Positions 1 through 64,000 of a DNA stretch of 64,000 nt are shown piece by piece. The DNA comes from Rhodovarius crocodyli (lineage in GTDB: Bacteria > Pseudomonadota > Alphaproteobacteria > Acetobacterales > Acetobacteraceae), in the NCBI RefSeq assembly GCF_004005855.1, contig NZ_SACL01000004.1:248001-312000 (forward strand), in the 5' to 3' direction. The notes beneath the pieces were generated by a model. The model did not search any database. It was not told the origin of the DNA and saw only the letters and a list, made by a program, of their open reading frames with translations. The translations under genes and the position numbers were made by a program. The stretch's first letter is position 1, and every line of letters begins with the position of its first letter.

Positions 1-293
1 CCGCGCGCGACATGGGCCATGAAGCCGCAGGTCACGTCGGGCACCGCGCCGTCCTCGATCTCGGCATGGGTGACGGCCGCACCAAGGCGCAGCCCGGCCG
101 CCGTCTCCGTCACCTCCCGCATGCCCGGCAGCGCCTTCACGTCCACCAGCACGCGCGGGCGCACCAGGCGCAGGTTCATGGTGGGCGCCAGCGACTGCCC
201 GCCCGCGAGCGGCTTCGCGCCCTGGGCCGAAAGCGCAGACAATGCCGCGCCCAGCGTTTCCACCGGCGCGTAGTCAAAGGAGGCGGGCTTCAT
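1..293 (-). CDS. FAD-binding subunit of xanthine dehydrogenase-family enzyme (partial, N-terminal part)
   Basis: Only the first 97 residues lie inside the window; the gene continues past base 1. The start is the ATG at 293, which overlaps the stop of the large subunit (ATGA), so the two are translationally coupled. The protein begins MKPASFDYAPVETL and holds the segment AKPLAGGQSLAPTMNLRL, the FAD-pyrophosphate loop typical of CoxM/XdhB medium subunits (PF00941). In this family the subunit passes electrons from the [2Fe-2S] protein to NAD or another acceptor. The small [2Fe-2S] subunit is expected just beyond the left edge. The family call is secure; the substrate is unknown. Confidence 0.88.
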   Translation of the reverse strand, partial: MKPASFDYAPVETLGAALSALSAQGAKPLAGGQSLAPTMNLRLVRPRVLVDVKALPGMREVTETAAGLRLGAAVTHAEIEDGAVPDVTCGFMAHVAR

Positions 294-2605
294 GCCAGTG
301 CCGCCAGGATGCGCTCGGGCGTGGCGGGAATATCCGTCACTTCCCGGCCCAGATGCGCGATGGCGTCGTTGATGGCATTCACGATGGCGGCCGGGGGGCC
401 GATCGCCCCGCTCTCGCCGATGCCCTTCTGGCCGAAGCGGCTGATCGGGCTCGGGGTTTCCATGTGCAGGATCTCGATGTCGGGCACCTCGCCCGCGCCG
501 GGCAGCAGGTAATCCACGAAGGTGGAGGCCAAGGGCTGCCCCGCCGCGTCATAGGGCATTTCCTCATACAGGGCGGTGCCGATGCCCTGGGCGGTGCCGC
601 CCAGCACCTGGCCGTCGGCGACCAGCGGGTTCAGCAGCACGCCGCCATCCTCGACGATCAGGTAGCGCAGCAGCTTCACTTGGCCGGTCGCGGCATCCAG
701 CTCGGCCTCAACCGCGTGGGCGGCGTAGCTGAAGGTGCCGGTGTCGCGCTCGGTCTTGTGGCCGTGCGTGACTTCGAGGCTCATGGTCTGCATCGCGGGC
801 GGCAATTGCTGGGGGGCGCGGTGAAACACCCGCGCGATCTCCGCGACCGTGACGGAAGCACCACCCGCGTGGATCGCGCCGTCGCGGTATTCCACCGCCT
901 CGGCCTGCAGCAGATGCGCGCCGATGGCCAGCACCCTCTCGCGCAGCAGCGCGCAGGCATCGCCCACCGCACCGCCGGCCATCACCGCGCTGCGGCTGCC
1001 CCAGGTGCCGGTGGAATACGGCGTCATGGCGGTGTCGCCATGCACGATCTGGATGCGCGACAGCGGGATGCCCAGCATCTCATGCGCGACCTGGGCGAGG
1101 GTGGTTTCCATGCCCTGCCCGTGGTTCTGCACACCCACACGGATCTCGAGCCCGCCATCGGGGGTCAGGCGCGCCTGGGCTGCCTCGGCACCAGGGACGA
1201 AGGGAATGCCCCAGCCGTGATAGACGGATGTGCCGTGCGCGCCCTGTTCGCAGAACACCGCGAAGCCGAGCCCGATCAGCCTTCCCTCGGCACGGGCAGC
1301 CGCCTGCCGTGCCGGGAAGCCCGCAGCGTCGATGGCCTCGGCGGCGCGGCGCATCGCCTCGGGGTAATCACCACTATCAAAAATCTTCTTGGTGATGTTG
1401 ACGTAGGGCATCGCCTCTGGCCCGGGCAGGTTGCGCAGGCGCAGTTCCACCGGGGAAATGCCGGCCTTGCGCGCCACTGCGTCGAGCGTGGTTTCCAGCG
1501 CGTAGCACACCCCCGTCCGCGCCACGCCGCGATAGGGCAGGATCGGCGGCTTGTTGGTCGCGACACTCCAGGTTCTGCAGCGGAAGCGCGGCACGATGTA
1601 GGGGCCAGGCAGGATGGAGCCGATCTGCGCGGCCTCCAGGCAGGCGCTGAACGGGTAGGCCGAATAGGCGCCGCTATCGACATGCGCCTCGCAATCAATG
1701 GCGAGGATGCGCCCATCATGGTCGGCATGGACCGCGATATCATAGTGATGCTCACGGCAATTGGCCTGGCCGGAGAGCGCCTCGCGCCGGTCCTCGATCC
1801 AGCGCAGGGCCACCCCGCCAAGCCGCTGGGCGAGCCAGCCCATCGCCACTTCTTCCTGCAGCAGGATGCCCTTGTAGCCGAAGCCGCCGCCCACATCGGG
1901 GGCGATGATGCGCACCGATGCTTCGGGCAGGCCGAGGCATTCCGCCAAGCCGGTCTTGGTCACATGCACCATCTGGCTGGAGGTGTGCATCTCCAGCTGG
2001 TTCAGCCGTTCATCCCAGCGTACCACCACCCCGCGCCCTTCCATGGGCGCCATGTGCTGGCGCGCGGTGCGCAGGCTGCGGCGCACCACGATGGGGGCCT
2101 GCACGTCGCTGATGTCGTCATCCACCAGCGCCTGCAGCACGACGTTGTCGGGCCAGCCGTCGAAGATGGGCGGCCCCGCGCGATGGGCCAGCATGTCGGT
2201 GGCCGCGGGCAGTTCCTCGATGTCGAGCTCGATCAGCTCCGCGATATCCTCGGCCTCGGCACGGGATGCCGCCATCACCATCGCGATGGGTTCCCCCACC
2301 TGCCGCACCCGCCCATGCGCCAGGGGGTATTGGTCGGACTTGCGGAAGCCCGGCAGGGCGGAAGGCGCGCGGATCGGCTGCACGCCCGTCAGGTCATCCC
2401 AGGTGAAGACCTGGGCTTCATACCCTCGGGGCTTGGTGACGGAGCGGATCAGCCCATGTGCGACCGGGCTGCGCAGGAAGGCGACCTCGCGCATGCCGGG
2501 ATAGGCGATGTCGCCCACATAGCGTCCGCGCCCGCGCAGGAAGCGCCCGTCCTCCTTGCGCAGAACCGGCGCGCCGACGCCTTCGGCCAAGCCCTTGGGC
2601 TGCAT
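290..2605 (-). CDS. Xanthine dehydrogenase family molybdopterin-binding (large) subunit, CoxL-like
   Basis: The 771-residue protein has the full length of the molybdopterin-cytosine-dinucleotide subunit of the xanthine oxidase/CO dehydrogenase family. Visible marks are GGGFGYKG (the cofactor Q-loop region), PYRGVAR near the middle (the active-site loop, which reads AYRCSFR in true CO dehydrogenase, so it is not a CODH) and KGIGESGAIG near the end with the expected base Glu at about residue 731. It hydroxylates an aldehyde or N-heterocycle using water; the substrate cannot be read from sequence. It overlaps the amidohydrolase upstream by one base (TGATG) and the FAD subunit downstream by four, all in one minus-strand operon with an ABC importer. 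Confidence 0.9.
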   Translation of the reverse strand: MQPKGLAEGVGAPVLRKEDGRFLRGRGRYVGDIAYPGMREVAFLRSPVAHGLIRSVTKPRGYEAQVFTWDDLTGVQPIRAPSALPGFRKSDQYPLAHGRVRQVGEPIAMVMAASRAEAEDIAELIELDIEELPAATDMLAHRAGPPIFDGWPDNVVLQALVDDDISDVQAPIVVRRSLRTARQHMAPMEGRGVVVRWDERLNQLEMHTSSQMVHVTKTGLAECLGLPEASVRIIAPDVGGGFGYKGILLQEEVAMGWLAQRLGGVALRWIEDRREALSGQANCREHHYDIAVHADHDGRILAIDCEAHVDSGAYSAYPFSACLEAAQIGSILPGPYIVPRFRCRTWSVATNKPPILPYRGVARTGVCYALETTLDAVARKAGISPVELRLRNLPGPEAMPYVNITKKIFDSGDYPEAMRRAAEAIDAAGFPARQAAARAEGRLIGLGFAVFCEQGAHGTSVYHGWGIPFVPGAEAAQARLTPDGGLEIRVGVQNHGQGMETTLAQVAHEMLGIPLSRIQIVHGDTAMTPYSTGTWGSRSAVMAGGAVGDACALLRERVLAIGAHLLQAEAVEYRDGAIHAGGASVTVAEIARVFHRAPQQLPPAMQTMSLEVTHGHKTERDTGTFSYAAHAVEAELDAATGQVKLLRYLIVEDGGVLLNPLVADGQVLGGTAQGIGTALYEEMPYDAAGQPLASTFVDYLLPGAGEVPDIEILHMETPSPISRFGQKGIGESGAIGPPAAIVNAINDAIAHLGREVTDIPATPERILAALA

Positions 2606-3876
2606 CAGGCCGCGACGGTCTGCGGCAGGATCGGCGCGTCGGCGTCGTAGCGCACGCCTTCGCGCAGGCAGAAATCGGGGGTCAGCATGCGGTCGGTCAG
2701 GACCACCGTGCCCTCATTGTCCTGCAGCTTGAACCGGCCGCGCGCGTCATCCAGCACCGACACATCGGCGATCGCGCCGATGCGCAGCGTGCCGATGCCT
2801 TCATCCTGCATGCGCAGCATGGCGGCGGGGCCGGTGGTGACCATGCGCACCACCTGGTCCATCGACACGCCGAGTGCCAGCATCTCGCTCATTGCCAGCG
2901 TCAGCGAGAAGCGGGCCTTGCCGGCGAAGGGGTGATCCTCCTCCGGGTCCGAATGCTGGTCGGGCGTGCCCGGGGCCGGCATGCGGGTGTTGTAGCCGTG
3001 CATGTCCGCCCCCAGCGTGTCCGGCATGATGCCGGCATCCAGGCTGATGCGCGCCATGTTGAAGCTGAAATGGCTGCCGTGGCCGACATCCACCTTCAGC
3101 CCGCGGTCGAGCGCGGCCTGGACGATGGCGTGCACCTTGCCGGTGCGCTTGTCCACGAAGCCGCCCGGGTGGCGGGTGAAGGGGTGGGCGAGGATGTCGC
3201 CCTCCCGCAGCAGCGGCACCACCTGGGGCAGGATCTCGTCCGGGTCCACGCCGTTGTTGCCGCCGGTGGGCGTCGGCCACAGCTGGCCGAAATGGCAATA
3301 GACCGGCAGGTCGGCCTCGCGCCCGATCTGGGCGGCCTTCTTCAGCACCTCAAGGCCGTAGCGCGCGATGCCGCCGAGTTCGGCATGGGCCTTCACGCCG
3401 CGCACGAGGCCCGGATGGGCGTGCGCCATCTTGATGGTGGCGTCCACGTCCACGTTCTCGGGGCCATACAGGGTCGGGTAGTAGTGGCCCTCAAGCCCGC
3501 CCACCACATAGGCGCTGATGAAGCTGAACACGCGGGACTTGGCGGGCTTGGCGATGAACTCGCGGAAGCCCGGCAGCGTCATGCAGGACGCCCCGCCCTG
3601 GTCGATCAGGCTGGTCACGCCCGACTGCACGCCCGCCATGTCCGCCGGCAGGCCGAAGCGGCCCGAGACATAGGTATAGATGTGGGCGTGGGTGTCGATC
3701 ATGCCGGGCAGCACCAGCTTGCCCTTCACATCCGTCACCTGGGCGGCGGCGCTGGGGATGATCTCGGCCTCGATGGCCGCGATCCTGCCGTCCTTGATCG
3801 CCACGTCGCGGATGCCGTCGATGCCCGAGGCCGGGCAGATCACATGGCCGCCCTTGAGGAGGAGGTCGTATTGCAT
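2605..3876 (-). CDS. Amidohydrolase/deacetylase-type metal-dependent hydrolase
   Basis: This 423-residue protein is a member of the amidohydrolase superfamily close to dihydroorotase-like deacetylases (EF_0837/AHA_3915 type). Metal ligands can be read directly: H63 and H65 in DTHAHIY, a likely carbamylated K162 in GVKAH, H195 in YCHFG, H231 in LAHPF, H266/H269 in GHGSH and the catalytic D291 in GADMHGY. It should hydrolyse a cyclic amide or N-acetyl bond. It is encoded between the ABC importer genes and the molybdenum hydroxylase, so import, hydrolysis and oxidation of an N-containing ring compound is a reasonable inference. It lies 15 bases after the permease stop. The substrate is unknown. 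Confidence 0.85.
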   Translation of the reverse strand: MQYDLLLKGGHVICPASGIDGIRDVAIKDGRIAAIEAEIIPSAAAQVTDVKGKLVLPGMIDTHAHIYTYVSGRFGLPADMAGVQSGVTSLIDQGGASCMTLPGFREFIAKPAKSRVFSFISAYVVGGLEGHYYPTLYGPENVDVDATIKMAHAHPGLVRGVKAHAELGGIARYGLEVLKKAAQIGREADLPVYCHFGQLWPTPTGGNNGVDPDEILPQVVPLLREGDILAHPFTRHPGGFVDKRTGKVHAIVQAALDRGLKVDVGHGSHFSFNMARISLDAGIMPDTLGADMHGYNTRMPAPGTPDQHSDPEEDHPFAGKARFSLTLAMSEMLALGVSMDQVVRMVTTGPAAMLRMQDEGIGTLRIGAIADVSVLDDARGRFKLQDNEGTVVLTDRMLTPDFCLREGVRYDADAPILPQTVAA

Positions 3877-3891
3877 GGCGTTATTCCTTGA

Positions 3892-4695
3892 TTAGTGGCC
3901 GTAGCGTTTCAGGATCAGCCGTTCGGCGCCGGCGACGATGCCGTAGAGCACGAGGCCCACGACGCACAGCATGGCGATGGCCGCGAGAATGAGCGGGGTT
4001 TCCGCCTGGCTGGAGGCGAACAGCACGAGGTAGCCGAGCCCCGCCTGGGCAGTGATGAACTCACCCACGATCACGCCGATGATCGCGAAGGTGACGGCCA
4101 CCTTCAGCCCCGAGAAGATGTGCGGCAGCGCGTAGGGGAAGCGCACGGACAGGAACACCTGCCAGCTTTTCGCCGTCAGCGCCTTGCACAGCCGCAGCAT
4201 GTCGGGCGGCGTGGAGTTCAGCCCCGTCAGCGTCGAGATGACGACCGGGAAGAAGGCGATGAACACCGAGAAAGCGAGGCGAGAGGATGACCCGATCCCC
4301 AGCCACACGATGAACAGCGGCGCCAGCGCGATCTTGGGGATCAACTGGAAGAACACGACGTTCGGGTACAGCGCCACATAGGCCCAGCGCGAATAGACCA
4401 GCACCACCGACAGCACGATCCCGAAGGCCGCCGCGATCAGGAAGCCCACCGTCGCCTCGATCGCCGTGGGCAGGGAATGCTGCAGCAGGAACGGCCAGGC
4501 GGAGACGATGCGCGCGCCGATCACGCTCGGCGGCGGCAGGATGACCTCGGGCACCTGATACCAGCGCACTAGGCCTTCCCACAGGCCGAGCACGACGGCG
4601 GCGAATGCCACCGGCAGAAGGATCTGCGACACCCAATGGCCGGCCAGCGACAGGCGCGGCTGGTTGGGGGTGGCAGGAAGGGCCATGTCGCTCAT
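3892..4695 (-). CDS. ABC transporter permease, SsuC/TauC type
   Basis: A 267-residue inner-membrane permease with about six hydrophobic segments and the binding-protein-dependent loop GVIVGEFITAQAGLGYLV near the C-terminus, as in SsuC/TauC/NrtB proteins. It forms the channel of an importer with the ATPase and binding protein encoded just upstream. The start at 4695 overlaps the ATPase stop by four bases (ATGA); an in-frame ATG at 4686 is a possible alternative. Family members carry sulfonates, taurine, nitrate, aromatic acids or pyrimidine precursors; the associated amidohydrolase and molybdenum hydroxylase favour a ring compound, by inference only. Confidence 0.9.
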   Translation of the reverse strand: MSDMALPATPNQPRLSLAGHWVSQILLPVAFAAVVLGLWEGLVRWYQVPEVILPPPSVIGARIVSAWPFLLQHSLPTAIEATVGFLIAAAFGIVLSVVLVYSRWAYVALYPNVVFFQLIPKIALAPLFIVWLGIGSSSRLAFSVFIAFFPVVISTLTGLNSTPPDMLRLCKALTAKSWQVFLSVRFPYALPHIFSGLKVAVTFAIIGVIVGEFITAQAGLGYLVLFASSQAETPLILAAIAMLCVVGLVLYGIVAGAERLILKRYGH

Positions 4696-5456
4696 GCGGC
4701 CGCCTTGATGCTGTGTTCGATCATGCCGCGCAGCTGGGCCACGATCGCGTTGAATTCGGGGGTGTCCTGGATGCTCTCGTCGCGCGGGCGGGCGAAGGGG
4801 ATGGCGACGTCGGCCACCACCACGGCCGGGCGGCGCGTCATCACCAGCACCCGGTCAGACAGCAGCACCGCCTCGCGGATCGAGTGGGTGATGAACACGC
4901 CCGTCTTGCGATGCCGCGCCCAGAGATCGAGCAGCACCAGCGCCATCTCATCGCGGGTAATCGCGTCGAGGGCGGAAAACGGCTCATCCATCAGCATGAT
5001 CGAGGGTTCATGGATCAGCGACCGGCAGAGCGCGACGCGCTGGCGCATGCCGCCCGACAGCTCGCGCGGGCGCTTGTCCATGAAATCCCCGAGGCCGACC
5101 GAGCGCAGCAGTTCCTCGGCACGCGCGACGTATTTCTCGCGTTCGAGGCGCATCATCTTGATCGGGAACAGCACGTTGTCGCGCGCGGACAGCCAGGGCA
5201 GCAGCGTGGCATCCTGGAACACCAGCCCCGCGTCGCGGCGCGGGCCCGTCAGCGGCTCACCCGCGACCTCGATCGTGCCGGCGGAGGCATGTTCCAGCCC
5301 CGCCAGCATCATCAGCAGCGTGGATTTCCCGCAGCCCGACGGCCCGAGGATGGAGACGAACTCCCCCTCCTTGATGTCGAAGGACACGCCGGCCACCGCC
5401 TCCACCGGCCCGGCCGGCGAGGCATAGGTCTTGCGAACTCCACGCAGGCTGATCAT
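4692..5456 (-). CDS. ABC transporter ATP-binding protein, SsuB/TauB type
   Basis: The reading frame is open far upstream, but homology begins at MISLRGVRKTY, so the start is placed at the ATG at 5456, 5 bases after the binding-protein stop, giving 254 residues, the normal length for SsuB-type ATPases. The Walker A motif GPSGCGKST, the signature LSGGMRQRVAL, the Walker B/D-loop MLMDEPFSALDA and the H-loop FITHSIREA are all intact. It powers the importer with the permease downstream and the binding protein upstream. Confidence 0.93.
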   Translation of the reverse strand: MISLRGVRKTYASPAGPVEAVAGVSFDIKEGEFVSILGPSGCGKSTLLMMLAGLEHASAGTIEVAGEPLTGPRRDAGLVFQDATLLPWLSARDNVLFPIKMMRLEREKYVARAEELLRSVGLGDFMDKRPRELSGGMRQRVALCRSLIHEPSIMLMDEPFSALDAITRDEMALVLLDLWARHRKTGVFITHSIREAVLLSDRVLVMTRRPAVVVADVAIPFARPRDESIQDTPEFNAIVAQLRGMIEHSIKAAA

Positions 5457-5461
5457 CGGGT

Positions 5462-6547
5462 TCAGCCCAGCATCGCGCCGAAGGGCGCGAGGTTGGTGCG
5501 GATCGTGCCCCACTCGCTGGCGTTCAGCTTGATCTTGCCGGCGAAGTCGTTGCTGATCAGGCTCTCGGGCGCGGGGCGGCGGGCGTCGTTGGGCGCGCCG
5601 TACTGCATCACGAGGTCGGTCATGGCGTTCCACTTGGCCATGTCGGTGTAGCCCAGCCCATGGTCCATCGCCTCGGGCGCCAGCATCGTCCACTGCATCA
5701 GCCCCTGGGACAGACGCGCGTTCTCACGCCCGCCCTGGGTGATGCCGATCTCGGGCACCTGCTTGATGAACATGTCGATGGCGCGCTCCGGCTCCTTCAG
5801 CTGCAGGGCGGCGGCTTCCAGCAGCGCCTCGGTCACGGCTTCCGCCTGCGACTTGCGGGCGGCCAGCACCTCGGGGCGGGTGCAGATGACGTTGGCGTAG
5901 AAGTTCACGCCGGCCGAGGAATAGGGGATGAAGCGGTGCGCCGCGCGCTGGGCCTGCATCACGGGGATGGAGGAGGAGCCGATGGCGGTGATCGCGTCCA
6001 CCTGGCGGTCGATCAGGCCGCGCTCCAGCACGCGGTTGTCCATCTGCACGACCGTGATGCCGGCCATGTTGATGCCGGCGCGCTGGGCGAAGGCCGGCCA
6101 GAAGGGGAATTCGGCGCTGGTCGGCACCGCACCCAGCTTCTTGCCTTCCAGATCCTTCGCGGTGCGGATCGGGCTGTCCTCACGCAGCGCGATGCCCATC
6201 GTCATGTCGTAGTTGACGGTGGCGGTGCCCACGATCGGCAGGCCGCGCGCGGCGGCCAGGATCACGGGGCCCGCGCCCACGATGGCGTAGTCGAACTGGC
6301 CCTGGGCCACGGCCTGTGCGGCGGCGACGGAACCGAAGCCGCGGCTGACCTCCACATTCAGGCCACGGCGGGTGAAGGCACCCATCTCCTTGGCGATATA
6401 GGCATAGGCGGTGGAGCCCTGGGCCAGCCAGGGCAGCGTCAGCTTGATGTTGGCGGTCTGCGCCACGGCCGGCATGGCCAGGGGCGCGACCAGCGGGGCG
6501 GCACCAAGCGCCAGCGCGGCGCGACGGGTCATGAAGGGCATGGTCAC
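5462..6547 (-). CDS. ABC transporter substrate-binding protein, NMT1/SsuA family
   Basis: A 361-residue periplasmic binding protein. The N-terminus reads MTMPFMTRRAALALGAAPLV with a cleavage-like PAVAQ at about residue 30, a Tat-type signal. The mature part (LTLPWLAQGSTAYAYIAKE...) fits the NMT1/SsuA fold that binds sulfonates, thiamine pyrimidines, nitrate or aromatic compounds. It is the first gene of the long minus-strand operon that runs to the left edge and is divergent from the MarR gene at 6626. An ATG at 6532 (MTRRAAL) is an alternative start. The ligand is unknown. Confidence 0.88.
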   Translation of the reverse strand: MTMPFMTRRAALALGAAPLVAPLAMPAVAQTANIKLTLPWLAQGSTAYAYIAKEMGAFTRRGLNVEVSRGFGSVAAAQAVAQGQFDYAIVGAGPVILAAARGLPIVGTATVNYDMTMGIALREDSPIRTAKDLEGKKLGAVPTSAEFPFWPAFAQRAGINMAGITVVQMDNRVLERGLIDRQVDAITAIGSSSIPVMQAQRAAHRFIPYSSAGVNFYANVICTRPEVLAARKSQAEAVTEALLEAAALQLKEPERAIDMFIKQVPEIGITQGGRENARLSQGLMQWTMLAPEAMDHGLGYTDMAKWNAMTDLVMQYGAPNDARRPAPESLISNDFAGKIKLNASEWGTIRTNLAPFGAMLG

Positions 6548-6562
6548 AGGCTCCAGCAGATG

Positions 6563-6576
6563 TTACGTGCACTGAA
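6563..6576. promoter_or_regulatory. Possible MarR operator palindrome
   Basis: TTACGTGCACTGAA lies in the 78-base gap between the divergent ABC operon and the MarR gene. It is symmetric in TT-N2-GTGCAC-N2-AA (10 of 14 positions). Divergent MarR genes usually bind such sites to control both promoters. This is a pattern seen by eye in a short gap; binding is inference. Confidence 0.3.
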
Positions 6577-6625
6577 GGTTTTGATCGCCGCCTTGCCGGG
6601 GCGCAATGCGGCAGAAGGCATTCCG

Positions 6626-7123
6626 ATGGACCATGACACCCGCCCTGGCGCGGCTTTGAGCATTGATCTGGATCAGCCGCCCCATTCCTCGGCACCATGG
6701 CCGCTGGCGGAACGACCCGGCTATCTGATCCGGCGCCTGCACCAGCTGCATGTGGCGCTGTTTTCGGAACTGACGGCCGGTTTCCACGTCACCCCCGTGC
6801 AATACAGCCTGATGAGCGCGATCGCGGCGCGCGGCGAGGCGGACCAGACGACGCTGGCGGCCGACGTGGCGCTGGATCGCTCAACCACCGCAAGCTCCCT
6901 CGCGCGGCTCGATGCCCGGGGCCTGATCGCCCGCCGGCGTGGGGAGAAGGATGGCCGGGAAATGCGTTGCGCTTTGACAACGGAAGGCCGTTCCGTCCTC
7001 GCCGCCATGGAGCCCCTGGCGCGCGAAGCGCATGCGCGGACGCTGGCTGCGTTGCCCGCCGGGCAGGCTCGGGCGCTGATCGAGCTGATGCACCGCGCAT
7101 TGCCTGAGAAAAACGACGCATAA
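6626..7123 (+). CDS. MarR family transcriptional regulator
   Basis: A 165-residue winged-helix regulator. The region VTPVQYSLMSAIAARGEADQ followed by LAADVALDRSTTASSLARLDARGLIARRR and the wing DGREMRCALTTEGR matches the MarR DNA-binding core. The start is the ATG at 6626 (MDHDTRPGAAL); the frame is open upstream but that part overlaps the divergent binding-protein gene. MarR proteins usually sense an aromatic or phenolic ligand and repress a neighbouring operon, so this one probably controls the divergent importer/hydrolase/molybdenum hydroxylase operon. Confidence 0.9.
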   Translation: MDHDTRPGAALSIDLDQPPHSSAPWPLAERPGYLIRRLHQLHVALFSELTAGFHVTPVQYSLMSAIAARGEADQTTLAADVALDRSTTASSLARLDARGLIARRRGEKDGREMRCALTTEGRSVLAAMEPLAREAHARTLAALPAGQARALIELMHRALPEKNDA

Positions 7124-7142
7124 TCAACGATCTTCCCGCCTG

Positions 7143-7171
7143 TTGGCGAGGCCGCGCGGAACGCCTATACG
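7143..7171 (+). promoter_or_regulatory. Candidate promoter of gyrA
   Basis: TTGGCG at 7143-7148 and TATACG at 7166-7171 are separated by 17 bases, the preferred spacing for a housekeeping sigma factor, about 75 bases before the gyrA start. Both hexamers match the consensus at four of six positions or better. This is a visual call. Confidence 0.4.
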
Positions 7172-7242
7172 ATTATTACCGAATGTGGCGTGCGGGCTGA
7201 TTCCCGCAGGCCGGCCCATGCCCTGAAAGCCAAGAGCACCCC

Positions 7243-9978
7243 TTGAGCGATACACCGGATACCCCGCCCGAAGCCCCGCGCGACGACATCGCGCCCATCG
7301 GCATCGCGCGGGAAATGCGCAAGAGCTTCCTCGACTACGCGATGAGCGTCATCGTCTCCCGCGCGCTGCCCGATGCGCGGGACGGCCTGAAGCCCGTGCA
7401 CCGCCGCATCCTGTTCGCCATGCATGAGGCCGGCTACACCGCCGACAAGCCGCACCGCAAATCGGCCCGCGTGGTCGGCGACGTGATGGGTAAGTTCCAC
7501 CCGCACGGCGACAGCGCGATCTATGACGCCATGGTGCGCATGGCGCAGCCCTTCTCGATGCGCGTGCCGCTGATCGACGGCCAGGGCAATTTCGGCAGCA
7601 TGGACGGCGATGCCCCGGCGGCGATGCGCTACACCGAGGTGCGCCTGGCGAAATCGGCCGCGGCCCTGCTGGAAGGCATCGACGAGGACACGGTCGACTT
7701 CCAGCCCAACTACGACGAAAGCGCGGAAGAACCCCGCGTGCTGCCCGCCGCCTACCCGAACCTGCTGGTGAACGGCGCCAACGGCATCGCGGTGGGCATG
7801 GCCACCAACATCCCGACCCACAACCCGGGTGAGGTGATCGACGCCACGCTGAAGCTGATCGAGGACCCGTCGACCAGCCTCGAGGAGTTGATGAAGATCA
7901 TCCCGGGGCCGGATTTCCCCACGGGCGGCATCATCCTGGGGCGCAGCGGCATCCGCAACGCCTTCGAGACCGGGCGCGGCTCCATCCCGCTGCGCGCGGC
8001 CTGCGAGATCGAGGAGATGCGCGGCGGCCGCCAGATGATCGTGGTCTCGGAGATCCCGTACCAGGTCAACAAGGCCAACCTGATCGAGAAGATCGCGGAA
8101 CTGACCCGCGCCAAGGCGATCGAGGGCATCTCCGACCTGCGCGACGAGAGCGACCGCCAGGGCCTGCGCATCGTGATCGAGCTGAAGCGCGACGCGACGG
8201 CCGAGGTTGTGCTGAACCAGCTGTACCGCATGACGCAGCTGCAGATCAGCTTCGCGGTCAACTTCCTGGCTCTGAATGACGGCACGCCGCAGCAGATGGG
8301 CCTGCGCGACGCGCTGCTGGCCTTCATCCGCTTCCGTGAGGACGTGATCCTCCGCCGCTCCCGCTATCGCCTGGCCAAGGCGCGGGAGCGCGGCCACAAC
8401 CTGATCGGCCTGGCCATCGCGGTGGCCAATATCGACGAGGTCATCCGCGTCATCCGCGAGAGCCCCGATGCGGCCGCCGCCCGCGTGGCCCTGATGTCCC
8501 GCGACTGGCCCGCCGGCGATGTGGGCGTGCTGCTGGAACTGATCCAGGACGAGGGCAACGTGATCACCCCCGAGGGCACGGTGCGCCTGACCGAGGCCCA
8601 GGCCCGCGGCATCCTGGAGCTGCGCCTGCAGCGCCTGACCGGCCTTGAGCGCGACAAGATCACCAATGAGCTGACCGAGGTCGGCGAGACGATCCGCGAC
8701 CTGCTGGACATCCTGGGCTCCCACATTCGCCGCATGGAGGTGATGACCGGGGAGCTGCTGGCCGTGCGCGGGCAGATCGCCCATCCGCGGCAGACGCGCA
8801 TCGACGATGTGGTGGCGGACCTCGACGACGAGAGCCTGATCGAGCCGGGCACGATGGTCGTGACCATCACCCGCGACGGCTATGTGAAGCGCACCAGCCT
8901 GGACACCTTCCGCGCGCAGAACCGGGGCGGGCGCGGGCGTTCGGCCGCCGCCACGCGTGAGACCGACGTGGTGATGCGCACTTTCGTCGCGCACACCCAT
9001 CAATGGGTGCTGTTCTTCACCAGCCGCGGCATCGCCTTCCGCAGCAAGGTCTGGCAGCTGCCCGAGGGCGGCACCACGGGCAAGGGCCGCAGCCTGCGCC
9101 AGCTTCTCGCGCTGCAGGAAGGCGAGGGCATCACCGCCGTGCTGCCGCTGCCGCAGGACGAAAGCCTGTGGGAGAACCTGCACCTCGTCTTCGCGACGGT
9201 GTTCGGCAATGTCCGCCGCAACCGCCTGTCCGATTTCAAGAATGTCCGCTCCTCCGGCCTCATTGCCATGAAGCTGGATGAGGGTGACGCGCTGGTAGGT
9301 GTTGCCACCTGCCGTGAGGGCGACGACGTGTTCCTCTCGACCCGCGCGGGCAAGTGCATCCGCTTCGTGGCCGAGACCGAGACGCTGCGCGTCTTCGCCG
9401 GCCGCGACAGCAGCGGCGTGCGCGGCATCCGCCTGCTGAACGAGGATGTGGTCATCTCCCTGGCCGTGCTGAGCCATGTGGATGCCTCGGTCGAGGAACG
9501 CGCGGCCTATCTGCGCTATGCCGGGGCCAAGCGCCGTGCTGCGGGCGCCGAGGAGGTCGAGGTCGCCCCGGTTGCCGAGGAGGAGGCCGAGGTCGCCGCC
9601 GAGGTGACGCTGAGCCCCGAGCGCATCGCCCAGCTCGAAGCCTCCGAGCAGTTCATCCTGACCATCACCGACCAGGGTTTCGGCAAGAAATCCAGCGCCT
9701 ACGAGTATCGCGTCACGGGTCGCGGCGGCCAGGGCATCACGAATATCGGCTTCTCCGCCCGCACCGGGCGCGCGGTGGCCGCCAGCTTCCTGGTCCAGCC
9801 CGGCGACGACGTGCTGATGGTGACTGATGGCGGACGACTGATCCGCCTGCCTGCCGATCAGGTGCGCATCACGGGCCGCCAGGCCATGGGCGTCACGATG
9901 CTGCGCATGGAGGAAGGGGAGCACATCACCAGCTGCTTCCCCGTGATCGACCAGGGAGAGGACGAAACTGATGCGTGA
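7243..9978 (+). CDS. gyrA: DNA gyrase subunit A
   Basis: The 911-residue protein is complete. The catalytic tyrosine is Y130 in [10 protein letters not shown]; the quinolone-resistance region [10 protein letters not shown] has the wild-type Ser91 and Asp95 (equivalent to S83 and D87 of E. coli), so no target resistance is apparent. The C-terminal GyrA box is QNRGGRG at about 559-565, which identifies gyrase rather than ParC. An acidic Ala/Glu-rich insertion (around 768-786) sits within the C-terminal wrapping domain. The start appears to be TTG ([15 protein letters not shown]); no in-frame ATG gives a better N-terminus. It overlaps coaD by 8 bases. Confidence 0.97.
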
Positions 9979-10486
9979 GCGTGTGGGCCTGTACCCGGGC
10001 ACCTTCGACCCGGTGACGAATGGCCACATGGACGTGATCGGCCGCGCGGCGCGGCTGGTCGACAAGCTGGTGATCGGCGTCGCCATCAACACCGGCAAGG
10101 GCCCGCTCTTTCCGCTCGAGGAGCGGGTGGAGCTGGTGAAGGCCGAGACCGACAAGATCGCCGCGGCCACCGGCACCCATATCGAGGTCATCCCCTTCAC
10201 CGGGCTGCTGGTGCAGCAGGCCAAGGAGCTGGGCGCGCAGATGATCTTCCGCGGCCTGCGCGCCGTGACCGATTTCGACTATGAGCTCCAGATGGCAGGC
10301 ATGAACCACCGCCTGGACAAGTCGATCGAGACCGTGTTCCTCATGGCCACGGAAACCAATCAGTTCATCTCCTCGCGCTTCGTGAAGGAGGTTGCCCAAC
10401 TTGGCGGCGACATCTCGACCTTCGTCCCCAAGCTGACGCTGGAGCGCACCCTCGCCCGCGTCGCCCGCAAAACCCCCAACGAATAG
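9971..10486 (+). CDS. coaD: Phosphopantetheine adenylyltransferase
   Basis: The 171-residue protein transfers AMP from ATP to 4'-phosphopantetheine, the fourth step of coenzyme A synthesis. The nucleotidyltransferase signature [10 protein letters not shown] is near the N-terminus and the phosphate-binding segment [14 protein letters not shown] is near the C-terminus. Length is normal for bacterial CoaD. The ATG at 9971 lies inside the last codons of gyrA, so the genes are translationally coupled; the gyrA-coaD order is common in alphaproteobacteria. Confidence 0.96.
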
Positions 10487-10496
10487 GGAGCGTCCT

Positions 10497-11066
10497 ATGG
10501 ACCGCCGGACCCTGCTCGCCACCATTCCCCTAGCCGGAGCCATCATGTCCGACAGCACCGAAGCCGAAGCGCAGCGCGCCCAGGACCCCGAGAACACCCT
10601 GCTGATGGAGCTGAAGGACGGCACCGTCACCATCCAGCTGCGCCCGGACCTGGCGCCGCAGCACGTGGAGCGCATCAAGACCCTGACGCGCCGCGGCTTC
10701 TATAACGGCGTGGTGTTCCACCGCGTGATCGAGGGCTTCATGGCCCAGGGCGGCGACCCGACCGGCACCGGCACGGGTGGTTCCGACCTGCCGAACCTGC
10801 CCGCCGAGTTCAGCCAGCCGTCCCGCGCGCGCTTCCTGCGCGGCACCTGCGGCATGGCCCGCACCCAGGACCCCAACAGCGCGAACAGCCAGTTCTTCAT
10901 CATGTTCGCGCCCGGCAGCTTCCTGGACGGCCAGTACACCATCTGGGGCCAGGTCGTGGCCGGCATGGACGCCGTGGACAAGATCAAGCGCGGCGCCGGC
11001 CAGTCCGGCATGGTGCGTGAGCCGGACAAGATCGTGCGCATGCGCGTGGCGGCCGACCCCGCCTGA
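10497..11066 (+). CDS. Peptidylprolyl isomerase, cyclophilin type
   Basis: A cyclophilin-type cis-trans prolyl isomerase. Core motifs are FHRVIEGFMAQGGD, GMARTQDPNSANSQFFI and YTIWGQVVAGMD. Two starts are possible. The ATG at 10497 (MDRRTLLATIPLAG, preceded by GGGAG) adds a twin-arginine-like signal ending near AEAQ and gives 189 residues with likely periplasmic export; the ATG at 10545 (MSDSTEAEAQ) would give a 173-residue cytoplasmic form. The first has the better ribosome-binding site and is used here. It follows coaD by 10 bases and is probably in the same transcript. Confidence 0.93.
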   Translation: MDRRTLLATIPLAGAIMSDSTEAEAQRAQDPENTLLMELKDGTVTIQLRPDLAPQHVERIKTLTRRGFYNGVVFHRVIEGFMAQGGDPTGTGTGGSDLPNLPAEFSQPSRARFLRGTCGMARTQDPNSANSQFFIMFAPGSFLDGQYTIWGQVVAGMDAVDKIKRGAGQSGMVREPDKIVRMRVAADPA

Positions 11067-11138
11067 TCAGCGATTACAATCCGCCCTCGGGCTGATTGAC
11101 GAGCGGCGCGCTCTGCCCCATGAGGCAGCGCGCGCCGT

Positions 11139-11158
11139 GCGCCGGTTCCGACCGGCGC
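11139..11158. terminator. Hairpin between the cyclophilin gene and tRNA-Lys
   Basis: GCGCCGGT and ACCGGCGC form a perfect 8-bp stem around the 4-base loop TCCG. There is no T-run after it, and the tRNA begins 7 bases later, so it could be a weak terminator for the gyrA-coaD-ppi transcript or a processing signal for the tRNA precursor. Confidence 0.35.
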
Positions 11159-11165
11159 GCTGCCA

Positions 11166-11241
11166 GGGCCGGTAGCTCAGTTGGTAGAGCACGTGACTTT
11201 TAATCATGTGGTCGCGGGTTCGAGTCCCGCCCGGCTCACCA
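11166..11241 (+). tRNA. tRNA-Lys (TTT anticodon)
   Basis: The 76 bases fold as a full cloverleaf: acceptor GGGCCGG with CCGGCTC (one G-T pair), D-arm GCTC/GAGC, anticodon stem CGTGA/TCATG around the loop CTTTTAA, and T-arm GCGGG/CCCGC around TTCGAGT. The anticodon at loop positions 34-36 is TTT, reading AAA and AAG lysine codons. The CCA end is encoded (11239-11241). No integrase or att-like repeat is visible next to it. Confidence 0.97.
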
Positions 11242-11274
11242 TCCCCGATGGCGCCCTGGTCGCTATCCGCCTCA

Positions 11275-11280
11275 TTGACA
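11275..11280 (+). promoter_or_regulatory. Perfect -35-like hexamer ahead of the duplicated-domain secreted protein
   Basis: TTGACA matches the -35 consensus exactly and lies 99 bases before the start at 11379. The region 17-18 bases downstream (around CATCGTT) is a poor -10, so this is only half of a promoter. The rest of the 137-base gap between the tRNA and the gene shows no other structure. Confidence 0.25.
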
Positions 11281-11378
11281 CATGACGTTCGCACCGACAT
11301 CGTTTCGATCTTAGTGATTGGCACCGCTACTGTTTCCGGCGGCGTTCTCCATCACGACGAGACGAAGGAACTGCGCCC

Positions 11379-11849
11379 ATGGCATCGCCGCGCCTTGCCT
11401 CCCTCCTGCTCTTCCTGATGCTGATCGCGCCCCTGTTCGGTGCCGCCGCGCAAACGCAGCCCGGCAATTTCTATCGCCAGTCAGACCGTCCCGCCGTGAT
11501 GTACCAGTACACGCGCGACTATTACTGCCAGGTGCAGAACGAGGCCCAGATGGCCGCCTTCGGCGGCTTCTCCAAGGTGCGCCAGGTGCCGCGCCTCGCC
11601 ATGTCAGGGCAGCAGACCGGAAGCTGCGGCTGGCCCAACGGCTTCTTCCGACGCAGCAACGAGACGGTGGTGTACCGGATGTCCGGCGTAGGCGTGGCGC
11701 CCGAGTTCGGACCCGATATCTGCAGCGTGGCGAACGAGGCACAGATGGCGGCCTTCGGCGGCTTCGGGCGGGTGCGGGTGGTCCCGCCCACGTCTGACCT
11801 CGCGCGCGGTCGCCGCATGAGCGGGGTCTGCAACCCCCGGGCGGGCTAA
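11379..11849 (+). CDS. Secreted protein with two copies of a Cys/NEAQMAAFGGF repeat
   Basis: I do not recognise this 156-residue protein. It has a Sec signal peptide (MASPRLASLLLFLMLIAPL, cleavage near AAAQ). The mature part is two copies of one unit of about 60 residues. Each runs F-[YF]-R-x-S, a variable stretch with V-x-Y, a Cys, then NEAQMAAFGGF (present identically in both), V-R-x-V-P, and G-x-C near the end. Each copy carries two Cys, suggesting one disulfide per unit. This looks like a small extracytoplasmic binding or lectin-like module made by tandem duplication. It is preceded by a GAAGGAA ribosome-binding site and lies upstream of the Ser/Thr kinase in the same direction; a link between them is only suggested by position. 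Confidence 0.75.
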   Translation: MASPRLASLLLFLMLIAPLFGAAAQTQPGNFYRQSDRPAVMYQYTRDYYCQVQNEAQMAAFGGFSKVRQVPRLAMSGQQTGSCGWPNGFFRRSNETVVYRMSGVGVAPEFGPDICSVANEAQMAAFGGFGRVRVVPPTSDLARGRRMSGVCNPRAG

Positions 11850-11978
11850 CCCGGCCGGGGGGCACTCGCCGCATCTCATCTCTGAGACGTTGGGCGCGAA
11901 GCGGAACGAACCTCCTCTCTCGCGGTTTAGCCCTTATCTTCAGTTCTCCTTTACGCGCGAACTGCTAATCTGCGCCGC

Positions 11979-11998
11979 AACCGGCACATAAGCCGGTT
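11979..11998. other. Hairpin 1 in the leader of the Ser/Thr kinase gene
   Basis: AACCGGC and GCCGGTT form a perfect 7-bp stem around ACATAA, 31 bases before the kinase start. There is no T-run, so it is unlikely to be an intrinsic terminator. It is followed at once by a second hairpin. Confidence 0.4.
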
Positions 11999-12006
11999 CA
12001 GGAGTG

Positions 12007-12022
12007 CCGACACGACGGTCGG
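12007..12022. other. Hairpin 2 in the leader of the Ser/Thr kinase gene
   Basis: CCGAC and GTCGG form a 5-bp stem around ACGACG. The 3' arm lies 7 bases before the kinase ATG at 12030, over the weak ribosome-binding site, so folding could limit translation. It is a short stem and may be chance in GC-rich DNA. Confidence 0.3.
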
Positions 12023-12029
12023 TAAGGCC

Positions 12030-13787
12030 ATGCCGCAGGACAGCAGTTTCGACGACACACCCCCGGCCGATCGCACGCTGCGGGGGGTTCCAGGCTCTGC
12101 CGGCATGATCGGCGCCCTGGTCGCCGATCGTTATGAGATCCGGGACCAGATCGGCAAGGGCGCCTTCGGCACGGTGTTCGAGGCCTATGACCGCAGCCTG
12201 TCGCGGCTGGTCGCCCTCAAGACCATGCCCCTCGCCGGCACCAACCAGGATGAGCTGCTGCGCTTCTACCGGGAGGGCAAGGCGCTCGCCCGGCTGTCGC
12301 ATCCCGGCATCGTCTCGGTGCATGATTTCGGCGAGATGCCGGATTTTGCCTGGATCGTGATGGAGCTCGTCATCGGCGAGACCCTGCGCGACGTGCTGGG
12401 CCAGGGCCGCCTGCCGCTGACGGAGGCGCTGCGGATCGAGGATGAGCTGCTGACGGCGCTGCAGGCAGCCCATGACCGCGGCATCGTCCATCGCGACGTG
12501 AAGCCCGCCAATATCCTGCTCGCCTCCTCCATGGCGGACGGCTTCGGCCATGTGCGCATGGTGGATTTCGGCATCGCCCGGGTGGGTGCGACGGACATGA
12601 CCGTGGTGGGCGACATGCTCGGCACGCCCTATTCCATGGCGCCCGAGCAGCTCGACCACGCCGACATCACGCCGCGTACCGATGTCTGGGCCGCCGGTGT
12701 CGTCCTGTATGAGATGCTGACCGGGGTGCGGCCCTTTCCGGGGCAGGTGCCCGCCATCTTCAGCGCCATCCTGCGGCTGGAGCCGCCCGCCCCCTCCAGC
12801 CTGGTCGAGGGGCTGCCCCCCGCGCTGGATGGCGTGGTGGCCCGCGCCCTGGCCAAGCGGCCCGAGGACCGGTTCGAGAGCGCCGCGGCGATGGCCGCGG
12901 CCCTGCGCGCGGCCATGCTGCCGCCCGAGGAACCGCTGCAGGCCACCCCGCGCCAGATCATCGTTCCGCCCCCTGCCCCGCCGCCGGCCGCGCCTCGCCG
13001 GCGCTGGTGGCCCGTGCTTCTGGCGCTGCTGGTGGGCGCCGGCGTCGGCGGCGCCAAGATGTGGTGGTATCTGGGCGCGCCCGACCTGCTGAACGAGGAA
13101 CCGGCCGACCTGCACAGCCACGCGGCGGCACCCGCCGACGATACACCCGAACCGGAAGTCGCGGCCGCCCCCCGGTTGGAGGCTGCGCCCGAGCCCGCCG
13201 TGACTGAATCCGCCTCCGCGACGCCGGAGCCGGAGCCGGAGCCGATCCAGGCCATCACGCCCGCCGCACCGCCGCCGGTCATCACGCCCGAACCCGCGCC
13301 GCCTGCACCGCCGCCCCAGGAGACGCCGGTCCAGGAGACGCCAGCCCCGGCGCCCGCCGCCCTGGCCCCGGAAGCGCCGCCCGCCGCCGAACCCGCGCCG
13401 CCGGAACCGCCCCCGCCGCCCCCGGAAGCCGTCGCTCCCGCCGTTCCGCCCCCGGGCGAGGCGGTGGCCGGGGCCGCAACCGTCGCCCTGCCCGCCTGCA
13501 CGCCCGCGCAGATGGTCAGCCGCAGCGCGCCGCACGCCACCTATCAGCGCCTGGTGCTGGAATGGCGCGCGCCCACCGCCTATCGCCTCGCACGCCAGGG
13601 GGATGAGGTGAGCCTGACTTTCCCCGGCGCGGCCTGCATGCCCACCGACCTGCGGCTGCCTTCGGCCATCCGCTCCGCGACGCCGCGTGACGGCGCGCTG
13701 CTGCTGCAATTGGCACCCGGCACGCAACTGCGGCATTTCCGGCTCGACAATCGCATCGTCATGGATCTGTCGCCCGCCCGCCCTTGA
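12030..13787 (+). CDS. Membrane-anchored Ser/Thr protein kinase with C-terminal AMIN-like domain
   Basis: The 585-residue protein has a cytoplasmic Hanks-type kinase domain (about 33-295): glycine loop GKGAFGTV, K64 in VALK, HRDVKPAN with catalytic D156, DFG at 179-181 and the APEQ activation segment end. One transmembrane helix follows (about 326-347, flanked by RRR). Next is a Pro/Ala/Glu-rich linker of about 135 residues, and then a C-terminal domain (about 490-585) on the periplasmic side. That domain (LVLEWRAPTAY..., GDEVSLTFPGAA, LRHFRLDNRIVMDLS) resembles AMIN-like beta domains, which bind the cell wall or outer-membrane complexes. The architecture parallels PknB-like envelope sensors; the signal and targets are unknown. 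The stop codon lies within an FNR box for hemN. Confidence 0.88.
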   Translation: MPQDSSFDDTPPADRTLRGVPGSAGMIGALVADRYEIRDQIGKGAFGTVFEAYDRSLSRLVALKTMPLAGTNQDELLRFYREGKALARLSHPGIVSVHDFGEMPDFAWIVMELVIGETLRDVLGQGRLPLTEALRIEDELLTALQAAHDRGIVHRDVKPANILLASSMADGFGHVRMVDFGIARVGATDMTVVGDMLGTPYSMAPEQLDHADITPRTDVWAAGVVLYEMLTGVRPFPGQVPAIFSAILRLEPPAPSSLVEGLPPALDGVVARALAKRPEDRFESAAAMAAALRAAMLPPEEPLQATPRQIIVPPPAPPPAAPRRRWWPVLLALLVGAGVGGAKMWWYLGAPDLLNEEPADLHSHAAAPADDTPEPEVAAAPRLEAAPEPAVTESASATPEPEPEPIQAITPAAPPPVITPEPAPPAPPPQETPVQETPAPAPAALAPEAPPAAEPAPPEPPPPPPEAVAPAVPPPGEAVAGAATVALPACTPAQMVSRSAPHATYQRLVLEWRAPTAYRLARQGDEVSLTFPGAACMPTDLRLPSAIRSATPRDGALLLQLAPGTQLRHFRLDNRIVMDLSPARP

Positions 13788-13797
13788 TCCGCATCAA
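13784..13797. promoter_or_regulatory. FNR box upstream of hemN
   Basis: TTGATCCGCATCAA is a perfect match to the FNR/Anr consensus TTGAT-N4-ATCAA. It overlaps the stop codon of the kinase gene and lies 51 bases before the hemN ATG, a distance suited to activation. The window encodes an FNR-type regulator (28070) whose recognition helix carries the residues that read TTGAT, so the site and its likely factor are both present. Confidence 0.85.
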
Positions 13798-13848
13798 GGC
13801 GGGCGCTTCTGCGGGCTGGCATGGAACCCTCAACTGAAAGGGCATTCC

Positions 13849-15165
13849 ATGTCAGAGGACCGGCTGGCCTTCGCCGAGCGCGCCGTACCGCGCTACACCT
13901 CCTATCCCACCGCGCCGCATTTCCATGCGGGCGTCGATGCGGATGTCTATGCGTCGTGGCTCGCTGCGCTCGACCCGGACGCCACGCTGTCGCTCTATCT
14001 GCATGTGCCTTTCTGCACCACGCTCTGCACCTATTGCGGTTGCCACACCCAGGCAGTGAACCGGCGTGAGCCGATCGACGCCTATCTGGAAGGGCTGCTG
14101 GCAGAGGTGGAACTGGTGGCCAGCCACACCCGGGCGCGCCGCGTCACGCGCATCCATTGGGGCGGCGGCACGCCCACCATGCTGGGCCTGCCGGGCATGG
14201 AGCAGGTGGTGGAGCATATCGCCGCGCGCTTCGACCTCTCCGGCCTCGCCGAGCACGCGATCGAGCTGGACCCGCGCGGGCTGGATCAGGAACTGGCCCG
14301 GGGCCTCGCGCGGCTCGGCATCACGCGCGCCAGCCTGGGCGCGCAGGATTTCAACGCCGATGTGCAGCACGCCATCGGCCGCATCCAGCCCTTCGACGTG
14401 GTGAAGGCCGGCGTCTCCCACCTGCGCGAGGCGGGGGTTGATTGCATCAACCTGGACCTGATGTACGGCCTGCCGCACCAGGATTCCGACAAGCTGGAAC
14501 GCAGCCTGCTGCTGGCCCACAGCCTGGGCCCCGACCGCATCGCCCTGTTCGGCTACGCCCATGTGCCCTGGATGCGCAAGCAGCAGAAGCTGATCAACGA
14601 GGAATGGCTGCCGGGCGCCCAGGCGCGGCTGGAACAGGCCGAGGCCGCGCGGCGGCTGCTGGCCGGGCTCGGCTACACCGCCATCGGTCTCGACCACTTC
14701 ACCCAGCCTGACGACGCGCTGGCCGTGGCCGCGCGGCTCGGCCGGCTCGGGCGCAACTTCCAGGGCTATACCGACGAAACGGCGGACGCGATCATCGGCC
14801 TCGGCTGTTCCTCCATCGGGTCGCTGCCGCAGGGTTTCGTGCAGAATCAGCCGGACACGCGCGGCTATCGCAACACCATCAAGCAGGGGCGCTTCGCCAC
14901 CGTGCGCGGGCTGCAGCTGACCGATGACGACCGCCGGCGCGGCGCCGTGATCGAGCGGCTGATGTGCGACTTCTCCGTCATTGTGCCGGCCGACCTGCTG
15001 CCCGACGCCCTGCCGACGCTGATGCCGCTGATGGAAGCCGGCATGGTGCTGGTGCGCGGCCGCCGCGTGACCATGACGGCGCGCGGCCGGCCCTTCGTGC
15101 GCGTCGTGGCCGCGGCCTTCGATGCGTGGCTGGCCAAGGCGGGGCGGCATTCCGCCGCCGTCTGA
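13849..15165 (+). CDS. hemN: Oxygen-independent coproporphyrinogen III oxidase
   Basis: A 438-residue radical SAM enzyme that decarboxylates coproporphyrinogen III to protoporphyrinogen IX without oxygen. The [4Fe-4S]/SAM motif is C56-x3-C60-x2-C63 followed by G-C (CTTLCTYCGC), the pattern of true HemN rather than HemW. The frame is open upstream, but MSEDRLAFAERAVPRYTSYP from the ATG at 13849 is the known N-terminus. The perfect FNR box upstream implies induction at low oxygen, matching the heme demand of the cbb3 oxidase encoded downstream. It overlaps the next gene by one base (TGATG). Confidence 0.95.
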   Translation: MSEDRLAFAERAVPRYTSYPTAPHFHAGVDADVYASWLAALDPDATLSLYLHVPFCTTLCTYCGCHTQAVNRREPIDAYLEGLLAEVELVASHTRARRVTRIHWGGGTPTMLGLPGMEQVVEHIAARFDLSGLAEHAIELDPRGLDQELARGLARLGITRASLGAQDFNADVQHAIGRIQPFDVVKAGVSHLREAGVDCINLDLMYGLPHQDSDKLERSLLLAHSLGPDRIALFGYAHVPWMRKQQKLINEEWLPGAQARLEQAEAARRLLAGLGYTAIGLDHFTQPDDALAVAARLGRLGRNFQGYTDETADAIIGLGCSSIGSLPQGFVQNQPDTRGYRNTIKQGRFATVRGLQLTDDDRRRGAVIERLMCDFSVIVPADLLPDALPTLMPLMEAGMVLVRGRRVTMTARGRPFVRVVAAAFDAWLAKAGRHSAAV

Positions 15166-15872
15166 TGCAGTTCCTGGCCGATTGCCTGCATGACCTGACG
15201 GCGCTCGGCCCGGGCGGCGTGCTGGCGATGGCAGGCGCCCTGTTTCTGGCGGGGCTGGCGGGCGGCTTCACCCATTGCGCGGGGATGTGCGCGCCCTTCG
15301 TGCTGGCCCAGGCGGGGCAAGGCGCCGGCGGGCCGATGCTGGCGCGGCTCGCGGGGGCGGCGCTGCTGCCCTATCACGCCGGCCGCATGCTGGGTTACGG
15401 GCTGCTGGGGGCGCTGGCGGGGGCCGGGGCGGGGCTCGTCTCCGGCATCACGGGGTTGCGCTGGCTGTTGGCGGCCCTGCTGGCGGTCGCAGCCCTGCTG
15501 ATGTTCGCCGAGGCCGCGCGCCGCGCCGGGCTGCGCCTGCCGCATGCCCCGAAACCCGCCATGCCCGGCATGGTGCGGCGCCTGCTGGACAGGCCCAGGG
15601 GCGGCTTCACCCTCGGCCTGCTGCTGTCGGCCCTGCCCTGCGGCATGCTGTATGGCGCGCTGGCCGGGGCCGCGGCCTCGGGGTCCGCGCTGGGCGGCTT
15701 CATCGGCATGGCGGCCTTCGCGGCTGGCACGGCACCGGGGCTGATGGGGGTGGCACTGCTGGGCGGCTTCTTCTCACGCGCCATGGGGCCCTGGGCGCGG
15801 CGCCTCGCGATGGGGCTGTTTGCCCTGAATGGCGCCGTTCTGGGGGGCATGGCCTGGCGGATGCTGGCCTGA
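15165..15872 (+). CDS. Sulfite exporter TauE/SafE (DsbD_2-like) family membrane protein with HCxxMC motif
   Basis: A 235-residue polytopic membrane protein starting at the ATG that overlaps the hemN stop. It has about six hydrophobic segments. The first contains GGFTHCAGMCAPF, the H-C-x-G-M-C signature of the cytochrome-biogenesis-type transmembrane family (PF13386), and a later one has SALPCGMLYGAL, so two Cys face each other in the membrane. Relatives next to cbb3 oxidase genes are thought to take part in copper handling or thiol-redox transfer for oxidase assembly. Its position behind hemN under an FNR box supports that role here, by inference. A sulfite-export function is unlikely. Confidence 0.8.
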   Translation: MQFLADCLHDLTALGPGGVLAMAGALFLAGLAGGFTHCAGMCAPFVLAQAGQGAGGPMLARLAGAALLPYHAGRMLGYGLLGALAGAGAGLVSGITGLRWLLAALLAVAALLMFAEAARRAGLRLPHAPKPAMPGMVRRLLDRPRGGFTLGLLLSALPCGMLYGALAGAAASGSALGGFIGMAAFAAGTAPGLMGVALLGGFFSRAMGPWARRLAMGLFALNGAVLGGMAWRMLA

Positions 15873-15938
15873 TTGCCCTTGGCGGCCCCGCTGCCGCGCT
15901 GCATGATCCTCAGCATACGGCGTAATTGTGGGGCCAGA

Positions 15939-17609
15939 ATGCCGGGTTTGAAACATTTCACCACCGAGGTGCTGGTCATCGGCGCCGGCGGGGCGGGCAT
16001 GTATGCCGCCATCGAGGCCAGCCGCCAGGGTGCCTCCGACATCCTGCTGCTGGAACGCAGCCTGATCGGGCGCGGCGGTGCCACCGTGATGGCGCAGATG
16101 ACGGTGGCCGCCGCCCTCGACGAGGAGGATGACTGGCGCCACCACCTGGCCGACACGCTGGCCGCCGGGCGCGGGTTGTGCGACCCGGCCCTCGCAACGC
16201 TGCTGTGCGAGGTGGGCGTGGACGTGATCCGCGAGATGGAAGGCTGGAAGGTCGGCTGGGCGCGCGACGGCAACCGCCTTCGCGCGGTGCAGGCGCCTGG
16301 GCACGATCGCGCGCGCTGCGTCTATGTGGATTTCCTGTCCACCGGCCCCGCCGTGTCGCGCACCCTGCGCGCCCAGTTGCAGAAGCACGACCGCATCCGC
16401 CGCACCGGCGATGTGGTGGTGACCGACCTCGTCACCCAGGACGGCCATGTCACCGGCGCCGTGGGGTTCGACATCGCCCACGGCACGCCCGTGGTGATCG
16501 AGGCGAAGGCGACCATCCTGGCGACCGGCGGGCTGACGCGGCTGTACCGGCGCAACAGCGCCTCGGCGCACATGTCGGGCGATGGCTTCGCCCTGGCGCT
16601 GCGCGCGGGGGCGAAGCTGCTGGGGATGGAATTCGTGCAGTTCTTCCCCATCGGGCACCTGGCACCGCGCATGGTGGGGATGGACCCCATCATGTGGGAC
16701 CCGTTCCGCTACAAGCTCGGTGGTCGGCTGCTGAACGGCGAGCGCGAGGAGTTCATCGACCGCTACGGCGGCACGGACGAGGGCAAATACACCACGACAC
16801 GCGACCTCGCGACCTATGCCATCACGCAGGAAGTCGCGGCCGGCCGCGGCAGCCCGCATGGCGGGGCCTGGCTCAGCTTCCGCCATGTCCCGGCCGAGGA
16901 ACTGCGCGCGGCCTTCGGGCCGGTGATCGACAAACTGGCCGCCAACGGCATCGACCTGACGCAGAACGACATCGAGGTCGCCCCGATCGCGCACTACCAC
17001 ATGGGCGGCGTGCAGGTGGACACCGCCATGCGCACCAACATCCCCGGCCTGTTCGCGGCCGGTGAGGTGGTGGGCGGGGCGAATGGCGCGAACCGCCTGT
17101 CGGGCAACGCGATCACCGAGGCGCTGGCCTTCGGCAAGGTCGCGGGGCATGAGGCAGCGCATGCGGCCCCCGGCCCGGCCTTTTCGATGGAGGCCGCCAA
17201 GGCGGCGCTGGCGCTGGTCAGCGCCACCGGGCCGATGCGCAACACCGCCGCCCTGGTGGCGAAGCTGCAGGCTGCGATGGCCGACCACGCCGGCCCCTTC
17301 CGCGACGCAGCCGGGCTGGCCCGCGCGGCGGCGGCGATCGCCGAGATCCGCGCCGAGACCGGCGATCTGCCCCCCGGCGCGCCGGGGATGCCCTTCGACC
17401 TCGCGCGGCTCGACTGGTTCGACCTGCGGCAGATGCTGCTGGTGGCCGACAGCATCGTCACCGCCGCCTCAGCCCGCACCGAAAGCCGCGGCGCGCACCA
17501 GCGCACCGACTACCCCGAAACCTCGGAGGATTGGCGGCTGAACCTGCTGCTCTCAGGCGATGAAAACGGCCTGTCCCTGACCCGCATCTCCGTGCCGGAG
17601 GCCGCCTGA
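15939..17609 (+). CDS. Fumarate reductase/succinate dehydrogenase-like flavoprotein (atypical active site)
   Basis: A 556-residue FAD protein of the SdhA/FrdA/NadB family. The dinucleotide fold is VLVIGAGGAGMYAA (11-24). HYHMGG is at 352-357, and the proton-shuttle Arg (R386 in GANRLSGN) is in place. Two key positions differ from true succinate dehydrogenase. The His that links FAD covalently (RSHTV) is replaced in GRGGATV, so FAD should be non-covalent. The substrate-binding His of QFHP is Phe here (VQFFP, 234-238). The product is therefore probably not a standard SDH/fumarate reductase. It overlaps by one base the gene for a small [2Fe-2S] protein, its likely electron partner; no membrane anchor genes are present. 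The start is the ATG at 15939 (MPGLKHF). Confidence 0.85.
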   Translation: MPGLKHFTTEVLVIGAGGAGMYAAIEASRQGASDILLLERSLIGRGGATVMAQMTVAAALDEEDDWRHHLADTLAAGRGLCDPALATLLCEVGVDVIREMEGWKVGWARDGNRLRAVQAPGHDRARCVYVDFLSTGPAVSRTLRAQLQKHDRIRRTGDVVVTDLVTQDGHVTGAVGFDIAHGTPVVIEAKATILATGGLTRLYRRNSASAHMSGDGFALALRAGAKLLGMEFVQFFPIGHLAPRMVGMDPIMWDPFRYKLGGRLLNGEREEFIDRYGGTDEGKYTTTRDLATYAITQEVAAGRGSPHGGAWLSFRHVPAEELRAAFGPVIDKLAANGIDLTQNDIEVAPIAHYHMGGVQVDTAMRTNIPGLFAAGEVVGGANGANRLSGNAITEALAFGKVAGHEAAHAAPGPAFSMEAAKAALALVSATGPMRNTAALVAKLQAAMADHAGPFRDAAGLARAAAAIAEIRAETGDLPPGAPGMPFDLARLDWFDLRQMLLVADSIVTAASARTESRGAHQRTDYPETSEDWRLNLLLSGDENGLSLTRISVPEAA

Positions 17610-17935
17610 TGCCCGAAGCCACCCTGGTGATCCGCCGCGGCAGCCCCGGCGAGACCCCGCGCGACGAGGCCTTCACGGTCGAGTTCCAGCCCGGCGCCTC
17701 GGTGCTGGATGTGCTGCGCATGCTGCGCGTCGAGCGCGACCCGACGCTGACCTTCCGCTACGCCTGCCTCAACGCCAATGCCTGCAAGGAATGCATGATG
17801 GTGGTGAACGGCAAGGTAACCTACGCCTGCACGGCGCGGGTGATGGAAGGCACCACCACGCTGGAACCGCTGCCGAACAAGGAGCTGGTGCGCGATCTGG
17901 TGACGCAGATCGCCCCGCCCGACGAACGGTTCTAG
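17609..17935 (+). CDS. Small [2Fe-2S] protein resembling the N-terminal domain of SdhB/FrdB
   Basis: A 108-residue protein with a plant-ferredoxin-like cluster site: C53, C59, C62 and C74 (CLNANACKEC, then NGKVTYAC). The spacing C-x5-C-x2-C-x11-C has one residue more in the first gap than usual SdhB (C-x4-C). The context (FRYACL, VVNGKVTYAC, TTLEPL) is that of the SdhB N-terminal domain. The C-terminal domain with [4Fe-4S] and [3Fe-4S] clusters is missing; the stop is natural, not a visible frameshift. It starts in the stop of the flavoprotein gene (TGATG), so the two form a two-protein module. The stop overlaps the convergent LysE gene by 3 bases. Confidence 0.8.
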   Translation: MPEATLVIRRGSPGETPRDEAFTVEFQPGASVLDVLRMLRVERDPTLTFRYACLNANACKECMMVVNGKVTYACTARVMEGTTTLEPLPNKELVRDLVTQIAPPDERF

Positions 17936-18573
17936 CTGGGCGCGCGGGCCAGCAGCAGCCGCCCGCCCAGCAGGATGAGCGCCACGCCCGAGACGGCCTT
18001 CACAGCGCGGCCCACCATCGGGCGCAGCAGAACCCGCGCGAGCCGCGACATCAGCAGGGCCGCGCTGCCGTAGAACAGCAGCGCGATCGCCGCGTGGGTC
18101 AGCCCCAGCACGATGCCGGTGGCGTAGAAGCCGGGCTCGCCGGCCGACAGGAACTGGGGAAAGGCGGCCACGTAGAAGATGGCGGGCTTCGGGTTCAGGA
18201 TATTCGTCAGATAGCCGGTGGCGAAGGCGCGCGGGGCCGACATCGGCGCCACCTGCCGCACCGGCACCAGCGCCGCCCCCTTGCCGCGCAGCGACAGCAG
18301 AGACTTCACGCCCATCCACATCAGATAGGCCGCACCCAGCGTCTTGATCGCGGTGAACAACAGCGCCGAGGTCGCGATGACCGCGCCCACCCCGACCAGC
18401 GCCAGCGCGACATGCGACAGCACCGCCGCGCAGAAGCCGAGCGTGACCAGCAGACCGGTGCCTCGGCCATTACCCGCCATGCCCAGCAACAGGAACAGGT
18501 TGGGGCCGGGCGTCACGACGATCAGCGTCACGATCGAGACAAAGAGGAGGTACTGGTCGAGGGCGATGTGCAT
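17932..18573 (-). CDS. LysE/RhtB family amino-acid exporter
   Basis: A 213-residue inner-membrane protein with about six hydrophobic segments. The family signature VTPGPN lies in the first helix (VTLIVVTPGPNLFLLLG), followed by GRGTGLLVTLGF. Members export homoserine lactone, threonine, lysine or related metabolites. The frame is open further upstream, but MHIALDQYLLFVSIV (ATG at 18573) is the typical family start. It is convergent with the [2Fe-2S] gene and divergent from the secreted protein at 18690. The substrate is unknown. Confidence 0.9.
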   Translation of the reverse strand: MHIALDQYLLFVSIVTLIVVTPGPNLFLLLGMAGNGRGTGLLVTLGFCAAVLSHVALALVGVGAVIATSALLFTAIKTLGAAYLMWMGVKSLLSLRGKGAALVPVRQVAPMSAPRAFATGYLTNILNPKPAIFYVAAFPQFLSAGEPGFYATGIVLGLTHAAIALLFYGSAALLMSRLARVLLRPMVGRAVKAVSGVALILLGGRLLLARAPS

Positions 18574-18689
18574 GCCGCCATAGGCAGGCAGGCGGGCTCG
18601 CGCCTCAAGCGCACGCCACGCATGGCTGATCGCGCCTTGCCGCAACAGAGAGCTCACGCAATGGTGAGCAAGGCATGAAGGAGGATGTG

Positions 18690-19214
18690 ATGCGGTCGAT
18701 TCTTGTGGCTGTGCTGCTGCTTGCTGCCGGCGCCGCCCCGGGCATGGCGCAGCCCGCGCGCCCATCCCCGATCAATGACGGCGTCGAATCAGGCACCCGC
18801 ATGGTGCGGCTGAATGCGCCGCCGGGCCGCTTCGCCGCCTATGGCGAGGCGCGCGGCCGCCGCACCATCCGCTGCATGATCGACTGGCCGGAGGGCGAGG
18901 ACCTGCGCCTCAGCTTCTACAAGGATTCCGAGCGCCGCATGCTGTCGCTGCCGGCCCCCACCCCGATGCCCGCGACCGAGCGCCTGCTGCTGAGCGCCAC
19001 GCCCGGCAGCGCCGCCCCCATCGCCCTGACCGCGCGCGGCGTGGGCGGGCGGCTGGTGGTGGACAACCTGCCGCAGCCGGCCATCGACCGCATCCTGGAA
19101 GGCGGCCGGCTGACCATCCGCCTGGCCGGCGCCGGCACGGAGCGCAGCTACGACCTGACGGGGATGGACATCATGGGCGCCGTGATGGACGGCTGCCTGA
19201 CCAGCGGGGTCTGA
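18690..19214 (+). CDS. Secreted protein of unknown function
   Basis: I do not recognise this 174-residue protein. It has a clear signal peptide (MRSILVAVLLLAAGAAPGMA, cleavage after MAQ or before QPARP). The mature domain is rich in short beta-like stretches (RLSFYKDSERRMLSL, PIALTARGVGGRLVVDNL, GRLTIRLAGAG) and has two Cys, in IRCMIDW and MDGCLTS, which could form a disulfide. The start at 18690 is chosen because a strong AAGGAGG lies 6 bases before it; the ATG at 18675 lacks such a site and would spoil the signal peptide. It is convergent with the DUF2189 gene. Confidence 0.7.
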   Translation: MRSILVAVLLLAAGAAPGMAQPARPSPINDGVESGTRMVRLNAPPGRFAAYGEARGRRTIRCMIDWPEGEDLRLSFYKDSERRMLSLPAPTPMPATERLLLSATPGSAAPIALTARGVGGRLVVDNLPQPAIDRILEGGRLTIRLAGAGTERSYDLTGMDIMGAVMDGCLTSGV

Positions 19215-19218
19215 CCCT

Positions 19219-19992
19219 TCAGCCCTCCTCCACCAGGTCTCGATAGGCATGCCAGCTGGCATGCCCGATCAGCGGCATCGCCACCACCAGGCCCAGGAAG
19301 AACGGCACCAGCCCCAGCCCGGTGAACACCACGATCAGCCCCGCCCACAGGATCATGGGGCGGGGATGCGCCATGACGGTGCGCGCGCTGAGGGAGATCG
19401 CCTCGCCCACCGAGATGTCCCGCGCCACCAGCGCCGGAATGCCCACCGCGCAGGCCGCGAAGGTGGAGGCCGCGAAGATGAAGCCGAGCCCCGTGCCCAC
19501 GATCAGGAAGGGCAGGAACTGCGGGGACTGCAGCATGGCGAAGGGCAGTTGCTCCATCGGCACCGCGAATCCGCCATTGAAGAACAGCGCGAACAGCAGC
19601 CCCGCCACCCGCACCCAGGCCAGGTGCACGATCAGCAGCAGCGCGCCCATGAAGGCCAGCTGCCCGCCCTGGCGGCGGAACGGCGCCAGCACCGCATCGA
19701 AGCCCACGGGCTGGCCCAGCTCTCGCCGGCGGCTGACCTCATACAGGCCCGCGGCCAGCAGGGGCGCCATGATGAAGAAGCCCGCGGTGGCCGGCAGCAC
19801 CGCCCATGCCGCGCCCGCCTTCAGCATCACGGCGCTCAGGATCCAGCCGAACAGCGTGAGTGCGGCCCCATAGCCCAGCGCGATTCGCTTATGCGCCAGC
19901 AGGTCCTGCCAGCCGCGCGCCAGCCACAGCCAGGGCCTGTCCGTGCGGATGATCCGCGCCGGCGGCGCGCCCCCCAGAACCTGCGTCGTCAT
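19219..19992 (-). CDS. DUF2189 family membrane protein
   Basis: A 257-residue polytopic membrane protein. The opening RPWLWLARGWQDLLAHKRIALGYG and the segment SVGEAISLSARTVMAHPRPM are typical of DUF2189 proteins, which occur next to cytochrome oxidase genes in many alphaproteobacteria but have no assigned role. About six hydrophobic segments are visible. It is divergent from ccoN with the FNR box at 20054-20067 lying between them, so it may respond to the same oxygen signal. Confidence 0.85.
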   Translation of the reverse strand: MTTQVLGGAPPARIIRTDRPWLWLARGWQDLLAHKRIALGYGAALTLFGWILSAVMLKAGAAWAVLPATAGFFIMAPLLAAGLYEVSRRRELGQPVGFDAVLAPFRRQGGQLAFMGALLLIVHLAWVRVAGLLFALFFNGGFAVPMEQLPFAMLQSPQFLPFLIVGTGLGFIFAASTFAACAVGIPALVARDISVGEAISLSARTVMAHPRPMILWAGLIVVFTGLGLVPFFLGLVVAMPLIGHASWHAYRDLVEEG

Positions 19993-20053
19993 CTATCTCC
20001 TCCCGTCTTTTCCGTGACTTCCGCAGGATAATCCAACAGGTGCCGCACCGCAC

Positions 20054-20067
20054 TTGATTCATCTCAA
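20054..20067. promoter_or_regulatory. FNR box between DUF2189 gene and ccoN
   Basis: TTGATTCATCTCAA matches TTGAT-N4-ATCAA at 9 of 10 positions. It lies 53 bases before the best ccoN start and 61 bases from the DUF2189 start. With activation from about -41.5, ccoN transcription would begin near 20102. It is consistent with FnrL control of the cbb3 operon. Confidence 0.75.
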
Positions 20068-20120
20068 GGACGCCCCCCGTCGAACCCGGCAACACCGCGA
20101 TGTTCGAGGAGAGTATGGGT

Positions 20121-21602
20121 ATGGCCACGACCGCCCCGCTGCATGCCCCGCTGGGGGCAACCAACACCGACATCCAGTATGTCGAGGCGCCGATCCGCGC
20201 CTTTGCCATCGCCACCATGTTCTGGGGCGTGGTCGGCTTCCTGGCAGGCATCGTCATTGCCTCCCAGCTGGCTTGGCCGCTGCTGAACCTGGATCTGGAA
20301 TGGACGACCTTCGGCCGGCTGCGCCCGGTCCACACCTCCGCCGTGATCTTCGCGTTCGGCGGCAACGCCCTGCTGTGCACCAGCCTGTTCATCGTCCAGC
20401 GCACCTGCCGCGCCCGCCTGTTCGGCGGTGAGGAAATGGGCTGGTTCCTGTTCTGGGGCTACAACTTCTTCATCGTGACGGCGGCGCTCGGCTACGTCTT
20501 CGGCATCACCCAGGGCAAGGAATACGCCGAGCCCGAGTGGTTCGTGGACCTGTGGCTGACGCTGGTCTGGGTGATGTACCTGGTGGCCTTCGGCGGCACG
20601 ATCCTGAAGCGCGAGGAACCCCACATCTATGTGGCGAACTGGTTCTTCCTGGCCTTCATCATCACCGTGGCCATGCTGCATATCGGCAACAACATCGCCC
20701 TGCCCGTGGGCGGCACGGGCCGCTCCTTCGGCGCTGCCTCCGGCGTGCAGGATGCGATGATCCAGTGGTGGTACGGCCACAACGCGGTGGGCTTCTTCCT
20801 GACCGCCGGCTTCCTGGGCATGATGTACTACTTCATCCCCAAGCAGGCCGGCCGTCCGGTCTATTCCTACCGGCTGTCGATCATCCATTTCTGGGCGATC
20901 ATCTTCCTCTATATCTGGGCCGGCCCGCACCACCTGCACTACACCGCGCTGCCCGACTGGGCGCAGACGCTGGGCATGGTGTTCTCGATCATGCTGTGGA
21001 TGCCCAGCTGGGGCGGCATGATCAACGGCCTGATGACGCTCTCGGGCGCCTGGGACAAGCTGCGCACGGACCCTGCCCTGCGCTTCTCGGTCGCGGCCGT
21101 GGGCTTCTACGGCATGGCCACCTTCGAGGGGCCGGTGATGTCCATCCGCGCCGTCAATGCGCTGTCCCACTACACGGACTGGACGATCGGCCATGTGCAC
21201 TCGGGTGCGCTCGGCTGGAACGGCTTCATCATCTTCGGCTCGCTGTACTGGCTGTTCCCGGTGCTGTGGAAGAAGAAGGCGCTGTATTCGCAGAAGCTGG
21301 TGTCCTGGCACTTCTGGCTCGCGACGCTGGGCATCGTTCTCTACATCACGGCGATGTGGGTCAGCGGCATCATGCAGGGCCTGATGTGGCGCGCGACCGA
21401 CCAGCTGGGCTTCCTGCAATACAGCTTCATCGAGACCGTGGCGGCGATGCACCCCTACTACGTCATCCGCATGCTGGGCGGCGTCCTGTACCTGTCGGGC
21501 GCGCTGATCATGGTCTGGAACCTCTACAAGACCGTGACGATGGTCGAGAGCGAGGAGCCGCAGGCCCTCCCCTCCGGCGCCGTCGTCGCGGCGGCCGAGT
21601 AA
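20121..21602 (+). CDS. ccoN: cbb3-type cytochrome c oxidase subunit I
   Basis: The catalytic heme-copper subunit of the high-affinity cbb3 oxidase, about 493 residues with 12 or more transmembrane helices. Conserved histidine segments are visible: [35 protein letters not shown] (the CuB and heme b3 region), [14 protein letters not shown] and [17 protein letters not shown]. The start at 20121 ([10 protein letters not shown]) is 9 bases after GAGGAG; ATGs at 20100 and 20115 are in frame and possible. It heads ccoNOQP and ccoGHIS and is preceded by an FNR box. Confidence 0.97.
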
Positions 21603-21615
21603 GGAGGCCCCACAC

Positions 21616-22347
21616 ATGGCATTCAAGTTCAGCCACGGCACCATCGAGCGGAACCTGATCCTGCTCGGCGTGCTCAGCCTCATCACCGTGTCGATCGGCG
21701 GCCTGGCGCAGATCGTCCCGCTCTTCACGGTGGAATCCACGATCGAGCGGGTGGAGGGCATCCGCCCCTACTCCCCGCTCGAGCTGATGGGCCGCGAGAT
21801 CTATGTGCGTGAGGGTTGCTACACCTGCCACAGCCAGATGATCCGCCCCTTCCGTGACGAGGCGGAACGCTACGGCCACTACTCGCTGGCGGCCGAGAGC
21901 GTGTTCGACCACCCCTTCCAGTGGGGCTCGAAGCGCACGGGGCCTGACCTCGCCCGCGTCGGCGGCCGCTATTCCGATGACTGGCACGCCCAGCATCTGC
22001 GCAGCCCGCGCGCCGTGGTGCCCGAGAGCATCATGCCGCCCTACGCCTTCCTGGACCGCCCGCTCGACTATCGCCGGGTGCAGGCCAGCATGCAGACGCT
22101 GCGCGCGGTGGGCGTGCCCTACACGGATGAGATGATCGCCAACGCCAACGCGGACCTGCGCGCGCAGGCGAACCCGGAGGCCGACGCATCGGGCCTGAAC
22201 AACCGCTATGCCCGCGCCCGCCAGGGCAATTTCGACGGCCATGGCGGCGAGGTGACGGAGATGGATGCCGTCATCGCCTACCTCCAGATGCTGGGCACGC
22301 TCGTGCAGTTCCGCGACGTGACGCCCGAGCAGCTGCGGCAGCAGTAA
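21616..22347 (+). CDS. ccoO: cbb3-type cytochrome c oxidase subunit II (monoheme cytochrome c)
   Basis: A 243-residue membrane-anchored cytochrome c. One N-terminal transmembrane helix (about 12-36) is followed by the heme-binding motif CYTCH (C68, C71, H72), in the typical setting [13 protein letters not shown]. The distal Met ligand is probably in SIMPPYAFL. It passes electrons from CcoP to CcoN. It is 13 bases after ccoN with an AAGGAGG ribosome-binding site. Confidence 0.96.
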
Positions 22348-22359
22348 GGAGAAGCCCCG

Positions 22360-22518
22360 ATGCTCAACGAACTCGCCCGCCATCACGGCATCTTCGCGAC
22401 GCTCTGGGTCGTGTGGTTCTTCATCCTCTTCAGCGGGATCCTGGTCTGGACCCTGCTGCCCTCCCGCAAGGGCGAGCTTGAGGCTCGCGGCGGGATTCCC
22501 TTCCGCAAGGACGGCTGA
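22360..22518 (+). CDS. ccoQ: cbb3-type cytochrome c oxidase subunit IV, CcoQ
   Basis: A 52-residue single-helix protein (helix about 12-33, FATLWVVWFFILFSGILVW) with a short basic C-terminal tail ending FRKDG. CcoQ stabilises the cbb3 complex and protects it from oxygen during assembly. It starts 12 bases after the ccoO stop behind AAGGAG, and its stop is one base before ccoP. Position and size make the call firm even though the sequence is short. Confidence 0.9.
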   Translation: MLNELARHHGIFATLWVVWFFILFSGILVWTLLPSRKGELEARGGIPFRKDG

Positions 22519-22519
22519 C

Positions 22520-23389
22520 ATGCCCACGAAGATCGAAAAGGACGCCATCTCCGGCACGGACACGACCGGGCATGAGTGGGATGGGCTGAAGGAGCTGAAC
22601 ACGCCCCTTCCCCGCTGGTGGCTGTATACCTTCTACGCCACCATCGTCTTCGCCGCCGTCTGGGTGGTGCTGTACCCGGCCATCCCCATCCGGGGCCTGA
22701 CCGGCGTGCTGGGCTACACCGCGCGTGAGGCCGGCACGGCCGAGCTGGCGGAAGCCCGCACCCGCGCCGAGCCCATGATGGCCCGGCTGCGCGCGGCGAC
22801 CCCCGCGCAGATCGCGGCCGACCCGGACCTGCGCGCCTATGCCATCGCCGGCGGGCGCGTGGCCTTCGCCAACAACTGCGCCGCCTGCCACGGCGCGGGC
22901 GGTCAGGGTGCGACGGGCGGCTACCCGACGCTGGCCGACGACGACTGGCTGTGGGGCGGCACGCTGGACGCCATCCGCACCACCATCACCCACGGCATCC
23001 GCAGCCCGGATGACGAGGAGGCCCGGACCTCCGTCATGCCCCGCTTCCTGGGCGACGGCATGCTGACGCGGCCGCAGATCCATGACGTGGCGCAGCATGT
23101 GCTGGGCCTGTCGGGGCTCGCGACCGACCAGGCGGCCGCCCAGCGCGGTGCCGCGGTCTTCGCCGAGAACTGCGTCAGCTGCCATGGCGATCAGGGCGAG
23201 GGCAATGCGGAGCTCGGCGCTGCGCGCCTCAATGACCGCATCTGGCTGAACGGGCCGGACACGCGCGCCATCGAGGCCTTCATCGCCAATCCGCGCCTGG
23301 GCGTGATGCCGGCCTTCGGCCAGCGCCTGGATGCCGCCACCATCAACATGCTGGCGGTCTATGTGCACTCGCTGGGTGGGGGTCGGTAA
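22520..23389 (+). CDS. ccoP: cbb3-type cytochrome c oxidase subunit III (diheme cytochrome c)
   Basis: A 289-residue protein with one transmembrane helix (about 35-58) and two cytochrome c domains. The heme sites are CAACH (C120, C123, H124) and CVSCH (C218, C221, H222). The N-terminal HEWDGLKELNTPLPRWW is the CcoP signature. It takes electrons from soluble cytochromes and hands them to CcoO. It starts one base after the ccoQ stop. Confidence 0.96.
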   Translation: MPTKIEKDAISGTDTTGHEWDGLKELNTPLPRWWLYTFYATIVFAAVWVVLYPAIPIRGLTGVLGYTAREAGTAELAEARTRAEPMMARLRAATPAQIAADPDLRAYAIAGGRVAFANNCAACHGAGGQGATGGYPTLADDDWLWGGTLDAIRTTITHGIRSPDDEEARTSVMPRFLGDGMLTRPQIHDVAQHVLGLSGLATDQAAAQRGAAVFAENCVSCHGDQGEGNAELGAARLNDRIWLNGPDTRAIEAFIANPRLGVMPAFGQRLDAATINMLAVYVHSLGGGR

Positions 23390-23394
23390 CGACC

Positions 23395-24870
23395 ATGTCC
23401 CATATGGGAACCGTCGAGCCGGAACAGCCGAGCCTCTACGCGGATAGGCCAAGGATCTATCCGCGCGCGGTCTCGGGGCGGGTTCGGCGGGTGAAGTGGG
23501 CGGTGCTCTGCCTGCTTCTGGGTATCTACTACCTGGTGCCCTGGCTGCGGTGGGACCGCGGCCCGGGTGCCCCAGACCAGGCGGTGCTGGTCGATATGGG
23601 CCATGCCCGCCTGTTCTTCTTCTGGATCGAGCTGTGGCCGCAGGAGGTGTACTTCCTCACCGGCATCCTGGTGCTGGCGGCCATCGGCCTGTTCGCCGCC
23701 ACATCCCTGTTCGGCCGCGTCTGGTGCGGCTTCACCTGCCCGCAGACAGTCTGGACCGACCTGTTCATGTGGGTGGAGCGCCGGATCGAGGGCGACCGCA
23801 ACGCGCGCATGAAGCTGGACGCGCAGCCCATGTCGGCGCGCAAGTTCCGCCTCAAGGCCGCGAAGCACGCGGCATGGCTGTTCATCGCGGCGGCCACCGG
23901 CGGCGCCTGGATCATGTATTTCGTGGATGCGCCAAGCTTCGTGCGCGACATCTTCACCGGCGGCGTCAGCCTGCAGGCCTGGTTCTTCTTCGCGCTGTTC
24001 ACCGCCACCACCTATGTGCTGGCCGGCTTCGCGCGCGAACAGGTCTGCACCTACATGTGCCCCTGGCCGCGCTTTCAGGGCGCGATGCTGGACGACCAGT
24101 CCTATGTCGTGACCTATCGGCCCTGGCGCGGCGAACCGCGCGGCAAGGCCAAGGCCGACAATGTGGGCGATTGCGTGGATTGCGCCGCCTGCGTGCATGT
24201 CTGCCCCACCGGCATCGACATCCGCGACGGCCAGCAGCTGGAATGCATCGGCTGCGGCCTGTGCGTGGATGCCTGCAACGACATCATGCGCAAGCTGCAC
24301 CGGCCCGAGGGGCTGATCGCCTTCGAGACGCTGTCCAACCTGGCCGCCAGCACCGCCGCCACCCAGTCCATGCCGGCCTGTGCCGCGCGGGTGGATGTCG
24401 GCATGCAGGCGCGCCGCGTGCCGAAGCTGATCCGCTCGCGCACCGTGCTGTATGCGGCGGTGCTGGGTCTGGTCACGGCCATCATGCTTGTGGCCTTCCT
24501 GATGCGGGAGAATGTGAGCCTGTCGGTCCTGCGCGACCGCGCGCCGCTGTTCGTGCGCCTGTCCGATGGCGGCATCCGCAACGCCTACACCATCAAGCTG
24601 TCCAACAAGGAACGCGAGGTGGTGCGCTATGCCCTGGTGGCCGACGGCCCCGCCGGGCTGCAGCTGGTGGTGCAGAGCGCGGAGCAGGATGCCCAGGGCC
24701 GCCCCCTGCTGACGACGCGCCCGGACGGCATCACCGAATGGCGCGTGCTGCTGACCGCCCCGCCGAGGCTTGCGCTGGGTCAAAGTGTGCCCGTCACCTT
24801 CCGGCTAATGGATGCCTCGGGGCGGGTCGCCGCCCGGCACGAGAGTGTCTTCCTGGGGCCTGAACGATGA
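23395..24870 (+). CDS. ccoG: cytochrome c oxidase accessory protein CcoG (FixG/RdxA)
   Basis: A 491-residue membrane ferredoxin with about five transmembrane segments. It has two [4Fe-4S] motifs in the middle (CVDCAACVHVCP and CIGCGLCVDAC) and the NapH-like CGFTCPQTVW and CTYMCPWPRFQ upstream. The C-terminus is a periplasmic Ig-like domain (VRLSDGGIRNAYTIKLSNK). CcoG is thought to reduce Cu(II) to Cu(I) so copper can be delivered to CcoN. It is 5 bases after ccoP and overlaps ccoH by ATGA. Confidence 0.95.
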   Translation: MSHMGTVEPEQPSLYADRPRIYPRAVSGRVRRVKWAVLCLLLGIYYLVPWLRWDRGPGAPDQAVLVDMGHARLFFFWIELWPQEVYFLTGILVLAAIGLFAATSLFGRVWCGFTCPQTVWTDLFMWVERRIEGDRNARMKLDAQPMSARKFRLKAAKHAAWLFIAAATGGAWIMYFVDAPSFVRDIFTGGVSLQAWFFFALFTATTYVLAGFAREQVCTYMCPWPRFQGAMLDDQSYVVTYRPWRGEPRGKAKADNVGDCVDCAACVHVCPTGIDIRDGQQLECIGCGLCVDACNDIMRKLHRPEGLIAFETLSNLAASTAATQSMPACAARVDVGMQARRVPKLIRSRTVLYAAVLGLVTAIMLVAFLMRENVSLSVLRDRAPLFVRLSDGGIRNAYTIKLSNKEREVVRYALVADGPAGLQLVVQSAEQDAQGRPLLTTRPDGITEWRVLLTAPPRLALGQSVPVTFRLMDASGRVAARHESVFLGPER

Positions 24871-25337
24871 GCACGCAGACTTACGACCCGAACCGGAGCC
24901 GCTGGATTCCCTGGGCTTTCGTGGGCGGCTTCCTGCTGGTGACGGGGGTGAACGGGGTGATGGTCTACTCGGCCATCAGCACCTTCACCGGCGTCAGCAC
25001 CCCGCGCGCCTATGACCGGGGCCGCACCTACAACGACGTGCTGCATGAGGCCGCGCGCCAGGACGCGCTGGGCTGGCACCCGCGCCTGCGGCTGGAGGGC
25101 GGCGCCCTGCGGCTGGAGGTGAAGGACGGCGCCGGCAACCCGGTGCCCGGCGACATCACCGGCTGGCTGGTGCGCCCGCTGACCGGCGAGCGGCATGAGA
25201 TCACCCTCGACGCCGCGGGCCCCGGACTGTGGCGCGGCGAGGTCGGGCCCATCCAGCCCGGCCAGTGGGACACGCGGCTGGTGCTGCACGGCCCGGGCGG
25301 CCAGCTGGACATCCGCGACAGGCTGATCGTGCCGTGA
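24867..25337 (+). CDS. ccoH: cbb3 oxidase assembly protein FixH/CcoH
   Basis: A 156-residue protein with one N-terminal membrane helix (about 11-35, WIPWAFVGGFLLVTGVNGVM) and a periplasmic beta domain. The segment RAYDRGRTYND, a short way after the helix, is the FixH hallmark. CcoH interacts with CcoN during oxidase assembly. It overlaps ccoG by 4 bases and the GTG start of ccoI by 4. Confidence 0.93.
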   Translation: MSTQTYDPNRSRWIPWAFVGGFLLVTGVNGVMVYSAISTFTGVSTPRAYDRGRTYNDVLHEAARQDALGWHPRLRLEGGALRLEVKDGAGNPVPGDITGWLVRPLTGERHEITLDAAGPGLWRGEVGPIQPGQWDTRLVLHGPGGQLDIRDRLIVP

Positions 25338-27664
25338 GCGTGATCGGGCGGATCGCCCCTGCCGAGGCCGGGCTGACCCAGCGCTGCGCGCATTGCGCGG
25401 CGCCGAGTGCCGGGCGCTTCTGCTGCGCGGGCTGCGAGGCGGCGCACGGGCTGGTCGAGGGGCTCGGCCTCGATGCCTTCTATCGCCGCCGGGAGGCCGA
25501 GGCCGGCACGCTGCGCCCGGTCGAGGCCCCTGCCGCCGACCTTTCGGCCCATGCCGAGCGCCTGGCCGATGGCGGGCAGCGGATCGACCTGCTGGTGGGC
25601 GGGCTGGTCTGCGGTGCCTGCGTGTGGCTGGTGGAACAGGCCTTGGCGGCCGAGCCCGATGTGATCTCGGCCCGTGCCAGCCTCTCCACACGTCGCCTGA
25701 CCATCCGCTGGCGGGGCGGGCCGGAACGGGCCGATGGGTTCGGCGCCCTGCTCGCGCGCCTCGGCTTCCGGGTGGCGCCGTGGTCGCCCGCCTGCTTCCG
25801 CGCGGCCGAGGACAATGAGGGCCGCGCCCTGGTGCGGGCGCTCGGCATCGCGGCCTTCGGGTCGATGAACGTCATGCTCGTCTCGGTCGCCGTCTGGGTG
25901 GGCGAGGACATGGGCGAGGCCACGCGCGCCGCCATGCACTGGCTGGCCATGCTGATCGCGCTGCCGGTGGTGCTGGTGGCGGGGCTTCCCTTCTATCGCC
26001 CGGCCTGGGAAGGGCTGCGCGCCGGGCGGCTCGGCATGGATCTGGCCGTGTCCATCGGCGTGCTGGCCACCACGCTGATGAGCGTGTCCGAAACCCTGCG
26101 CAACGGCCCCTTCACCTGGTTCGACGGCGCGACCTCGCTGCTGGCGCTGCTGCTGGCCGGGCGCGTGATGAACCATGCCGGCCGCAGGCGGGCCCGCCGC
26201 GCCGCGGCCGAGCTGGTGGCCCTGCAACAGGGCAGCGCCAGCCGCGTGGAAGCCGATGGCCACGTCGCGGTACACGGGCTGGAAGCCTTCGTGCCCGGCG
26301 ACCGGCTGCTGCTGGCCGCCGGTGAGCGCCTGGGCCTGGATGCCGTGCTGGAAGCGCCCGAGGCGCTGCTCGACACGGCCGCCACCACGGGCGAGAGCCT
26401 GCCGCGCCGCTTCACGCGGGGCGATGCCCTGCCGGCGGGCGCGATCAACATGGGCGCGCCCTTCACGGCCGTCGTCTCGGCGCGCGTCGCGGACGGCTCG
26501 CTGGCCGCCATGCAGCGCCTGCTGGAACAGGCCGAGCAGGGCAAGTCCGGCATCGTCTCCATCGCCGACAAGGCGGCCAGGCTCTACATGCCCGTGGCTC
26601 ATGCGGTCGCGCTGGCCACCTTCCTGGGCTGGTGGCTGCTGGGCGGGCTGCCCTGGCAGGCGGCGCTGGTGCCGGCCGTGGCCTCGCTGATCGTCACCTG
26701 CCCCTGCGGGCTCGCGATCGCCGTGCCCGCCGTGCAGGTGGTGGCCGCCGGCGCCCTGTTCCGGCGCGGCGTGCTGCTGGCCAGCCCCGATGCGCTGGAG
26801 CGGCTGGCGACCGCCAATCATGTGGCCCTCGACAAGACCGGCACCCTGACCGAAGGCCGCCCCAGCCTGCTGCCCGGTGCCTGGACGGCCGGCGACCTGC
26901 AGCTGGCCGCCTCCATGGCCGCCGCCAGCCGCCATCCGCTGGCCCGCGCCCTGTCCCGCGCCTGCCCCGAGGCACCGCTGGCCGAGGGTGTCGTGGAAAT
27001 CCCCGGCCAGGGCCTGGAGAAGGCCGGGACGCGGCTGGGTTCCGCCGCCTTCACGGGCGCCGCCGAGCCCGCCGACGGCATGGCCCTGTGGCTGGCCCGG
27101 CCCGGTGCCGCGCCCATCCGCTTCCGCTTCGCCGACGAACTGCGCGAGGACGCGCCGGCGGCCGTGGCGGATCTGCGGGCAGAGGGGCTGACCATGGAGA
27201 TCCTCTCGGGCGACGCGGCACCCGCGGTCGCCGCCGTGGCGGCGCAGCTCTCGATCCGCGACTGGCGCGCCTGGGCCGACCCTGCCGCCAAGGAAGCCCG
27301 CATGGCGGCCCTGGCCGCCGAGGGCCGCCGCACGCTGATGCTGGGCGACGGCATGAACGATGCTGCCGCCCTGGCCCGCGCCCATGTCTCGGCCTGCCCG
27401 GCCGGGGCCACCAGCCTGGCGCAGTCCAGCGCGGATATCGTGCTGACGGCGGAGGGGCTGGCCCCGATCCCCGCCGCCATCCGCCTGGCGCGGCGCGCCC
27501 AGCGCATCGCGCGGCAGAACCTGGGCCTCAGCCTGGCCTATAATGTGCTGGCCGTGCCCATGGCCGTGGCGGGCTTCGTCACGCCCCTGATCGCGGCGGC
27601 GGTGATGGCCACATCCTCGCTGATCGTGATCGGCAACGCCCTTCGCACGGGACGCGACGCATGA
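25334..27664 (+). CDS. ccoI: Copper-transporting P1B-type ATPase CcoI/FixI
   Basis: A 776-residue P-type ATPase that exports Cu(I) to the periplasm for cbb3 assembly. The start is placed at the GTG (25334) overlapping the ccoH stop; the open frame upstream lies inside ccoH. The N-terminus has CAHC and CCAGC Cys pairs, then an HMA-like domain with CGAC (93-96). The TGES actuator motif, C456-P-C458 in the transport helix, D500 in DKTGTLTEG, SRHP and GDGMND are all present. It overlaps ccoS by ATGA. Confidence 0.95.
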   Translation: MSVIGRIAPAEAGLTQRCAHCAAPSAGRFCCAGCEAAHGLVEGLGLDAFYRRREAEAGTLRPVEAPAADLSAHAERLADGGQRIDLLVGGLVCGACVWLVEQALAAEPDVISARASLSTRRLTIRWRGGPERADGFGALLARLGFRVAPWSPACFRAAEDNEGRALVRALGIAAFGSMNVMLVSVAVWVGEDMGEATRAAMHWLAMLIALPVVLVAGLPFYRPAWEGLRAGRLGMDLAVSIGVLATTLMSVSETLRNGPFTWFDGATSLLALLLAGRVMNHAGRRRARRAAAELVALQQGSASRVEADGHVAVHGLEAFVPGDRLLLAAGERLGLDAVLEAPEALLDTAATTGESLPRRFTRGDALPAGAINMGAPFTAVVSARVADGSLAAMQRLLEQAEQGKSGIVSIADKAARLYMPVAHAVALATFLGWWLLGGLPWQAALVPAVASLIVTCPCGLAIAVPAVQVVAAGALFRRGVLLASPDALERLATANHVALDKTGTLTEGRPSLLPGAWTAGDLQLAASMAAASRHPLARALSRACPEAPLAEGVVEIPGQGLEKAGTRLGSAAFTGAAEPADGMALWLARPGAAPIRFRFADELREDAPAAVADLRAEGLTMEILSGDAAPAVAAVAAQLSIRDWRAWADPAAKEARMAALAAEGRRTLMLGDGMNDAAALARAHVSACPAGATSLAQSSADIVLTAEGLAPIPAAIRLARRAQRIARQNLGLSLAYNVLAVPMAVAGFVTPLIAAAVMATSSLIVIGNALRTGRDA

Positions 27665-27819
27665 GCGCCCTGATCCTTCTGGTGCCGCTGGCGCTGTTCA
27701 TGGGCCTGCTGGGCCTGTTCGGCTTCCTGTGGGCGCTGCGCACCCGACAGTACGAGGATATGGACGGCTCCGCCGCCCGCATCCTGTTCGACGACACACC
27801 CCGTCACAAGGAGAAGTGA
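27661..27819 (+). CDS. ccoS: cbb3-type cytochrome oxidase assembly protein CcoS
   Basis: A 52-residue protein with one helix (ALILLVPLALFMGLLGLFGF) followed by the family signature ALRTRQYEDMDGSAARILFDD. CcoS is needed for cofactor insertion into the cbb3 oxidase. The ATG overlaps the ccoI stop. It has one base between its stop and the next small gene. Confidence 0.93.
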   Translation: MSALILLVPLALFMGLLGLFGFLWALRTRQYEDMDGSAARILFDDTPRHKEK

Positions 27820-27820
27820 C

Positions 27821-28000
27821 ATGAACCCCGGCCGCGTTTTCTTCCTGGCCCTTTCCGCCGTGATCGCCCTGATGGGGCTCTACACGGCTGCCCGTTCCGA
27901 GGGCTATCTGAGCTTCTTCGGCTTCGCCCTTATCGCGTTCGGCGTGCTTTTCGCTCTGGACATGGTAAAACGTCACTATGACGAAATGGACGCGCGATAG
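27821..28000 (+). CDS. 59-residue membrane protein at the end of the cco operon
   Basis: I do not recognise this gene by family. It encodes 59 residues with two hydrophobic helices (FFLALSAVIALMGLYTAA and LSFFGFALIAFGVLFALDMV) and a charged tail (KRHYDEMDAR). It starts one base after the ccoS stop, behind CAAGGAGAAG, the same tight spacing as the rest of the operon. The layout suggests an extra subunit or assembly factor of the cbb3 oxidase, comparable in size to CcoQ, CcoS or CcoM, but that is inference. Confidence 0.75.
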   Translation: MNPGRVFFLALSAVIALMGLYTAARSEGYLSFFGFALIAFGVLFALDMVKRHYDEMDAR

Positions 28001-28069
28001 GTCCGCCACCCTTGAGGTTGCATGCCGCTTCAGACTATTATGCGGCGGCACCTTCGGGAGGGCTTGCCG

Positions 28070-28816
28070 ATGAATCCTCTTGAATCCACTCGCTTTGGTG
28101 AGGCCTGTTCACCGAACAGCGCCCCCACCCCCTGCGCGACCTGCGGCAGCCGGGTGGCGGGAATCTGCGCCGCCCTGGACATGGCGGGGCTGGAGGAAAT
28201 CTCTCACGAGACCCGCCGCACCGCCGTGCACCCGCGCGACGTGCTGTACCATGAGGGCGACAGCGCCCAATCCGTGGTCATGCTGATGCGCGGCGTGGCG
28301 AAGCTGACGCGCCAGCTGCCGGATGGCCGGCAGCAGGTGCTGGGCTTCCGCTTCGCTGGCGACATCCTGGGCTTCACCACCCGCCGCAGCTTCGCCTCCG
28401 ACGCGGAGATGCTGACCGAGGGTCAGGTCTGCCGGATCTCGCGGCGTGACTTCGAGGGCATGCTGGCCCGATTCCCGGCCACCCAGCGACGCCTGATCGA
28501 GCTGTGCAGCCAGGAACTGGCCGAGACCCAGGAACAGCTGGTCACGGTGGGCCGCCGCCAGGCGGAACAGCGCGTGGCGGCCTTCCTGATCACGCTGGCC
28601 GAGGCCGCGCGCCGCCGTGGCCTGCGCCATGATGTGCTGGACATGCCCATGACCCGCGCCGAAATCGGTGACCTGCTGGGCCTGGCGCTGGAAACCGTCA
28701 GCCGCGCCTTCACGCAGCTGAAGAAGCGGGGCTTCGTGAAGGAGCCGGGCGGCCACAAGGTGGAACTGCCCGACATCCCTGCCCTGGCCGCTTTGGCCGA
28801 GGGCGACCTGGAATAG
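28070..28816 (+). CDS. fnrL: FNR-type oxygen-sensing transcriptional regulator (FnrL)
   Basis: A 248-residue Crp/Fnr regulator. N-terminal Cys are C13, C22, C25 and C33, and a further C121 in EGQVCRIS matches the fourth cluster ligand, so an oxygen-labile [4Fe-4S] is expected. The recognition helix LALETVSRAF has E208, S211 and R212, equivalent to E209, S212 and R213 of E. coli FNR, which read TTGAT. The start at 28070 follows GGGAGG by 7 bases; an ATG at 28022 is possible but less well served. FNR boxes upstream of hemN and ccoN are its likely targets. Its stop is adjacent to the stop of the convergent gene. Confidence 0.94.
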   Translation: MNPLESTRFGEACSPNSAPTPCATCGSRVAGICAALDMAGLEEISHETRRTAVHPRDVLYHEGDSAQSVVMLMRGVAKLTRQLPDGRQQVLGFRFAGDILGFTTRRSFASDAEMLTEGQVCRISRRDFEGMLARFPATQRRLIELCSQELAETQEQLVTVGRRQAEQRVAAFLITLAEAARRRGLRHDVLDMPMTRAEIGDLLGLALETVSRAFTQLKKRGFVKEPGGHKVELPDIPALAALAEGDLE

Positions 28817-29104
28817 CTACTCCGAGATCCGCAGGTGGCTGGCCAATTCCTCCAGCGCCTGCGGGATCGCCAGCGCCTCCATGGCGCTGCCCCAGCCTTC
28901 CGCCACGGCCAGCAGCATTTCCGATCCCGGACCCTCGTAACCGAAGGCCGCATCCAGGATCTGCGCCGAGCGCCCCATCGCCAGCAGCAGCATCACCAGC
29001 GCCAGGGCCAGCGCCGCGCGGCGCGCCGGCATGGTGGCCGTGGCCGCGGAGAAATCATCGGCCCCCTTCAGCGGCGGGGATTCCGGAAGCCAGGGCTGTC
29101 TCAT
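28817..29104 (-). CDS. Small membrane protein beside an MBOAT acyltransferase
   Basis: I do not recognise this 95-residue protein. It has one membrane helix (about 31-44, ALALALVMLLLAMG) and a C-terminal soluble half with an amphipathic end (EALAIPQALEELASHLRISE). It starts 13 bases after the MBOAT gene and is probably cotranscribed. Small membrane partners are common in MBOAT/SGNH O-acylation systems, which is the best guess for its role. Its stop is directly next to the fnrL stop (TAGCTA across the junction). Confidence 0.65.
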   Translation of the reverse strand: MRQPWLPESPPLKGADDFSAATATMPARRAALALALVMLLLAMGRSAQILDAAFGYEGPGSEMLLAVAEGWGSAMEALAIPQALEELASHLRISE

Positions 29105-29117
29105 TGCTGCCTCCGCC

Positions 29118-30491
29118 TCAGAACTGGAAGTAGATGAAGGGTGCCACGCCGGCGGGGCCGAGCGTGAGGATAATCACCAGCGCCAGCCCGAAACCCAGAC
29201 CCAGCGCCCAGGCCGGCATGGGCTTCAGGGCGGCTTCCAGCCGCTGCGGCCAGTCGGCGGGCAGAAAATGCAGCGCCAGCGCCACGGCGGTGATGGCCGC
29301 GAGCCAGAGCGTCGCGGCCTCGCCAGTGCCACCCTGCCCCAGCGCGGCCAGCATGCCGCCCGCCACGGACATGTCCGTGGCCCGGAACAGCACCCAGCCG
29401 AGACAGACGATGTGGAAGGTGATGAGGGTGCCGCCGATGCGCCCGAAACGGCCTTCCAGCTTCAGCATGCGTTCGATCACCAGCGCCGCGCCGTGCAGCA
29501 TGCCCCACAGCAGGAAGTTCCAGGCCGCACCATGCCACAGGCCCGACAGTGTCATGGCGATCATGGCATTGCGCGCGATGAACCAGCGCCCGCCGCGATC
29601 GCCGCCCAAAGGCTTGTAGACATAGTCGCGGAACCAGAAGCTCAGCGAGATGTGCCAGCGGCGCCAGAACTCACGCAGGCTGGCCGCGCGGTATGGCTGG
29701 TCGAAATTGCGCGGGAAGTGATAGCCGAGCAGCGCCGCGACGCCGATCGCCATGTCGGAATAGGCCGAGAAATCGCACCAGATCTGCGCGGCATAGCCAT
29801 AGATGGCCAGCAATGCGCGGCCGGAGGACAACGCCGTGGGGTCGCGGAAGGCCGGATCCACCAGCTCGACCGCCAGCGTGTTGGCGAGCCACAGCTTCTT
29901 CACCAGCCCGCCCAGGATCAGCAGGCAGGCCATGATGGTGGGCAAGCGGGCCGCATCGGGGGGCTCGCGCAGCTGCGGCAGGAAATGGGCGGCACGCACG
30001 ATCGGGCCGGCCGCCAGATGCGGGAAGAAGCCCAGATACAGCACCACGTTCAGCGGCCCGCGTTCCGGGCGCAACTCCCCGCGCGAGACATCGACCATGT
30101 AGGAAATGGCCTGGAAGCAGTAGAAGGAGATGCCGACAGGCAGCACCAGCCCCAGCAGATCGGGCGGTTGCGCGCCGAACAGCAGGGCGAAGCGCCCGGC
30201 GATCTCGCCCAGGAAGAAATCGGCGTATTTGAACAGGCCCAGCACCGCCAGCACGCCGGAAATGCCGAGCCACAGCCAGCGCCTGTCCCTGGCGGTCAGG
30301 TGCCCCAGCCCCCAGGCCCAGAGCCCGACACCGCCCAGCAGCAGGCACAGCCGCGCATCCCAGAAGGCATAGAAGCCGGCGCTCGCGGCCAGCAGCCACA
30401 GCCGGTCGGCCAGCGGCCAGCGGTTCAGGCCCCAGTGGAGCGTGAACACCACCAGGAAGAAGATCGCGAAGACGCCGGTCGGGAACAGCAT
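29118..30491 (-). CDS. MBOAT family O-acyltransferase (AlgI-like)
   Basis: A 457-residue polytopic membrane protein of the AlgI/PatA/DltB type that moves acyl groups, usually acetyl, across the membrane to sugar polymers. The conserved core includes REFWRRWHISLSFWFRDYVY and SGLWHGAAWNFLLWGMLHG with the catalytic-type His. Downstream is a small membrane protein and upstream, in the same direction, an SGNH-fold lipoprotein (19 bases away), the standard partner set for surface polysaccharide O-acetylation. The polymer is not identified. Confidence 0.92.
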   Translation of the reverse strand: MLFPTGVFAIFFLVVFTLHWGLNRWPLADRLWLLAASAGFYAFWDARLCLLLGGVGLWAWGLGHLTARDRRWLWLGISGVLAVLGLFKYADFFLGEIAGRFALLFGAQPPDLLGLVLPVGISFYCFQAISYMVDVSRGELRPERGPLNVVLYLGFFPHLAAGPIVRAAHFLPQLREPPDAARLPTIMACLLILGGLVKKLWLANTLAVELVDPAFRDPTALSSGRALLAIYGYAAQIWCDFSAYSDMAIGVAALLGYHFPRNFDQPYRAASLREFWRRWHISLSFWFRDYVYKPLGGDRGGRWFIARNAMIAMTLSGLWHGAAWNFLLWGMLHGAALVIERMLKLEGRFGRIGGTLITFHIVCLGWVLFRATDMSVAGGMLAALGQGGTGEAATLWLAAITAVALALHFLPADWPQRLEAALKPMPAWALGLGFGLALVIILTLGPAGVAPFIYFQF

Positions 30492-30510
30492 GCGCCCTAG
30501 CCGTGATGCG

Positions 30511-31812
30511 TCATGCGGCGGGGCCCTGCATCAGGAAGTCGAACATCCGCTCGGCGGTGGCGCGATAGCCGTCTGCGGTGAAATGCACGTGGTCGTCCTG
30601 CACCAGGCGCGGATTGCGCTGGGTGCCGGCATGCAGGCCGCAGGTGCCGCCGGTCAGGCGCGACCAGTCCCAGAAGGCGAGGTTCTGCGCGGCGGCGACG
30701 CTGCGCTGGGCCTCACGCACGGCGGGCAGGCCAGGGAAAGGCATCCAGGCATCGCAGCCATTGCCGCGGCCACGGCGGCGCGCGGCGTCGGGCGCGCCCA
30801 TCAGCATGATGCCGGCGCCCGGGGCGAAGCTCTTGATAGTGCGCACGCGCTCGGTCAGCTGGGCCGCGTATTGATGGGCGGTCAGGCTGCTGCTCACGGC
30901 CTCATTGGTGCCGAAGGCCAGGATGACGAGGGCCGGCTGGCGCTCGCGCAAACCGGCCTCCAGCATGCCCTGGTCCATGTTGGACAGCAGGTCGAGCGTG
31001 GCGCCGTTGATGCCGAACCCCTCGACCAGCACGCCGGGGCCACGGCGCTCCAGCGCCCAGCCGAGCAGCTCCACCGGGCCGTCACCCAGCAGCTCCAGTG
31101 CGATTTCCTGCTGGCGGCGGCCGGGCTCATAGGGCAGCGAGACGCGGCGGGTATGGGTGGCGTTGGTGGGCAGCGCGCCGGATTGCTGCCCGTCGGACAG
31201 CAGGCGGAAGCTGCCGCCGCCGGGCTGGATCAGCACCTCGAGGCGGAAACGGTCGAAACCCTCGGGCTCGGTCGAGCGCAGCACGAGGCGGCTGCCCGCG
31301 CCCTGCCCGCGCAGGCGATAGCCCGGCAGGCTGAAGGGGCCCGGCGTGCGCAGGGCGGTGGAGCCGTCCCACTGGCCCTGCTGCTCGGCCTGGGCGAGGG
31401 AGAGGCGCGTGTAGCGCGGCCCGGTGCCCGGCGGCAGCAGCCCGGGGCCGAGCGCGCCGTAGCGGGCCTGGAACAGCTCCCTCAGGCGCGGCACCAGGAA
31501 GGGGGAGGCAGTGTGGCTGTCGCCGAACTGCACGATATGGACAGGCTGGCGGCGGCGGCCGCTGGACAGTTCCTGCAGCTGGCGGCGCAGCGGCGCGAGC
31601 GGCGCGCCGGTCCAGGCGGCCTGCTGGATCACGGCCTCGCTCGGGCCGGCCTCCGGGCGCCAGTTGGTCAGTTCACGCAGGGAACGGTATGGCCCGGCGC
31701 CCGCCACGGCGGCATTGGCGCCCCGCTGCGCCTCGCAGGAGGTCAGGAGCAGGCCCACCGAGGCCTTGGCCAGAAATTCTCGTCTATATGGGCGTTGAAG
31801 AGTCGTCGGCAT
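30511..31812 (-). CDS. SGNH/GDSL-type hydrolase, predicted lipoprotein
   Basis: The start is placed at the ATG at 31812 (MPTTLQRPYRREFLAKASVG), giving 433 residues with a lipobox LLTSC (C26), so a periplasmic lipoprotein is expected. The SGNH blocks are FGDSHTA (S99), GINGAT, FGTNEA and DDHVHFTADGY, giving the Ser, Gly, Asn and Asp/His residues of the esterase/transferase site. In MBOAT gene sets such proteins place or remove acetyl groups on the polymer. It is divergent from a second SGNH gene (31914). Confidence 0.88.
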   Translation of the reverse strand: MPTTLQRPYRREFLAKASVGLLLTSCEAQRGANAAVAGAGPYRSLRELTNWRPEAGPSEAVIQQAAWTGAPLAPLRRQLQELSSGRRRQPVHIVQFGDSHTASPFLVPRLRELFQARYGALGPGLLPPGTGPRYTRLSLAQAEQQGQWDGSTALRTPGPFSLPGYRLRGQGAGSRLVLRSTEPEGFDRFRLEVLIQPGGGSFRLLSDGQQSGALPTNATHTRRVSLPYEPGRRQQEIALELLGDGPVELLGWALERRGPGVLVEGFGINGATLDLLSNMDQGMLEAGLRERQPALVILAFGTNEAVSSSLTAHQYAAQLTERVRTIKSFAPGAGIMLMGAPDAARRRGRGNGCDAWMPFPGLPAVREAQRSVAAAQNLAFWDWSRLTGGTCGLHAGTQRNPRLVQDDHVHFTADGYRATAERMFDFLMQGPAA

Positions 31813-31913
31813 TCTGCACAATTCCTCGGTGGTGGTTACGGATTGCCAACCCGGATGTCCAGAGAGTTGCTGGTCAGGACACGGGTGGCTGCCATGCGGG
31901 TGCGGGGAAAGTG

Positions 31914-32810
31914 ATGTCGGTTTTCGGGACGGGCCGGATGGCCCGAGGGGCTGCCGGGCGCCGGGCGATGCTGCTCGGAGGTGCCTCACTCTTTGTTCAT
32001 GGTGCCCGCGCGGAGGAGGAGCAGAGCCCCTTCGAGGCCCGCGATGCCGCCGCGGAGCCCGAGGCCGAGCCCACCGCCGAGGTCGCCCCTGCCCAGCCCG
32101 CCCCTGCCCAGACCGCGCCAGAATTGGCCGGTCGCCTTAACATTCAATTGTTCGGTGACAGCCTGGCCCAGGGCCTGTTCCTGTCCTGCAACCCGGTGGT
32201 CCGGCGGCGGGAATCGCTGCGGCTGCTGAATGGAACCCGCCACGCAACGGGGCTCACGCGCTCCGACGAGCATGACTGGGTGGCCGTGGCCACCGAGAGC
32301 CTGCGCCGCAATCCGCCGCAGATGGTGCTGATGTGGATCGGCGCCAACGACTTCCGCTCCTTCGTGGACCGCGCCAACCGCCGGCGCTGGCAGTTCGGCA
32401 GCACCAATTTCCACGAGGCCTACAAGACCGCGGTGCAGACCATTTCCCAGGTCGCGGCCGAGGTGCGCGCGCCGCTGGGCTGGATGGGCCTGCCCAACAT
32501 GCGCGACCGCGCCTTCGCCGATTCAGCCAGGCAGTTGAACGACATGATCCGCGAGGGCACGGAACCCGCGGGCGGCCTCTATATCTCGACCTGGGAGGCC
32601 ACGAGCGACGCCGATGGCCGCTTCCGCCCCTCCGTTCCCGGGCATGACCGGCTGGAACGGCGGCTGCGCGCCGATGACGGGGTGCATTTCTCGGATCTCG
32701 GCTACCGGCTCATGGCGCGGCTCGCCTTCGAGAAGATGGCCGAGGCGCGCCCGCCGCTGGCCCAGGCCTTGAGCCCGGCACGCGAGGCGCTGGACGCATC
32801 CGTGGCTTGA
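31914..32810 (+). CDS. SGNH/DUF459-type hydrolase, exported
   Basis: A 298-residue protein. The N-terminus has twin arginines and a hydrophobic stretch (GRRAMLLGGASLFVHGARA) like a Tat signal, then a Pro/Ala/Glu-rich spacer, then an SGNH domain: LFGDSLAQGLF (S83), WIGANDFRSF and DDGVHFSDLGY. This pattern is that of DUF459 proteins, which are linked to cell-wall or polysaccharide acetylation. The start at 31914 is preceded by GGGGAAAG; a GTG at 31911 is also possible. It is divergent from the first SGNH gene and may share its promoter region. Confidence 0.82.
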   Translation: MSVFGTGRMARGAAGRRAMLLGGASLFVHGARAEEEQSPFEARDAAAEPEAEPTAEVAPAQPAPAQTAPELAGRLNIQLFGDSLAQGLFLSCNPVVRRRESLRLLNGTRHATGLTRSDEHDWVAVATESLRRNPPQMVLMWIGANDFRSFVDRANRRRWQFGSTNFHEAYKTAVQTISQVAAEVRAPLGWMGLPNMRDRAFADSARQLNDMIREGTEPAGGLYISTWEATSDADGRFRPSVPGHDRLERRLRADDGVHFSDLGYRLMARLAFEKMAEARPPLAQALSPAREALDASVA

Positions 32811-32897
32811 TGCACGGAACCTATTCCTAGACGCCCCCCATTGTCAAGGCTTTCCGGCTGCACCACGCTGCGGCCGGATCGAGATCAGGAATTTCAC

Positions 32898-33872
32898 ATG
32901 CTGAACACCGCCATCGTGGGCATGGGCGGCTGGGGCCGCACGCTCGTCAATTCCGTGCAGGGCAGGAATGGCGCGGGCATCCGCTTCGTGGCGGGTTCGA
33001 CAGGCAATCTGGACAAGGCCCGCGACTATGCCGCCGAGAAGGGCATCAGGCTGCACGCCAGCTATGAGGCGGTGCTGGCGGACCCGGAGGTGCAGGCGGT
33101 CGCCCTCGCCTCTCCGCATTCGATGCACGCCGAGCAGGTGATCGCGGCGGCGGCCGCCGGCAAGCATGTGTTCGTCGAGAAGCCCTTCACCCTGACCAAG
33201 GCCAGCGCCCAGGCGGCGGTGGATGCCTGCCGCAAGGCCGGCGTGGTGATGGCGCTCGGCCACAACCGCCGCTTCCTGCCGGCCGTGCAGGAAATGAAGT
33301 CCCAGGTCGCGGCGGGCGCCATCGGCACGCTGCTGCATGTCGAGGGGCAGTTCAGCGGCCCCGGCGCCTACAACTACCAGGAAGGCATGTGGCGCGCGGA
33401 CCGTGAGGAAAGCCCGCTCGGCGGCATGGGCGGCATGGGCATCCACATGGTGGACATGATCATCAACCTGGCCGGCCGCTTCCAGGATGTGCGCGTGATC
33501 TCCAAGGCGCTGGTCAGCAAGACCATCGACGACACGACCGCCATGCTGGCCACGCTGGAAAGTGGCGCCACGGTCGGCTTCTCCACGCTCTCGCTGGCCG
33601 CGCGCTATTGGCGCGTGGCGCTGTTCGGCACCGAAGGGCTGCTGGAACTGCGCGGGCATGAGAGCCTGTTCTTCCGTGACCGCCACGGCAAGGAATGGTC
33701 GCGCGACTACCCCGTGACCGACATCGAGGCCGCCGAGCTGGAGGCCTTCGCGGCCGCCGTCGCGGGCGGGCCGGAATACCCGCTGCCGCTGGACGAGGCG
33801 ATCCACGGCGTCTCGGTCTTCGAGACCATGATCCAGGCCGCGACCGCGCACAGCGTCTACGCGGTTGCCTGA
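32898..33872 (+). CDS. Gfo/Idh/MocA family oxidoreductase
   Basis: A 324-residue NAD(P)-dependent oxidoreductase. The N-terminal nucleotide fold begins AIVGMGGWGRTLVNS; the hallmark EKPFTLT appears after HVFV, and the C-terminal substrate domain contains MGGMGIHMVDMIINLAG. Relatives act on inositols, sugars or sugar acids. The start at 32898 (MLNTAIVG) gives the correct N-terminus. A RidA gene follows in the same direction after 76 bases. The substrate is unknown. Confidence 0.9.
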   Translation: MLNTAIVGMGGWGRTLVNSVQGRNGAGIRFVAGSTGNLDKARDYAAEKGIRLHASYEAVLADPEVQAVALASPHSMHAEQVIAAAAAGKHVFVEKPFTLTKASAQAAVDACRKAGVVMALGHNRRFLPAVQEMKSQVAAGAIGTLLHVEGQFSGPGAYNYQEGMWRADREESPLGGMGGMGIHMVDMIINLAGRFQDVRVISKALVSKTIDDTTAMLATLESGATVGFSTLSLAARYWRVALFGTEGLLELRGHESLFFRDRHGKEWSRDYPVTDIEAAELEAFAAAVAGGPEYPLPLDEAIHGVSVFETMIQAATAHSVYAVA

Positions 33873-33880
33873 CGCCTTCA

Positions 33881-33915
33881 GGGTGGCTTGACGCCGAGCC
33901 ATCGGCAGGCCACCC
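33881..33915. other. Nested hairpin between the oxidoreductase and ridA genes
   Basis: An outer stem GGGTGGC/GCCACCC (7 bp) encloses an inner stem GCCGA/TCGGC (5 bp) with the loop GCCA. It lies 33 bases before the RidA start. There is no T-run, so it is either a poor terminator or a structured leader. Confidence 0.35.
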
Positions 33916-33948
33916 CCCTTCACCACCGGACACCCGAAAGGACCACCG

Positions 33949-34299
33949 ATGAGCCACATCAAGCGTAACGGCACCAACGCCATTCTCTCCACCAGCGTGG
34001 AGTATCACGGCTTCGTCTTCCTCGCCGGCATCACCGCCGACGACCTGAGCAAGGATGTGGCCGGCCAGACCGCCGAGATCATCGCCAAGATCGACGCCGC
34101 CCTGGAGGAGCACGGCACGGACAACACCCGCCTGCTGTCCGCCCAGATCTGGCTGAAGGACATCCGTGACCGCGACGCGATGAACGCCCTGTGGACCAAG
34201 TGGCTGCCGGCCGGCGCCCAGCCCGCCCGCGCCTGCGTGGAGGCCAACATGGCCAGCGCCCGCCACCTGGTGGAGATCATGATCACCGCCTGCAAGTAA
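33949..34299 (+). CDS. RidA/YjgF family protein
   Basis: A 116-residue protein of the RidA family, which hydrolyses reactive enamine/imine intermediates to keto acids and ammonia. The catalytic Arg is R94 in PARACVEA. The N-terminal half (YHGFVFLAGITADD) is typical. It is preceded by GAAAGGA and ends before a strong terminator. It could be the last gene of a transcript beginning with the Gfo/Idh/MocA oxidoreductase. Confidence 0.92.
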   Translation: MSHIKRNGTNAILSTSVEYHGFVFLAGITADDLSKDVAGQTAEIIAKIDAALEEHGTDNTRLLSAQIWLKDIRDRDAMNALWTKWLPAGAQPARACVEANMASARHLVEIMITACK

Positions 34300-34311
34300 G
34301 GCGCGGATCAT

Positions 34312-34327
34312 TACCGACCATTCGGTA
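34312..34327. promoter_or_regulatory. Palindrome resembling a TetR-type operator
   Basis: TACCGA and TCGGTA flank CCAT, a perfect 6-bp inverted repeat. The form ACCGAC-N2-TCGGT is common among TetR operators. It lies two bases before the terminator stem in a convergent gap, an odd place for an operator, so it may only be part of the terminator structure. Confidence 0.25.
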
Positions 34328-34328
34328 G

Positions 34329-34360
34329 ACCGAGGGGGCGCAGGCCCCCTCGGTTTTTTT
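34329..34360. terminator. Strong intrinsic terminator after the RidA gene
   Basis: An 11-bp perfect stem (ACCGAGGGGGC with GCCCCCTCGGT) around the loop GCAG, followed by seven T. The T-run is on the plus strand, so it ends the RidA transcript before it reaches the convergent CaiB gene. Confidence 0.93.
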
Positions 34361-34364
34361 GTGC

Positions 34365-35498
34365 TCAGTCCCGGCCCAGGATCTCGCGGTTGTGCTGGCC
34401 GATGCGCGGGCTCGGCCGGCTGGGCTTCGGGCGGCGCCGGTTGAAGTGGATGGGCAGGCCCAGCACCTTCGGCCCGCCTTCGGGCAACTCGCAGATCATG
34501 TCGACGGCCGCCATCTGCTCGGAGTTCGTGACCTCGGCGATGTCGTTCACCGGGGAGCACGGCACGCCCGCCGCACCCAGCGCGTCCAGCCAGTGCTGGC
34601 GCGTGTTGGTCGAGAACGCGGCCTGGATCAGCGGGATCAGCTCCGCCTTGTTGCGCACGCGGTCGCGGCCCTTCAGGAAGCGCGGATCCTCGGACCATTC
34701 GGGGTGGCCCAGCACCTTGCAGGTGCGCGCGAAGAAGCGGTCGTTGGCGGCGGCCAGCAGCAGCGGCAGGTCAGAGGTCTGGAAGGCCTGATACGGCACG
34801 ATCACCGCGGCGCCCGTGCCATGGCGGCGCGTCACGTGGCCGTCATACAGGTACTGGTTGATCTGCCCCTCGACCCAGAAGGCCGCGGTGTCGAACAGGG
34901 AGGTGTCGACGATGCCGCCCTTGCCGGTCTTGTCGCGCTGACGCAGCGCGGCCAGGGCGCCGATCACGGTGAACATGCCCGTCGCCTTGTCGTTGATCGA
35001 GGCGCCCGCCAGGCTCGGCGGCCCGTCCGGATAACCCGTCACGCTCATCATGCCGCCATAGGCCTGCAGGATGGGGTCGAAGGCCGGCTTCATCTTCATG
35101 GGGCCGGTGAAGCCGAAGCCCGAGATGGTGCAGTAGACGAGCTGCGGGTGGCGCTTCACCGTTTCCTCGGCGCCGAGCCCCATCTCCTCCATCACGCCGG
35201 GGCGCAGGTTGTGGATCATGATGTCGGCGGTGGCCAGCAGCGCGTGCAGCGCCTCGATGCCTTCCGGGGACTTCAGATCGAGGGAGACGGAACGCTTGGA
35301 ACGGTTCTGCCCGTAGAAATAGAGGGAGGTCTCGCCATCCGGTCCGAAGGGGGGGCCCCAGCCGCGGGCATCGTCGCCCTCGGGCTTCTCCACCTTGATC
35401 ACGTCCGCGCCCATGTCGGCCATCATGACACCGGCCAAGGGCCCGGCCAGCGCCTGGCCTACCTCGACAACGCGGACACCTGTGAGCGGCAGCTCCAT
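34365..35498 (-). CDS. CaiB/BaiF family (type III) CoA transferase
   Basis: A 377-residue CoA transferase. The N-terminus MELPLTGVRVVEVGQALAGP, KVEKPEGDDARGWGP and the segment HNLRPGVMEEMGLG (which normally carries the catalytic Asp in VENFRPG-type motifs) match the family. GMMSVTGYPDGPP and the C-terminal SPVNDIAEV are also typical. Such enzymes move CoA between carboxylic acids. The start is the ATG at 35498; the frame is open upstream but has no homology. It stands alone, convergent with RidA and divergent from the SOS-boxed radical SAM gene. The substrate is unknown. Confidence 0.92.
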   Translation of the reverse strand: MELPLTGVRVVEVGQALAGPLAGVMMADMGADVIKVEKPEGDDARGWGPPFGPDGETSLYFYGQNRSKRSVSLDLKSPEGIEALHALLATADIMIHNLRPGVMEEMGLGAEETVKRHPQLVYCTISGFGFTGPMKMKPAFDPILQAYGGMMSVTGYPDGPPSLAGASINDKATGMFTVIGALAALRQRDKTGKGGIVDTSLFDTAAFWVEGQINQYLYDGHVTRRHGTGAAVIVPYQAFQTSDLPLLLAAANDRFFARTCKVLGHPEWSEDPRFLKGRDRVRNKAELIPLIQAAFSTNTRQHWLDALGAAGVPCSPVNDIAEVTNSEQMAAVDMICELPEGGPKVLGLPIHFNRRRPKPSRPSPRIGQHNREILGRD

Positions 35499-35582
35499 CC
35501 CGATACTCCTCTCTTGGACTGGAAGGGAGCTTAAGGGAGTTGTGGCGTTTGCGCGAGGCCGGCCGCCGGGTTTTGCGCGCGT

Positions 35583-35597
35583 GTTCATTTTTCGTTC
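35583..35597. promoter_or_regulatory. LexA (SOS) box 1, alphaproteobacterial type
   Basis: GTTCATTTTTCGTTC is an exact GTTC-N7-GTTC, the LexA operator of alphaproteobacteria. It directly abuts a -35-like TTGACT (35598-35603) upstream of the radical SAM gene. A second box lies 36 bases downstream. Two exact boxes in a 167-base gap are unlikely by chance. Confidence 0.8.
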
Positions 35598-35633
35598 TTG
35601 ACTGGCTCATGCATGTGCGCGCATGGTGCTTGC

Positions 35634-35648
35634 GAACGGAACATGAAC
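35634..35648. promoter_or_regulatory. LexA (SOS) box 2, reverse orientation
   Basis: GAACGGAACATGAAC is GAAC-N7-GAAC, the same operator on the other strand. It lies 17 bases before the radical SAM start at 35666, near the expected transcript start, where bound LexA would block initiation. Confidence 0.8.
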
Positions 35649-35665
35649 AGCCTTGGAGCTCCTCC

Positions 35666-36838
35666 ATGCCCGACGGTCTTCTCTGGGGTCAGCCCTCGCC
35701 GCGCCGCATCCCGCAGCCGCATATGGACGGCGCGCAGTCCCGCACCGGCGCGATCGTGCCCGGCGCCTTCCAGAAAGGCCGTGCGGCGCTGAGCAACCCG
35801 GCCAACCGCTTCGAGAGCGCGATCGCCGAACCCTTCGACGACGGCTGGGACACGCTGAGCGAGGATCTGGTGGATATGCCGCCGATCCGCACCCAGCTGA
35901 TCCGCGAGGCGTCGCGTTCCGCGCTGACCTACAATGACAGCCCGGATATCGGCTTCGACCGGTCGCTGAACCCGTATCGCGGCTGCGAGCACGGCTGCAT
36001 CTACTGCTATGCCCGGCCCAGCCACGCCTATCTGGGTTTCTCGCCCGGCCTCGATTTCGAGACCAAGCTGATGTTCAAGCCGGATATGGCGGCGCTGCTG
36101 GAAAAGGAGCTGTCCAAGCCCGGCTATGTGCCGCGCCCGGTGGCGCTCGGCGCCAACACCGACCCCTATCAGCCTGTCGAGCGGCGCCTGCGCCTGACGC
36201 GGGAGGTTCTGGAAGTGCTGGAGCGCTTCAACCACCCCGTCACGGTCGTGACCAAATCGGCGGGCGTGCTGCGCGACATCGACATCCTGGCCCGCATGGC
36301 GGAGCGCAACCTGGCCCAGGTGGCCATCAGCGTGACCACGCTGGACAGCAACCTGGCCCGCCGGATGGAACCCCGGGCCGCGACGCCCATGCGCCGCATC
36401 GGCGCCATTGCCGAACTGTCGCGCGCCGGCATTCCCACCGCCGTGCTGGCCGCGCCCATGATCCCGGCGATCAACGACATGGAGCTGGAGCGCATCCTCT
36501 CGGCCGGCGCCAATGCGGGTGCGAAGCGCGCGGGCTATGTGCTGCTGCGCCTGCCGCTGGAACTGCGCCAGATCTTCGAGGAATGGGTGCAGAAGCATTT
36601 CCCCGACCGCGCCCGCAAGGTGCTCTCGCTGATCCGGGACACGCGCGGCGGCGCCACCTATCAGTCCGATTTCCACACCCGCCAGACCGGCACCGGCGTC
36701 TATGCCGGGCTGTTGGCCCAGCGTTTCGCCCGGTCGGTGGAATCGCTCGGCCTGGTCCGTCGCGGCGGCGGCACCCAGGGGCTGGACTGCAGCCATTTCC
36801 AGGTTCCCGGCACGGCAGTGCAACCCGCGCTGCTGTAA
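35666..36838 (+). CDS. PA0069 family radical SAM protein (spore photoproduct lyase-like)
   Basis: A 390-residue radical SAM protein. The cluster motif is C107-x3-C111-x2-C114 (GCEHGCIYCYARPSH) after NPYRGCEHG, typical of the PA0069/SplB-like family. The N-terminal HMDGAQSRTGAIVPGAFQKG and the C-terminal IRDTRGGATYQSDF are also family marks. The biochemical role of PA0069 proteins is not established; they are related to spore photoproduct lyase, a DNA repair enzyme. Two LexA boxes upstream suggest it is induced by DNA damage, which fits a repair role. The start at 35666 is preceded by TTGGAG. Confidence 0.9.
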   Translation: MPDGLLWGQPSPRRIPQPHMDGAQSRTGAIVPGAFQKGRAALSNPANRFESAIAEPFDDGWDTLSEDLVDMPPIRTQLIREASRSALTYNDSPDIGFDRSLNPYRGCEHGCIYCYARPSHAYLGFSPGLDFETKLMFKPDMAALLEKELSKPGYVPRPVALGANTDPYQPVERRLRLTREVLEVLERFNHPVTVVTKSAGVLRDIDILARMAERNLAQVAISVTTLDSNLARRMEPRAATPMRRIGAIAELSRAGIPTAVLAAPMIPAINDMELERILSAGANAGAKRAGYVLLRLPLELRQIFEEWVQKHFPDRARKVLSLIRDTRGGATYQSDFHTRQTGTGVYAGLLAQRFARSVESLGLVRRGGGTQGLDCSHFQVPGTAVQPALL

Positions 36839-36854
36839 CCGGGGGGTGAGGGCC

Positions 36855-36877
36855 GGTCATCGTTTCAGGCGATGACC
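36855..36877. terminator. Possible terminator after the radical SAM gene
   Basis: GGTCATCG and CGATGACC form a perfect 8-bp stem with the loop TTTCAGG, 17 bases after the stop at 36838. The following bases (CTGTCTTTCCC) are only modestly T-rich, so termination may be weak. Confidence 0.5.
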
Positions 36878-36966
36878 CTGTCTTTCCCGGTCGATAATAT
36901 CCTATCCTGGCGGCGGGCACCCCCGACTTCCCGCCCCCTCCCCAGCCAGGAAAGGCGACCGAGAAC

Positions 36967-37266
36967 ATGGCCGGCCCTCCCCAAGCGCGCCTTACGGACC
37001 TGCACACCTGCCTGTTGTTCTCGGGGCCGGTGCCGCATGTGGGCGGCCCCATCGGACCGCCCTGCTCGCCCAATGTGCTGGTCGGCAAGCTTCCCGCCGC
37101 ACGCGTCACTGACCTCACCCTCTGCGTGCCCGCCATTCCCGACCCGATCGTGAAGGGTTCCATGACGGTGCTGATCAACAGCCTGCCGGCGGCGCGCATC
37201 GGTGACCTGACCTCCCATGGCGGGGTGATCGTGATGGGTTTCCCGACGGTGCTGACGGGCGGCTAA
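36967..37266 (+). CDS. PAAR domain protein (orphan)
   Basis: A 99-residue protein made of a single PAAR domain: ARLTDLHTC at the start, PAARVTDLTLC in the middle and PAARIGDLTSHGG toward the end. PAAR proteins form the sharp tip of type VI secretion or other contractile injection spikes and bind a metal ion through Cys/His. No T6SS gene, VgrG or obvious toxin lies next to it in this window; the following gene is an amidohydrolase. The predicted ribosome-binding site is GAAAGG about 9 bases upstream. Confidence 0.88.
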   Translation: MAGPPQARLTDLHTCLLFSGPVPHVGGPIGPPCSPNVLVGKLPAARVTDLTLCVPAIPDPIVKGSMTVLINSLPAARIGDLTSHGGVIVMGFPTVLTGG

Positions 37267-37320
37267 CGCTTTGCGTCGCTCCCCTGCCCGTGCCAAGCTG
37301 CCGGGCAGAGGAACGACAAG

Positions 37321-38391
37321 ATGAATTGGCTCAACGGCGCGATCGACGCCGACCTGCACCCGATGGTGCCGGGCATCCAGGCCCTGGCGCCCTATCTGCC
37401 CCCGCTCTGGCGCGACCAGATCGCGCAGCGCGGCATGGAGGGGCTGGATACCCAGGCCTTTCCGCCGAACTCGCCCAAGACGGTGCGCGCCGACTGGCGC
37501 CCGGCCTCGGGCGCGCCTGCCTCCACCATCACCCAGCTGCGCGAGCAGGTGCTGGACCCCTGGGGCATCGCGCGCGGGATCGTGACGCCGCTCTATGGCG
37601 TGCAGCTCATCTTCAACGAGGATATGGGCCGCGCCTTCACCAGCGCGCTGAACGACTGGACGCGGGCGGAATGGCTGGACCAGGACCCGCGCCTGGCGGG
37701 TTCCATCGTGCTGCCCATGTTCAACCCCGAACACGCGGTGGCCGAGATCGAGCGCCTGGCGCCCGACCCCCGCTTCGTGCAGGCCATGGTGCTGGTGATG
37801 GGCGAAAGCCCGCTCGGCCGCCGCCAGAACTGGCCGATCTTCGAGGCGCTGGTGCGCCACAAGCTGCCGCTCGCGATCCATGCCGGCAGCTGCTACCGAA
37901 ACCCGGTCACGTCGCTCGGCTGGCCCAGCTGGTATGCCGAGGATTACGCGGCGAACCAGCAGGCCTTCCAGTCCACCCTGGCCTCGCTGATCACCGAGGG
38001 CGCCTTCCAGAAATTCCCGGACCTGAAGGTGGTGCTGCTCGAAAGCGGGGTTTCCTGGCTGCCGGCCTTCCTGTGGCGGCTCTCGAAAACCTGGAAGGGC
38101 GTGCGCTTCGAGGTGCCCTGGCTGCAGCGTTCCCCGCTGGAAATCGTGCGCGACCATGTCCGCCTGTCGATCCAGCCCTTCGACGCGCCGGATGATGCCG
38201 AGACGGTGCAGCGGCTGATGGAGCATCTGGGCAGCGACGAGATGCTGCTGTGGTCCAGCGACTGGCCGCACTGGCAGTTCGACGGCGCGCCCCAGCTGCC
38301 GCCCGGCATCGGGCCCGAGCTCGCCCGCAAGATCTGTGTGGACAACGCCCGCGCCACCTATTCCCGCCTGTCGCAGGAGGCCCTGCCATGA
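37321..38391 (+). CDS. Amidohydrolase-2 family protein (first of a tandem pair)
   Basis: A 356-residue metal-dependent hydrolase or decarboxylase of PF04909. Likely metal ligands are D and H in DADLH near the N-terminus (the first His of the usual HxH is not evident), H in AIHAGSC, and D in SSDWPHW. The family includes ACMSD-type decarboxylases and lactone or amide hydrolases. It overlaps a second, related gene by ATGA, and a Rieske protein follows. The two paralogues share the layout HAG/HAF plus SDWPHW/SDYPHW. The substrate is unknown. Confidence 0.88.
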   Translation: MNWLNGAIDADLHPMVPGIQALAPYLPPLWRDQIAQRGMEGLDTQAFPPNSPKTVRADWRPASGAPASTITQLREQVLDPWGIARGIVTPLYGVQLIFNEDMGRAFTSALNDWTRAEWLDQDPRLAGSIVLPMFNPEHAVAEIERLAPDPRFVQAMVLVMGESPLGRRQNWPIFEALVRHKLPLAIHAGSCYRNPVTSLGWPSWYAEDYAANQQAFQSTLASLITEGAFQKFPDLKVVLLESGVSWLPAFLWRLSKTWKGVRFEVPWLQRSPLEIVRDHVRLSIQPFDAPDDAETVQRLMEHLGSDEMLLWSSDWPHWQFDGAPQLPPGIGPELARKICVDNARATYSRLSQEALP

Positions 38392-39494
38392 ACGTGATGC
38401 GCCCCCAATCGGCACCCGGGCGGCCCCTCGCCGCCACCCAGGGCCTGATCGACGTGGACATCCACCCGCGCCCCAAATCCCTGCACTGCTACGACCCCTG
38501 GCTCAGCCAGGCGATGCGCGACCGGCTGCACACCTATGGCATGCGGCCGCGCCACGGCTATGTGAAGGGCCCGCCCTATTTCAAGGCGATGCCGCTCGCC
38601 TCCCGCAAGGATGCCTGGACGCCCGAGGGCGGCGTGCCGGCCAGCGACCCGGCCTTCATGGCGACCCAGCACCTGGATTTCCACGGTATCGACGTGGGCG
38701 TGCTGAACCCGCTGCAGCCCTCGGGCCAGGGCGACCAGAACAACGCCTTCTCCGCCGCCATGGCCTACGCGGTGAACGAATGGCAGCTGCATAATTGGGT
38801 GGCCGTCGATGACCGCCTCAGGGCCTCTGTCGTCGTGCCCTATGAGGACCCGGAGGCCTCCGCCAAGGAGATCCGTGCCCGCGCCGGTGACCCGCGCTTC
38901 TGCCAGGTGCTGGTGATGAGCCGCACCAGCCACCCGCTCGGCAACCCGAAATACTGGCCCATCCTGGAAGCCGCCGAGGAAGTCGGCCTGCCCATCGGCG
39001 TGCACGCCTTCGGCTATTCCGGCTGGGCGATGACCAATGGCGGCTGGCCCAGCTTCTATATCGAGGAAGTCAGCGAACACGCCACCTCCTGCCAGTCGCT
39101 GGTCAATTCCCTGGTGCTTGAGGGCGCGCTGGAGCGCTTCCCCAAGCTGCGCATCGTGCTGATCGAATGCGGCTTCGGCTGGCTGCCCAGCGTGGCCTGG
39201 CGGCTGGACCGGCATTTCCCCAGCCTGCGGCATGAGCTGCCGCACCTCACGCGCCTGCCCTCCCAGCAGATCCGCGACCAGATCTGGGTCAGCACCCAGC
39301 CCATCGAGGAACCCCCGCGCCCGGAGCAGCTGCTGGACTGCATGGGTTGGATCGGCTGGGACCGCATCCTCTACGCCAGCGACTACCCGCATTGGGATTT
39401 CGATGATCCGCGCACCGCGATCCCGACCTACATCCCCGAGTCCCATCGCGCGGCGATCTATGGCGGCAATGCCCGCCAGGTCTACGGTTTCTGA
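38388..39494 (+). CDS. Amidohydrolase-2 family protein (second of a tandem pair)
   Basis: A 368-residue paralogue of the preceding enzyme. Visible motifs are DVDIHPRP near the N-terminus, GVHAFGYSG, IECGFGWLPSVAWRLDRHF and the metal-binding ASDYPHWDFDDP. It starts within the stop of its neighbour (ATGA) and overlaps the Rieske gene by one base, so the three are coexpressed. The pair may form a hetero-oligomer or act on successive ring-cleavage products; neither can be decided from sequence. Confidence 0.88.
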   Translation: MNVMRPQSAPGRPLAATQGLIDVDIHPRPKSLHCYDPWLSQAMRDRLHTYGMRPRHGYVKGPPYFKAMPLASRKDAWTPEGGVPASDPAFMATQHLDFHGIDVGVLNPLQPSGQGDQNNAFSAAMAYAVNEWQLHNWVAVDDRLRASVVVPYEDPEASAKEIRARAGDPRFCQVLVMSRTSHPLGNPKYWPILEAAEEVGLPIGVHAFGYSGWAMTNGGWPSFYIEEVSEHATSCQSLVNSLVLEGALERFPKLRIVLIECGFGWLPSVAWRLDRHFPSLRHELPHLTRLPSQQIRDQIWVSTQPIEEPPRPEQLLDCMGWIGWDRILYASDYPHWDFDDPRTAIPTYIPESHRAAIYGGNARQVYGF

Positions 39495-39892
39495 TGGCAC
39501 GCCACATCGTGGCCCCGGCCACGGAGATCGCCCCGGGTGAGCGCCGCCTGGTGGAGCTCGACGGCAAGCGCATCGTGCTGTTCAACCTGGACGGGGAGTT
39601 CTTCGCCCTGTCGGACCGCTGCCCGCACCAGGGCGGCCCGCTGTCCAAGGGGCCCACCATGGGCCTGGTCGAAAGCCCCTGCCCCGGCGAATACAGCTAT
39701 GGCCGGGAGGGCGAGATCGTCCGCTGCCCCTGGCATGCCTGGGAGTTCGACATCCGCACCGGACGTTCGCGCTATGACCCGCGGCGGATGAAGGTGCGCG
39801 CCTTTCCCGCCTGCGTGGAATCGGGCGAGACCCTCCAGGCCGAGACCTTCCCGGTCAGCATCGAGCAGAATTATGTGGTGGTGGAGGTATAG
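39494..39892 (+). CDS. Rieske [2Fe-2S] ferredoxin-type protein
   Basis: A 132-residue single-domain Rieske protein. Cluster ligands are C43 and H45 (RCPHQGGPL) and C78 and H81 (RCPWHAWEFD). Such ferredoxins carry electrons to ring-hydroxylating oxygenases or P450-like partners. No oxygenase is encoded next to it here, only two amidohydrolases, so the partner lies elsewhere or the protein has a different role. It starts in the amidohydrolase stop (TGATG) and its 3' end overlaps the convergent J-domain gene by 22 bases. Confidence 0.92.
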   Translation: MARHIVAPATEIAPGERRLVELDGKRIVLFNLDGEFFALSDRCPHQGGPLSKGPTMGLVESPCPGEYSYGREGEIVRCPWHAWEFDIRTGRSRYDPRRMKVRAFPACVESGETLQAETFPVSIEQNYVVVEV

Positions 39893-40257
39893 GCGCGTTC
39901 GACCCGCTCGATCTCGGCCCAGAACTCGCTGAAGATCTCGGCCTTCACGCGCCGTTCCACCACGCTGCCGGCCACGCGGTCGGGGTGATAGCGGCGGGCG
40001 AAGGCGCGGCGCAGGTCGCGGATGGCCTCGCCGTCCAGCCGCATGGCGCGTTCGCGGGCGGCGTCCCTGGCGCGGCTGGCGGCGCGGCACAGCCCCTCCA
40101 GCTCGCTCACCTCCACCTCCAGCGCCTTCACCCGCGCGCGCAGCACGCCCGCATCATCCTCGCGCTCCAGCGTTTCCGGCATGCGGGCATTGGCCACCAT
40201 CGCCACCCCCAGCAGGAAGGCGAACAGAACAAGCCCGAGTTGCAGTCCGGCATCCAT
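39871..40257 (-). CDS. Membrane-anchored protein with C-terminal J-like domain
   Basis: A 128-residue protein with an N-terminal membrane helix (about 5-22, [18 protein letters not shown]), a coiled coil (about 36-75, rich in Arg/Glu/Ala) and a C-terminal J-domain core: helix [14 protein letters not shown], the HPD tripeptide at 91-93 and helix III with [18 protein letters not shown] is what stimulates DnaK ATPase. The J-domain is at the C-terminus, as in DjlC/TIM14-like proteins, and probably cytoplasmic. It is divergent from purL. Its partner is not known. Confidence 0.8.
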
Positions 40258-40382
40258 CCGCCCATCTTCCGGGCTGCACGCCTAACAAAGCGTTGCGACA
40301 TGCGGGGCATGCGCCGCATCCCCCTCTCGCGGCGCGGAAAACTCTGCTAACCCCCGCCTGCCGTTACAAGTCCGGAGCGCCC

Positions 40383-42566
<2,184 letters not shown>

Positions 42567-42575
42567 GCCTTGCCG

Positions 42576-42815
42576 ATGCAGCCCGAGGAGATCAGCGCCT
42601 TCATCAAGGCCGCCCTCCCCGACGCCGAAGTCACCATCACCGACCTGGCCGGTGATGGCGATCATTACGCCGCCCATGTCGTCAGCGACGCTTTCCGTGG
42701 CCTGTCCCGGGTGAAGCAGCACCAGCTGGTCTATGCGTCCCTGCAGGGTCGCATGGGCGGGGTGCTGCATGCCCTGGCGCTGACCACCGCGCTGCCCGAA
42801 ACCACCTCCGCCTGA
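42576..42815 (+). CDS. bolA: BolA family protein
   Basis: A 79-residue protein of the BolA/IbaG type. The conserved core is [37 protein letters not shown] split across helix and loop; the His in GDHYAA and the RVKQHQLVY helix are typical cluster and partner-binding elements. BolA works with a CGFS glutaredoxin in iron-sulfur cluster trafficking, and grxD is 11 bases downstream. A TTG at 42570 is a possible alternative start. Confidence 0.93.
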
Positions 42816-42826
42816 GGAACCGAACC

Positions 42827-43165
42827 ATGTCCGAGAACCCCGTTTTCGACCGCATCAAGGCCGAGATCGACAGCGCCCCAGTGGTGCTGTTCATGAAGGG
42901 CACGCCCGTCTTTCCGCAATGCGGCTTCTCTGCCCGCGTGGTGCAGATCCTGTCGCACATCGGCGCGCCCTTCAAAGGCGTGAACGTGCTGGAAGACATG
43001 GAGATCCGCGAGGGGATCAAGGCCTACACCAACTGGCCGACCATTCCCCAGCTGTATGTGAACGGCGAGTTCGTCGGCGGCTGCGACATCGTGACCGAGA
43101 TGTTCCAGGACGGCGAGCTGCAGCAGGCGCTGGGCGAAAAGGGCATCATCCCCGCCCAGGCCTGA
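42827..43165 (+). CDS. grxD: Monothiol glutaredoxin, GrxD/Grx4 type
   Basis: A 112-residue monothiol glutaredoxin with the active site CGFS (C32-S35) in [16 protein letters not shown] and the glutathione-binding [19 protein letters not shown]. It binds a bridging [2Fe-2S] cluster and pairs with BolA for cluster delivery. The purL-bolA-grxD order is common in alphaproteobacteria. A strong terminator follows 15 bases after the stop. Confidence 0.95.
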
Positions 43166-43180
43166 ACCGACGGCCTTCGG

Positions 43181-43217
43181 ATGGCGCCGCACCCGCAAGG
43201 GGCGGCGCCATTTTTTT
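43181..43217. terminator. Strong intrinsic terminator after grxD
   Basis: A 10-bp perfect stem (ATGGCGCCGC with GCGGCGCCAT) around an 11-base loop that itself has a CCC/GGG pairing, followed by seven T. It ends purL-bolA-grxD and separates it from the convergent serC, whose stop falls at the last T bases. Confidence 0.93.
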
Positions 43218-44370
43218 ACCCGCCCACTTCTTCAAGTGCCCAGTCAAGCCAGGGCAGCAAAGCCCTGATATCACTGGTTTCCACCGTGGCCCCGCCCCAG
43301 ATGCGCAGGGATGGCGGGGCATCGCGATAGCCGCCGGCATCGAAGGCCACGCCCTCGGCCTCCAGCAGCGCCGCCAGCTTCTTGGCCAGCTTCTCCTGCG
43401 CCTCGGGCCACAGGGCCTTGAAGCCTACCGTGTTGGGCGCGATGCAGATGGAGGTGCTGGAGCGCACGGCCGGGTCCTCGGCCAGGAAGCGCCAGCGCTC
43501 GCCATTGCCGACCCATTGCTCCACCGTCGCGAGGTTCGCGCGGCTGCGGGCGATCAGCCCGTCCAGCCCGCCCACATCCTCGGCCCAGCGCAGCCCGTCC
43601 AGCGCGTCGGCCACGCAGAGCATGCTGGGGGTGTTGATGGTGTCGCCCTTGAAGATGCCTTCGATCAGCTTGCCGCCACTGGTCAGGCGGAAGATCTTGG
43701 GCATCGGCCAGGCAGGCTTGTGGCTCTCCAGCCGCTCCACCGCGCGCGGGCTCAGCGCCAGCATGCCGTGGGCCGCCTCGCCGCCCAGCACCTTCTGCCA
43801 GGACCAGGTGACGACATCCAGCTTGTCCCAGGCCAGATCCATGGCAAACGCCGCCGAGGTCGCGTCGCAGATCGCGAGGCCCTGGCGGTCGGCGGGAATC
43901 CAGTCGCCACCCGGCACGCGGGCGCCGCTGGTGGTGCCGTTCCAGGTGAAGACCACGTCGTTGGACCAGTCCAGCGCCGACAGGTCCGGGATCGAGCCAT
44001 AGGGCGCCTTCAGCACCTCGGCGTCGATCTTCAGCTGCTTCAGGATGTCCTGCGCCCAGGTGTCGCCGAAGCTCTCGAAGGCCACGACCTGCACGCCGCG
44101 CGGGCCCAGCAGGTGCCACAGCGCCATCTCGATCGCACCGGTGTCGCTGGCGGGCATGATGCCCAGGCGCCAGCCCTCGGGCATGCGCAGCACGGATTTG
44201 GAACGCTCGATCACCTCGCCCAGCAGGGCGCGGGCGGGGGCGGCACGATGGGATCGGCCGACCATGGCGCCTTCCAGCGCCGAGAGGGACCAGCCCGGGC
44301 GCTTGGCGCAGGGGCCGGAGGAGAAACAGGGGTTCGCCGGGCGCGTCGCCGGCCGCTCGACCTTGCTCAT
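43216..44370 (-). CDS. serC: Phosphoserine aminotransferase (type II SerC)
   Basis: A 384-residue PLP-dependent enzyme making phosphoserine from 3-phosphohydroxypyruvate. The PLP lysine lies in [32 protein letters not shown] near the N-terminus and [16 protein letters not shown] are typical of the alphaproteobacterial/archaeal SerC group. The start is the ATG at 44370 ([14 protein letters not shown]); the longer frame upstream overlaps the divergent gene and has no homology. Confidence 0.94.
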
Positions 44371-44416
44371 GGCGACAGGCATTGCGCCGGAACGCCCATC
44401 GCGGCAAGGGTGCGCC

Positions 44417-45457
44417 ATGCTGACCGAAGCGTTTTTCCGCGCCATCCCAAAGCTCGCCCTGCATGACCACCTGCTGGGCACCATCTCCCGCGAGACGTTC
44501 CAGGACCTGGCGGAGAAACGCCGGGCCACCATCACCGCCGAGGAGATCGCCGCCTTCTACATCCGCGGCGAGAAGCCCGTGGGGGTGCTGCGCGCCTTCC
44601 GCGCGCTGGAATCCGAGGTGCTGAGGGAGCCCGAGGATTTCCACCGCATCACCTATGAATACCTGACCGCCCATGCCCGCCAGGGCGTGGTGCATGCCGA
44701 GATCTTCTGGAACCCGACCGGCAGTTGCCGCGATGCCACCGACTATGCCCGCCTGCGCTCCGGCATCATCGCGGGCTTCGAGGATGCCCGGCGCGACCTC
44801 GGCGTCTCGGCGCTGCTGATCCCCTCGATCGACCGCGAGGCCTCCCCCGAGGCCGCCATGGCCATGGTGGAATGGATGATCGAGCAGCCGCACGTCCAGG
44901 CCGTGGGCATCGGCATCGACTACAATGAGGTGAAGGGCCCGCCCGGGCAGTTCGTGCCCGCCTACCGGCTTGCGGGACGCCATGGCCTGCTGCGCACCGC
45001 CCATGCCGGCGAGTTCGGCTGCCCGCCCGCCAACATCCGCACCGCCATCCATGAGATGGGCGTGGACCGGCTCGACCACGCCTATACCGCCATCGACGAC
45101 CCCGACCTGTGCCGGGAGATCGCGGACCGCAACCTGATCGTGACGGTGGTGCCCAGCAACAGCTACTACCTGCGCACCCTGCCCCGCGATTCCTGGGCGG
45201 CCGAGCACCCGATCCGGCGCATGCCGGCCCTGGGGCTGCGCATCCATCCCAATACCGACGACCCGACCATGCATCTTGTGACGCCGGCCCGCGCCTGGGG
45301 CATGATGCATTGGGAATTCGGCTTCGGCCCTGATGCCTTGCGCGCATTCCTGCTGAACGGCATTGACGGCGCCTTCGTGGAGGAAGCGCAGAAATCCGTC
45401 TGGCGGGCCGAGCATCTGGCCGCCTTTGACACGCTTCTGAAGGAACACGCGCCGTGA
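44417..45457 (+). CDS. Adenosine deaminase-like metal-dependent deaminase
   Basis: A 346-residue member of the ADA/adenine deaminase family. The zinc site is HDHLLG (H16, H18), the catalytic block is TAHAGEFG, and further marks are RLDHAY and IHPNTDDP with its Asp pair. In classic ADA the last reads SLNTDDP. Adenosine or a related purine is the likely substrate, but adenine deaminases and AMP-type relatives share the motifs. It starts at the ATG at 44417 and overlaps the downstream binding-protein gene by GTGA. Confidence 0.85.
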
Positions 45458-46434
45458 CCCTCGCCCGCCGCTCGCTTCTGGCCCTGCCTGCCCTGGCCCC
45501 CACCCTGGCCCCCACCCTGGCCAGCGCCCAATCCTGGCCGACCCGCCCCATCACGCTGATCGTGCCCTTCGCGGCAGGCGGCAATGTGGACACCGCCGCC
45601 CGCGTCGTAGCCCCCGAACTGTCCCGCCGCCTGGGCCAGAGCGTGGTGGTCGAGAACGTGCCCGGCGCGGGCGGCACCATCGGCGTGGAGCGCGTGGCCC
45701 GTGCCGCCCCCGATGGCCACACCCTGATCGTCGCGGTCGAGAGCACCATGGGCATCGCCCCGGTGCTGACGCCCCAGGCCGTGCGTTATGACGCCGTGCG
45801 GGATTTCGCCCCCGTGGCCATGCTGGCCACCCTGCCGCTGACGCTGGTGGGCCGCAACGACCTGGGGGCTGCGGATTTCCCCGCCCTGGTCGAACTGGCC
45901 AAGCGCGGCCAGGGGCTGACCTATGCCACCTCCGGCGTCGGCACGGCGCACCACCTGCTGGGCGAGATCATCGCCCAGCGCACCGGCGCGAAGCTGGAGC
46001 ATGTGCCCTATCGCGTCTCCGCCCAGATCCCGACCGATGTGATGGGCGGGCGGCTGGACCTGACGATCCTGACCATCACGCTCACCGCGCCGCTGGTGCG
46101 GGAGGGCAAGATCAAGCCCTACGCCGTGTCCTCGCCCGCGCCGCACCCGCTGCTGCCGGGCGTGCCGACGCTGAACAGCCAGCCGGGACTGGCGGGGCTG
46201 AACCTGGAAGTCTGGCAGGGCATCTTCGCCCCGGCCCGCACGGACCCCGCCATCGTCGCCCGCCTGGCGGCCGAGACCAGCGCGGCGCTTGCCGAGACCG
46301 AGGTCCAGAACCGGCTGGCCAGCATCGGCATGACGCCCTCCACCCTGGCGCGCGACGCGCTGGGTGCCTATCTGCGGGAGGAGATCACCCGCTACACCGA
46401 CGTGATCCGCAGCGCGAATATCCGGGTCGATTAA
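45454..46434 (+). CDS. Tripartite tricarboxylate transporter (Bug) family substrate-binding protein
   Basis: A 326-residue periplasmic binding protein of the Bug/TctC family. The signal peptide begins with a GTG start ([20 protein letters not shown], cleavage near ASAQ) and holds a short tandem repeat. The mature part starts WPTRPITLIVPFAAGGNVDTAAR, then GAGGTIGVERVARAAPDGHT, both family hallmarks. No TctA/TctB membrane genes are near, so it is an orphan receptor, as is common in this family. It is coupled to the deaminase by a 4-base overlap, which hints at a purine-related ligand but proves nothing. Confidence 0.92.
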   Translation: MTLARRSLLALPALAPTLAPTLASAQSWPTRPITLIVPFAAGGNVDTAARVVAPELSRRLGQSVVVENVPGAGGTIGVERVARAAPDGHTLIVAVESTMGIAPVLTPQAVRYDAVRDFAPVAMLATLPLTLVGRNDLGAADFPALVELAKRGQGLTYATSGVGTAHHLLGEIIAQRTGAKLEHVPYRVSAQIPTDVMGGRLDLTILTITLTAPLVREGKIKPYAVSSPAPHPLLPGVPTLNSQPGLAGLNLEVWQGIFAPARTDPAIVARLAAETSAALAETEVQNRLASIGMTPSTLARDALGAYLREEITRYTDVIRSANIRVD

Positions 46435-46446
46435 CTCGGCCTTAAC

Positions 46447-46471
46447 TTCCGTCTCATATCGCGAGACGGAA
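46447..46471. promoter_or_regulatory. Hairpin abutting the ribosome-binding site of a small gene
   Basis: TTCCGTCTC and GAGACGGAA form a perfect 9-bp stem around ATATCGC. The last two bases of the 3' arm are the start of AAGGAGGG, the ribosome-binding site of the gene at 46486. There is no T-run directly after, so a role in translation control or in 3'-end protection of the upstream transcript is more likely than simple termination. Confidence 0.5.
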
Positions 46472-46485
46472 GGAGGGTTTTCGAG

Positions 46486-46740
46486 ATGACCTCGGTAACC
46501 ATGTCGCTGGGCCCGATCTTCCCGGCCAATCTGCCCCGGGTCACGCCCGGGCGCGTCACCCCGGACGAGATGATGGGGCAGCACAGCCTCTATTATCCGC
46601 TGGGGGCGCCGCTTGCCTCGCTGACCATGGTGCTGGAGGCGTCACGCGCCGCCCCCGCATCGGAACGCGAGCCCGAGGCGCGCCCGCCGCCCATCGCCAC
46701 CGTGCAGGAGCGCGGCGCCAAGCTCGATATCAGCATGTGA
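46486..46740 (+). CDS. Small protein of unknown function behind a strong ribosome-binding site
   Basis: I do not recognise this 84-residue protein. It has no signal peptide. The N-terminal half has many Pro and Met (GPIFPANLPRVTPGRVTPDEMM, in short pieces), a hydrophobic centre (YYPLGAPLASLTMVLEA) and a Pro/Glu-rich tail ending GAKLDISM. The ribosome-binding site AAGGAGGG lies 8 bases before the ATG, the best in this region, and the frame ends before the MFS gene, which supports a real gene. Confidence 0.6.
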   Translation: MTSVTMSLGPIFPANLPRVTPGRVTPDEMMGQHSLYYPLGAPLASLTMVLEASRAAPASEREPEARPPPIATVQERGAKLDISM

Positions 46741-46779
46741 GAGCAACGGCCGGGAGGCGAAGCGGGGCACGCGCGCCCT

Positions 46780-47955
46780 ATGCCCTGGCGCATGAGACAC
46801 CTGATCCTCGGCGCGGCCGGCATTCATGCCGCCGACCAGCTCCTCCTCGCCGCCCTGCCGCTGATCGGCGGGGTGGTTCTGCATCTGGAACCCCAGGCGA
46901 TCGCGGCGCTGGTCGCGATGCCGGGCTTTGCCTGGCTGATCGCCTCGCTGCCCGCGGGCGTGCTGGTGGACCGCTGGCCGCGCCGGCGCGTGCTGCTGCT
47001 GGCGGCGGGCCTGACGCTGGGCGGGCTGCTGGCCGCCATGCTGGCGCCCGACGCCCGCGCGCTGGGGCTGGCCGCGCTGCTGGGCAGCCTGGGCACGGTG
47101 GTGTTCGTGCTGGCGGCAGGCGCCACGGTGCCGGTGCTCGCGGCGCGCGAGGGCTTCGCCGGCGCCAATGCCAGGCTGGAGCTGGCCCGTGCCGGGGCCT
47201 CGCTGCTGGCCCCGGTCATCGCGGGATGGTGCGCGGCGCGCGGACTCGGGATGCTGGCGCTGGGGCTCGGCGCGCTGGGGGCGATGGCGGCGCTGGGCGG
47301 CACGGCGCGGCTGACCACCCTGCCCCCGCCGCCGGCGCAGCATGCCCCCATCCTGGCCGGGTTGAAGGAAGGCGCGCTGTTCCTGGCGCGGCAGCCGTTG
47401 CTGCGTTCGGTCTTCGGCTGCGCCCTGTGCTGGAACTTCGGCTTCTTCGCCTGGCTGGCGGCCGCCGTGCCCTTCGCGCTGCATGTGGCGGGGCTCTCGG
47501 CGGCCGAGACCGGCATGGCGCAGGCAGGCTATGGCTTCGGCATGATCCTGGGTGCGGCGCTCGCCCCCTGGATGCTGCGGCAGGCGCCGCCCGCCCTGGT
47601 GCTGCTGGGCGGGCCCGGCATCTCGGTGCTGGCGGCGCCCTTGCTGATTGGGGCGCCGGGTGCGCCCGCACTGGCCATCGGCGCCTTCCTGCTGGGCTTC
47701 GGGCCGATGCAATGGGCCATTGCCCAGGTCAGCCTGCGCCAGGCCGTGACGCCGCCCGCGCTGCTGGGCCGGGTCGGGGCCTCGCTGCAGCTGGCCATCT
47801 ATGGCGTGCGGCCGCTGGGGGCGCTGGCCTCCGGCGCCGCCATGGCCGCCTGGGGGCCGGGCGGCGGCATCGCGCTGGCGGGCTGCGCCTTCCTCGCCTC
47901 CTTCCTCGTCTCGGCCTTCTCGCCGCTGGCGCGGCTGCGCGCCATGCCGGGGTGA
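46780..47955 (+). CDS. MFS family transporter
   Basis: A 391-residue major facilitator protein with about 12 hydrophobic segments. The first cytoplasmic loop has the MFS signature in degenerate form (LPAGVLVDRWPRRRVLLL). The central loop (TTLPPPPAQHAPILAGLKEG) separates two six-helix halves. It is similar to drug or metabolite exporters of the EntS/MFS_3 group. The substrate is unknown. It is 39 bases after the small unknown gene in the same direction. Confidence 0.88.
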   Translation: MPWRMRHLILGAAGIHAADQLLLAALPLIGGVVLHLEPQAIAALVAMPGFAWLIASLPAGVLVDRWPRRRVLLLAAGLTLGGLLAAMLAPDARALGLAALLGSLGTVVFVLAAGATVPVLAAREGFAGANARLELARAGASLLAPVIAGWCAARGLGMLALGLGALGAMAALGGTARLTTLPPPPAQHAPILAGLKEGALFLARQPLLRSVFGCALCWNFGFFAWLAAAVPFALHVAGLSAAETGMAQAGYGFGMILGAALAPWMLRQAPPALVLLGGPGISVLAAPLLIGAPGAPALAIGAFLLGFGPMQWAIAQVSLRQAVTPPALLGRVGASLQLAIYGVRPLGALASGAAMAAWGPGGGIALAGCAFLASFLVSAFSPLARLRAMPG

Positions 47956-47989
47956 TGGCCAAGGGACCATGGACGCCTCGCAATCCCGG

Positions 47990-48013
47990 CGTTATGTTCG
48001 ACTGTATATAAAG
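47990..48013. promoter_or_regulatory. Possible ModE operator upstream of modA
   Basis: CGTTATGTT (47990-47998) and TATATAAAG (48005-48013) are separated by 6 bases and form an imperfect inverted repeat (6 of 9 positions), similar to the ModE pattern of CGTTATATA-type half-sites on each side of about 6 bases. It lies just before modA, and a ModE-like protein is encoded at 52105. Confidence 0.5.
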
Positions 48014-48019
48014 ACCGGG

Positions 48020-48796
48020 ATGTCCCTCATGATGCTTCGCCGAGCCGTTCTGGCCTGCGTGTTGGCGCTGGCTGTGCCCGCCGCCGCCCGCGCCCAGGAA
48101 CTGACGATCTTCGCCGCCGCCAGCCTGACGGATGCCATGCGCACGCTCGGCACGGCCTGGCAGCAGAAGGGCAACCCGCTGCCCCGCATGTCCTTCGCCG
48201 CCTCCTCGGCCCTGGCGCGGCAGATCGAGCAGGGCGCGCCCGCCGACCTGTTCCTCTCGGCCGACGAGCCCTGGATGAACTACCTCCAGGAGCGCAACCT
48301 GATCGTGAACAGCACCCGAATCAGCCCGATCGGCAATTCGCTGGTGCTGGTGGCGCCGGCCAATGCCGCGCGCCCCGTCGCGCTGGCGCGGGACACCAAC
48401 CTGGCGGCCCTTCTGGGCCCGCAGGGCCGCGTGGCGACCGGTGACCCGGCGCATGTGCCGGTCGGCCGCTATGCCCAGGCGGCACTCACCTGGATGGGCC
48501 AGTGGGATGCGATCAACCCGCGCCTGGCGCGCGCCGACAGCGTGCGTTCCGCCCTGCTGCTGGTGGAGCGCGGCGAGGCCCCCTACGGCATCGTTTACGG
48601 CACCGATGCCGCGATCAGCCAGGGCGTGCGCGTGGTCGGCACCTTCCCGGCCGAGAGCCACACCCCCGTGACCTATCCCTTCGCGCTGATGCGCCGCGCC
48701 GAGGCCAACGCCCAGGCACAGGCCTTCCTCGCCTTCCTGACCGGGCCCGAGGCGCGGCCCGTCTGGGAACGCTACGGCTTCCGCCTGGCGCATTAG
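48020..48796 (+). CDS. modA: Molybdate ABC transporter substrate-binding protein
   Basis: A 258-residue periplasmic protein. The signal peptide is MSLMMLRRAVLACVLALAVP with cleavage near ARAQ. The mature start ELTIFAAASLTDAM, FAASSALARQIEQGAPADLFLSAD and YGIVYGTDA match ModA. It binds molybdate or tungstate. The start at 48020 could also be 48029 or 48032. It overlaps modB by TAGTG, the first link of modABC. A possible ModE operator lies directly upstream. Confidence 0.95.
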   Translation: MSLMMLRRAVLACVLALAVPAAARAQELTIFAAASLTDAMRTLGTAWQQKGNPLPRMSFAASSALARQIEQGAPADLFLSADEPWMNYLQERNLIVNSTRISPIGNSLVLVAPANAARPVALARDTNLAALLGPQGRVATGDPAHVPVGRYAQAALTWMGQWDAINPRLARADSVRSALLLVERGEAPYGIVYGTDAAISQGVRVVGTFPAESHTPVTYPFALMRRAEANAQAQAFLAFLTGPEARPVWERYGFRLAH

Positions 48797-49485
48797 TGCT
48801 CTCGGCGGAGGAATGGCAGGCCGTTCAGCTCAGCCTGAACGTGGCGTTGCGCTCGGTGGCGGTGTCTCTGGTGCCGGCGATCGCCATCGCCTGGCTGCTG
48901 GTGCGCGGCCGCTTTCCGGGGCGGATGCTGTTGGATGCGGTGGTGCATCTGCCCCTGGTGGTGCCGCCCGTGGTGGTGGGCTGGGGGCTGCTGATGCTGT
49001 TCGGCGTGCGCGGCCCCATCGGCGGGCCACTGCAGCAGTGGTTCGGCATCCGGCTGGTGTTCAGCACCGACGGCGCGGCCCTGGCCACCGCCGTCATGTC
49101 CTTCCCGCTGATCGTGCGCGCGGTGCGCCTGGGGCTTGAGAATGTGGATCGGGGCCTGGAGCAGGCGGCCCGCACGCTGGGTGCCGGCCGCTGGGACGTG
49201 TTCCTGACCGTGACGCTGCCGCTGATGGCGCCCGGCATCCTGGCCGGCGCGGTCACGGCCTTCGCCGCGGGCCTCGGTGAGTTCGGCGCGGTCATCACCT
49301 TCGCCTCCAACATCCCCGGCGAGACCCAGACCCTGCCCCTCGCCATCTATTCCGCCACTCAGACACCAGGCGGCGAGACGACGGCCGCAAGGCTGGCCGC
49401 CGTCTCCTTCGGGCTGGCCATCGCGGGGCTGCTGGCGGCGGAACTGATCGCGCGCCGCATGCAGCGCCTGCTGGGGCGCGGCTGA
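48796..49485 (+). CDS. modB: Molybdate ABC transporter permease
   Basis: A 229-residue permease with about five membrane helices. The start is the GTG at 48796 in the modA stop. VVHLPLVVPPVVVGWGLLML and the EAA-type loop (EQAARTLGAGRWDVFLTVTLP) with GLGEFGAVITFASNIPGETQTL are the ModB signatures. It overlaps modC by TGATG. Confidence 0.95.
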   Translation: MLSAEEWQAVQLSLNVALRSVAVSLVPAIAIAWLLVRGRFPGRMLLDAVVHLPLVVPPVVVGWGLLMLFGVRGPIGGPLQQWFGIRLVFSTDGAALATAVMSFPLIVRAVRLGLENVDRGLEQAARTLGAGRWDVFLTVTLPLMAPGILAGAVTAFAAGLGEFGAVITFASNIPGETQTLPLAIYSATQTPGGETTAARLAAVSFGLAIAGLLAAELIARRMQRLLGRG

Positions 49486-50582
49486 TGCTCTCGGTCGCCG
49501 CGCGCACGCAGTTTCCGGGCTTCGCGCTCGATGTCGAATTCGAGGCCCCTTCGGAGGGCGTGACGGTGCTGTTCGGGCCCTCCGGCTGCGGCAAGAGCAC
49601 CATCCTGGCCGCCGTCGCCGGGCTCGCCGCCCCGCGTGAGGGGCGGATCGCGCTGGACGACACGGTGCTGCTGGACACCGCCCGCCGCATCGCCCTGCCG
49701 CCCGAGGCACGGCGCTGCGCCACCGTCTTCCAGGATGCCCGGCTGTTCCCGCACATGTCGGTCGAGACCAATTTGCGCTACGGCATGCGCCGCGCGCCCG
49801 CGGGGGCGACCGGCCCCTGCTTCGAGGAAGTCGTCTCCCTGCTGGGCATCGGCCATCTGCTGGGCCGCCGCCCGGGGGGCCTCTCGGGCGGGGAGAAGCA
49901 GCGCGTGGCCCTCGGCCGCGCCCTGCTGGCCCGCCCGCGCCTGCTGCTGATGGATGAGCCCCTGGCCGCGCTCGATGCCGGCCGCCGGGCGGAGGTGCTG
50001 CCCTTCCTCGCCCGGCTGCGCGACGCCTCCCGCCTACCCATCCTGTATGTCACCCACGCGCTGGATGAGGTGGACGCGCTGGCGGACCACCTGGTGCTGC
50101 TGAAGGATGGCCGCGTGCTGGCCGATGGCAGGCCCGAGGAGCTTTCGACCCGCACCGACCTGCCGCTGGCCGCGCGCCGCGACGCGGGCGTGCTGCTGCC
50201 CGTGCAGGTGCTGGCGCATGAGGCGGCGGGCGGCGTGTCGCGCCTGGGCTTCGCCGGGGGGGAGCTGGTCACGAGCCTGCGGCCGGAGCCGGTGGGCAGC
50301 TACATGCGCCTGCGCCTGCGCGCCCGCGACGTGGCGGTGGCCACGGAGGAACCGCGCGGCATCTCCACCCAGAACATCCTGAAGGCACGCATCGTCGACA
50401 TCGTGCCCGCCGGCGAGGCGCAGGAGGTGTTCCTCCACCTCGCCCTCGGGCCTACCATCCTGCTCGCGCGCATCACGCGCGGCAGTGTGGGGCGTTTGGG
50501 CCTGGCGCCGGGCGGTGAGGTCTGGGCGCTGATCAAGGCCGTCACCTTCGACCATGCGGGGCTGCCGAGAGGGGCTGTCTGA
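49485..50582 (+). CDS. modC: Molybdate ABC transporter ATP-binding protein
   Basis: A 365-residue ATPase. The Walker A is GPSGCGKS (31-38), the signature LSGGEKQRVALGRAL, the Walker B LLMDEPLAALDA and the H-loop YVTHALDEV. The C-terminal region (about 290-360, ISTQNILKARIVDI, LLARITRGSVGRLGL) is the Mop/TOBE molybdate-binding domain that regulates transport in ModC. A NAD-dependent aldehyde dehydrogenase follows after 29 bases. Confidence 0.95.
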   Translation: MLSVAARTQFPGFALDVEFEAPSEGVTVLFGPSGCGKSTILAAVAGLAAPREGRIALDDTVLLDTARRIALPPEARRCATVFQDARLFPHMSVETNLRYGMRRAPAGATGPCFEEVVSLLGIGHLLGRRPGGLSGGEKQRVALGRALLARPRLLLMDEPLAALDAGRRAEVLPFLARLRDASRLPILYVTHALDEVDALADHLVLLKDGRVLADGRPEELSTRTDLPLAARRDAGVLLPVQVLAHEAAGGVSRLGFAGGELVTSLRPEPVGSYMRLRLRARDVAVATEEPRGISTQNILKARIVDIVPAGEAQEVFLHLALGPTILLARITRGSVGRLGLAPGGEVWALIKAVTFDHAGLPRGAV

Positions 50583-50611
50583 ACCGCGTCGATAATCATA
50601 AAGGAACCGCC

Positions 50612-52093
50612 ATGAACCACATTCCCTCGACCCATCCCTTCCTGGACGGCAAGACCAAGCGCCTGCTGATCGACGGCAAGTGGCTGGAGGCCGCGAGCGG
50701 CCGCACCTTCACCACGATCAACCCCGCGACCGGCGAGACGCTGGCCGAGGTGGCGGAGGGCGACGCGGAGGATATCGACCGCGCGGTCGCCGCCGCCCGC
50801 CGCGCCTTCGAGGGGCCGTGGTCGCGCGTCACGCCCTATGAGCGCCAGTGCATCCTGCTGCGCCTGGCGGATCTGCTGGAAAAGAACTTCGAGGAGATGG
50901 CCGCCCTCGACACGCTCGACATGGGCGCGCCGCTGCAGCGCACCCGCGCCAACCGGCAGCGCGCGGTGGGCATGCTGCGCTACTATGCGGGCCAGGCCGT
51001 CAGCATCCATGGCGTGACCACGGATGTGTCCATCCCCGGCGATTTCGCGGCCTTCACCCGCAAGGAGCCGGTGGGCGTGGTGGGGGCCATCATCCCCTGG
51101 AACGCGCCGCTCTCCTCCTCGATCTGGAAGCTGGGGCCCGTGCTGGCCACCGGCTGCACGGTGGTGCTGAAGCCCGCCGAGGAAGCGCCGCTGACGCCGC
51201 TGCGCCTCGCGGAACTGTGCCTGGAGGCGGGCGTGCCGCCGGGCGTGATCAATGTGGTGCCGGGCTATGGCGAGACCGCGGGTGCGGCACTCGCGGGCCA
51301 TATGGACGTGGACAAGGTGGCCTTCACCGGCAGCCATTTCACCGGCCAGAAGATCATCAAGGCGAGCGCCAACAACCTGAAGCGGGTTTCGCTGGAACTC
51401 GGCGGCAAGTCGCCGGACATCGTGTTCGCCGATGCCGACCTCGATGCCGCCGTGCCGGGTGCGGCCATGGCCGTCTTCGCCAATTCCGGCCAGATCTGCT
51501 CGGCGGGCACCCGGCTGTTCGTCGAACAGAAGGTCTATGAGGAGTTCACCCACAAGGTGGCGGACTTCGCGAAGAACCTGCGCGTGGGCGATGGCCGCGA
51601 CCCCGAGGTGCAGGTGGGCCCGCTGGTTTCCACCGAGCAGCTGGAGCGCGTGACGGGCTACCTCGCAATCGGCCGGCAGGAGGGAGCGAAGCCGCTGTCG
51701 GGCGGCGAGCGCCTGACCGATGGCCCACTTGCCAACGGCTTCTTCGTGCCGCCCACCGTGTTTGCCGATGTGCGCGACGAGATGCGCATCGCGCAGGAGG
51801 AGATCTTCGGTCCGGTGATTTCCGCCATTCCCTTCACCGACATCGACGAGGTGCTGGCGCGCGGCAACGCCACCACCTTCGGCCTGGGCAGCGGCGTGTG
51901 GACGCGCGATGTCAGCAAGGCGCACAGGCTGGCCAAGGGCCTGCGCGCGGGCTCGGTCTGGGTGAACTGCTATCAGGCGATGGACCCGGCCATGCCCTTC
52001 GGCGGCTATAAGATGAGCGGCTATGGCCGCGAGGGCGGCCCGACCCATGTGGACGAGTACCTGAACATCAAGGCAGTCTGGATCAAGACCTGA
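50612..52093 (+). CDS. NAD(P)-dependent aldehyde dehydrogenase
   Basis: A 493-residue aldehyde dehydrogenase. Catalytic residues are C296 in NSGQICSAGT and E262 in LELGGKSPDI, with K187 in VVLKPAE and the cofactor loop FTGSHFTGQ. The overall sequence resembles betaine-aldehyde/phenylacetaldehyde/indole-acetaldehyde types; the substrate is not certain. It sits between modC and the ModE-like gene in the same direction with an AAAGGA ribosome-binding site. Confidence 0.93.
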   Translation: MNHIPSTHPFLDGKTKRLLIDGKWLEAASGRTFTTINPATGETLAEVAEGDAEDIDRAVAAARRAFEGPWSRVTPYERQCILLRLADLLEKNFEEMAALDTLDMGAPLQRTRANRQRAVGMLRYYAGQAVSIHGVTTDVSIPGDFAAFTRKEPVGVVGAIIPWNAPLSSSIWKLGPVLATGCTVVLKPAEEAPLTPLRLAELCLEAGVPPGVINVVPGYGETAGAALAGHMDVDKVAFTGSHFTGQKIIKASANNLKRVSLELGGKSPDIVFADADLDAAVPGAAMAVFANSGQICSAGTRLFVEQKVYEEFTHKVADFAKNLRVGDGRDPEVQVGPLVSTEQLERVTGYLAIGRQEGAKPLSGGERLTDGPLANGFFVPPTVFADVRDEMRIAQEEIFGPVISAIPFTDIDEVLARGNATTFGLGSGVWTRDVSKAHRLAKGLRAGSVWVNCYQAMDPAMPFGGYKMSGYGREGGPTHVDEYLNIKAVWIKT

Positions 52094-52104
52094 CAGGAGG
52101 GCCG

Positions 52105-52473
52105 ATGAGCCGCCGCAACGCCCCATCCCTGCCCGAGACAGCCATGCTGAGCCTCAGGGTCGATCTGCCCCAGGGCCGCATCGGCCCCGGCAAGGTGGCG
52201 CTGCTGGAGGCCATCGGCCGCGAGGGCTCGATCTCCGCCGCCGGGCGCGCCATGGGCATGAGCTACAAGCGCGCCTGGGACCTGGTGGATACGCTGAACC
52301 AGATGCTGGTCGAGCCCGCGGTCGCGGCCAACCCCGGCGGGGTCGGCGGCGGCGGAGCGTCACTCACGCCGGCCGGCGAGGCGCTGATCCGCGACTATCG
52401 CGCGCTGGAGGCGGCGGCCGAACAGGCGGCCAACCCCTATGTCACATCCCTCGCGGCCTTGATGAAAGGCTGA
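52105..52473 (+). CDS. Single-domain ModE-type transcriptional regulator
   Basis: A 122-residue winged-helix protein like the N-terminal half of ModE. LLEAIGREGSISAAGRAMGMSYKRAWDLVDTLN is the helix-turn-helix, and GVGGGGASLTPAGEALIRDYR is the wing and dimerisation start. The C-terminal molybdate-binding (Mop) domains of full ModE are missing, so how it senses molybdate is unclear; binding may depend on a partner. It is the likely factor for the candidate operator upstream of modA. It follows the aldehyde dehydrogenase by 11 bases. Confidence 0.87.
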   Translation: MSRRNAPSLPETAMLSLRVDLPQGRIGPGKVALLEAIGREGSISAAGRAMGMSYKRAWDLVDTLNQMLVEPAVAANPGGVGGGGASLTPAGEALIRDYRALEAAAEQAANPYVTSLAALMKG

Positions 52474-52478
52474 ATTCC

Positions 52479-52528
52479 GCCGCAATGAGGTTGCACTGCG
52501 GCATGGCCGACGCAATCTGCGTTGGGCC
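52479..52528. other. Two adjacent hairpins between the ModE-like gene and the antiporter gene
   Basis: The first is GCCGCA (52479-52484) with TGCGGC (52497-52502). The second is ACGCA (52510-52514) with TGCGT (52518-52522) around ATC, extended by GGCC/GGCC after small bulges. No T-run follows either. They could form a weak terminator or a structured leader for the antiporter gene. Confidence 0.3.
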
Positions 52529-52545
52529 ACTCGCAAGGTAGCCGC

Positions 52546-54279
52546 ATGCCCGCACACCACTCGCCGCTGATCGCCACCATCGCCGCGGGTCTGGTACTGG
52601 CCTACATCTTCGGCCTGCTGGCGAACCGGCTGCGCATCCAGCCGCTGGTGGGCTATCTGCTGGCGGGCGTGGCCGTCGGCCCCTACACGCCGGGCTTCAT
52701 CGCCGATCAGGCGCTGGCGGGCGAATTGGCCGAGATCGGCGTCATCCTGCTGATGTTCGGCGTGGGGCTGCATTTCTCGCTGAAGGATCTGGCCTCGGTC
52801 GCCAAGATCGCGGTGCCGGGCGCGCTGCTGGAAATCGGCGCGGCCACCGCCCTGGGCTCCGGCCTGGCCTGGATACTGGGCTGGGGGCCGGGGGCGATGA
52901 TCGTCTTCGGGCTCTCGCTGTCGGTGGCCAGTACGGCGGTGGTGGTGCGCGGCCTGCAGGAACGCCGCATGCTGGAGACCGAGCGCGGGCGCATCATCGT
53001 GGGCTGGCTGGTGGTCGAGGACCTGGCCATGGTCATCGCGCTGGTGGTGCTGCCGGCGCTGGCGGGCCTGGCCGGCGGCCGGGGCATCTCGCACCAGGCG
53101 ATCTGGATGACGCTCGGCATCACGCTGGCCAAGGTGGCGGGCTTCATCGCCTTCATGCTGGTGGCGGGCCGGCGGATCATTCCCTGGGTGATGCACTACA
53201 CCGCCCATACCGGCTCGCGGGAGTTGTTCCGCCTCGCTGTCTATGCCACGGCGCTCGGCATCGCCTATGTGGCCGCGCGCTTCTTCGATGCGTCCTTCGC
53301 GCTGGGCGCCTTCGTGGCCGGCATCGTGCTGGGTGACACCAAGCTGAGCCAGCGCGCGACCGAGGAAGCCCTGCCGCTGCGCGATGCCTTCGCGGTGCTG
53401 TTCTTCGTCTCCGTCGGCATGCTGTTCAACCCGGCGATCCTGCTGCAGCGGCCGCTGGCGGTGCTGGGCACGCTGGTGGTCATCATGCTGGGCAAGACGG
53501 CGGTGGTGTATCTGGCGCTGCGGCTGTTCCGCTACCGGCGCACCACCGCGCTGTCGGTCGCGGCAAGGCTGGGGCTGATCGGTGAGTTCAGCTTCATCCT
53601 GATCGGCCTCGGCGTCACGCTGCACCTGGTGCCGGCTGCGGCGCGCGACCTGGTGCTGGCGGGCGCCATCCTGTCGATCCTGCTGAACCCGGTCATGGTG
53701 CATCTGGCCGACAGCGCTGTGGAGGTGAAGGCCCGCGTGCTGCGCGCCATGGGCAAGGCCCCGCCCGCCGAGGCCCCGGCAGAACCCCCGGCGCCGGAGC
53801 CCGAGCCCATCGTCGCCTCCCAACCCGAACCCGAGGCCGCCCCGCCCACCAGCCTGACCGGCCATGACATCGTGGTCGGGCACGGCCGTGTGGGCAGGCT
53901 GGTCGCCGCCGGGCTGATCGCGGCCGGACGCCCCGTGCTGGTCATCGAGGACCGCAGCGAGGCCCGCCAGGCGGCGCGCGAGGCGGGCGCCGAGGTGATC
54001 GACGGCAATGCCGCCACCCCTGCCGCCCTGGCCCTGGCCAATCTGCCCGGCGCCGAGCGCCTGTTCGTCACCATCCCCGAGAGCTTCGAGGCGGGCCAGG
54101 TGGTGCAGCAGGCCCGCGCCGCCAACCCGAAGCTGGAGATCCTGGCGCGCGCCCATTCGGATGCCTGCTACGACCACCTTGAGAAGATGGGCTCCGACCT
54201 GACCATCCTGGGCGAGCGCGAGATCGCGCACCGCATGCTGGACCGCGCGCAGGTGGAGAAGGTGACGGAGTCAGCCTAG
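52546..54279 (+). CDS. CPA2-type monovalent cation:proton antiporter with TrkA-N domain (YbaL/KefB-like)
   Basis: A 577-residue protein. About 12 membrane segments make up residues 5-390 (GYLLAGVAVGPYTPG, SVASTAVVVRGLQE, FALGAFVAGIVLG, VLFFVSVGMLFNP are family blocks). A Pro/Glu/Ala-rich linker follows, and the C-terminal TrkA-N/RCK domain begins DIVVGHGRVGRLVAAGLI with the NAD fold and LVIEDRS. It probably exchanges K+ or Na+ for H+ and is gated by the nucleotide domain. The start is the ATG at 52546. It converges on the glycosyltransferase with a 9-base overlap. Confidence 0.9.
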   Translation: MPAHHSPLIATIAAGLVLAYIFGLLANRLRIQPLVGYLLAGVAVGPYTPGFIADQALAGELAEIGVILLMFGVGLHFSLKDLASVAKIAVPGALLEIGAATALGSGLAWILGWGPGAMIVFGLSLSVASTAVVVRGLQERRMLETERGRIIVGWLVVEDLAMVIALVVLPALAGLAGGRGISHQAIWMTLGITLAKVAGFIAFMLVAGRRIIPWVMHYTAHTGSRELFRLAVYATALGIAYVAARFFDASFALGAFVAGIVLGDTKLSQRATEEALPLRDAFAVLFFVSVGMLFNPAILLQRPLAVLGTLVVIMLGKTAVVYLALRLFRYRRTTALSVAARLGLIGEFSFILIGLGVTLHLVPAAARDLVLAGAILSILLNPVMVHLADSAVEVKARVLRAMGKAPPAEAPAEPPAPEPEPIVASQPEPEAAPPTSLTGHDIVVGHGRVGRLVAAGLIAAGRPVLVIEDRSEARQAAREAGAEVIDGNAATPAALALANLPGAERLFVTIPESFEAGQVVQQARAANPKLEILARAHSDACYDHLEKMGSDLTILGEREIAHRMLDRAQVEKVTESA

Positions 54280-56676
54280 CGCGGCGCGCATCTGCGCGCG
54301 CACGGCCTGTTCGCCGAAACGCGCGCGGATGTAGGAAAGCCCGGCCTCCGACAGGCGCGCGTTCCAGCCGGCATCGGTTTCCAGGCGGTGCAGCTTTTCC
54401 GCCATGGCGGCGGCATCCTCAGCCAGCAGCCAGCGCAGTTCCTCCGGCAGGCCCAGCCCCTCGGCGGCCACGGCCGTCATCACGCAGGGCAGGCCATGCG
54501 CCAGGCTGTCCAGCACCTTGCCCTTGATGCCCGCGCCATAGCGCAGGGGTGCCACGGCCGAGCGGTGCCGGTGCAGCGCCGGGGCGAGTTCCGGAACGAA
54601 GCCTGCCACCCGGATGTCGCCATGCCCCTCGGCCAGCACCTCGGGCGTGGGGCCGCTGCCGTAGATGGTCAGCGGCAGGCCGTCCAGCAGCGGGCGCAAC
54701 GCGCGGCCCATCCACAGCACGGCATCCACATTGGGCGCATGGGCGAAACCGCCGAGGAAGCAGGTGCCCCGGCGCTCCAGGAAGGGCTGCGTCGTGGGGT
54801 TCGGCGTGACCGGCCAGGTCACGACATGCACGCGTGCCCGCGGCAGCAGGCGCGCCAGCAGCGCCGCTTCCTCGGGCGAATGCACCACCGTGGCATCGGC
54901 CGCCGCGATCAGGGAAAGCTCCTCCTGCCGGATCACGGCGGCCTGGGCGGCGAGAAGCGCGTCGCCCTCCAGCGCCGCCTCGCGCTCCAGCCGCAGGAAG
55001 TGCAGGTCGCAGACCGAGAACACGACGCGCGCCTGGGGCGCCAGGCGGCGGGCCAGCGCCAGATGCCGGCGCGCGCTGCCGTAGCGGTAGAGGTAGATCA
55101 CCTCGGGCGGGGCGGGCATGCGCAGCAGCGCTTCCTCCAGCGAGTGCCGCCAGGGGGCGTGCAGGCACTGGATGCCGCGCCGCTCCAGCGCGCGGGTATA
55201 GGCGCCCGCTTCCTCCTGGAACTCCGAGGGCGCGAAGGTCACGCGGTATCCCAGCCCCTGCAGCAGCCGCATGTGCTGCACCGAGGCCTGGCTGCCGGCA
55301 TCGCGGTCAGGGGTGGGGGTGGCCTCGTCGATGAACAGGGCGCGCGGGCCGGCGGCGCGATCGGCCTCGGCTTCCGGGTTGCGGCCGGTTTCCGCGTGGC
55401 CGGCCAGCGTGGAGGCCCAGCGTTCCCGCAGCCGGGCCTGGTTCAGCACCTGGTGCCGCTTCACCCCGCGCTCGATGTCACGGCCGTGGCTGGCGCCTTC
55501 CAGGTGGATGATGCGGGCTGCGGGCTGCACCACCACGCGCTGCCCGGCGGCACGCACGCGGAAGCACAGGTCCACATCCTCGTAATAGGCGGGGGCGTAA
55601 TGCGCGTCGAAGCCGCCCAGTTCACGGAACAGCGCGGCCGGGATCATCAGCGCGGCGCCCGAGACATAGTCCGCGTCGCGCAGGAAGCGATAGCGCGGGT
55701 CGTCCGGGTCCTCGTTGCGGCCATAGCTCCAGGCATCCGCCTCGCGCCAGATGATGCCGCCGGCCTCCTGCAAGGTGCCGTCATCATTGAGCAGGGCCGC
55801 GCCCACCACGCCGATGCCGGGTGCCAGCGTGGCCAGCATCTCATCCAGCCAGCCCGGTGTGACGATGGTATCGTTGTTCAGGAACAGCAGCACCCGCCCG
55901 CGCGCGGCGGCCGCCCCCGCATTGCAGGCGCCGATGAAGCCGAGGTTCGCCTTCTGCCGCAGCACGCGGATGTTGCCCGAAAGCGCCGCGTCGCGCGTCT
56001 CGTCGGTCGAGGCATCATCGACCAGCACCACCTCGAACGAGGCGCGCGGCATCTGGGCGATCAGGCTGGTGAGGCAGGCATGGGTGACTGCCCACTGGTT
56101 GTGGGCGGGGATGATGACGCTGACCTCGGGCACGGTCTCGGGCAGGCTGAGCGGTGCGGAGGCATCATGCGCGCCGTGGGCTGCCGCACGCTCCGGCAGG
56201 CCGGCCTGGGCGGCCTCGGCCATCGCCAGGGCCCGGCGCAGGCTGGCCACGACAGGCGCCAGTTCCCCCGCCGTGCGGGCCCGGCGCGCGCTGTTCTCGA
56301 CCAGCCCGGACAGCAGGCGTCCCACCCCGGCATCGAAGCCCCCGGCGCGGTGGATGACGCGGCCCATGCCCTCGATCAGCTCATGGCCCGTGGCGGTGTC
56401 GCGCAGCCGCACGCTGGCGAGCGTGCCGGGCATCAGCGCATGCACGGGGCGGATGCTGAAGCCGTGCCTGCCGTCGCCGATGCCCGCGGCCTCCAGGTCC
56501 GGCCGGTAGTTGGCGGCGACGACACGCGCCATCGGCACGTCGTCCAGCAGCAGTTCCAGCTCGACCCGCCGATCGGGCGCCGCGGGGTCACGCACCCAGC
56601 CCGCGATCTCCTGCGCGGTGAACACGTCCACGCTGCATTGCAGGGCGGCAGCGAGAGGGGGCGGTTCATCCGGCAT
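54271..56676 (-). CDS. Large two-domain glycosyltransferase (GT-A plus GT-B)
   Basis: An 801-residue protein starting at the ATG at 56676 (MPDEPPPLAAALQ). Residues 1 to about 120 are an N-terminal module (EIAGWVRDPAAPDRRVELELLLDD, ...DGRHGFSIRP) seen ahead of glycosyltransferases in related bacteria. The family-2 domain (about 190-430) has VSVIIPAHNQWAVTHACLTSL, LVDDASTDET, LFLNNDTIV and YYEDVDLCFRV. The C-terminal third (about 475-800) is a GT-B/GT4-like domain with FLGGFAHAPNVDAV, YGSGPTPEV and PLRYGAGIKGKVLDSLAHGLPCVMT. It probably builds a surface polysaccharide or glycoprotein glycan. It is convergent with the antiporter gene. Confidence 0.88.
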   Translation of the reverse strand: MPDEPPPLAAALQCSVDVFTAQEIAGWVRDPAAPDRRVELELLLDDVPMARVVAANYRPDLEAAGIGDGRHGFSIRPVHALMPGTLASVRLRDTATGHELIEGMGRVIHRAGGFDAGVGRLLSGLVENSARRARTAGELAPVVASLRRALAMAEAAQAGLPERAAAHGAHDASAPLSLPETVPEVSVIIPAHNQWAVTHACLTSLIAQMPRASFEVVLVDDASTDETRDAALSGNIRVLRQKANLGFIGACNAGAAAARGRVLLFLNNDTIVTPGWLDEMLATLAPGIGVVGAALLNDDGTLQEAGGIIWREADAWSYGRNEDPDDPRYRFLRDADYVSGAALMIPAALFRELGGFDAHYAPAYYEDVDLCFRVRAAGQRVVVQPAARIIHLEGASHGRDIERGVKRHQVLNQARLRERWASTLAGHAETGRNPEAEADRAAGPRALFIDEATPTPDRDAGSQASVQHMRLLQGLGYRVTFAPSEFQEEAGAYTRALERRGIQCLHAPWRHSLEEALLRMPAPPEVIYLYRYGSARRHLALARRLAPQARVVFSVCDLHFLRLEREAALEGDALLAAQAAVIRQEELSLIAAADATVVHSPEEAALLARLLPRARVHVVTWPVTPNPTTQPFLERRGTCFLGGFAHAPNVDAVLWMGRALRPLLDGLPLTIYGSGPTPEVLAEGHGDIRVAGFVPELAPALHRHRSAVAPLRYGAGIKGKVLDSLAHGLPCVMTAVAAEGLGLPEELRWLLAEDAAAMAEKLHRLETDAGWNARLSEAGLSYIRARFGEQAVRAQMRAALG

Positions 56677-56726
56677 CGGCACGCATCTAGCCCCAGGCGC
56701 CACGCGTGGTCCAGCAAGCGCGACCC

Positions 56727-56741
56727 ATGCCGGCCCGGCAT
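56727..56741. promoter_or_regulatory. Palindrome in the divergent gap before the Bug gene
   Basis: ATGCCGG and CCGGCAT flank a single C, a perfect 15-base inverted repeat too tight to form a good RNA hairpin but suited to a dimeric DNA-binding protein. The 182-base gap between the glycosyltransferase and the Bug gene shows no clearer promoter. A LysR gene lies downstream. Confidence 0.25.
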
Positions 56742-56858
56742 AGATGTTAAAGCCGCCACGGCATGAATCCGTCATGGACCCTGCCCGGACCCGCTGGCAG
56801 CCTGACGGGCAAGAGGAAGGTGCGACGCACGGCTCCAGCCCAGACCGGAGACCGAGTG

Positions 56859-57842
56859 ATGTTCGAACGACTGCCCCGCCTGGTGGTGGCCATGACCTGC
56901 CTGATCGCGGGCACCGCCATGGCACAGGAATTTCCGCAGCGCGGCCGGCCATTGATGTTCATGAGCGGCTTCCCCGCCGGCACCGCGATCGACATCTACG
57001 GCCGCATCATCCAGGAACGCATCCAGCAGGAGCTGGGCGTGCCGATGGTGATCGACATCCGCGCCGGCGCCTCGGGCAACATCGCCATGGAGCAGACGGC
57101 GCGCGCCGCACCCGATGGCCACACCATCACCATGGCGACCAGCGCCATGATGGCCATCAACCCCGCCGTGTTCCCCCGCATGCCGGTGGACCCGGTGAAT
57201 GACCTTGTGCCCATCGTCTCGCTGTTCGAGGCACCGAACATCATGACCGTCAGCACCGAGCAGCGGCCCGACTATACCAGTTGCCAGACGGTGATCGACG
57301 CGGCCCGCGCCCGGCCCGGGCAGCTGAACTACGCCAGCACGGGCATCGGCGCCTCGACGCACCTGGCGGGCGCACAGTTCGACAGCCTGCTGAACCTGCG
57401 GATGGTGCATGTGCCCTATCGCGGCGGGCCCTTCGCCATGACGGCGCTGTTCCAGGGCGATGTGGACGTGTTCTTCTACCAGACCGGGCCGGTGATCGAC
57501 TTCTACCGCCAGGGCCGGGTGCGGCTGCTGGGCGTGACCTCGGCCGAGCGCATTCCGGCCATCCCCGAGATCCCGACCGTGGCCGAGGCCTGCAACCTGC
57601 CGGGCTTCGAGAGCACCACCTGGTACGCGCTGATGGCGCCCGCCCGCACGCCCAAGCCCATCCTGGACCGCCTGTCGGACGTATTCACGCGCGCGGCGCG
57701 CGACCCGGAGGTGACGCGGCGCGTGATCGAGATGGGCTTCACCCCCTGGGTCGCAGACGGCCCCACCACCCATGCCCGGCTGCGGCGTGACCTGCCCTTC
57801 TGGCGAGAGGTCGTCACACGGGTGGGCGCACGCGCCGAGTAA
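56859..57842 (+). CDS. Bug family (TctC-like) substrate-binding protein
   Basis: A 327-residue periplasmic binding protein. The start at 56859 (MFERLPRLVVAMTCLIAGTA) gives a signal peptide with cleavage near AMAQ. The body (GAGASGNIAMEQTARAAPDGHT-like blocks, GQLNYASTGIGASTHLAG, HVPYRGGPFAM) fits the TctC family. Two Cys (SCQTVI and EACNLPG) are present. No membrane subunits are nearby. A LysR regulator starts 18 bases downstream, likely in the same transcript. The ligand is unknown. Confidence 0.9.
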   Translation: MFERLPRLVVAMTCLIAGTAMAQEFPQRGRPLMFMSGFPAGTAIDIYGRIIQERIQQELGVPMVIDIRAGASGNIAMEQTARAAPDGHTITMATSAMMAINPAVFPRMPVDPVNDLVPIVSLFEAPNIMTVSTEQRPDYTSCQTVIDAARARPGQLNYASTGIGASTHLAGAQFDSLLNLRMVHVPYRGGPFAMTALFQGDVDVFFYQTGPVIDFYRQGRVRLLGVTSAERIPAIPEIPTVAEACNLPGFESTTWYALMAPARTPKPILDRLSDVFTRAARDPEVTRRVIEMGFTPWVADGPTTHARLRRDLPFWREVVTRVGARAE

Positions 57843-57860
57843 GGTCGCTATACTGTGCGG

Positions 57861-58799
57861 ATGGACATCCGCCAGTTGAGCCTGTTCCGCCGTGTCGCCG
57901 AGGAAGGCAGCTTTTCCCGCGCAGCGGCGGTGCTGGGCATCACCCAGCCCGCGCTGAGCCGCCGCATCCGCGCGCTGGAGGAGGAATTGGGCACCACCCT
58001 GCTCTACCGCAACGGCCGCGGCGTGGTGCTGACGGAGGAAGGCCGGCGCTTCTCCGAAGCCGTGGTGCCGGTGCTGGAGGAACTGCAGCGCATCCGCGCC
58101 GATGCCGTCGCCTCCAGCGGGGCGCTGCGCGGGCGGCTGGTGGTGGCAATGCCGCCTTCCGTCATCGCCGGGCTAGCCCCGCCGCTGATGCGCCATGTGC
58201 GTGAAGCGATGCCCGAGTTGGATCTGCACCTGATGGACGGCCACACCGGCACCATCCATGAGTGGCTGACCAGCGGGCGGGTGGACATCGCGGTGCTGAA
58301 CCCGATGCGGCAGAACCCCGCCATCCGCAGCGAGCCCCTGTTCGATGCCGAGCTGTATCTGGGCTACGCGCCCGGGGATGCCCGGATCGCCGCCCTGCTG
58401 ACGCCGGCGGGCGAGCTGCCGATGAAGGCGCTGCACGGCCTGCCGCTGATGCTGACCGGCCCGCATCACGGGCTGCGGCGGGAGCTGGAGGCGGGATTTG
58501 CTGCCTCCGAGGTCACGCCCGGGCGGATCGAGAATGTGGATTCGCTGCACGCGCTGTCGCATCTGATCGCGGCCGGCATGGGCTACACGATCATGGCCTG
58601 GGATGCGCTGTCGCTGGAGCTGCGTGCCGGCAGCGTGGCGGCGGCGCGCATCGTCTCGCCGGTGCTGAAGCATGAATTCGTGCTGGCGACCTCGGCGGAG
58701 CGCCAGGTCTCCCCGGCATCGCGCGCCGTGATCCGGTTTCTGCGGGAGGAAGTGCGTCGCCTGGTGGCCTCGGGCCGGCTGAAGGCGACGATTCCTTAG
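57861..58799 (+). CDS. LysR family transcriptional regulator
   Basis: A 312-residue regulator. The helix-turn-helix is MDIRQLSLFRRVAEEGSFSR... with AAAVLGITQPALSRRIRALEEELG, and the C-terminal effector domain is periplasmic-binding-like (LRGRLVVAMPPSVIAGLAPPLM). It may control the upstream Bug gene or the convergent operon. Its stop overlaps the convergent binding-protein gene by 4 bases. A GTG at 57855 is a possible earlier start. Confidence 0.92.
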   Translation: MDIRQLSLFRRVAEEGSFSRAAAVLGITQPALSRRIRALEEELGTTLLYRNGRGVVLTEEGRRFSEAVVPVLEELQRIRADAVASSGALRGRLVVAMPPSVIAGLAPPLMRHVREAMPELDLHLMDGHTGTIHEWLTSGRVDIAVLNPMRQNPAIRSEPLFDAELYLGYAPGDARIAALLTPAGELPMKALHGLPLMLTGPHHGLRRELEAGFAASEVTPGRIENVDSLHALSHLIAAGMGYTIMAWDALSLELRAGSVAAARIVSPVLKHEFVLATSAERQVSPASRAVIRFLREEVRRLVASGRLKATIP

Positions 58800-59539
58800 G
58801 GCGCGCGCATGCCCGCCGCCTCGATCACCCGCGCTGCCTCCGGCCCGCGCAGGCTGTCGAGGAAGGCGCGCGCGGCTGCCGCGTCCTGCGGGTTGGCGGC
58901 GAGGCTTCCGGCATAGACGGTCCAGTTCTGGATCGCATCGGGCAGCGGGCCGACGAGGGCCGCACCCGGCACGGCCAGGATCTCGCTGATCTGGTGGATG
59001 GCGATGTCGGCCTGGCCGTCCAGCAGGCGGGTGGCCACCAGGCCGCCCGGCACCAGCACTGCCTTGCCGGCGATCTGGCGCGCAATGCCCCAGCGCTCGA
59101 ACAGCCCGGCCAGGTAGATGCCGCTGGACCCGCCCGCCGCGGGGTCGATCATCGCGACGGCACGGGCCGACAGCAGTGCCTGCCGGAAGGCCTCAGGCGT
59201 CGAGATATCGGGCATGGGCGCGCCCTGGCGCACCGCGACGCCGATGCCCACGCGCGCCAGTTCACGCGGGGGCTCCGGCGACAGGCGCGGGGCCAGCGCC
59301 CTCAGCCCCGCCGGCGTCAGCACCAGCACATCGAAGCCCTCACCGGCCTCGACCCGGCGCTGCACGGCGCCCGCCGTGTCGTTGCGCAGGGTGACGCGAT
59401 GGCCGGTGGCCGCCTCGAAGCGCCGGGCCAGGGTTTCCAGCACGGGCTTGTAGGCGCCGGTGGTCAGCACCGTGATCTCCGCCGCCTGGGCACGCGCCAA
59501 GGTCAGGCAGCACAGGACGGCGAGGATCACGTGGCGCAT
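58796..59539 (-). CDS. ModA-like periplasmic substrate-binding protein
   Basis: A 247-residue protein with a signal peptide (MRHVILAVLCCLTLARAQAA) and a PBP-II fold similar to ModA/extracellular solute-binding protein 11 (EITVLTTGAYKPVLETLARRFEAATGHRV; DVLVLTPAGLRAL). It is the last gene of the minus-strand operon, one base after the enoyl-CoA hydratase by overlap. It has no ABC membrane genes of its own here. It is not necessarily a molybdate binder; many relatives bind other anions. Confidence 0.82.
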   Translation of the reverse strand: MRHVILAVLCCLTLARAQAAEITVLTTGAYKPVLETLARRFEAATGHRVTLRNDTAGAVQRRVEAGEGFDVLVLTPAGLRALAPRLSPEPPRELARVGIGVAVRQGAPMPDISTPEAFRQALLSARAVAMIDPAAGGSSGIYLAGLFERWGIARQIAGKAVLVPGGLVATRLLDGQADIAIHQISEILAVPGAALVGPLPDAIQNWTVYAGSLAANPQDAAAARAFLDSLRGPEAARVIEAAGMRAP

Positions 59540-60282
59540 CAGTGCTTCTTCCCGAAACCCGCCATCATCTTCTGCGGCTCATCGGTCAGCCAGCTTTTGG
59601 CAAAGGCCGGCACGCCCGCCGCGATGCCCTGGGTGACGGATTTGTCCTCCCACTCGCGGATCAGCGCCTTCTGGTTGCGGATCGAGACAGGCCCGGCCAG
59701 CAGCAGCAGATCGACCCATTCCTGCACCGCGCCGTCCAGCGCATCGGGCTCCACCACCCGTTCCACCAGGCCCCAATCCAGCGCCTGCTCGGCGTCGATC
59801 GTCTCACCCAGCAGCAGCAGCCGACGGGTGCGGCCCCAGCCGATGAGGCCGGGCAGCAGCGCGGCCTCGACCACCGAGGGGATGCCCACACGCACCTCGG
59901 GCATGCCGAACTTCGCCGCGCTGCTGGAAATCCGCAGGTCGCAGGCGGCCGCGATCTCAAGCCCGGCACCCAGGCACCAGCCGTTGATGCGGGCAAAGAC
60001 CGGCACCGGGCAGTCGCGGATGGCGCGGCAGGCGCCGTGCACGCTTTCGATGAATGCCTGGCCCTGGGCGGGCGTCTGCACCCGGCCCATTTCGGTGATG
60101 TCGGCCCCGCCCATGAAGGCGCGCCCGCCCTCACCGGTCAGGATCACGCAGCGGGCGGTATCAGGCACGGCGGCGAAGGCGGCGGCGAATTCCTTCAGCA
60201 ACGCCGAGCCCATGGAATTCAGCTTGCGATCGTTTGCAATGGTGATGCGCGCGACCTCACGCGAGAAATCTTTCTCGATCAA
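59539..60282 (-). CDS. Enoyl-CoA hydratase/isomerase family protein
   Basis: A 247-residue crotonase-fold enzyme. The oxyanion-hole region is GRAFMGGADITEM and the second block INGWCLGAGLEIAAACDLRI. Homology begins at the TTG at 60282 (LIEKDFSREVARITIAND), whose start overlaps the SDR stop (TTGA) and is preceded by GGAGATG; no ATG suits better. It has the fold for hydration, isomerisation or C-C cleavage of acyl-CoAs. Its pathway is unknown. Confidence 0.88.
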   Translation of the reverse strand: MIEKDFSREVARITIANDRKLNSMGSALLKEFAAAFAAVPDTARCVILTGEGGRAFMGGADITEMGRVQTPAQGQAFIESVHGACRAIRDCPVPVFARINGWCLGAGLEIAAACDLRISSSAAKFGMPEVRVGIPSVVEAALLPGLIGWGRTRRLLLLGETIDAEQALDWGLVERVVEPDALDGAVQEWVDLLLLAGPVSIRNQKALIREWEDKSVTQGIAAGVPAFAKSWLTDEPQKMMAGFGKKH

Positions 60283-61031
60283 TGCATTACATCTCCTCCG
60301 TTGGGCGACAGGGTAGCGCCGCAATAGAAGCTGCCCCCTGGACCGGCGAGGAGCAAGGCCGTGTATGCGATGTCGATGGGCTGACCGAGCCGGCCCATGG
60401 GCAGGTTCTTCTCCATTGCCTCGTGCCATTCGCGCGGGCGCTGGGCCGTCATGTCGGTCACGATGGGGCCAGGGGCCACGGCGTTCACCAGCACGCCCTT
60501 GGGGGTCGCCTCATAGGCCAGCGCGCGGGTCATGCCCACGATGGCGGCCTTGGCCATGGCATAGGGCACCACCATCGGCGCGCCCTTCAGCGCGATCTGG
60601 GAGGCGACGTTGATGATGCGCCCTGCCCCACGCGCGACCATGCCCGGGTAGACGGCCTGGGCCATCAGGAACATGCCGCGGGCGTGCACGTTCATCACGC
60701 GCTCATACTCGGCCTGGGAATACTCGCCGAAGGGATGGCGGATGTTGATGCCCGCGTTGTTGAACAGGATGTCGGGCGCGCCGAGGGCCTCGGTCGCGGC
60801 CGCGACGAAGGCTTCGATCACGGGTGCGTCGGCGCCCATGTCGCAACTGGCGTGAAAGGCCCGGCGGCCCATGGCGCGGATCGCCTCGGCCACCTTCTCG
60901 GCCTCGGCATCGTCCTCGAAATGGTTGAAGGCGATGTCGGCGCCGTTCTCGGCGAACAGCAGCGCGGTCGCGCGGCCGATGCCGCGGCTGCCGCCGGTGA
61001 TGAACGCGATTTTGCCTGCCAGCTGGCTCAT
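60279..61031 (-). CDS. Short-chain dehydrogenase/reductase
   Basis: A 250-residue SDR. The cofactor motif is FITGGSRGIGRAT, the structural NNAGINI is present, and the catalytic Ser-Tyr-Lys are in INVASQI and YAMAK. The Asn (NVHARGMF) is in place. It overlaps hutF upstream (ATGA) and the hydratase downstream. The substrate is unknown. Confidence 0.92.
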   Translation of the reverse strand: MSQLAGKIAFITGGSRGIGRATALLFAENGADIAFNHFEDDAEAEKVAEAIRAMGRRAFHASCDMGADAPVIEAFVAAATEALGAPDILFNNAGINIRHPFGEYSQAEYERVMNVHARGMFLMAQAVYPGMVARGAGRIINVASQIALKGAPMVVPYAMAKAAIVGMTRALAYEATPKGVLVNAVAPGPIVTDMTAQRPREWHEAMEKNLPMGRLGQPIDIAYTALLLAGPGGSFYCGATLSPNGGDVMH

Positions 61032-62377
61032 GCCCAGATATCCCTCATCGCCTTGACGTAGCCCGCGCGGATGGCGGGCATGGCGATGTGCCGTCCCTCC
61101 TCCACCAGCACGCGCCCCGCGACGAGGGTGGTCTTCACCACGCCGCGCCCGGGGCCGAACACCCAGGCATCGAGCGCGGCATCGCCCGACAGGTCAATCA
61201 GGTCAGGGTGGGTGGTATCCAGCTCCACCAGGTCACAGCGCAAACCGGGGGCAATCGCGCCGATCGGCGCGCCTGCCGCGCGGGCACCGCCCGACAGCGA
61301 CGCGCGATACAGCATGCCCGCCGGGTAGGGCTCGGCCTCGCTGGTCGCGACGGATCGCTGTTCGAGCGCCAGGCGCTGGCTGGTTTCCAGCTGGCGCAGT
61401 TCCTCGGCCGGGTCGAGGCTGACCTGGCTGTCGCTGCCCACGCCGAGCGCGCCGCCCACCGCCAGCCATTCCGGAAGGCGGAAGATGCCGTCGCCGAGCG
61501 AGGCCTCCGTGTGCGGGCAAAGCCCCGCGATGGAGCCGGACTGCCCGAGGGCCACGACCTCCGCATCGTCCAGATGCGTCGCGTGGATGAACACCCAGCG
61601 CGGGCCGGCGAAGCCGTGTTCCAGCACCCATTCGGCGGGGCGCATGCCGGTGGCGTCCACGCATTCCTCCACCTCGCGCCGCTGTTCGGCCAGGTGCAGG
61701 TGGATGGGGCCCTGCCAATTCTCATCCAGCGCCTGCAGCATGGCGGGGGTGACCGCGCGCAGCGAATGGGGCGCGACGCCGAGCGCCACGCGCGGGCCGC
61801 GATGCCGATCCAGCGCGCCCATCATGCCCATGAACTGGTCTAGGTCGTTCAGGAAGGGCCGCTGGCCGGGGTTGGGCTCCACGCCGAAGATGCCGCCATG
61901 GCGATACAGGCTCGGCAGCAGCGTGAGGCCGATGCCCGAGGTTTCTGCGGCGGCGATGTGGCGCAGGCTCATTTCCTCCCGCGCGGCATAGGGCGTGCCG
62001 TCGGGCTGGTGGTGCAGGTAGTGGAACTCGCACAGGTGGGTATAGCCGCGTTCCAGGCATTCGGCGTGCAGCATCGCGGCCACCGCCTCGGCGCTGTCGG
62101 GGTTCATGCGCGCGACCACGGCATACATCGCGTTGCGCCAGGTCCAGAAACTGTCGGTGCCGGCGCTGCGCCGGTCCGCGCGCCCGGCCATGGCGCGTTG
62201 GAAGGCGTGAGAATGGAGGTTGGGCAGGCCCGGCACCACGAGGCCGAGGCGGCGCGCCCCGCCCGGCTGCGCGCCCATCGTCACCGAGGTGATGGTGCCC
62301 GCGGCGTCAGCCTCGATCAGCACGTCACGCGCCCAGCCTTCCGGCAGCAATGCCTCGGCCGCGAAGAAACTCGTCAT
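61028..62377 (-). CDS. hutF: Formimidoylglutamate deiminase
   Basis: A 449-residue zinc enzyme of the amidohydrolase family that deiminates N-formimino-L-glutamate to N-formylglutamate in the histidine-degradation branch used by many proteobacteria. Metal ligands are in LPNLHSHAFQ (H55, H57), IHLHLAEQ, IHATHLD and GSDSQVSLDP. The start is the ATG at 62377 that overlaps the ABC ATPase stop; a GTG at 62389 is less likely. No hutH, hutU or hutI is in this window, so the role here may be histidine use or a related imine substrate. Confidence 0.9.
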   Translation of the reverse strand: MTSFFAAEALLPEGWARDVLIEADAAGTITSVTMGAQPGGARRLGLVVPGLPNLHSHAFQRAMAGRADRRSAGTDSFWTWRNAMYAVVARMNPDSAEAVAAMLHAECLERGYTHLCEFHYLHHQPDGTPYAAREEMSLRHIAAAETSGIGLTLLPSLYRHGGIFGVEPNPGQRPFLNDLDQFMGMMGALDRHRGPRVALGVAPHSLRAVTPAMLQALDENWQGPIHLHLAEQRREVEECVDATGMRPAEWVLEHGFAGPRWVFIHATHLDDAEVVALGQSGSIAGLCPHTEASLGDGIFRLPEWLAVGGALGVGSDSQVSLDPAEELRQLETSQRLALEQRSVATSEAEPYPAGMLYRASLSGGARAAGAPIGAIAPGLRCDLVELDTTHPDLIDLSGDAALDAWVFGPGRGVVKTTLVAGRVLVEEGRHIAMPAIRAGYVKAMRDIWA

Positions 62378-63105
62378 CCCTGTGCCCACGCCACCCGGTC
62401 CAGATAGGTTTTCAGAAAGCCCTTCACGCGGGGTTCCGCATCGGGGCCGAACATCTCACGCGGGGGCGCGACCTGCACCACCTGCCCGTGGTCGAGGAAC
62501 ATGACGCGCGACGAGAGCCCGGCGATGAAGCCCATCTCGTGGCTGACCACCAGCATGGTGGTGCCGGCGGCGGCCAGGTCGCGGATCACGTCCAGCACCT
62601 CGGTCGTCAGCTCCGGGTCTAGGGCTGCGGTCGGCTCGTCGAACAGCAGCACGCGCGGTTCCATCGCCAGCGTGCGCGCGATGGCCACGCGCTGCTGTTG
62701 GCCGCCCGACAGCCCGGCGGGCTTGCGCCCGGCCTGGGCCGAGAGGCCCACGCGGGCCAGCGCGGCCTCGGCCTTCGCGTCGGCTTCCTTGCGCGGCAGC
62801 TTCCGCACGAGCTTGAGCGCGAGGGCCACATTCTCCCGCGCGGTCAGGTGCGGCCACAGGCCGAAATGCTGGAACACCATGCCGATGGCGCCGTCACCCG
62901 GCACCGCAGCCTTGCCCGCCACCAGCACCCTGCCGGAGACGATGGGATCGAGCCCCGCGATGCAGCGCAGCAGCGACGACTTGCCCGACCCCGAGGGGCC
63001 GATGATGCCGATCGCCTCACCGGGTTCCACTTTCAGGTCGATGCCGCGCAGGATCTGCGCCTGGCCCACCTCACGCCGCAGCGCGGCGACTTCCAGCACG
63101 CTCAT
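62374..63105 (-). CDS. Amino-acid-type ABC transporter ATP-binding protein
   Basis: A 243-residue ATPase of the GlnQ/HisP type. Walker A is GPSGSGKSS, the signature LSGGQQQRVAIARTL, Walker B VLLFDEPTAALDP and the H-loop VVSHEMGF. The start is the ATG at 63105; the upstream open frame is inside the permease gene. It is coupled by 4-base overlaps to the permease before it and to hutF after it, suggesting uptake of a histidine-derived or similar amino acid. Confidence 0.94.
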   Translation of the reverse strand: MSVLEVAALRREVGQAQILRGIDLKVEPGEAIGIIGPSGSGKSSLLRCIAGLDPIVSGRVLVAGKAAVPGDGAIGMVFQHFGLWPHLTARENVALALKLVRKLPRKEADAKAEAALARVGLSAQAGRKPAGLSGGQQQRVAIARTLAMEPRVLLFDEPTAALDPELTTEVLDVIRDLAAAGTTMLVVSHEMGFIAGLSSRVMFLDHGQVVQVAPPREMFGPDAEPRVKGFLKTYLDRVAWAQG

Positions 63106-63755
63106 GCGGCAAGCGCCCTTTCGATGCGTTTCTCGACACGCCGGGCGAGGAAGGCCGTGGCCTCCGTCAGCGCCCAGTAACCCAGCGCCAGCACCAGCGT
63201 GGTTTCCACCACCGCGAAGCTGGCCGACCCCACCGCCTGCAGGCGAAAGGTGAACTCCGGCACGGTGATGATGGACAGCACCGCCGTTTCCTTGATGAGG
63301 ATGACCGCGAGGTTGGTCAGCGCCGGCAACACGCCGAGCGCCATGACCGGCAGCATGATGCGCCACACGATCTGCATGCGCGACAGGCCCAGCAGGCGGG
63401 CGGCCTCCAGCTGCGCGGGCGGGACGGCCAGGAAGCCCGCGCGGAAGATCTCGCTGAAATAGGCCGCGCCATAGACCGACAGCGCCAGGAAACCGGCCAG
63501 CGGCGGCGACAGGTCGATGCCGATGAAGGGCCCGCCGAAATACAGCAGGAAGCACTGCACCAGGAAGGGCGTACCCCGCACGACCTCGACCACCGCGACC
63601 AGCGGCCAGACCACCGCGCGCGGCGCGAAGAAGCGCAGCGCGCCGACGGCGAAGCCCAGCGCCATGCCGGCCGCCACGGCCGTCAGCCAGATGATGAGCG
63701 TGACAGGCAGGCCGCGGGCCGCGGCCACCATGCTGTCCGAGAACACGGCCATCAT
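63102..63755 (-). CDS. Amino-acid-type ABC transporter permease (inner)
   Basis: A 217-residue permease of the His/Glu/Gln type with about five helices. VVEVVRGTPFLVQCFLLYFG and the EAA-type loop (EAARLLGLSRMQIVWRIMLP) are the family signatures. The start at 63755 (MMAVFSDS) overlaps the upstream permease stop by ATGA. It pairs with the partial permease at the right edge. Confidence 0.92.
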   Translation of the reverse strand: MMAVFSDSMVAAARGLPVTLIIWLTAVAAGMALGFAVGALRFFAPRAVVWPLVAVVEVVRGTPFLVQCFLLYFGGPFIGIDLSPPLAGFLALSVYGAAYFSEIFRAGFLAVPPAQLEAARLLGLSRMQIVWRIMLPVMALGVLPALTNLAVILIKETAVLSIITVPEFTFRLQAVGSASFAVVETTLVLALGYWALTEATAFLARRVEKRIERALAA

Positions 63756-64000
63756 GCCGGCCTCCCGCGCGTCAGCAGCGACAGGGCCAGGTTGATGATC
63801 AGGTAGATCGCCCCGCACAGCGCGTAGGATTCAAGCGGCATGAAGGTGCTGGCTGCCAGCGCCTGAGCGCTGCGCGTCAGCTCCAGAATGCCCACCACCG
63901 AGATCAGGGAGGACGCCTTCACGATCATGATCGCCTCGCCCAGGATCGCGGGGCGCATGGCCTGGATGGCGATGGGCAGGCGGATGCGCAGCAGGATCTG
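63752..64000 (-). CDS. Amino-acid-type ABC transporter permease (partial, C-terminal part)
   Basis: Only the last 82 residues or so are inside the window. The visible part (RIRLPIAIQAMRPAILGEAIMIVKASSLISVVGILELT in outline, then YALCGAIYLIINLALSLLTRG) is the C-terminus of a His/Glu-type permease, including the EAA-loop end and two helices. Its beginning, and probably the binding-protein gene, lie past base 64000. Confidence 0.9.
   Translation of the reverse strand, partial: QILLRIRLPIAIQAMRPAILGEAIMIVKASSLISVVGILELTRSAQALAASTFMPLESYALCGAIYLIINLALSLLTRGRPA

Follow-up and report, generated by a model that had tools for sequence, protein, structure and literature searches.

The Radical SAM Gene and Its Promoter

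In the window, meaning the whole stretch of 64,000 nucleotides that was analyzed, a gene encoding a radical SAM protein is separated from a divergently transcribed gene for a family III CoA-transferase by 167 bases, the gap originally predicted, as the two ATG codons (positions 35498 and 35666) confirm. The features of the gap and of the genes on either side of it are as follows:

34365-35498, minus strand: family III CoA-transferase, the divergent neighbor (ATG at 35498), identified by matches to family libraries
35583..35597, plus strand: predicted LexA operator O1, GTTCATTTTTCGTTC, abutting the -35 hexamer; an exact match, as it is in 41 of the 46 loci of the family (the window among them)
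35598..35603, plus strand: -35 hexamer TTGACT, read from the sequence, with no spacer after O1; TTGAC lies in the same place in 40/40 loci with a pair at 49-51 bp
35622..35627, plus strand: putative -10 element CATGGT, weak, with an 18-nt spacer; inferred from the paired promoters of relatives and absent from the generic scan
35634..35648, minus strand: predicted LexA operator O2, GTTCATGTTCCGTTC on the minus strand, at the inferred transcription start; an exact match, as it is in 34 of the same 46 loci
35655..35658, plus strand: putative Shine-Dalgarno sequence GGAG, located 7 nt 5' of the start codon and separate from O2, inferred from the sequence
35666..36838, plus strand: PA0069-family radical SAM protein of 390 amino acids (ATG at 35666, stop at 36838); NF033668 at 488 bits (cut-off 360) and PF04055
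35984..36007, plus strand: CX3CX2C motif for the 4Fe-4S cluster, codons 107-114 (C107, C111, C114), present in 215/215 loci examined, none dropped

The PA0069-type identity that had been proposed was borne out by an NCBIfam profile search, in which the protein scored 488.2 bits with NF033668 (rSAM_PA0069) against the curated cut-off of 360. Four families were hit in this search, TIGR00620 not being among them; the second match, to the Rv2578c family (NF038135), reached 202 bits and lies under the 430-bit cut-off of that family. A PA0069-type gene over the cut-off was found in 150 of 200 genomes of the window's family, which is probably the Acetobacteraceae, judging from the named relatives and from L021, identical to the Rhodovarius record L086, and the 50 genomes with no such match imply that the function of the gene is dispensable. 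Relatives of the protein were also found in 73 plasmid records, 27 of which with a coverage of at least 80%, the replicons being 0.88-4.6 Mb among the 20 matches listed. Partial relatives, with a coverage of at most 57%, occur in 10 phage and archaeal virus records (PP511521.1 and nine others), one of which is annotated as a PA0069 family radical SAM protein.

The divergent neighbor varies between genomes. In 37/61 loci the upstream stretch encodes a family 2 glycosyltransferase on the opposite strand, and in one of these relatives (L021) its start codon overlaps O1. No glycosyltransferase was found next to the radical SAM gene in the window or in its nearest relative, L035, where the CoA-transferase is adjacent; both boxes and their spacing are unchanged in these two loci. 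In two same-genus relatives (L023 and L034) the CoA-transferase lies beyond the glycosyltransferase, and in the window (34365-35588) it seems to have become the divergent neighbor through loss of the latter.

Both of the boxes that had been claimed, GTTC-N7-GTTC and GAAC-N7-GAAC, are exact, and O2 is inverted with respect to O1, thereby forming a convergent pair 51 bp apart, start to start. The original description of the boxes as flanking the -35 element holds in part: TTGACT does directly follow O1, but the two boxes enclose the whole core promoter and not the -35 hexamer alone. No sigma-70 consensus was detected in this promoter by a generic promoter scan, and its -10 element is poor. In the paired promoters of relatives, a weak -10 element is located approximately 17-18 nt after the -35, with box 2 about six nt further on, where transcription would be expected to start.

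The pattern GTTC-N7-GTTC occurs at three sites in the window compared to 0.54 expected, a number that was reached in 1 of 100 shuffles; the third site lies at 17864-17878. The genome of 5.27 Mb holds 81 matches, which is approximately one in every 65 kb, compared to 28 when the pattern is reversed; it has a single convergent pair of boxes separated by 20-50 bp, whereas a control pattern gave none. A cluster of three matches 11 bp apart (G000:C46:121043-121079) is perhaps a short repeat rather than a set of operators.

The Same Box at Other Genes of the Genome

The attribution of this operator form to alphaproteobacterial LexA is upheld by the genes that carry the same box elsewhere in the genome. 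Twenty stretches were sampled at sites chosen by eye because their cores looked promising, a sample that consequently leans to repair genes, and a selection of 15 proteins from the neighboring longest reading frames (one of them the glycosyltransferase of a relative) was scanned against family libraries. An exact single box was located beside genes scoring over curated family cut-offs, viz. lexA (two Pfam domains), recA, uvrB, the divergent uvrA and ssb, and a ligase-associated helicase and exonuclease pair, and also beside ImuA-, dnaE2- (error-prone polymerase) and tag-like genes, the matches of which lie under the family cut-offs. With lexA, the LexA_DNA_bind domain was recognized from G000:C1:19440 and the box is found at 19383-19397. 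A second radical SAM protein, matching TIGR03916 (rSAM_link_UDG, putative DNA modification/repair) at 542.8 bits, a score over the curated cut-off, is directly preceded by an exact single LexA-type box (L039, G000:C2:122486-126486; box at locus positions 2001-2015). Counter-examples among the sampled boxes are a site at a muramidase and two scanned proteins that match no family. Both lexA and recA of this genome thus carry one exact box each, compared to two at the radical SAM gene.

Conservation of the Boxes Before Orthologues

The original prediction had staked itself beforehand on the presence of boxes upstream of orthologues, and they are present. With a scan range of 600 to 150 nt 5' of the CX3CX2C codons, the exact alphaproteobacterial box was found in 29/29 other loci (from the best 30 of 41 matches over the cut-off, the window's own included), in 23/26 new loci of the window's family, in 71/80 named loci and in 30/30 same-class loci of a fourth set. 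The named set comprises the best 80 of 594 relatives and hence leans to near kin; it also overlaps the other genome sets, L086 (Rhodovarius) and L021 being the same organism, for example. Five control patterns gave exact matches in 0-4 of the 80 named loci and in 0-7 of the 30 loci of the fourth set. Allowing one mismatch, the controls reached 3-16 of 30 in one set, and because this renders mismatch-tolerant counts uninformative, the exact matches were relied on.

Nine of the named loci lack an exact alphaproteobacterial box: two from Pseudomonas carry CTGT-N8-ACAG exactly, six match the alphaproteobacterial box but for one base, and L137, from a gammaproteobacterial MAG, has neither. CTGT-N8-ACAG is presumably the LexA motif of the gammaproteobacteria, and PA0069 is said to appear on a published list of the LexA regulon of Pseudomonas aeruginosa. 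Upstream of orthologues outside the alphaproteobacteria, exact CTGT-N8-ACAG was present in 33/49 and missing from 16/49, and the exact alphaproteobacterial box in 0/49; this set consists of the 49 listed orthologues with positions and does not contain G336, G401 and G499, which are likewise strong matches. A slightly narrower scan range with three named loci added gave 34/52, compared to 0/52 for a control palindrome. A record titled Mycobacterium sp. KBS0706 (L134) contains a PA0069 gene of alphaproteobacterial type together with the alphaproteobacterial LexA box, and is possibly a mislabeled or mixed genome.

Paired Predicted Operators as a Signature of the Gene in the Family

A convergent box pair was detected in 99/200 genomes of the family, compared to 3/200 for the reversed control, so that at most 99 of the 150 genomes in which the gene scores over the cut-off could have an exact pair. 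Comparison by hand of the 75 pairs listed with gene positions assigned 69 to the PA0069-type gene, all with a spacing of 48-52 bp start to start, and six to places elsewhere, with spacings of 36-61 bp. In three of these 69 pairs, all from one genus (G122, G166 and G202), TGGAC replaces TTGAC. Among the fetched loci with a pair at 49-51 bp, TTGAC directly follows box 1 in 40/40, the spacing being 51 in 27, 50 in 12 and 49 in one. Of the 46 family loci, counting the window, 41 have an exact box 1 and 34 an exact box 2, the latter number rising to 36 if one mismatch is allowed; at random positions, box 2 would be matched exactly in 0.3% and with at most one mismatch in 0.7%. The phased operator pair is therefore a signature of the PA0069-type gene in the window's family.

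Departures from this arrangement follow several courses. Seven of the 46 family loci have O1 only, and four members of the family on one branch of the protein tree have one box. On this tree (56 rows, midpoint root), the two-box state requires five changes, three of which are forced by well-supported branches. Ten loci of other alphaproteobacterial families have one box each, eight of which begin with GTTCTTG, indicating that the -35 element of those promoters may lie inside the operator. Three loci from one genus of the family (L069, L072 and L079) retain the gene and a TTGACC -35 element with no exact LexA box, and these are a natural deregulated case in which the exact boxes have been lost. 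The O1 cores of one-box promoters are more T-rich than those of paired promoters (p 0.0003 for T at the last four core positions and p 0.03 for A+T; seven versus 32 loci, kinship not corrected), which fits with two weaker operators working as one strong one.

These data bear on three other explanations for the boxes. Were they chance occurrences of an eight-base motif, as many of the single genome matches must be (the reversed pattern still gives 28, compared to 81), they would not be conserved before orthologues far above all five control patterns; a chance origin is rejected on the genome counts, the family pair counts, and the random-position and orthologue controls, and its probability is considered negligible. 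It is very improbable, too, that the divergent gene, in the window the CoA-transferase, is the one under the control of the boxes. The intergenic gap is indeed divergent and the overlap of O1 with the glycosyltransferase start in L021 would agree with such a role, but the boxes and their spacing stay constant while the neighbor changes from glycosyltransferase to CoA-transferase, which argues that they go with the radical SAM gene, and the TTGAC following O1 is oriented toward the latter; the divergent gene is rejected as their target. Somewhat greater, but still small, is the probability that O1 alone is a real operator and O2 is accidental or a feature of the ribosome-binding site. In many relatives O2 ends approximately 7 nt before the ATG, such that its right half (often GGGAAC) could act as a Shine-Dalgarno sequence, and the loci with O1 only lend this some weight. 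Against it, the conservation of both GAAC halves of O2 far exceeds that at random positions, the window has its separate GGAG, and the T-richer cores of O1 in one-box promoters look as if O2 offsets a weaker O1. With both its conservation and the layout of the paired promoters speaking against it, a mere Shine-Dalgarno function for O2 is unlikely.

The Enzyme and Spore Photoproduct Lyase

The kinship to spore photoproduct lyase that had been assumed for the protein family survives as a loose structural tie. The AlphaFold model of the radical SAM protein has a mean pLDDT of 74, with residues 1-64 at low confidence, and its best match in the PDB by Foldseek is spore photoproduct lyase (E 1e-7, TM about 0.5, rmsd about 5 A), a partial match; many of the other hits are enzymes that modify peptides, cofactors or metabolites. 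Searched as a single sequence, the protein gave no match to a PDB chain with an E value of 1 or lower, and a profile search of the PDB returned seven hits that did not include spore photoproduct lyase. A profile comparison with a fragment of the lyase gave a weak probability of 8%, and the profile of the lyase family, TIGR03886, has no match in the genome.

With the lyase, C141 has been proposed to serve as the H-donor (PMC9850924). Across the 215 proteins from every locus fetched (the window's own included, none dropped and near-copies kept), the three cluster cysteines are the only ones conserved. Two MAFFT placements put the H-donor of the lyase (C140/C141) at positions 158-166, where cysteine is present in 0/215, at a very low similarity that leaves the register uncertain. 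Cysteines nearby are not conserved (position 156 in 38/215 and 167 in 8/215), the next commonest being at 375 (78/215). The position at which the donor was placed is occupied instead by an NTDxYQP motif, of which T, D, Q and P are present in 215/215. The missing H-donor cysteine suggests that these proteins are probably not canonical spore photoproduct lyases; given the weak profile comparison, this argument rests on the MAFFT placements and on the lack of any conserved cysteine beyond the cluster. PA0069-type proteins may quench the radical without a cysteine or catalyze another reaction.

Two further views of the enzyme were weighed. The first, a canonical spore photoproduct lyase that uses a cysteine as its H-donor (the 'splB' of photoreactivation), would agree with the lyase structures (PDB 4fhc and mutants) being the top PDB matches of the model, with the CX3CX2C motif and following aromatic residue common to both, and with the name splB given to a LexA-boxed homolog in PMC3323433. 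The proposed H-donor nevertheless lacks a counterpart in the PA0069-type protein, neighboring cysteines are not conserved, and the similarity in sequence is very weak, as the searches of the PDB and with TIGR03886 attest; this identity is thus improbable. Less readily dismissed, if still on the unlikely side, is an SOS-induced radical SAM enzyme that acts on something other than DNA, such as tRNA, a protein or a metabolite. Radical SAM enzymes catalyze a broad range of reactions, their sequences do not reveal the substrate, and the match in fold is modest and accompanied by the many hits to enzymes acting on other molecules; set against this are a DNA-repair enzyme as the best structural match and the recurrence of upstream LexA-type boxes under two different motifs. 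Action on DNA or nucleotides is the reading that is favored, with a modest degree of confidence.

Proposed Regulation and Role

Considering the operators, their conservation and the company the box keeps in the genome, it is predicted with near certainty that the radical SAM gene is under LexA control, and both predicted operators are very likely functional. The SOS-type regulation points in turn to a role in DNA damage, as originally proposed, a role that would be drawn from the regulation only. With good confidence, the locus is proposed to function as an SOS-regulated unit (LexA on O1 and O2 would shut the promoter until its cleavage after damage frees it), the product of which would act on damaged DNA. 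LexA bound to O1 would block the -35 element and LexA bound to O2 would cover the inferred start site, the two bound operators together shutting the promoter. Upon DNA damage, LexA would be cleaved, both operators would clear, and the radical SAM enzyme would be made; it would then act on damaged DNA by a radical SAM chemistry other than the proposed cysteine-quenched chemistry of the lyase.

As a broader and more tentative suggestion, the PA0069 family may constitute a second class of radical SAM enzyme for DNA lesions, a vegetative one, which the SOS response would switch on by LexA motifs that differ between at least two lineages of proteobacteria and which would reverse or modify lesions without a cysteine quench; in the window's family, the clamp of two operators on its gene would be purpose-built and shared by few other genes. 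For a radical SAM family that has had no settled function, the present findings provide a candidate role in DNA damage that can be tested, with a clear signal for induction. The module of operator, promoter and operator likewise provides a natural test of why one SOS gene should be clamped twice, and lexA and recA once.

Comparison with Known Systems

Searches of the literature found none linking PA0069 or Rv2578c with LexA, none on LexA and the SOS response in Acetobacteraceae, and, in the texts that were accessible, nothing on the function of PA0069. As far as these searches tell, the operator-promoter-operator module and the absence of the H-donor cysteine are new.

LexA control of possibly related proteins has been predicted or recorded in other lineages. 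In Streptomyces venezuelae, the radical SAM protein vnz_31145 is entered in a table of the LexA regulon together with mitomycin C RNA-seq and LexA ChIP-seq data (PMC9380542); its box is actinobacterial, unlike the alphaproteobacterial box of the window, and it is likened here as a radical SAM protein only, by its table entry. For the SOS networks of Bacteroidetes, LexA control of SplB/COG1533 was predicted in 2021, with another type of LexA and another motif than at the window gene (PMC8565304).

The closest precedent is a 2012 prediction of LexA control of a spore photoproduct lyase homolog, splB, in alpha- and betaproteobacteria (PMC3323433). Like the window gene, this splB is a lyase homolog with predicted LexA control by group-specific LexA motifs, and it is likely an ortholog of PA0069 or a member of the same subfamily. 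The regulation of the window gene is thus of a known kind, LexA-regulated splB having already been predicted in print, and the case of one gene under two LexA motifs is the argument that was made there for splB. A word search of the available text returned nothing on paired operators. The trait was described there as not observed in the gammaproteobacteria, whereas the present analysis includes the two Pseudomonas loci with exact CTGT-N8-ACAG. Finally, splB was read in that study as an enzyme of photoreactivation, in contrast to the reading preferred here; with the proposed H-donor cysteine missing, the labels splB and photoreactivation may mislead, and may be wrong, for this subfamily.
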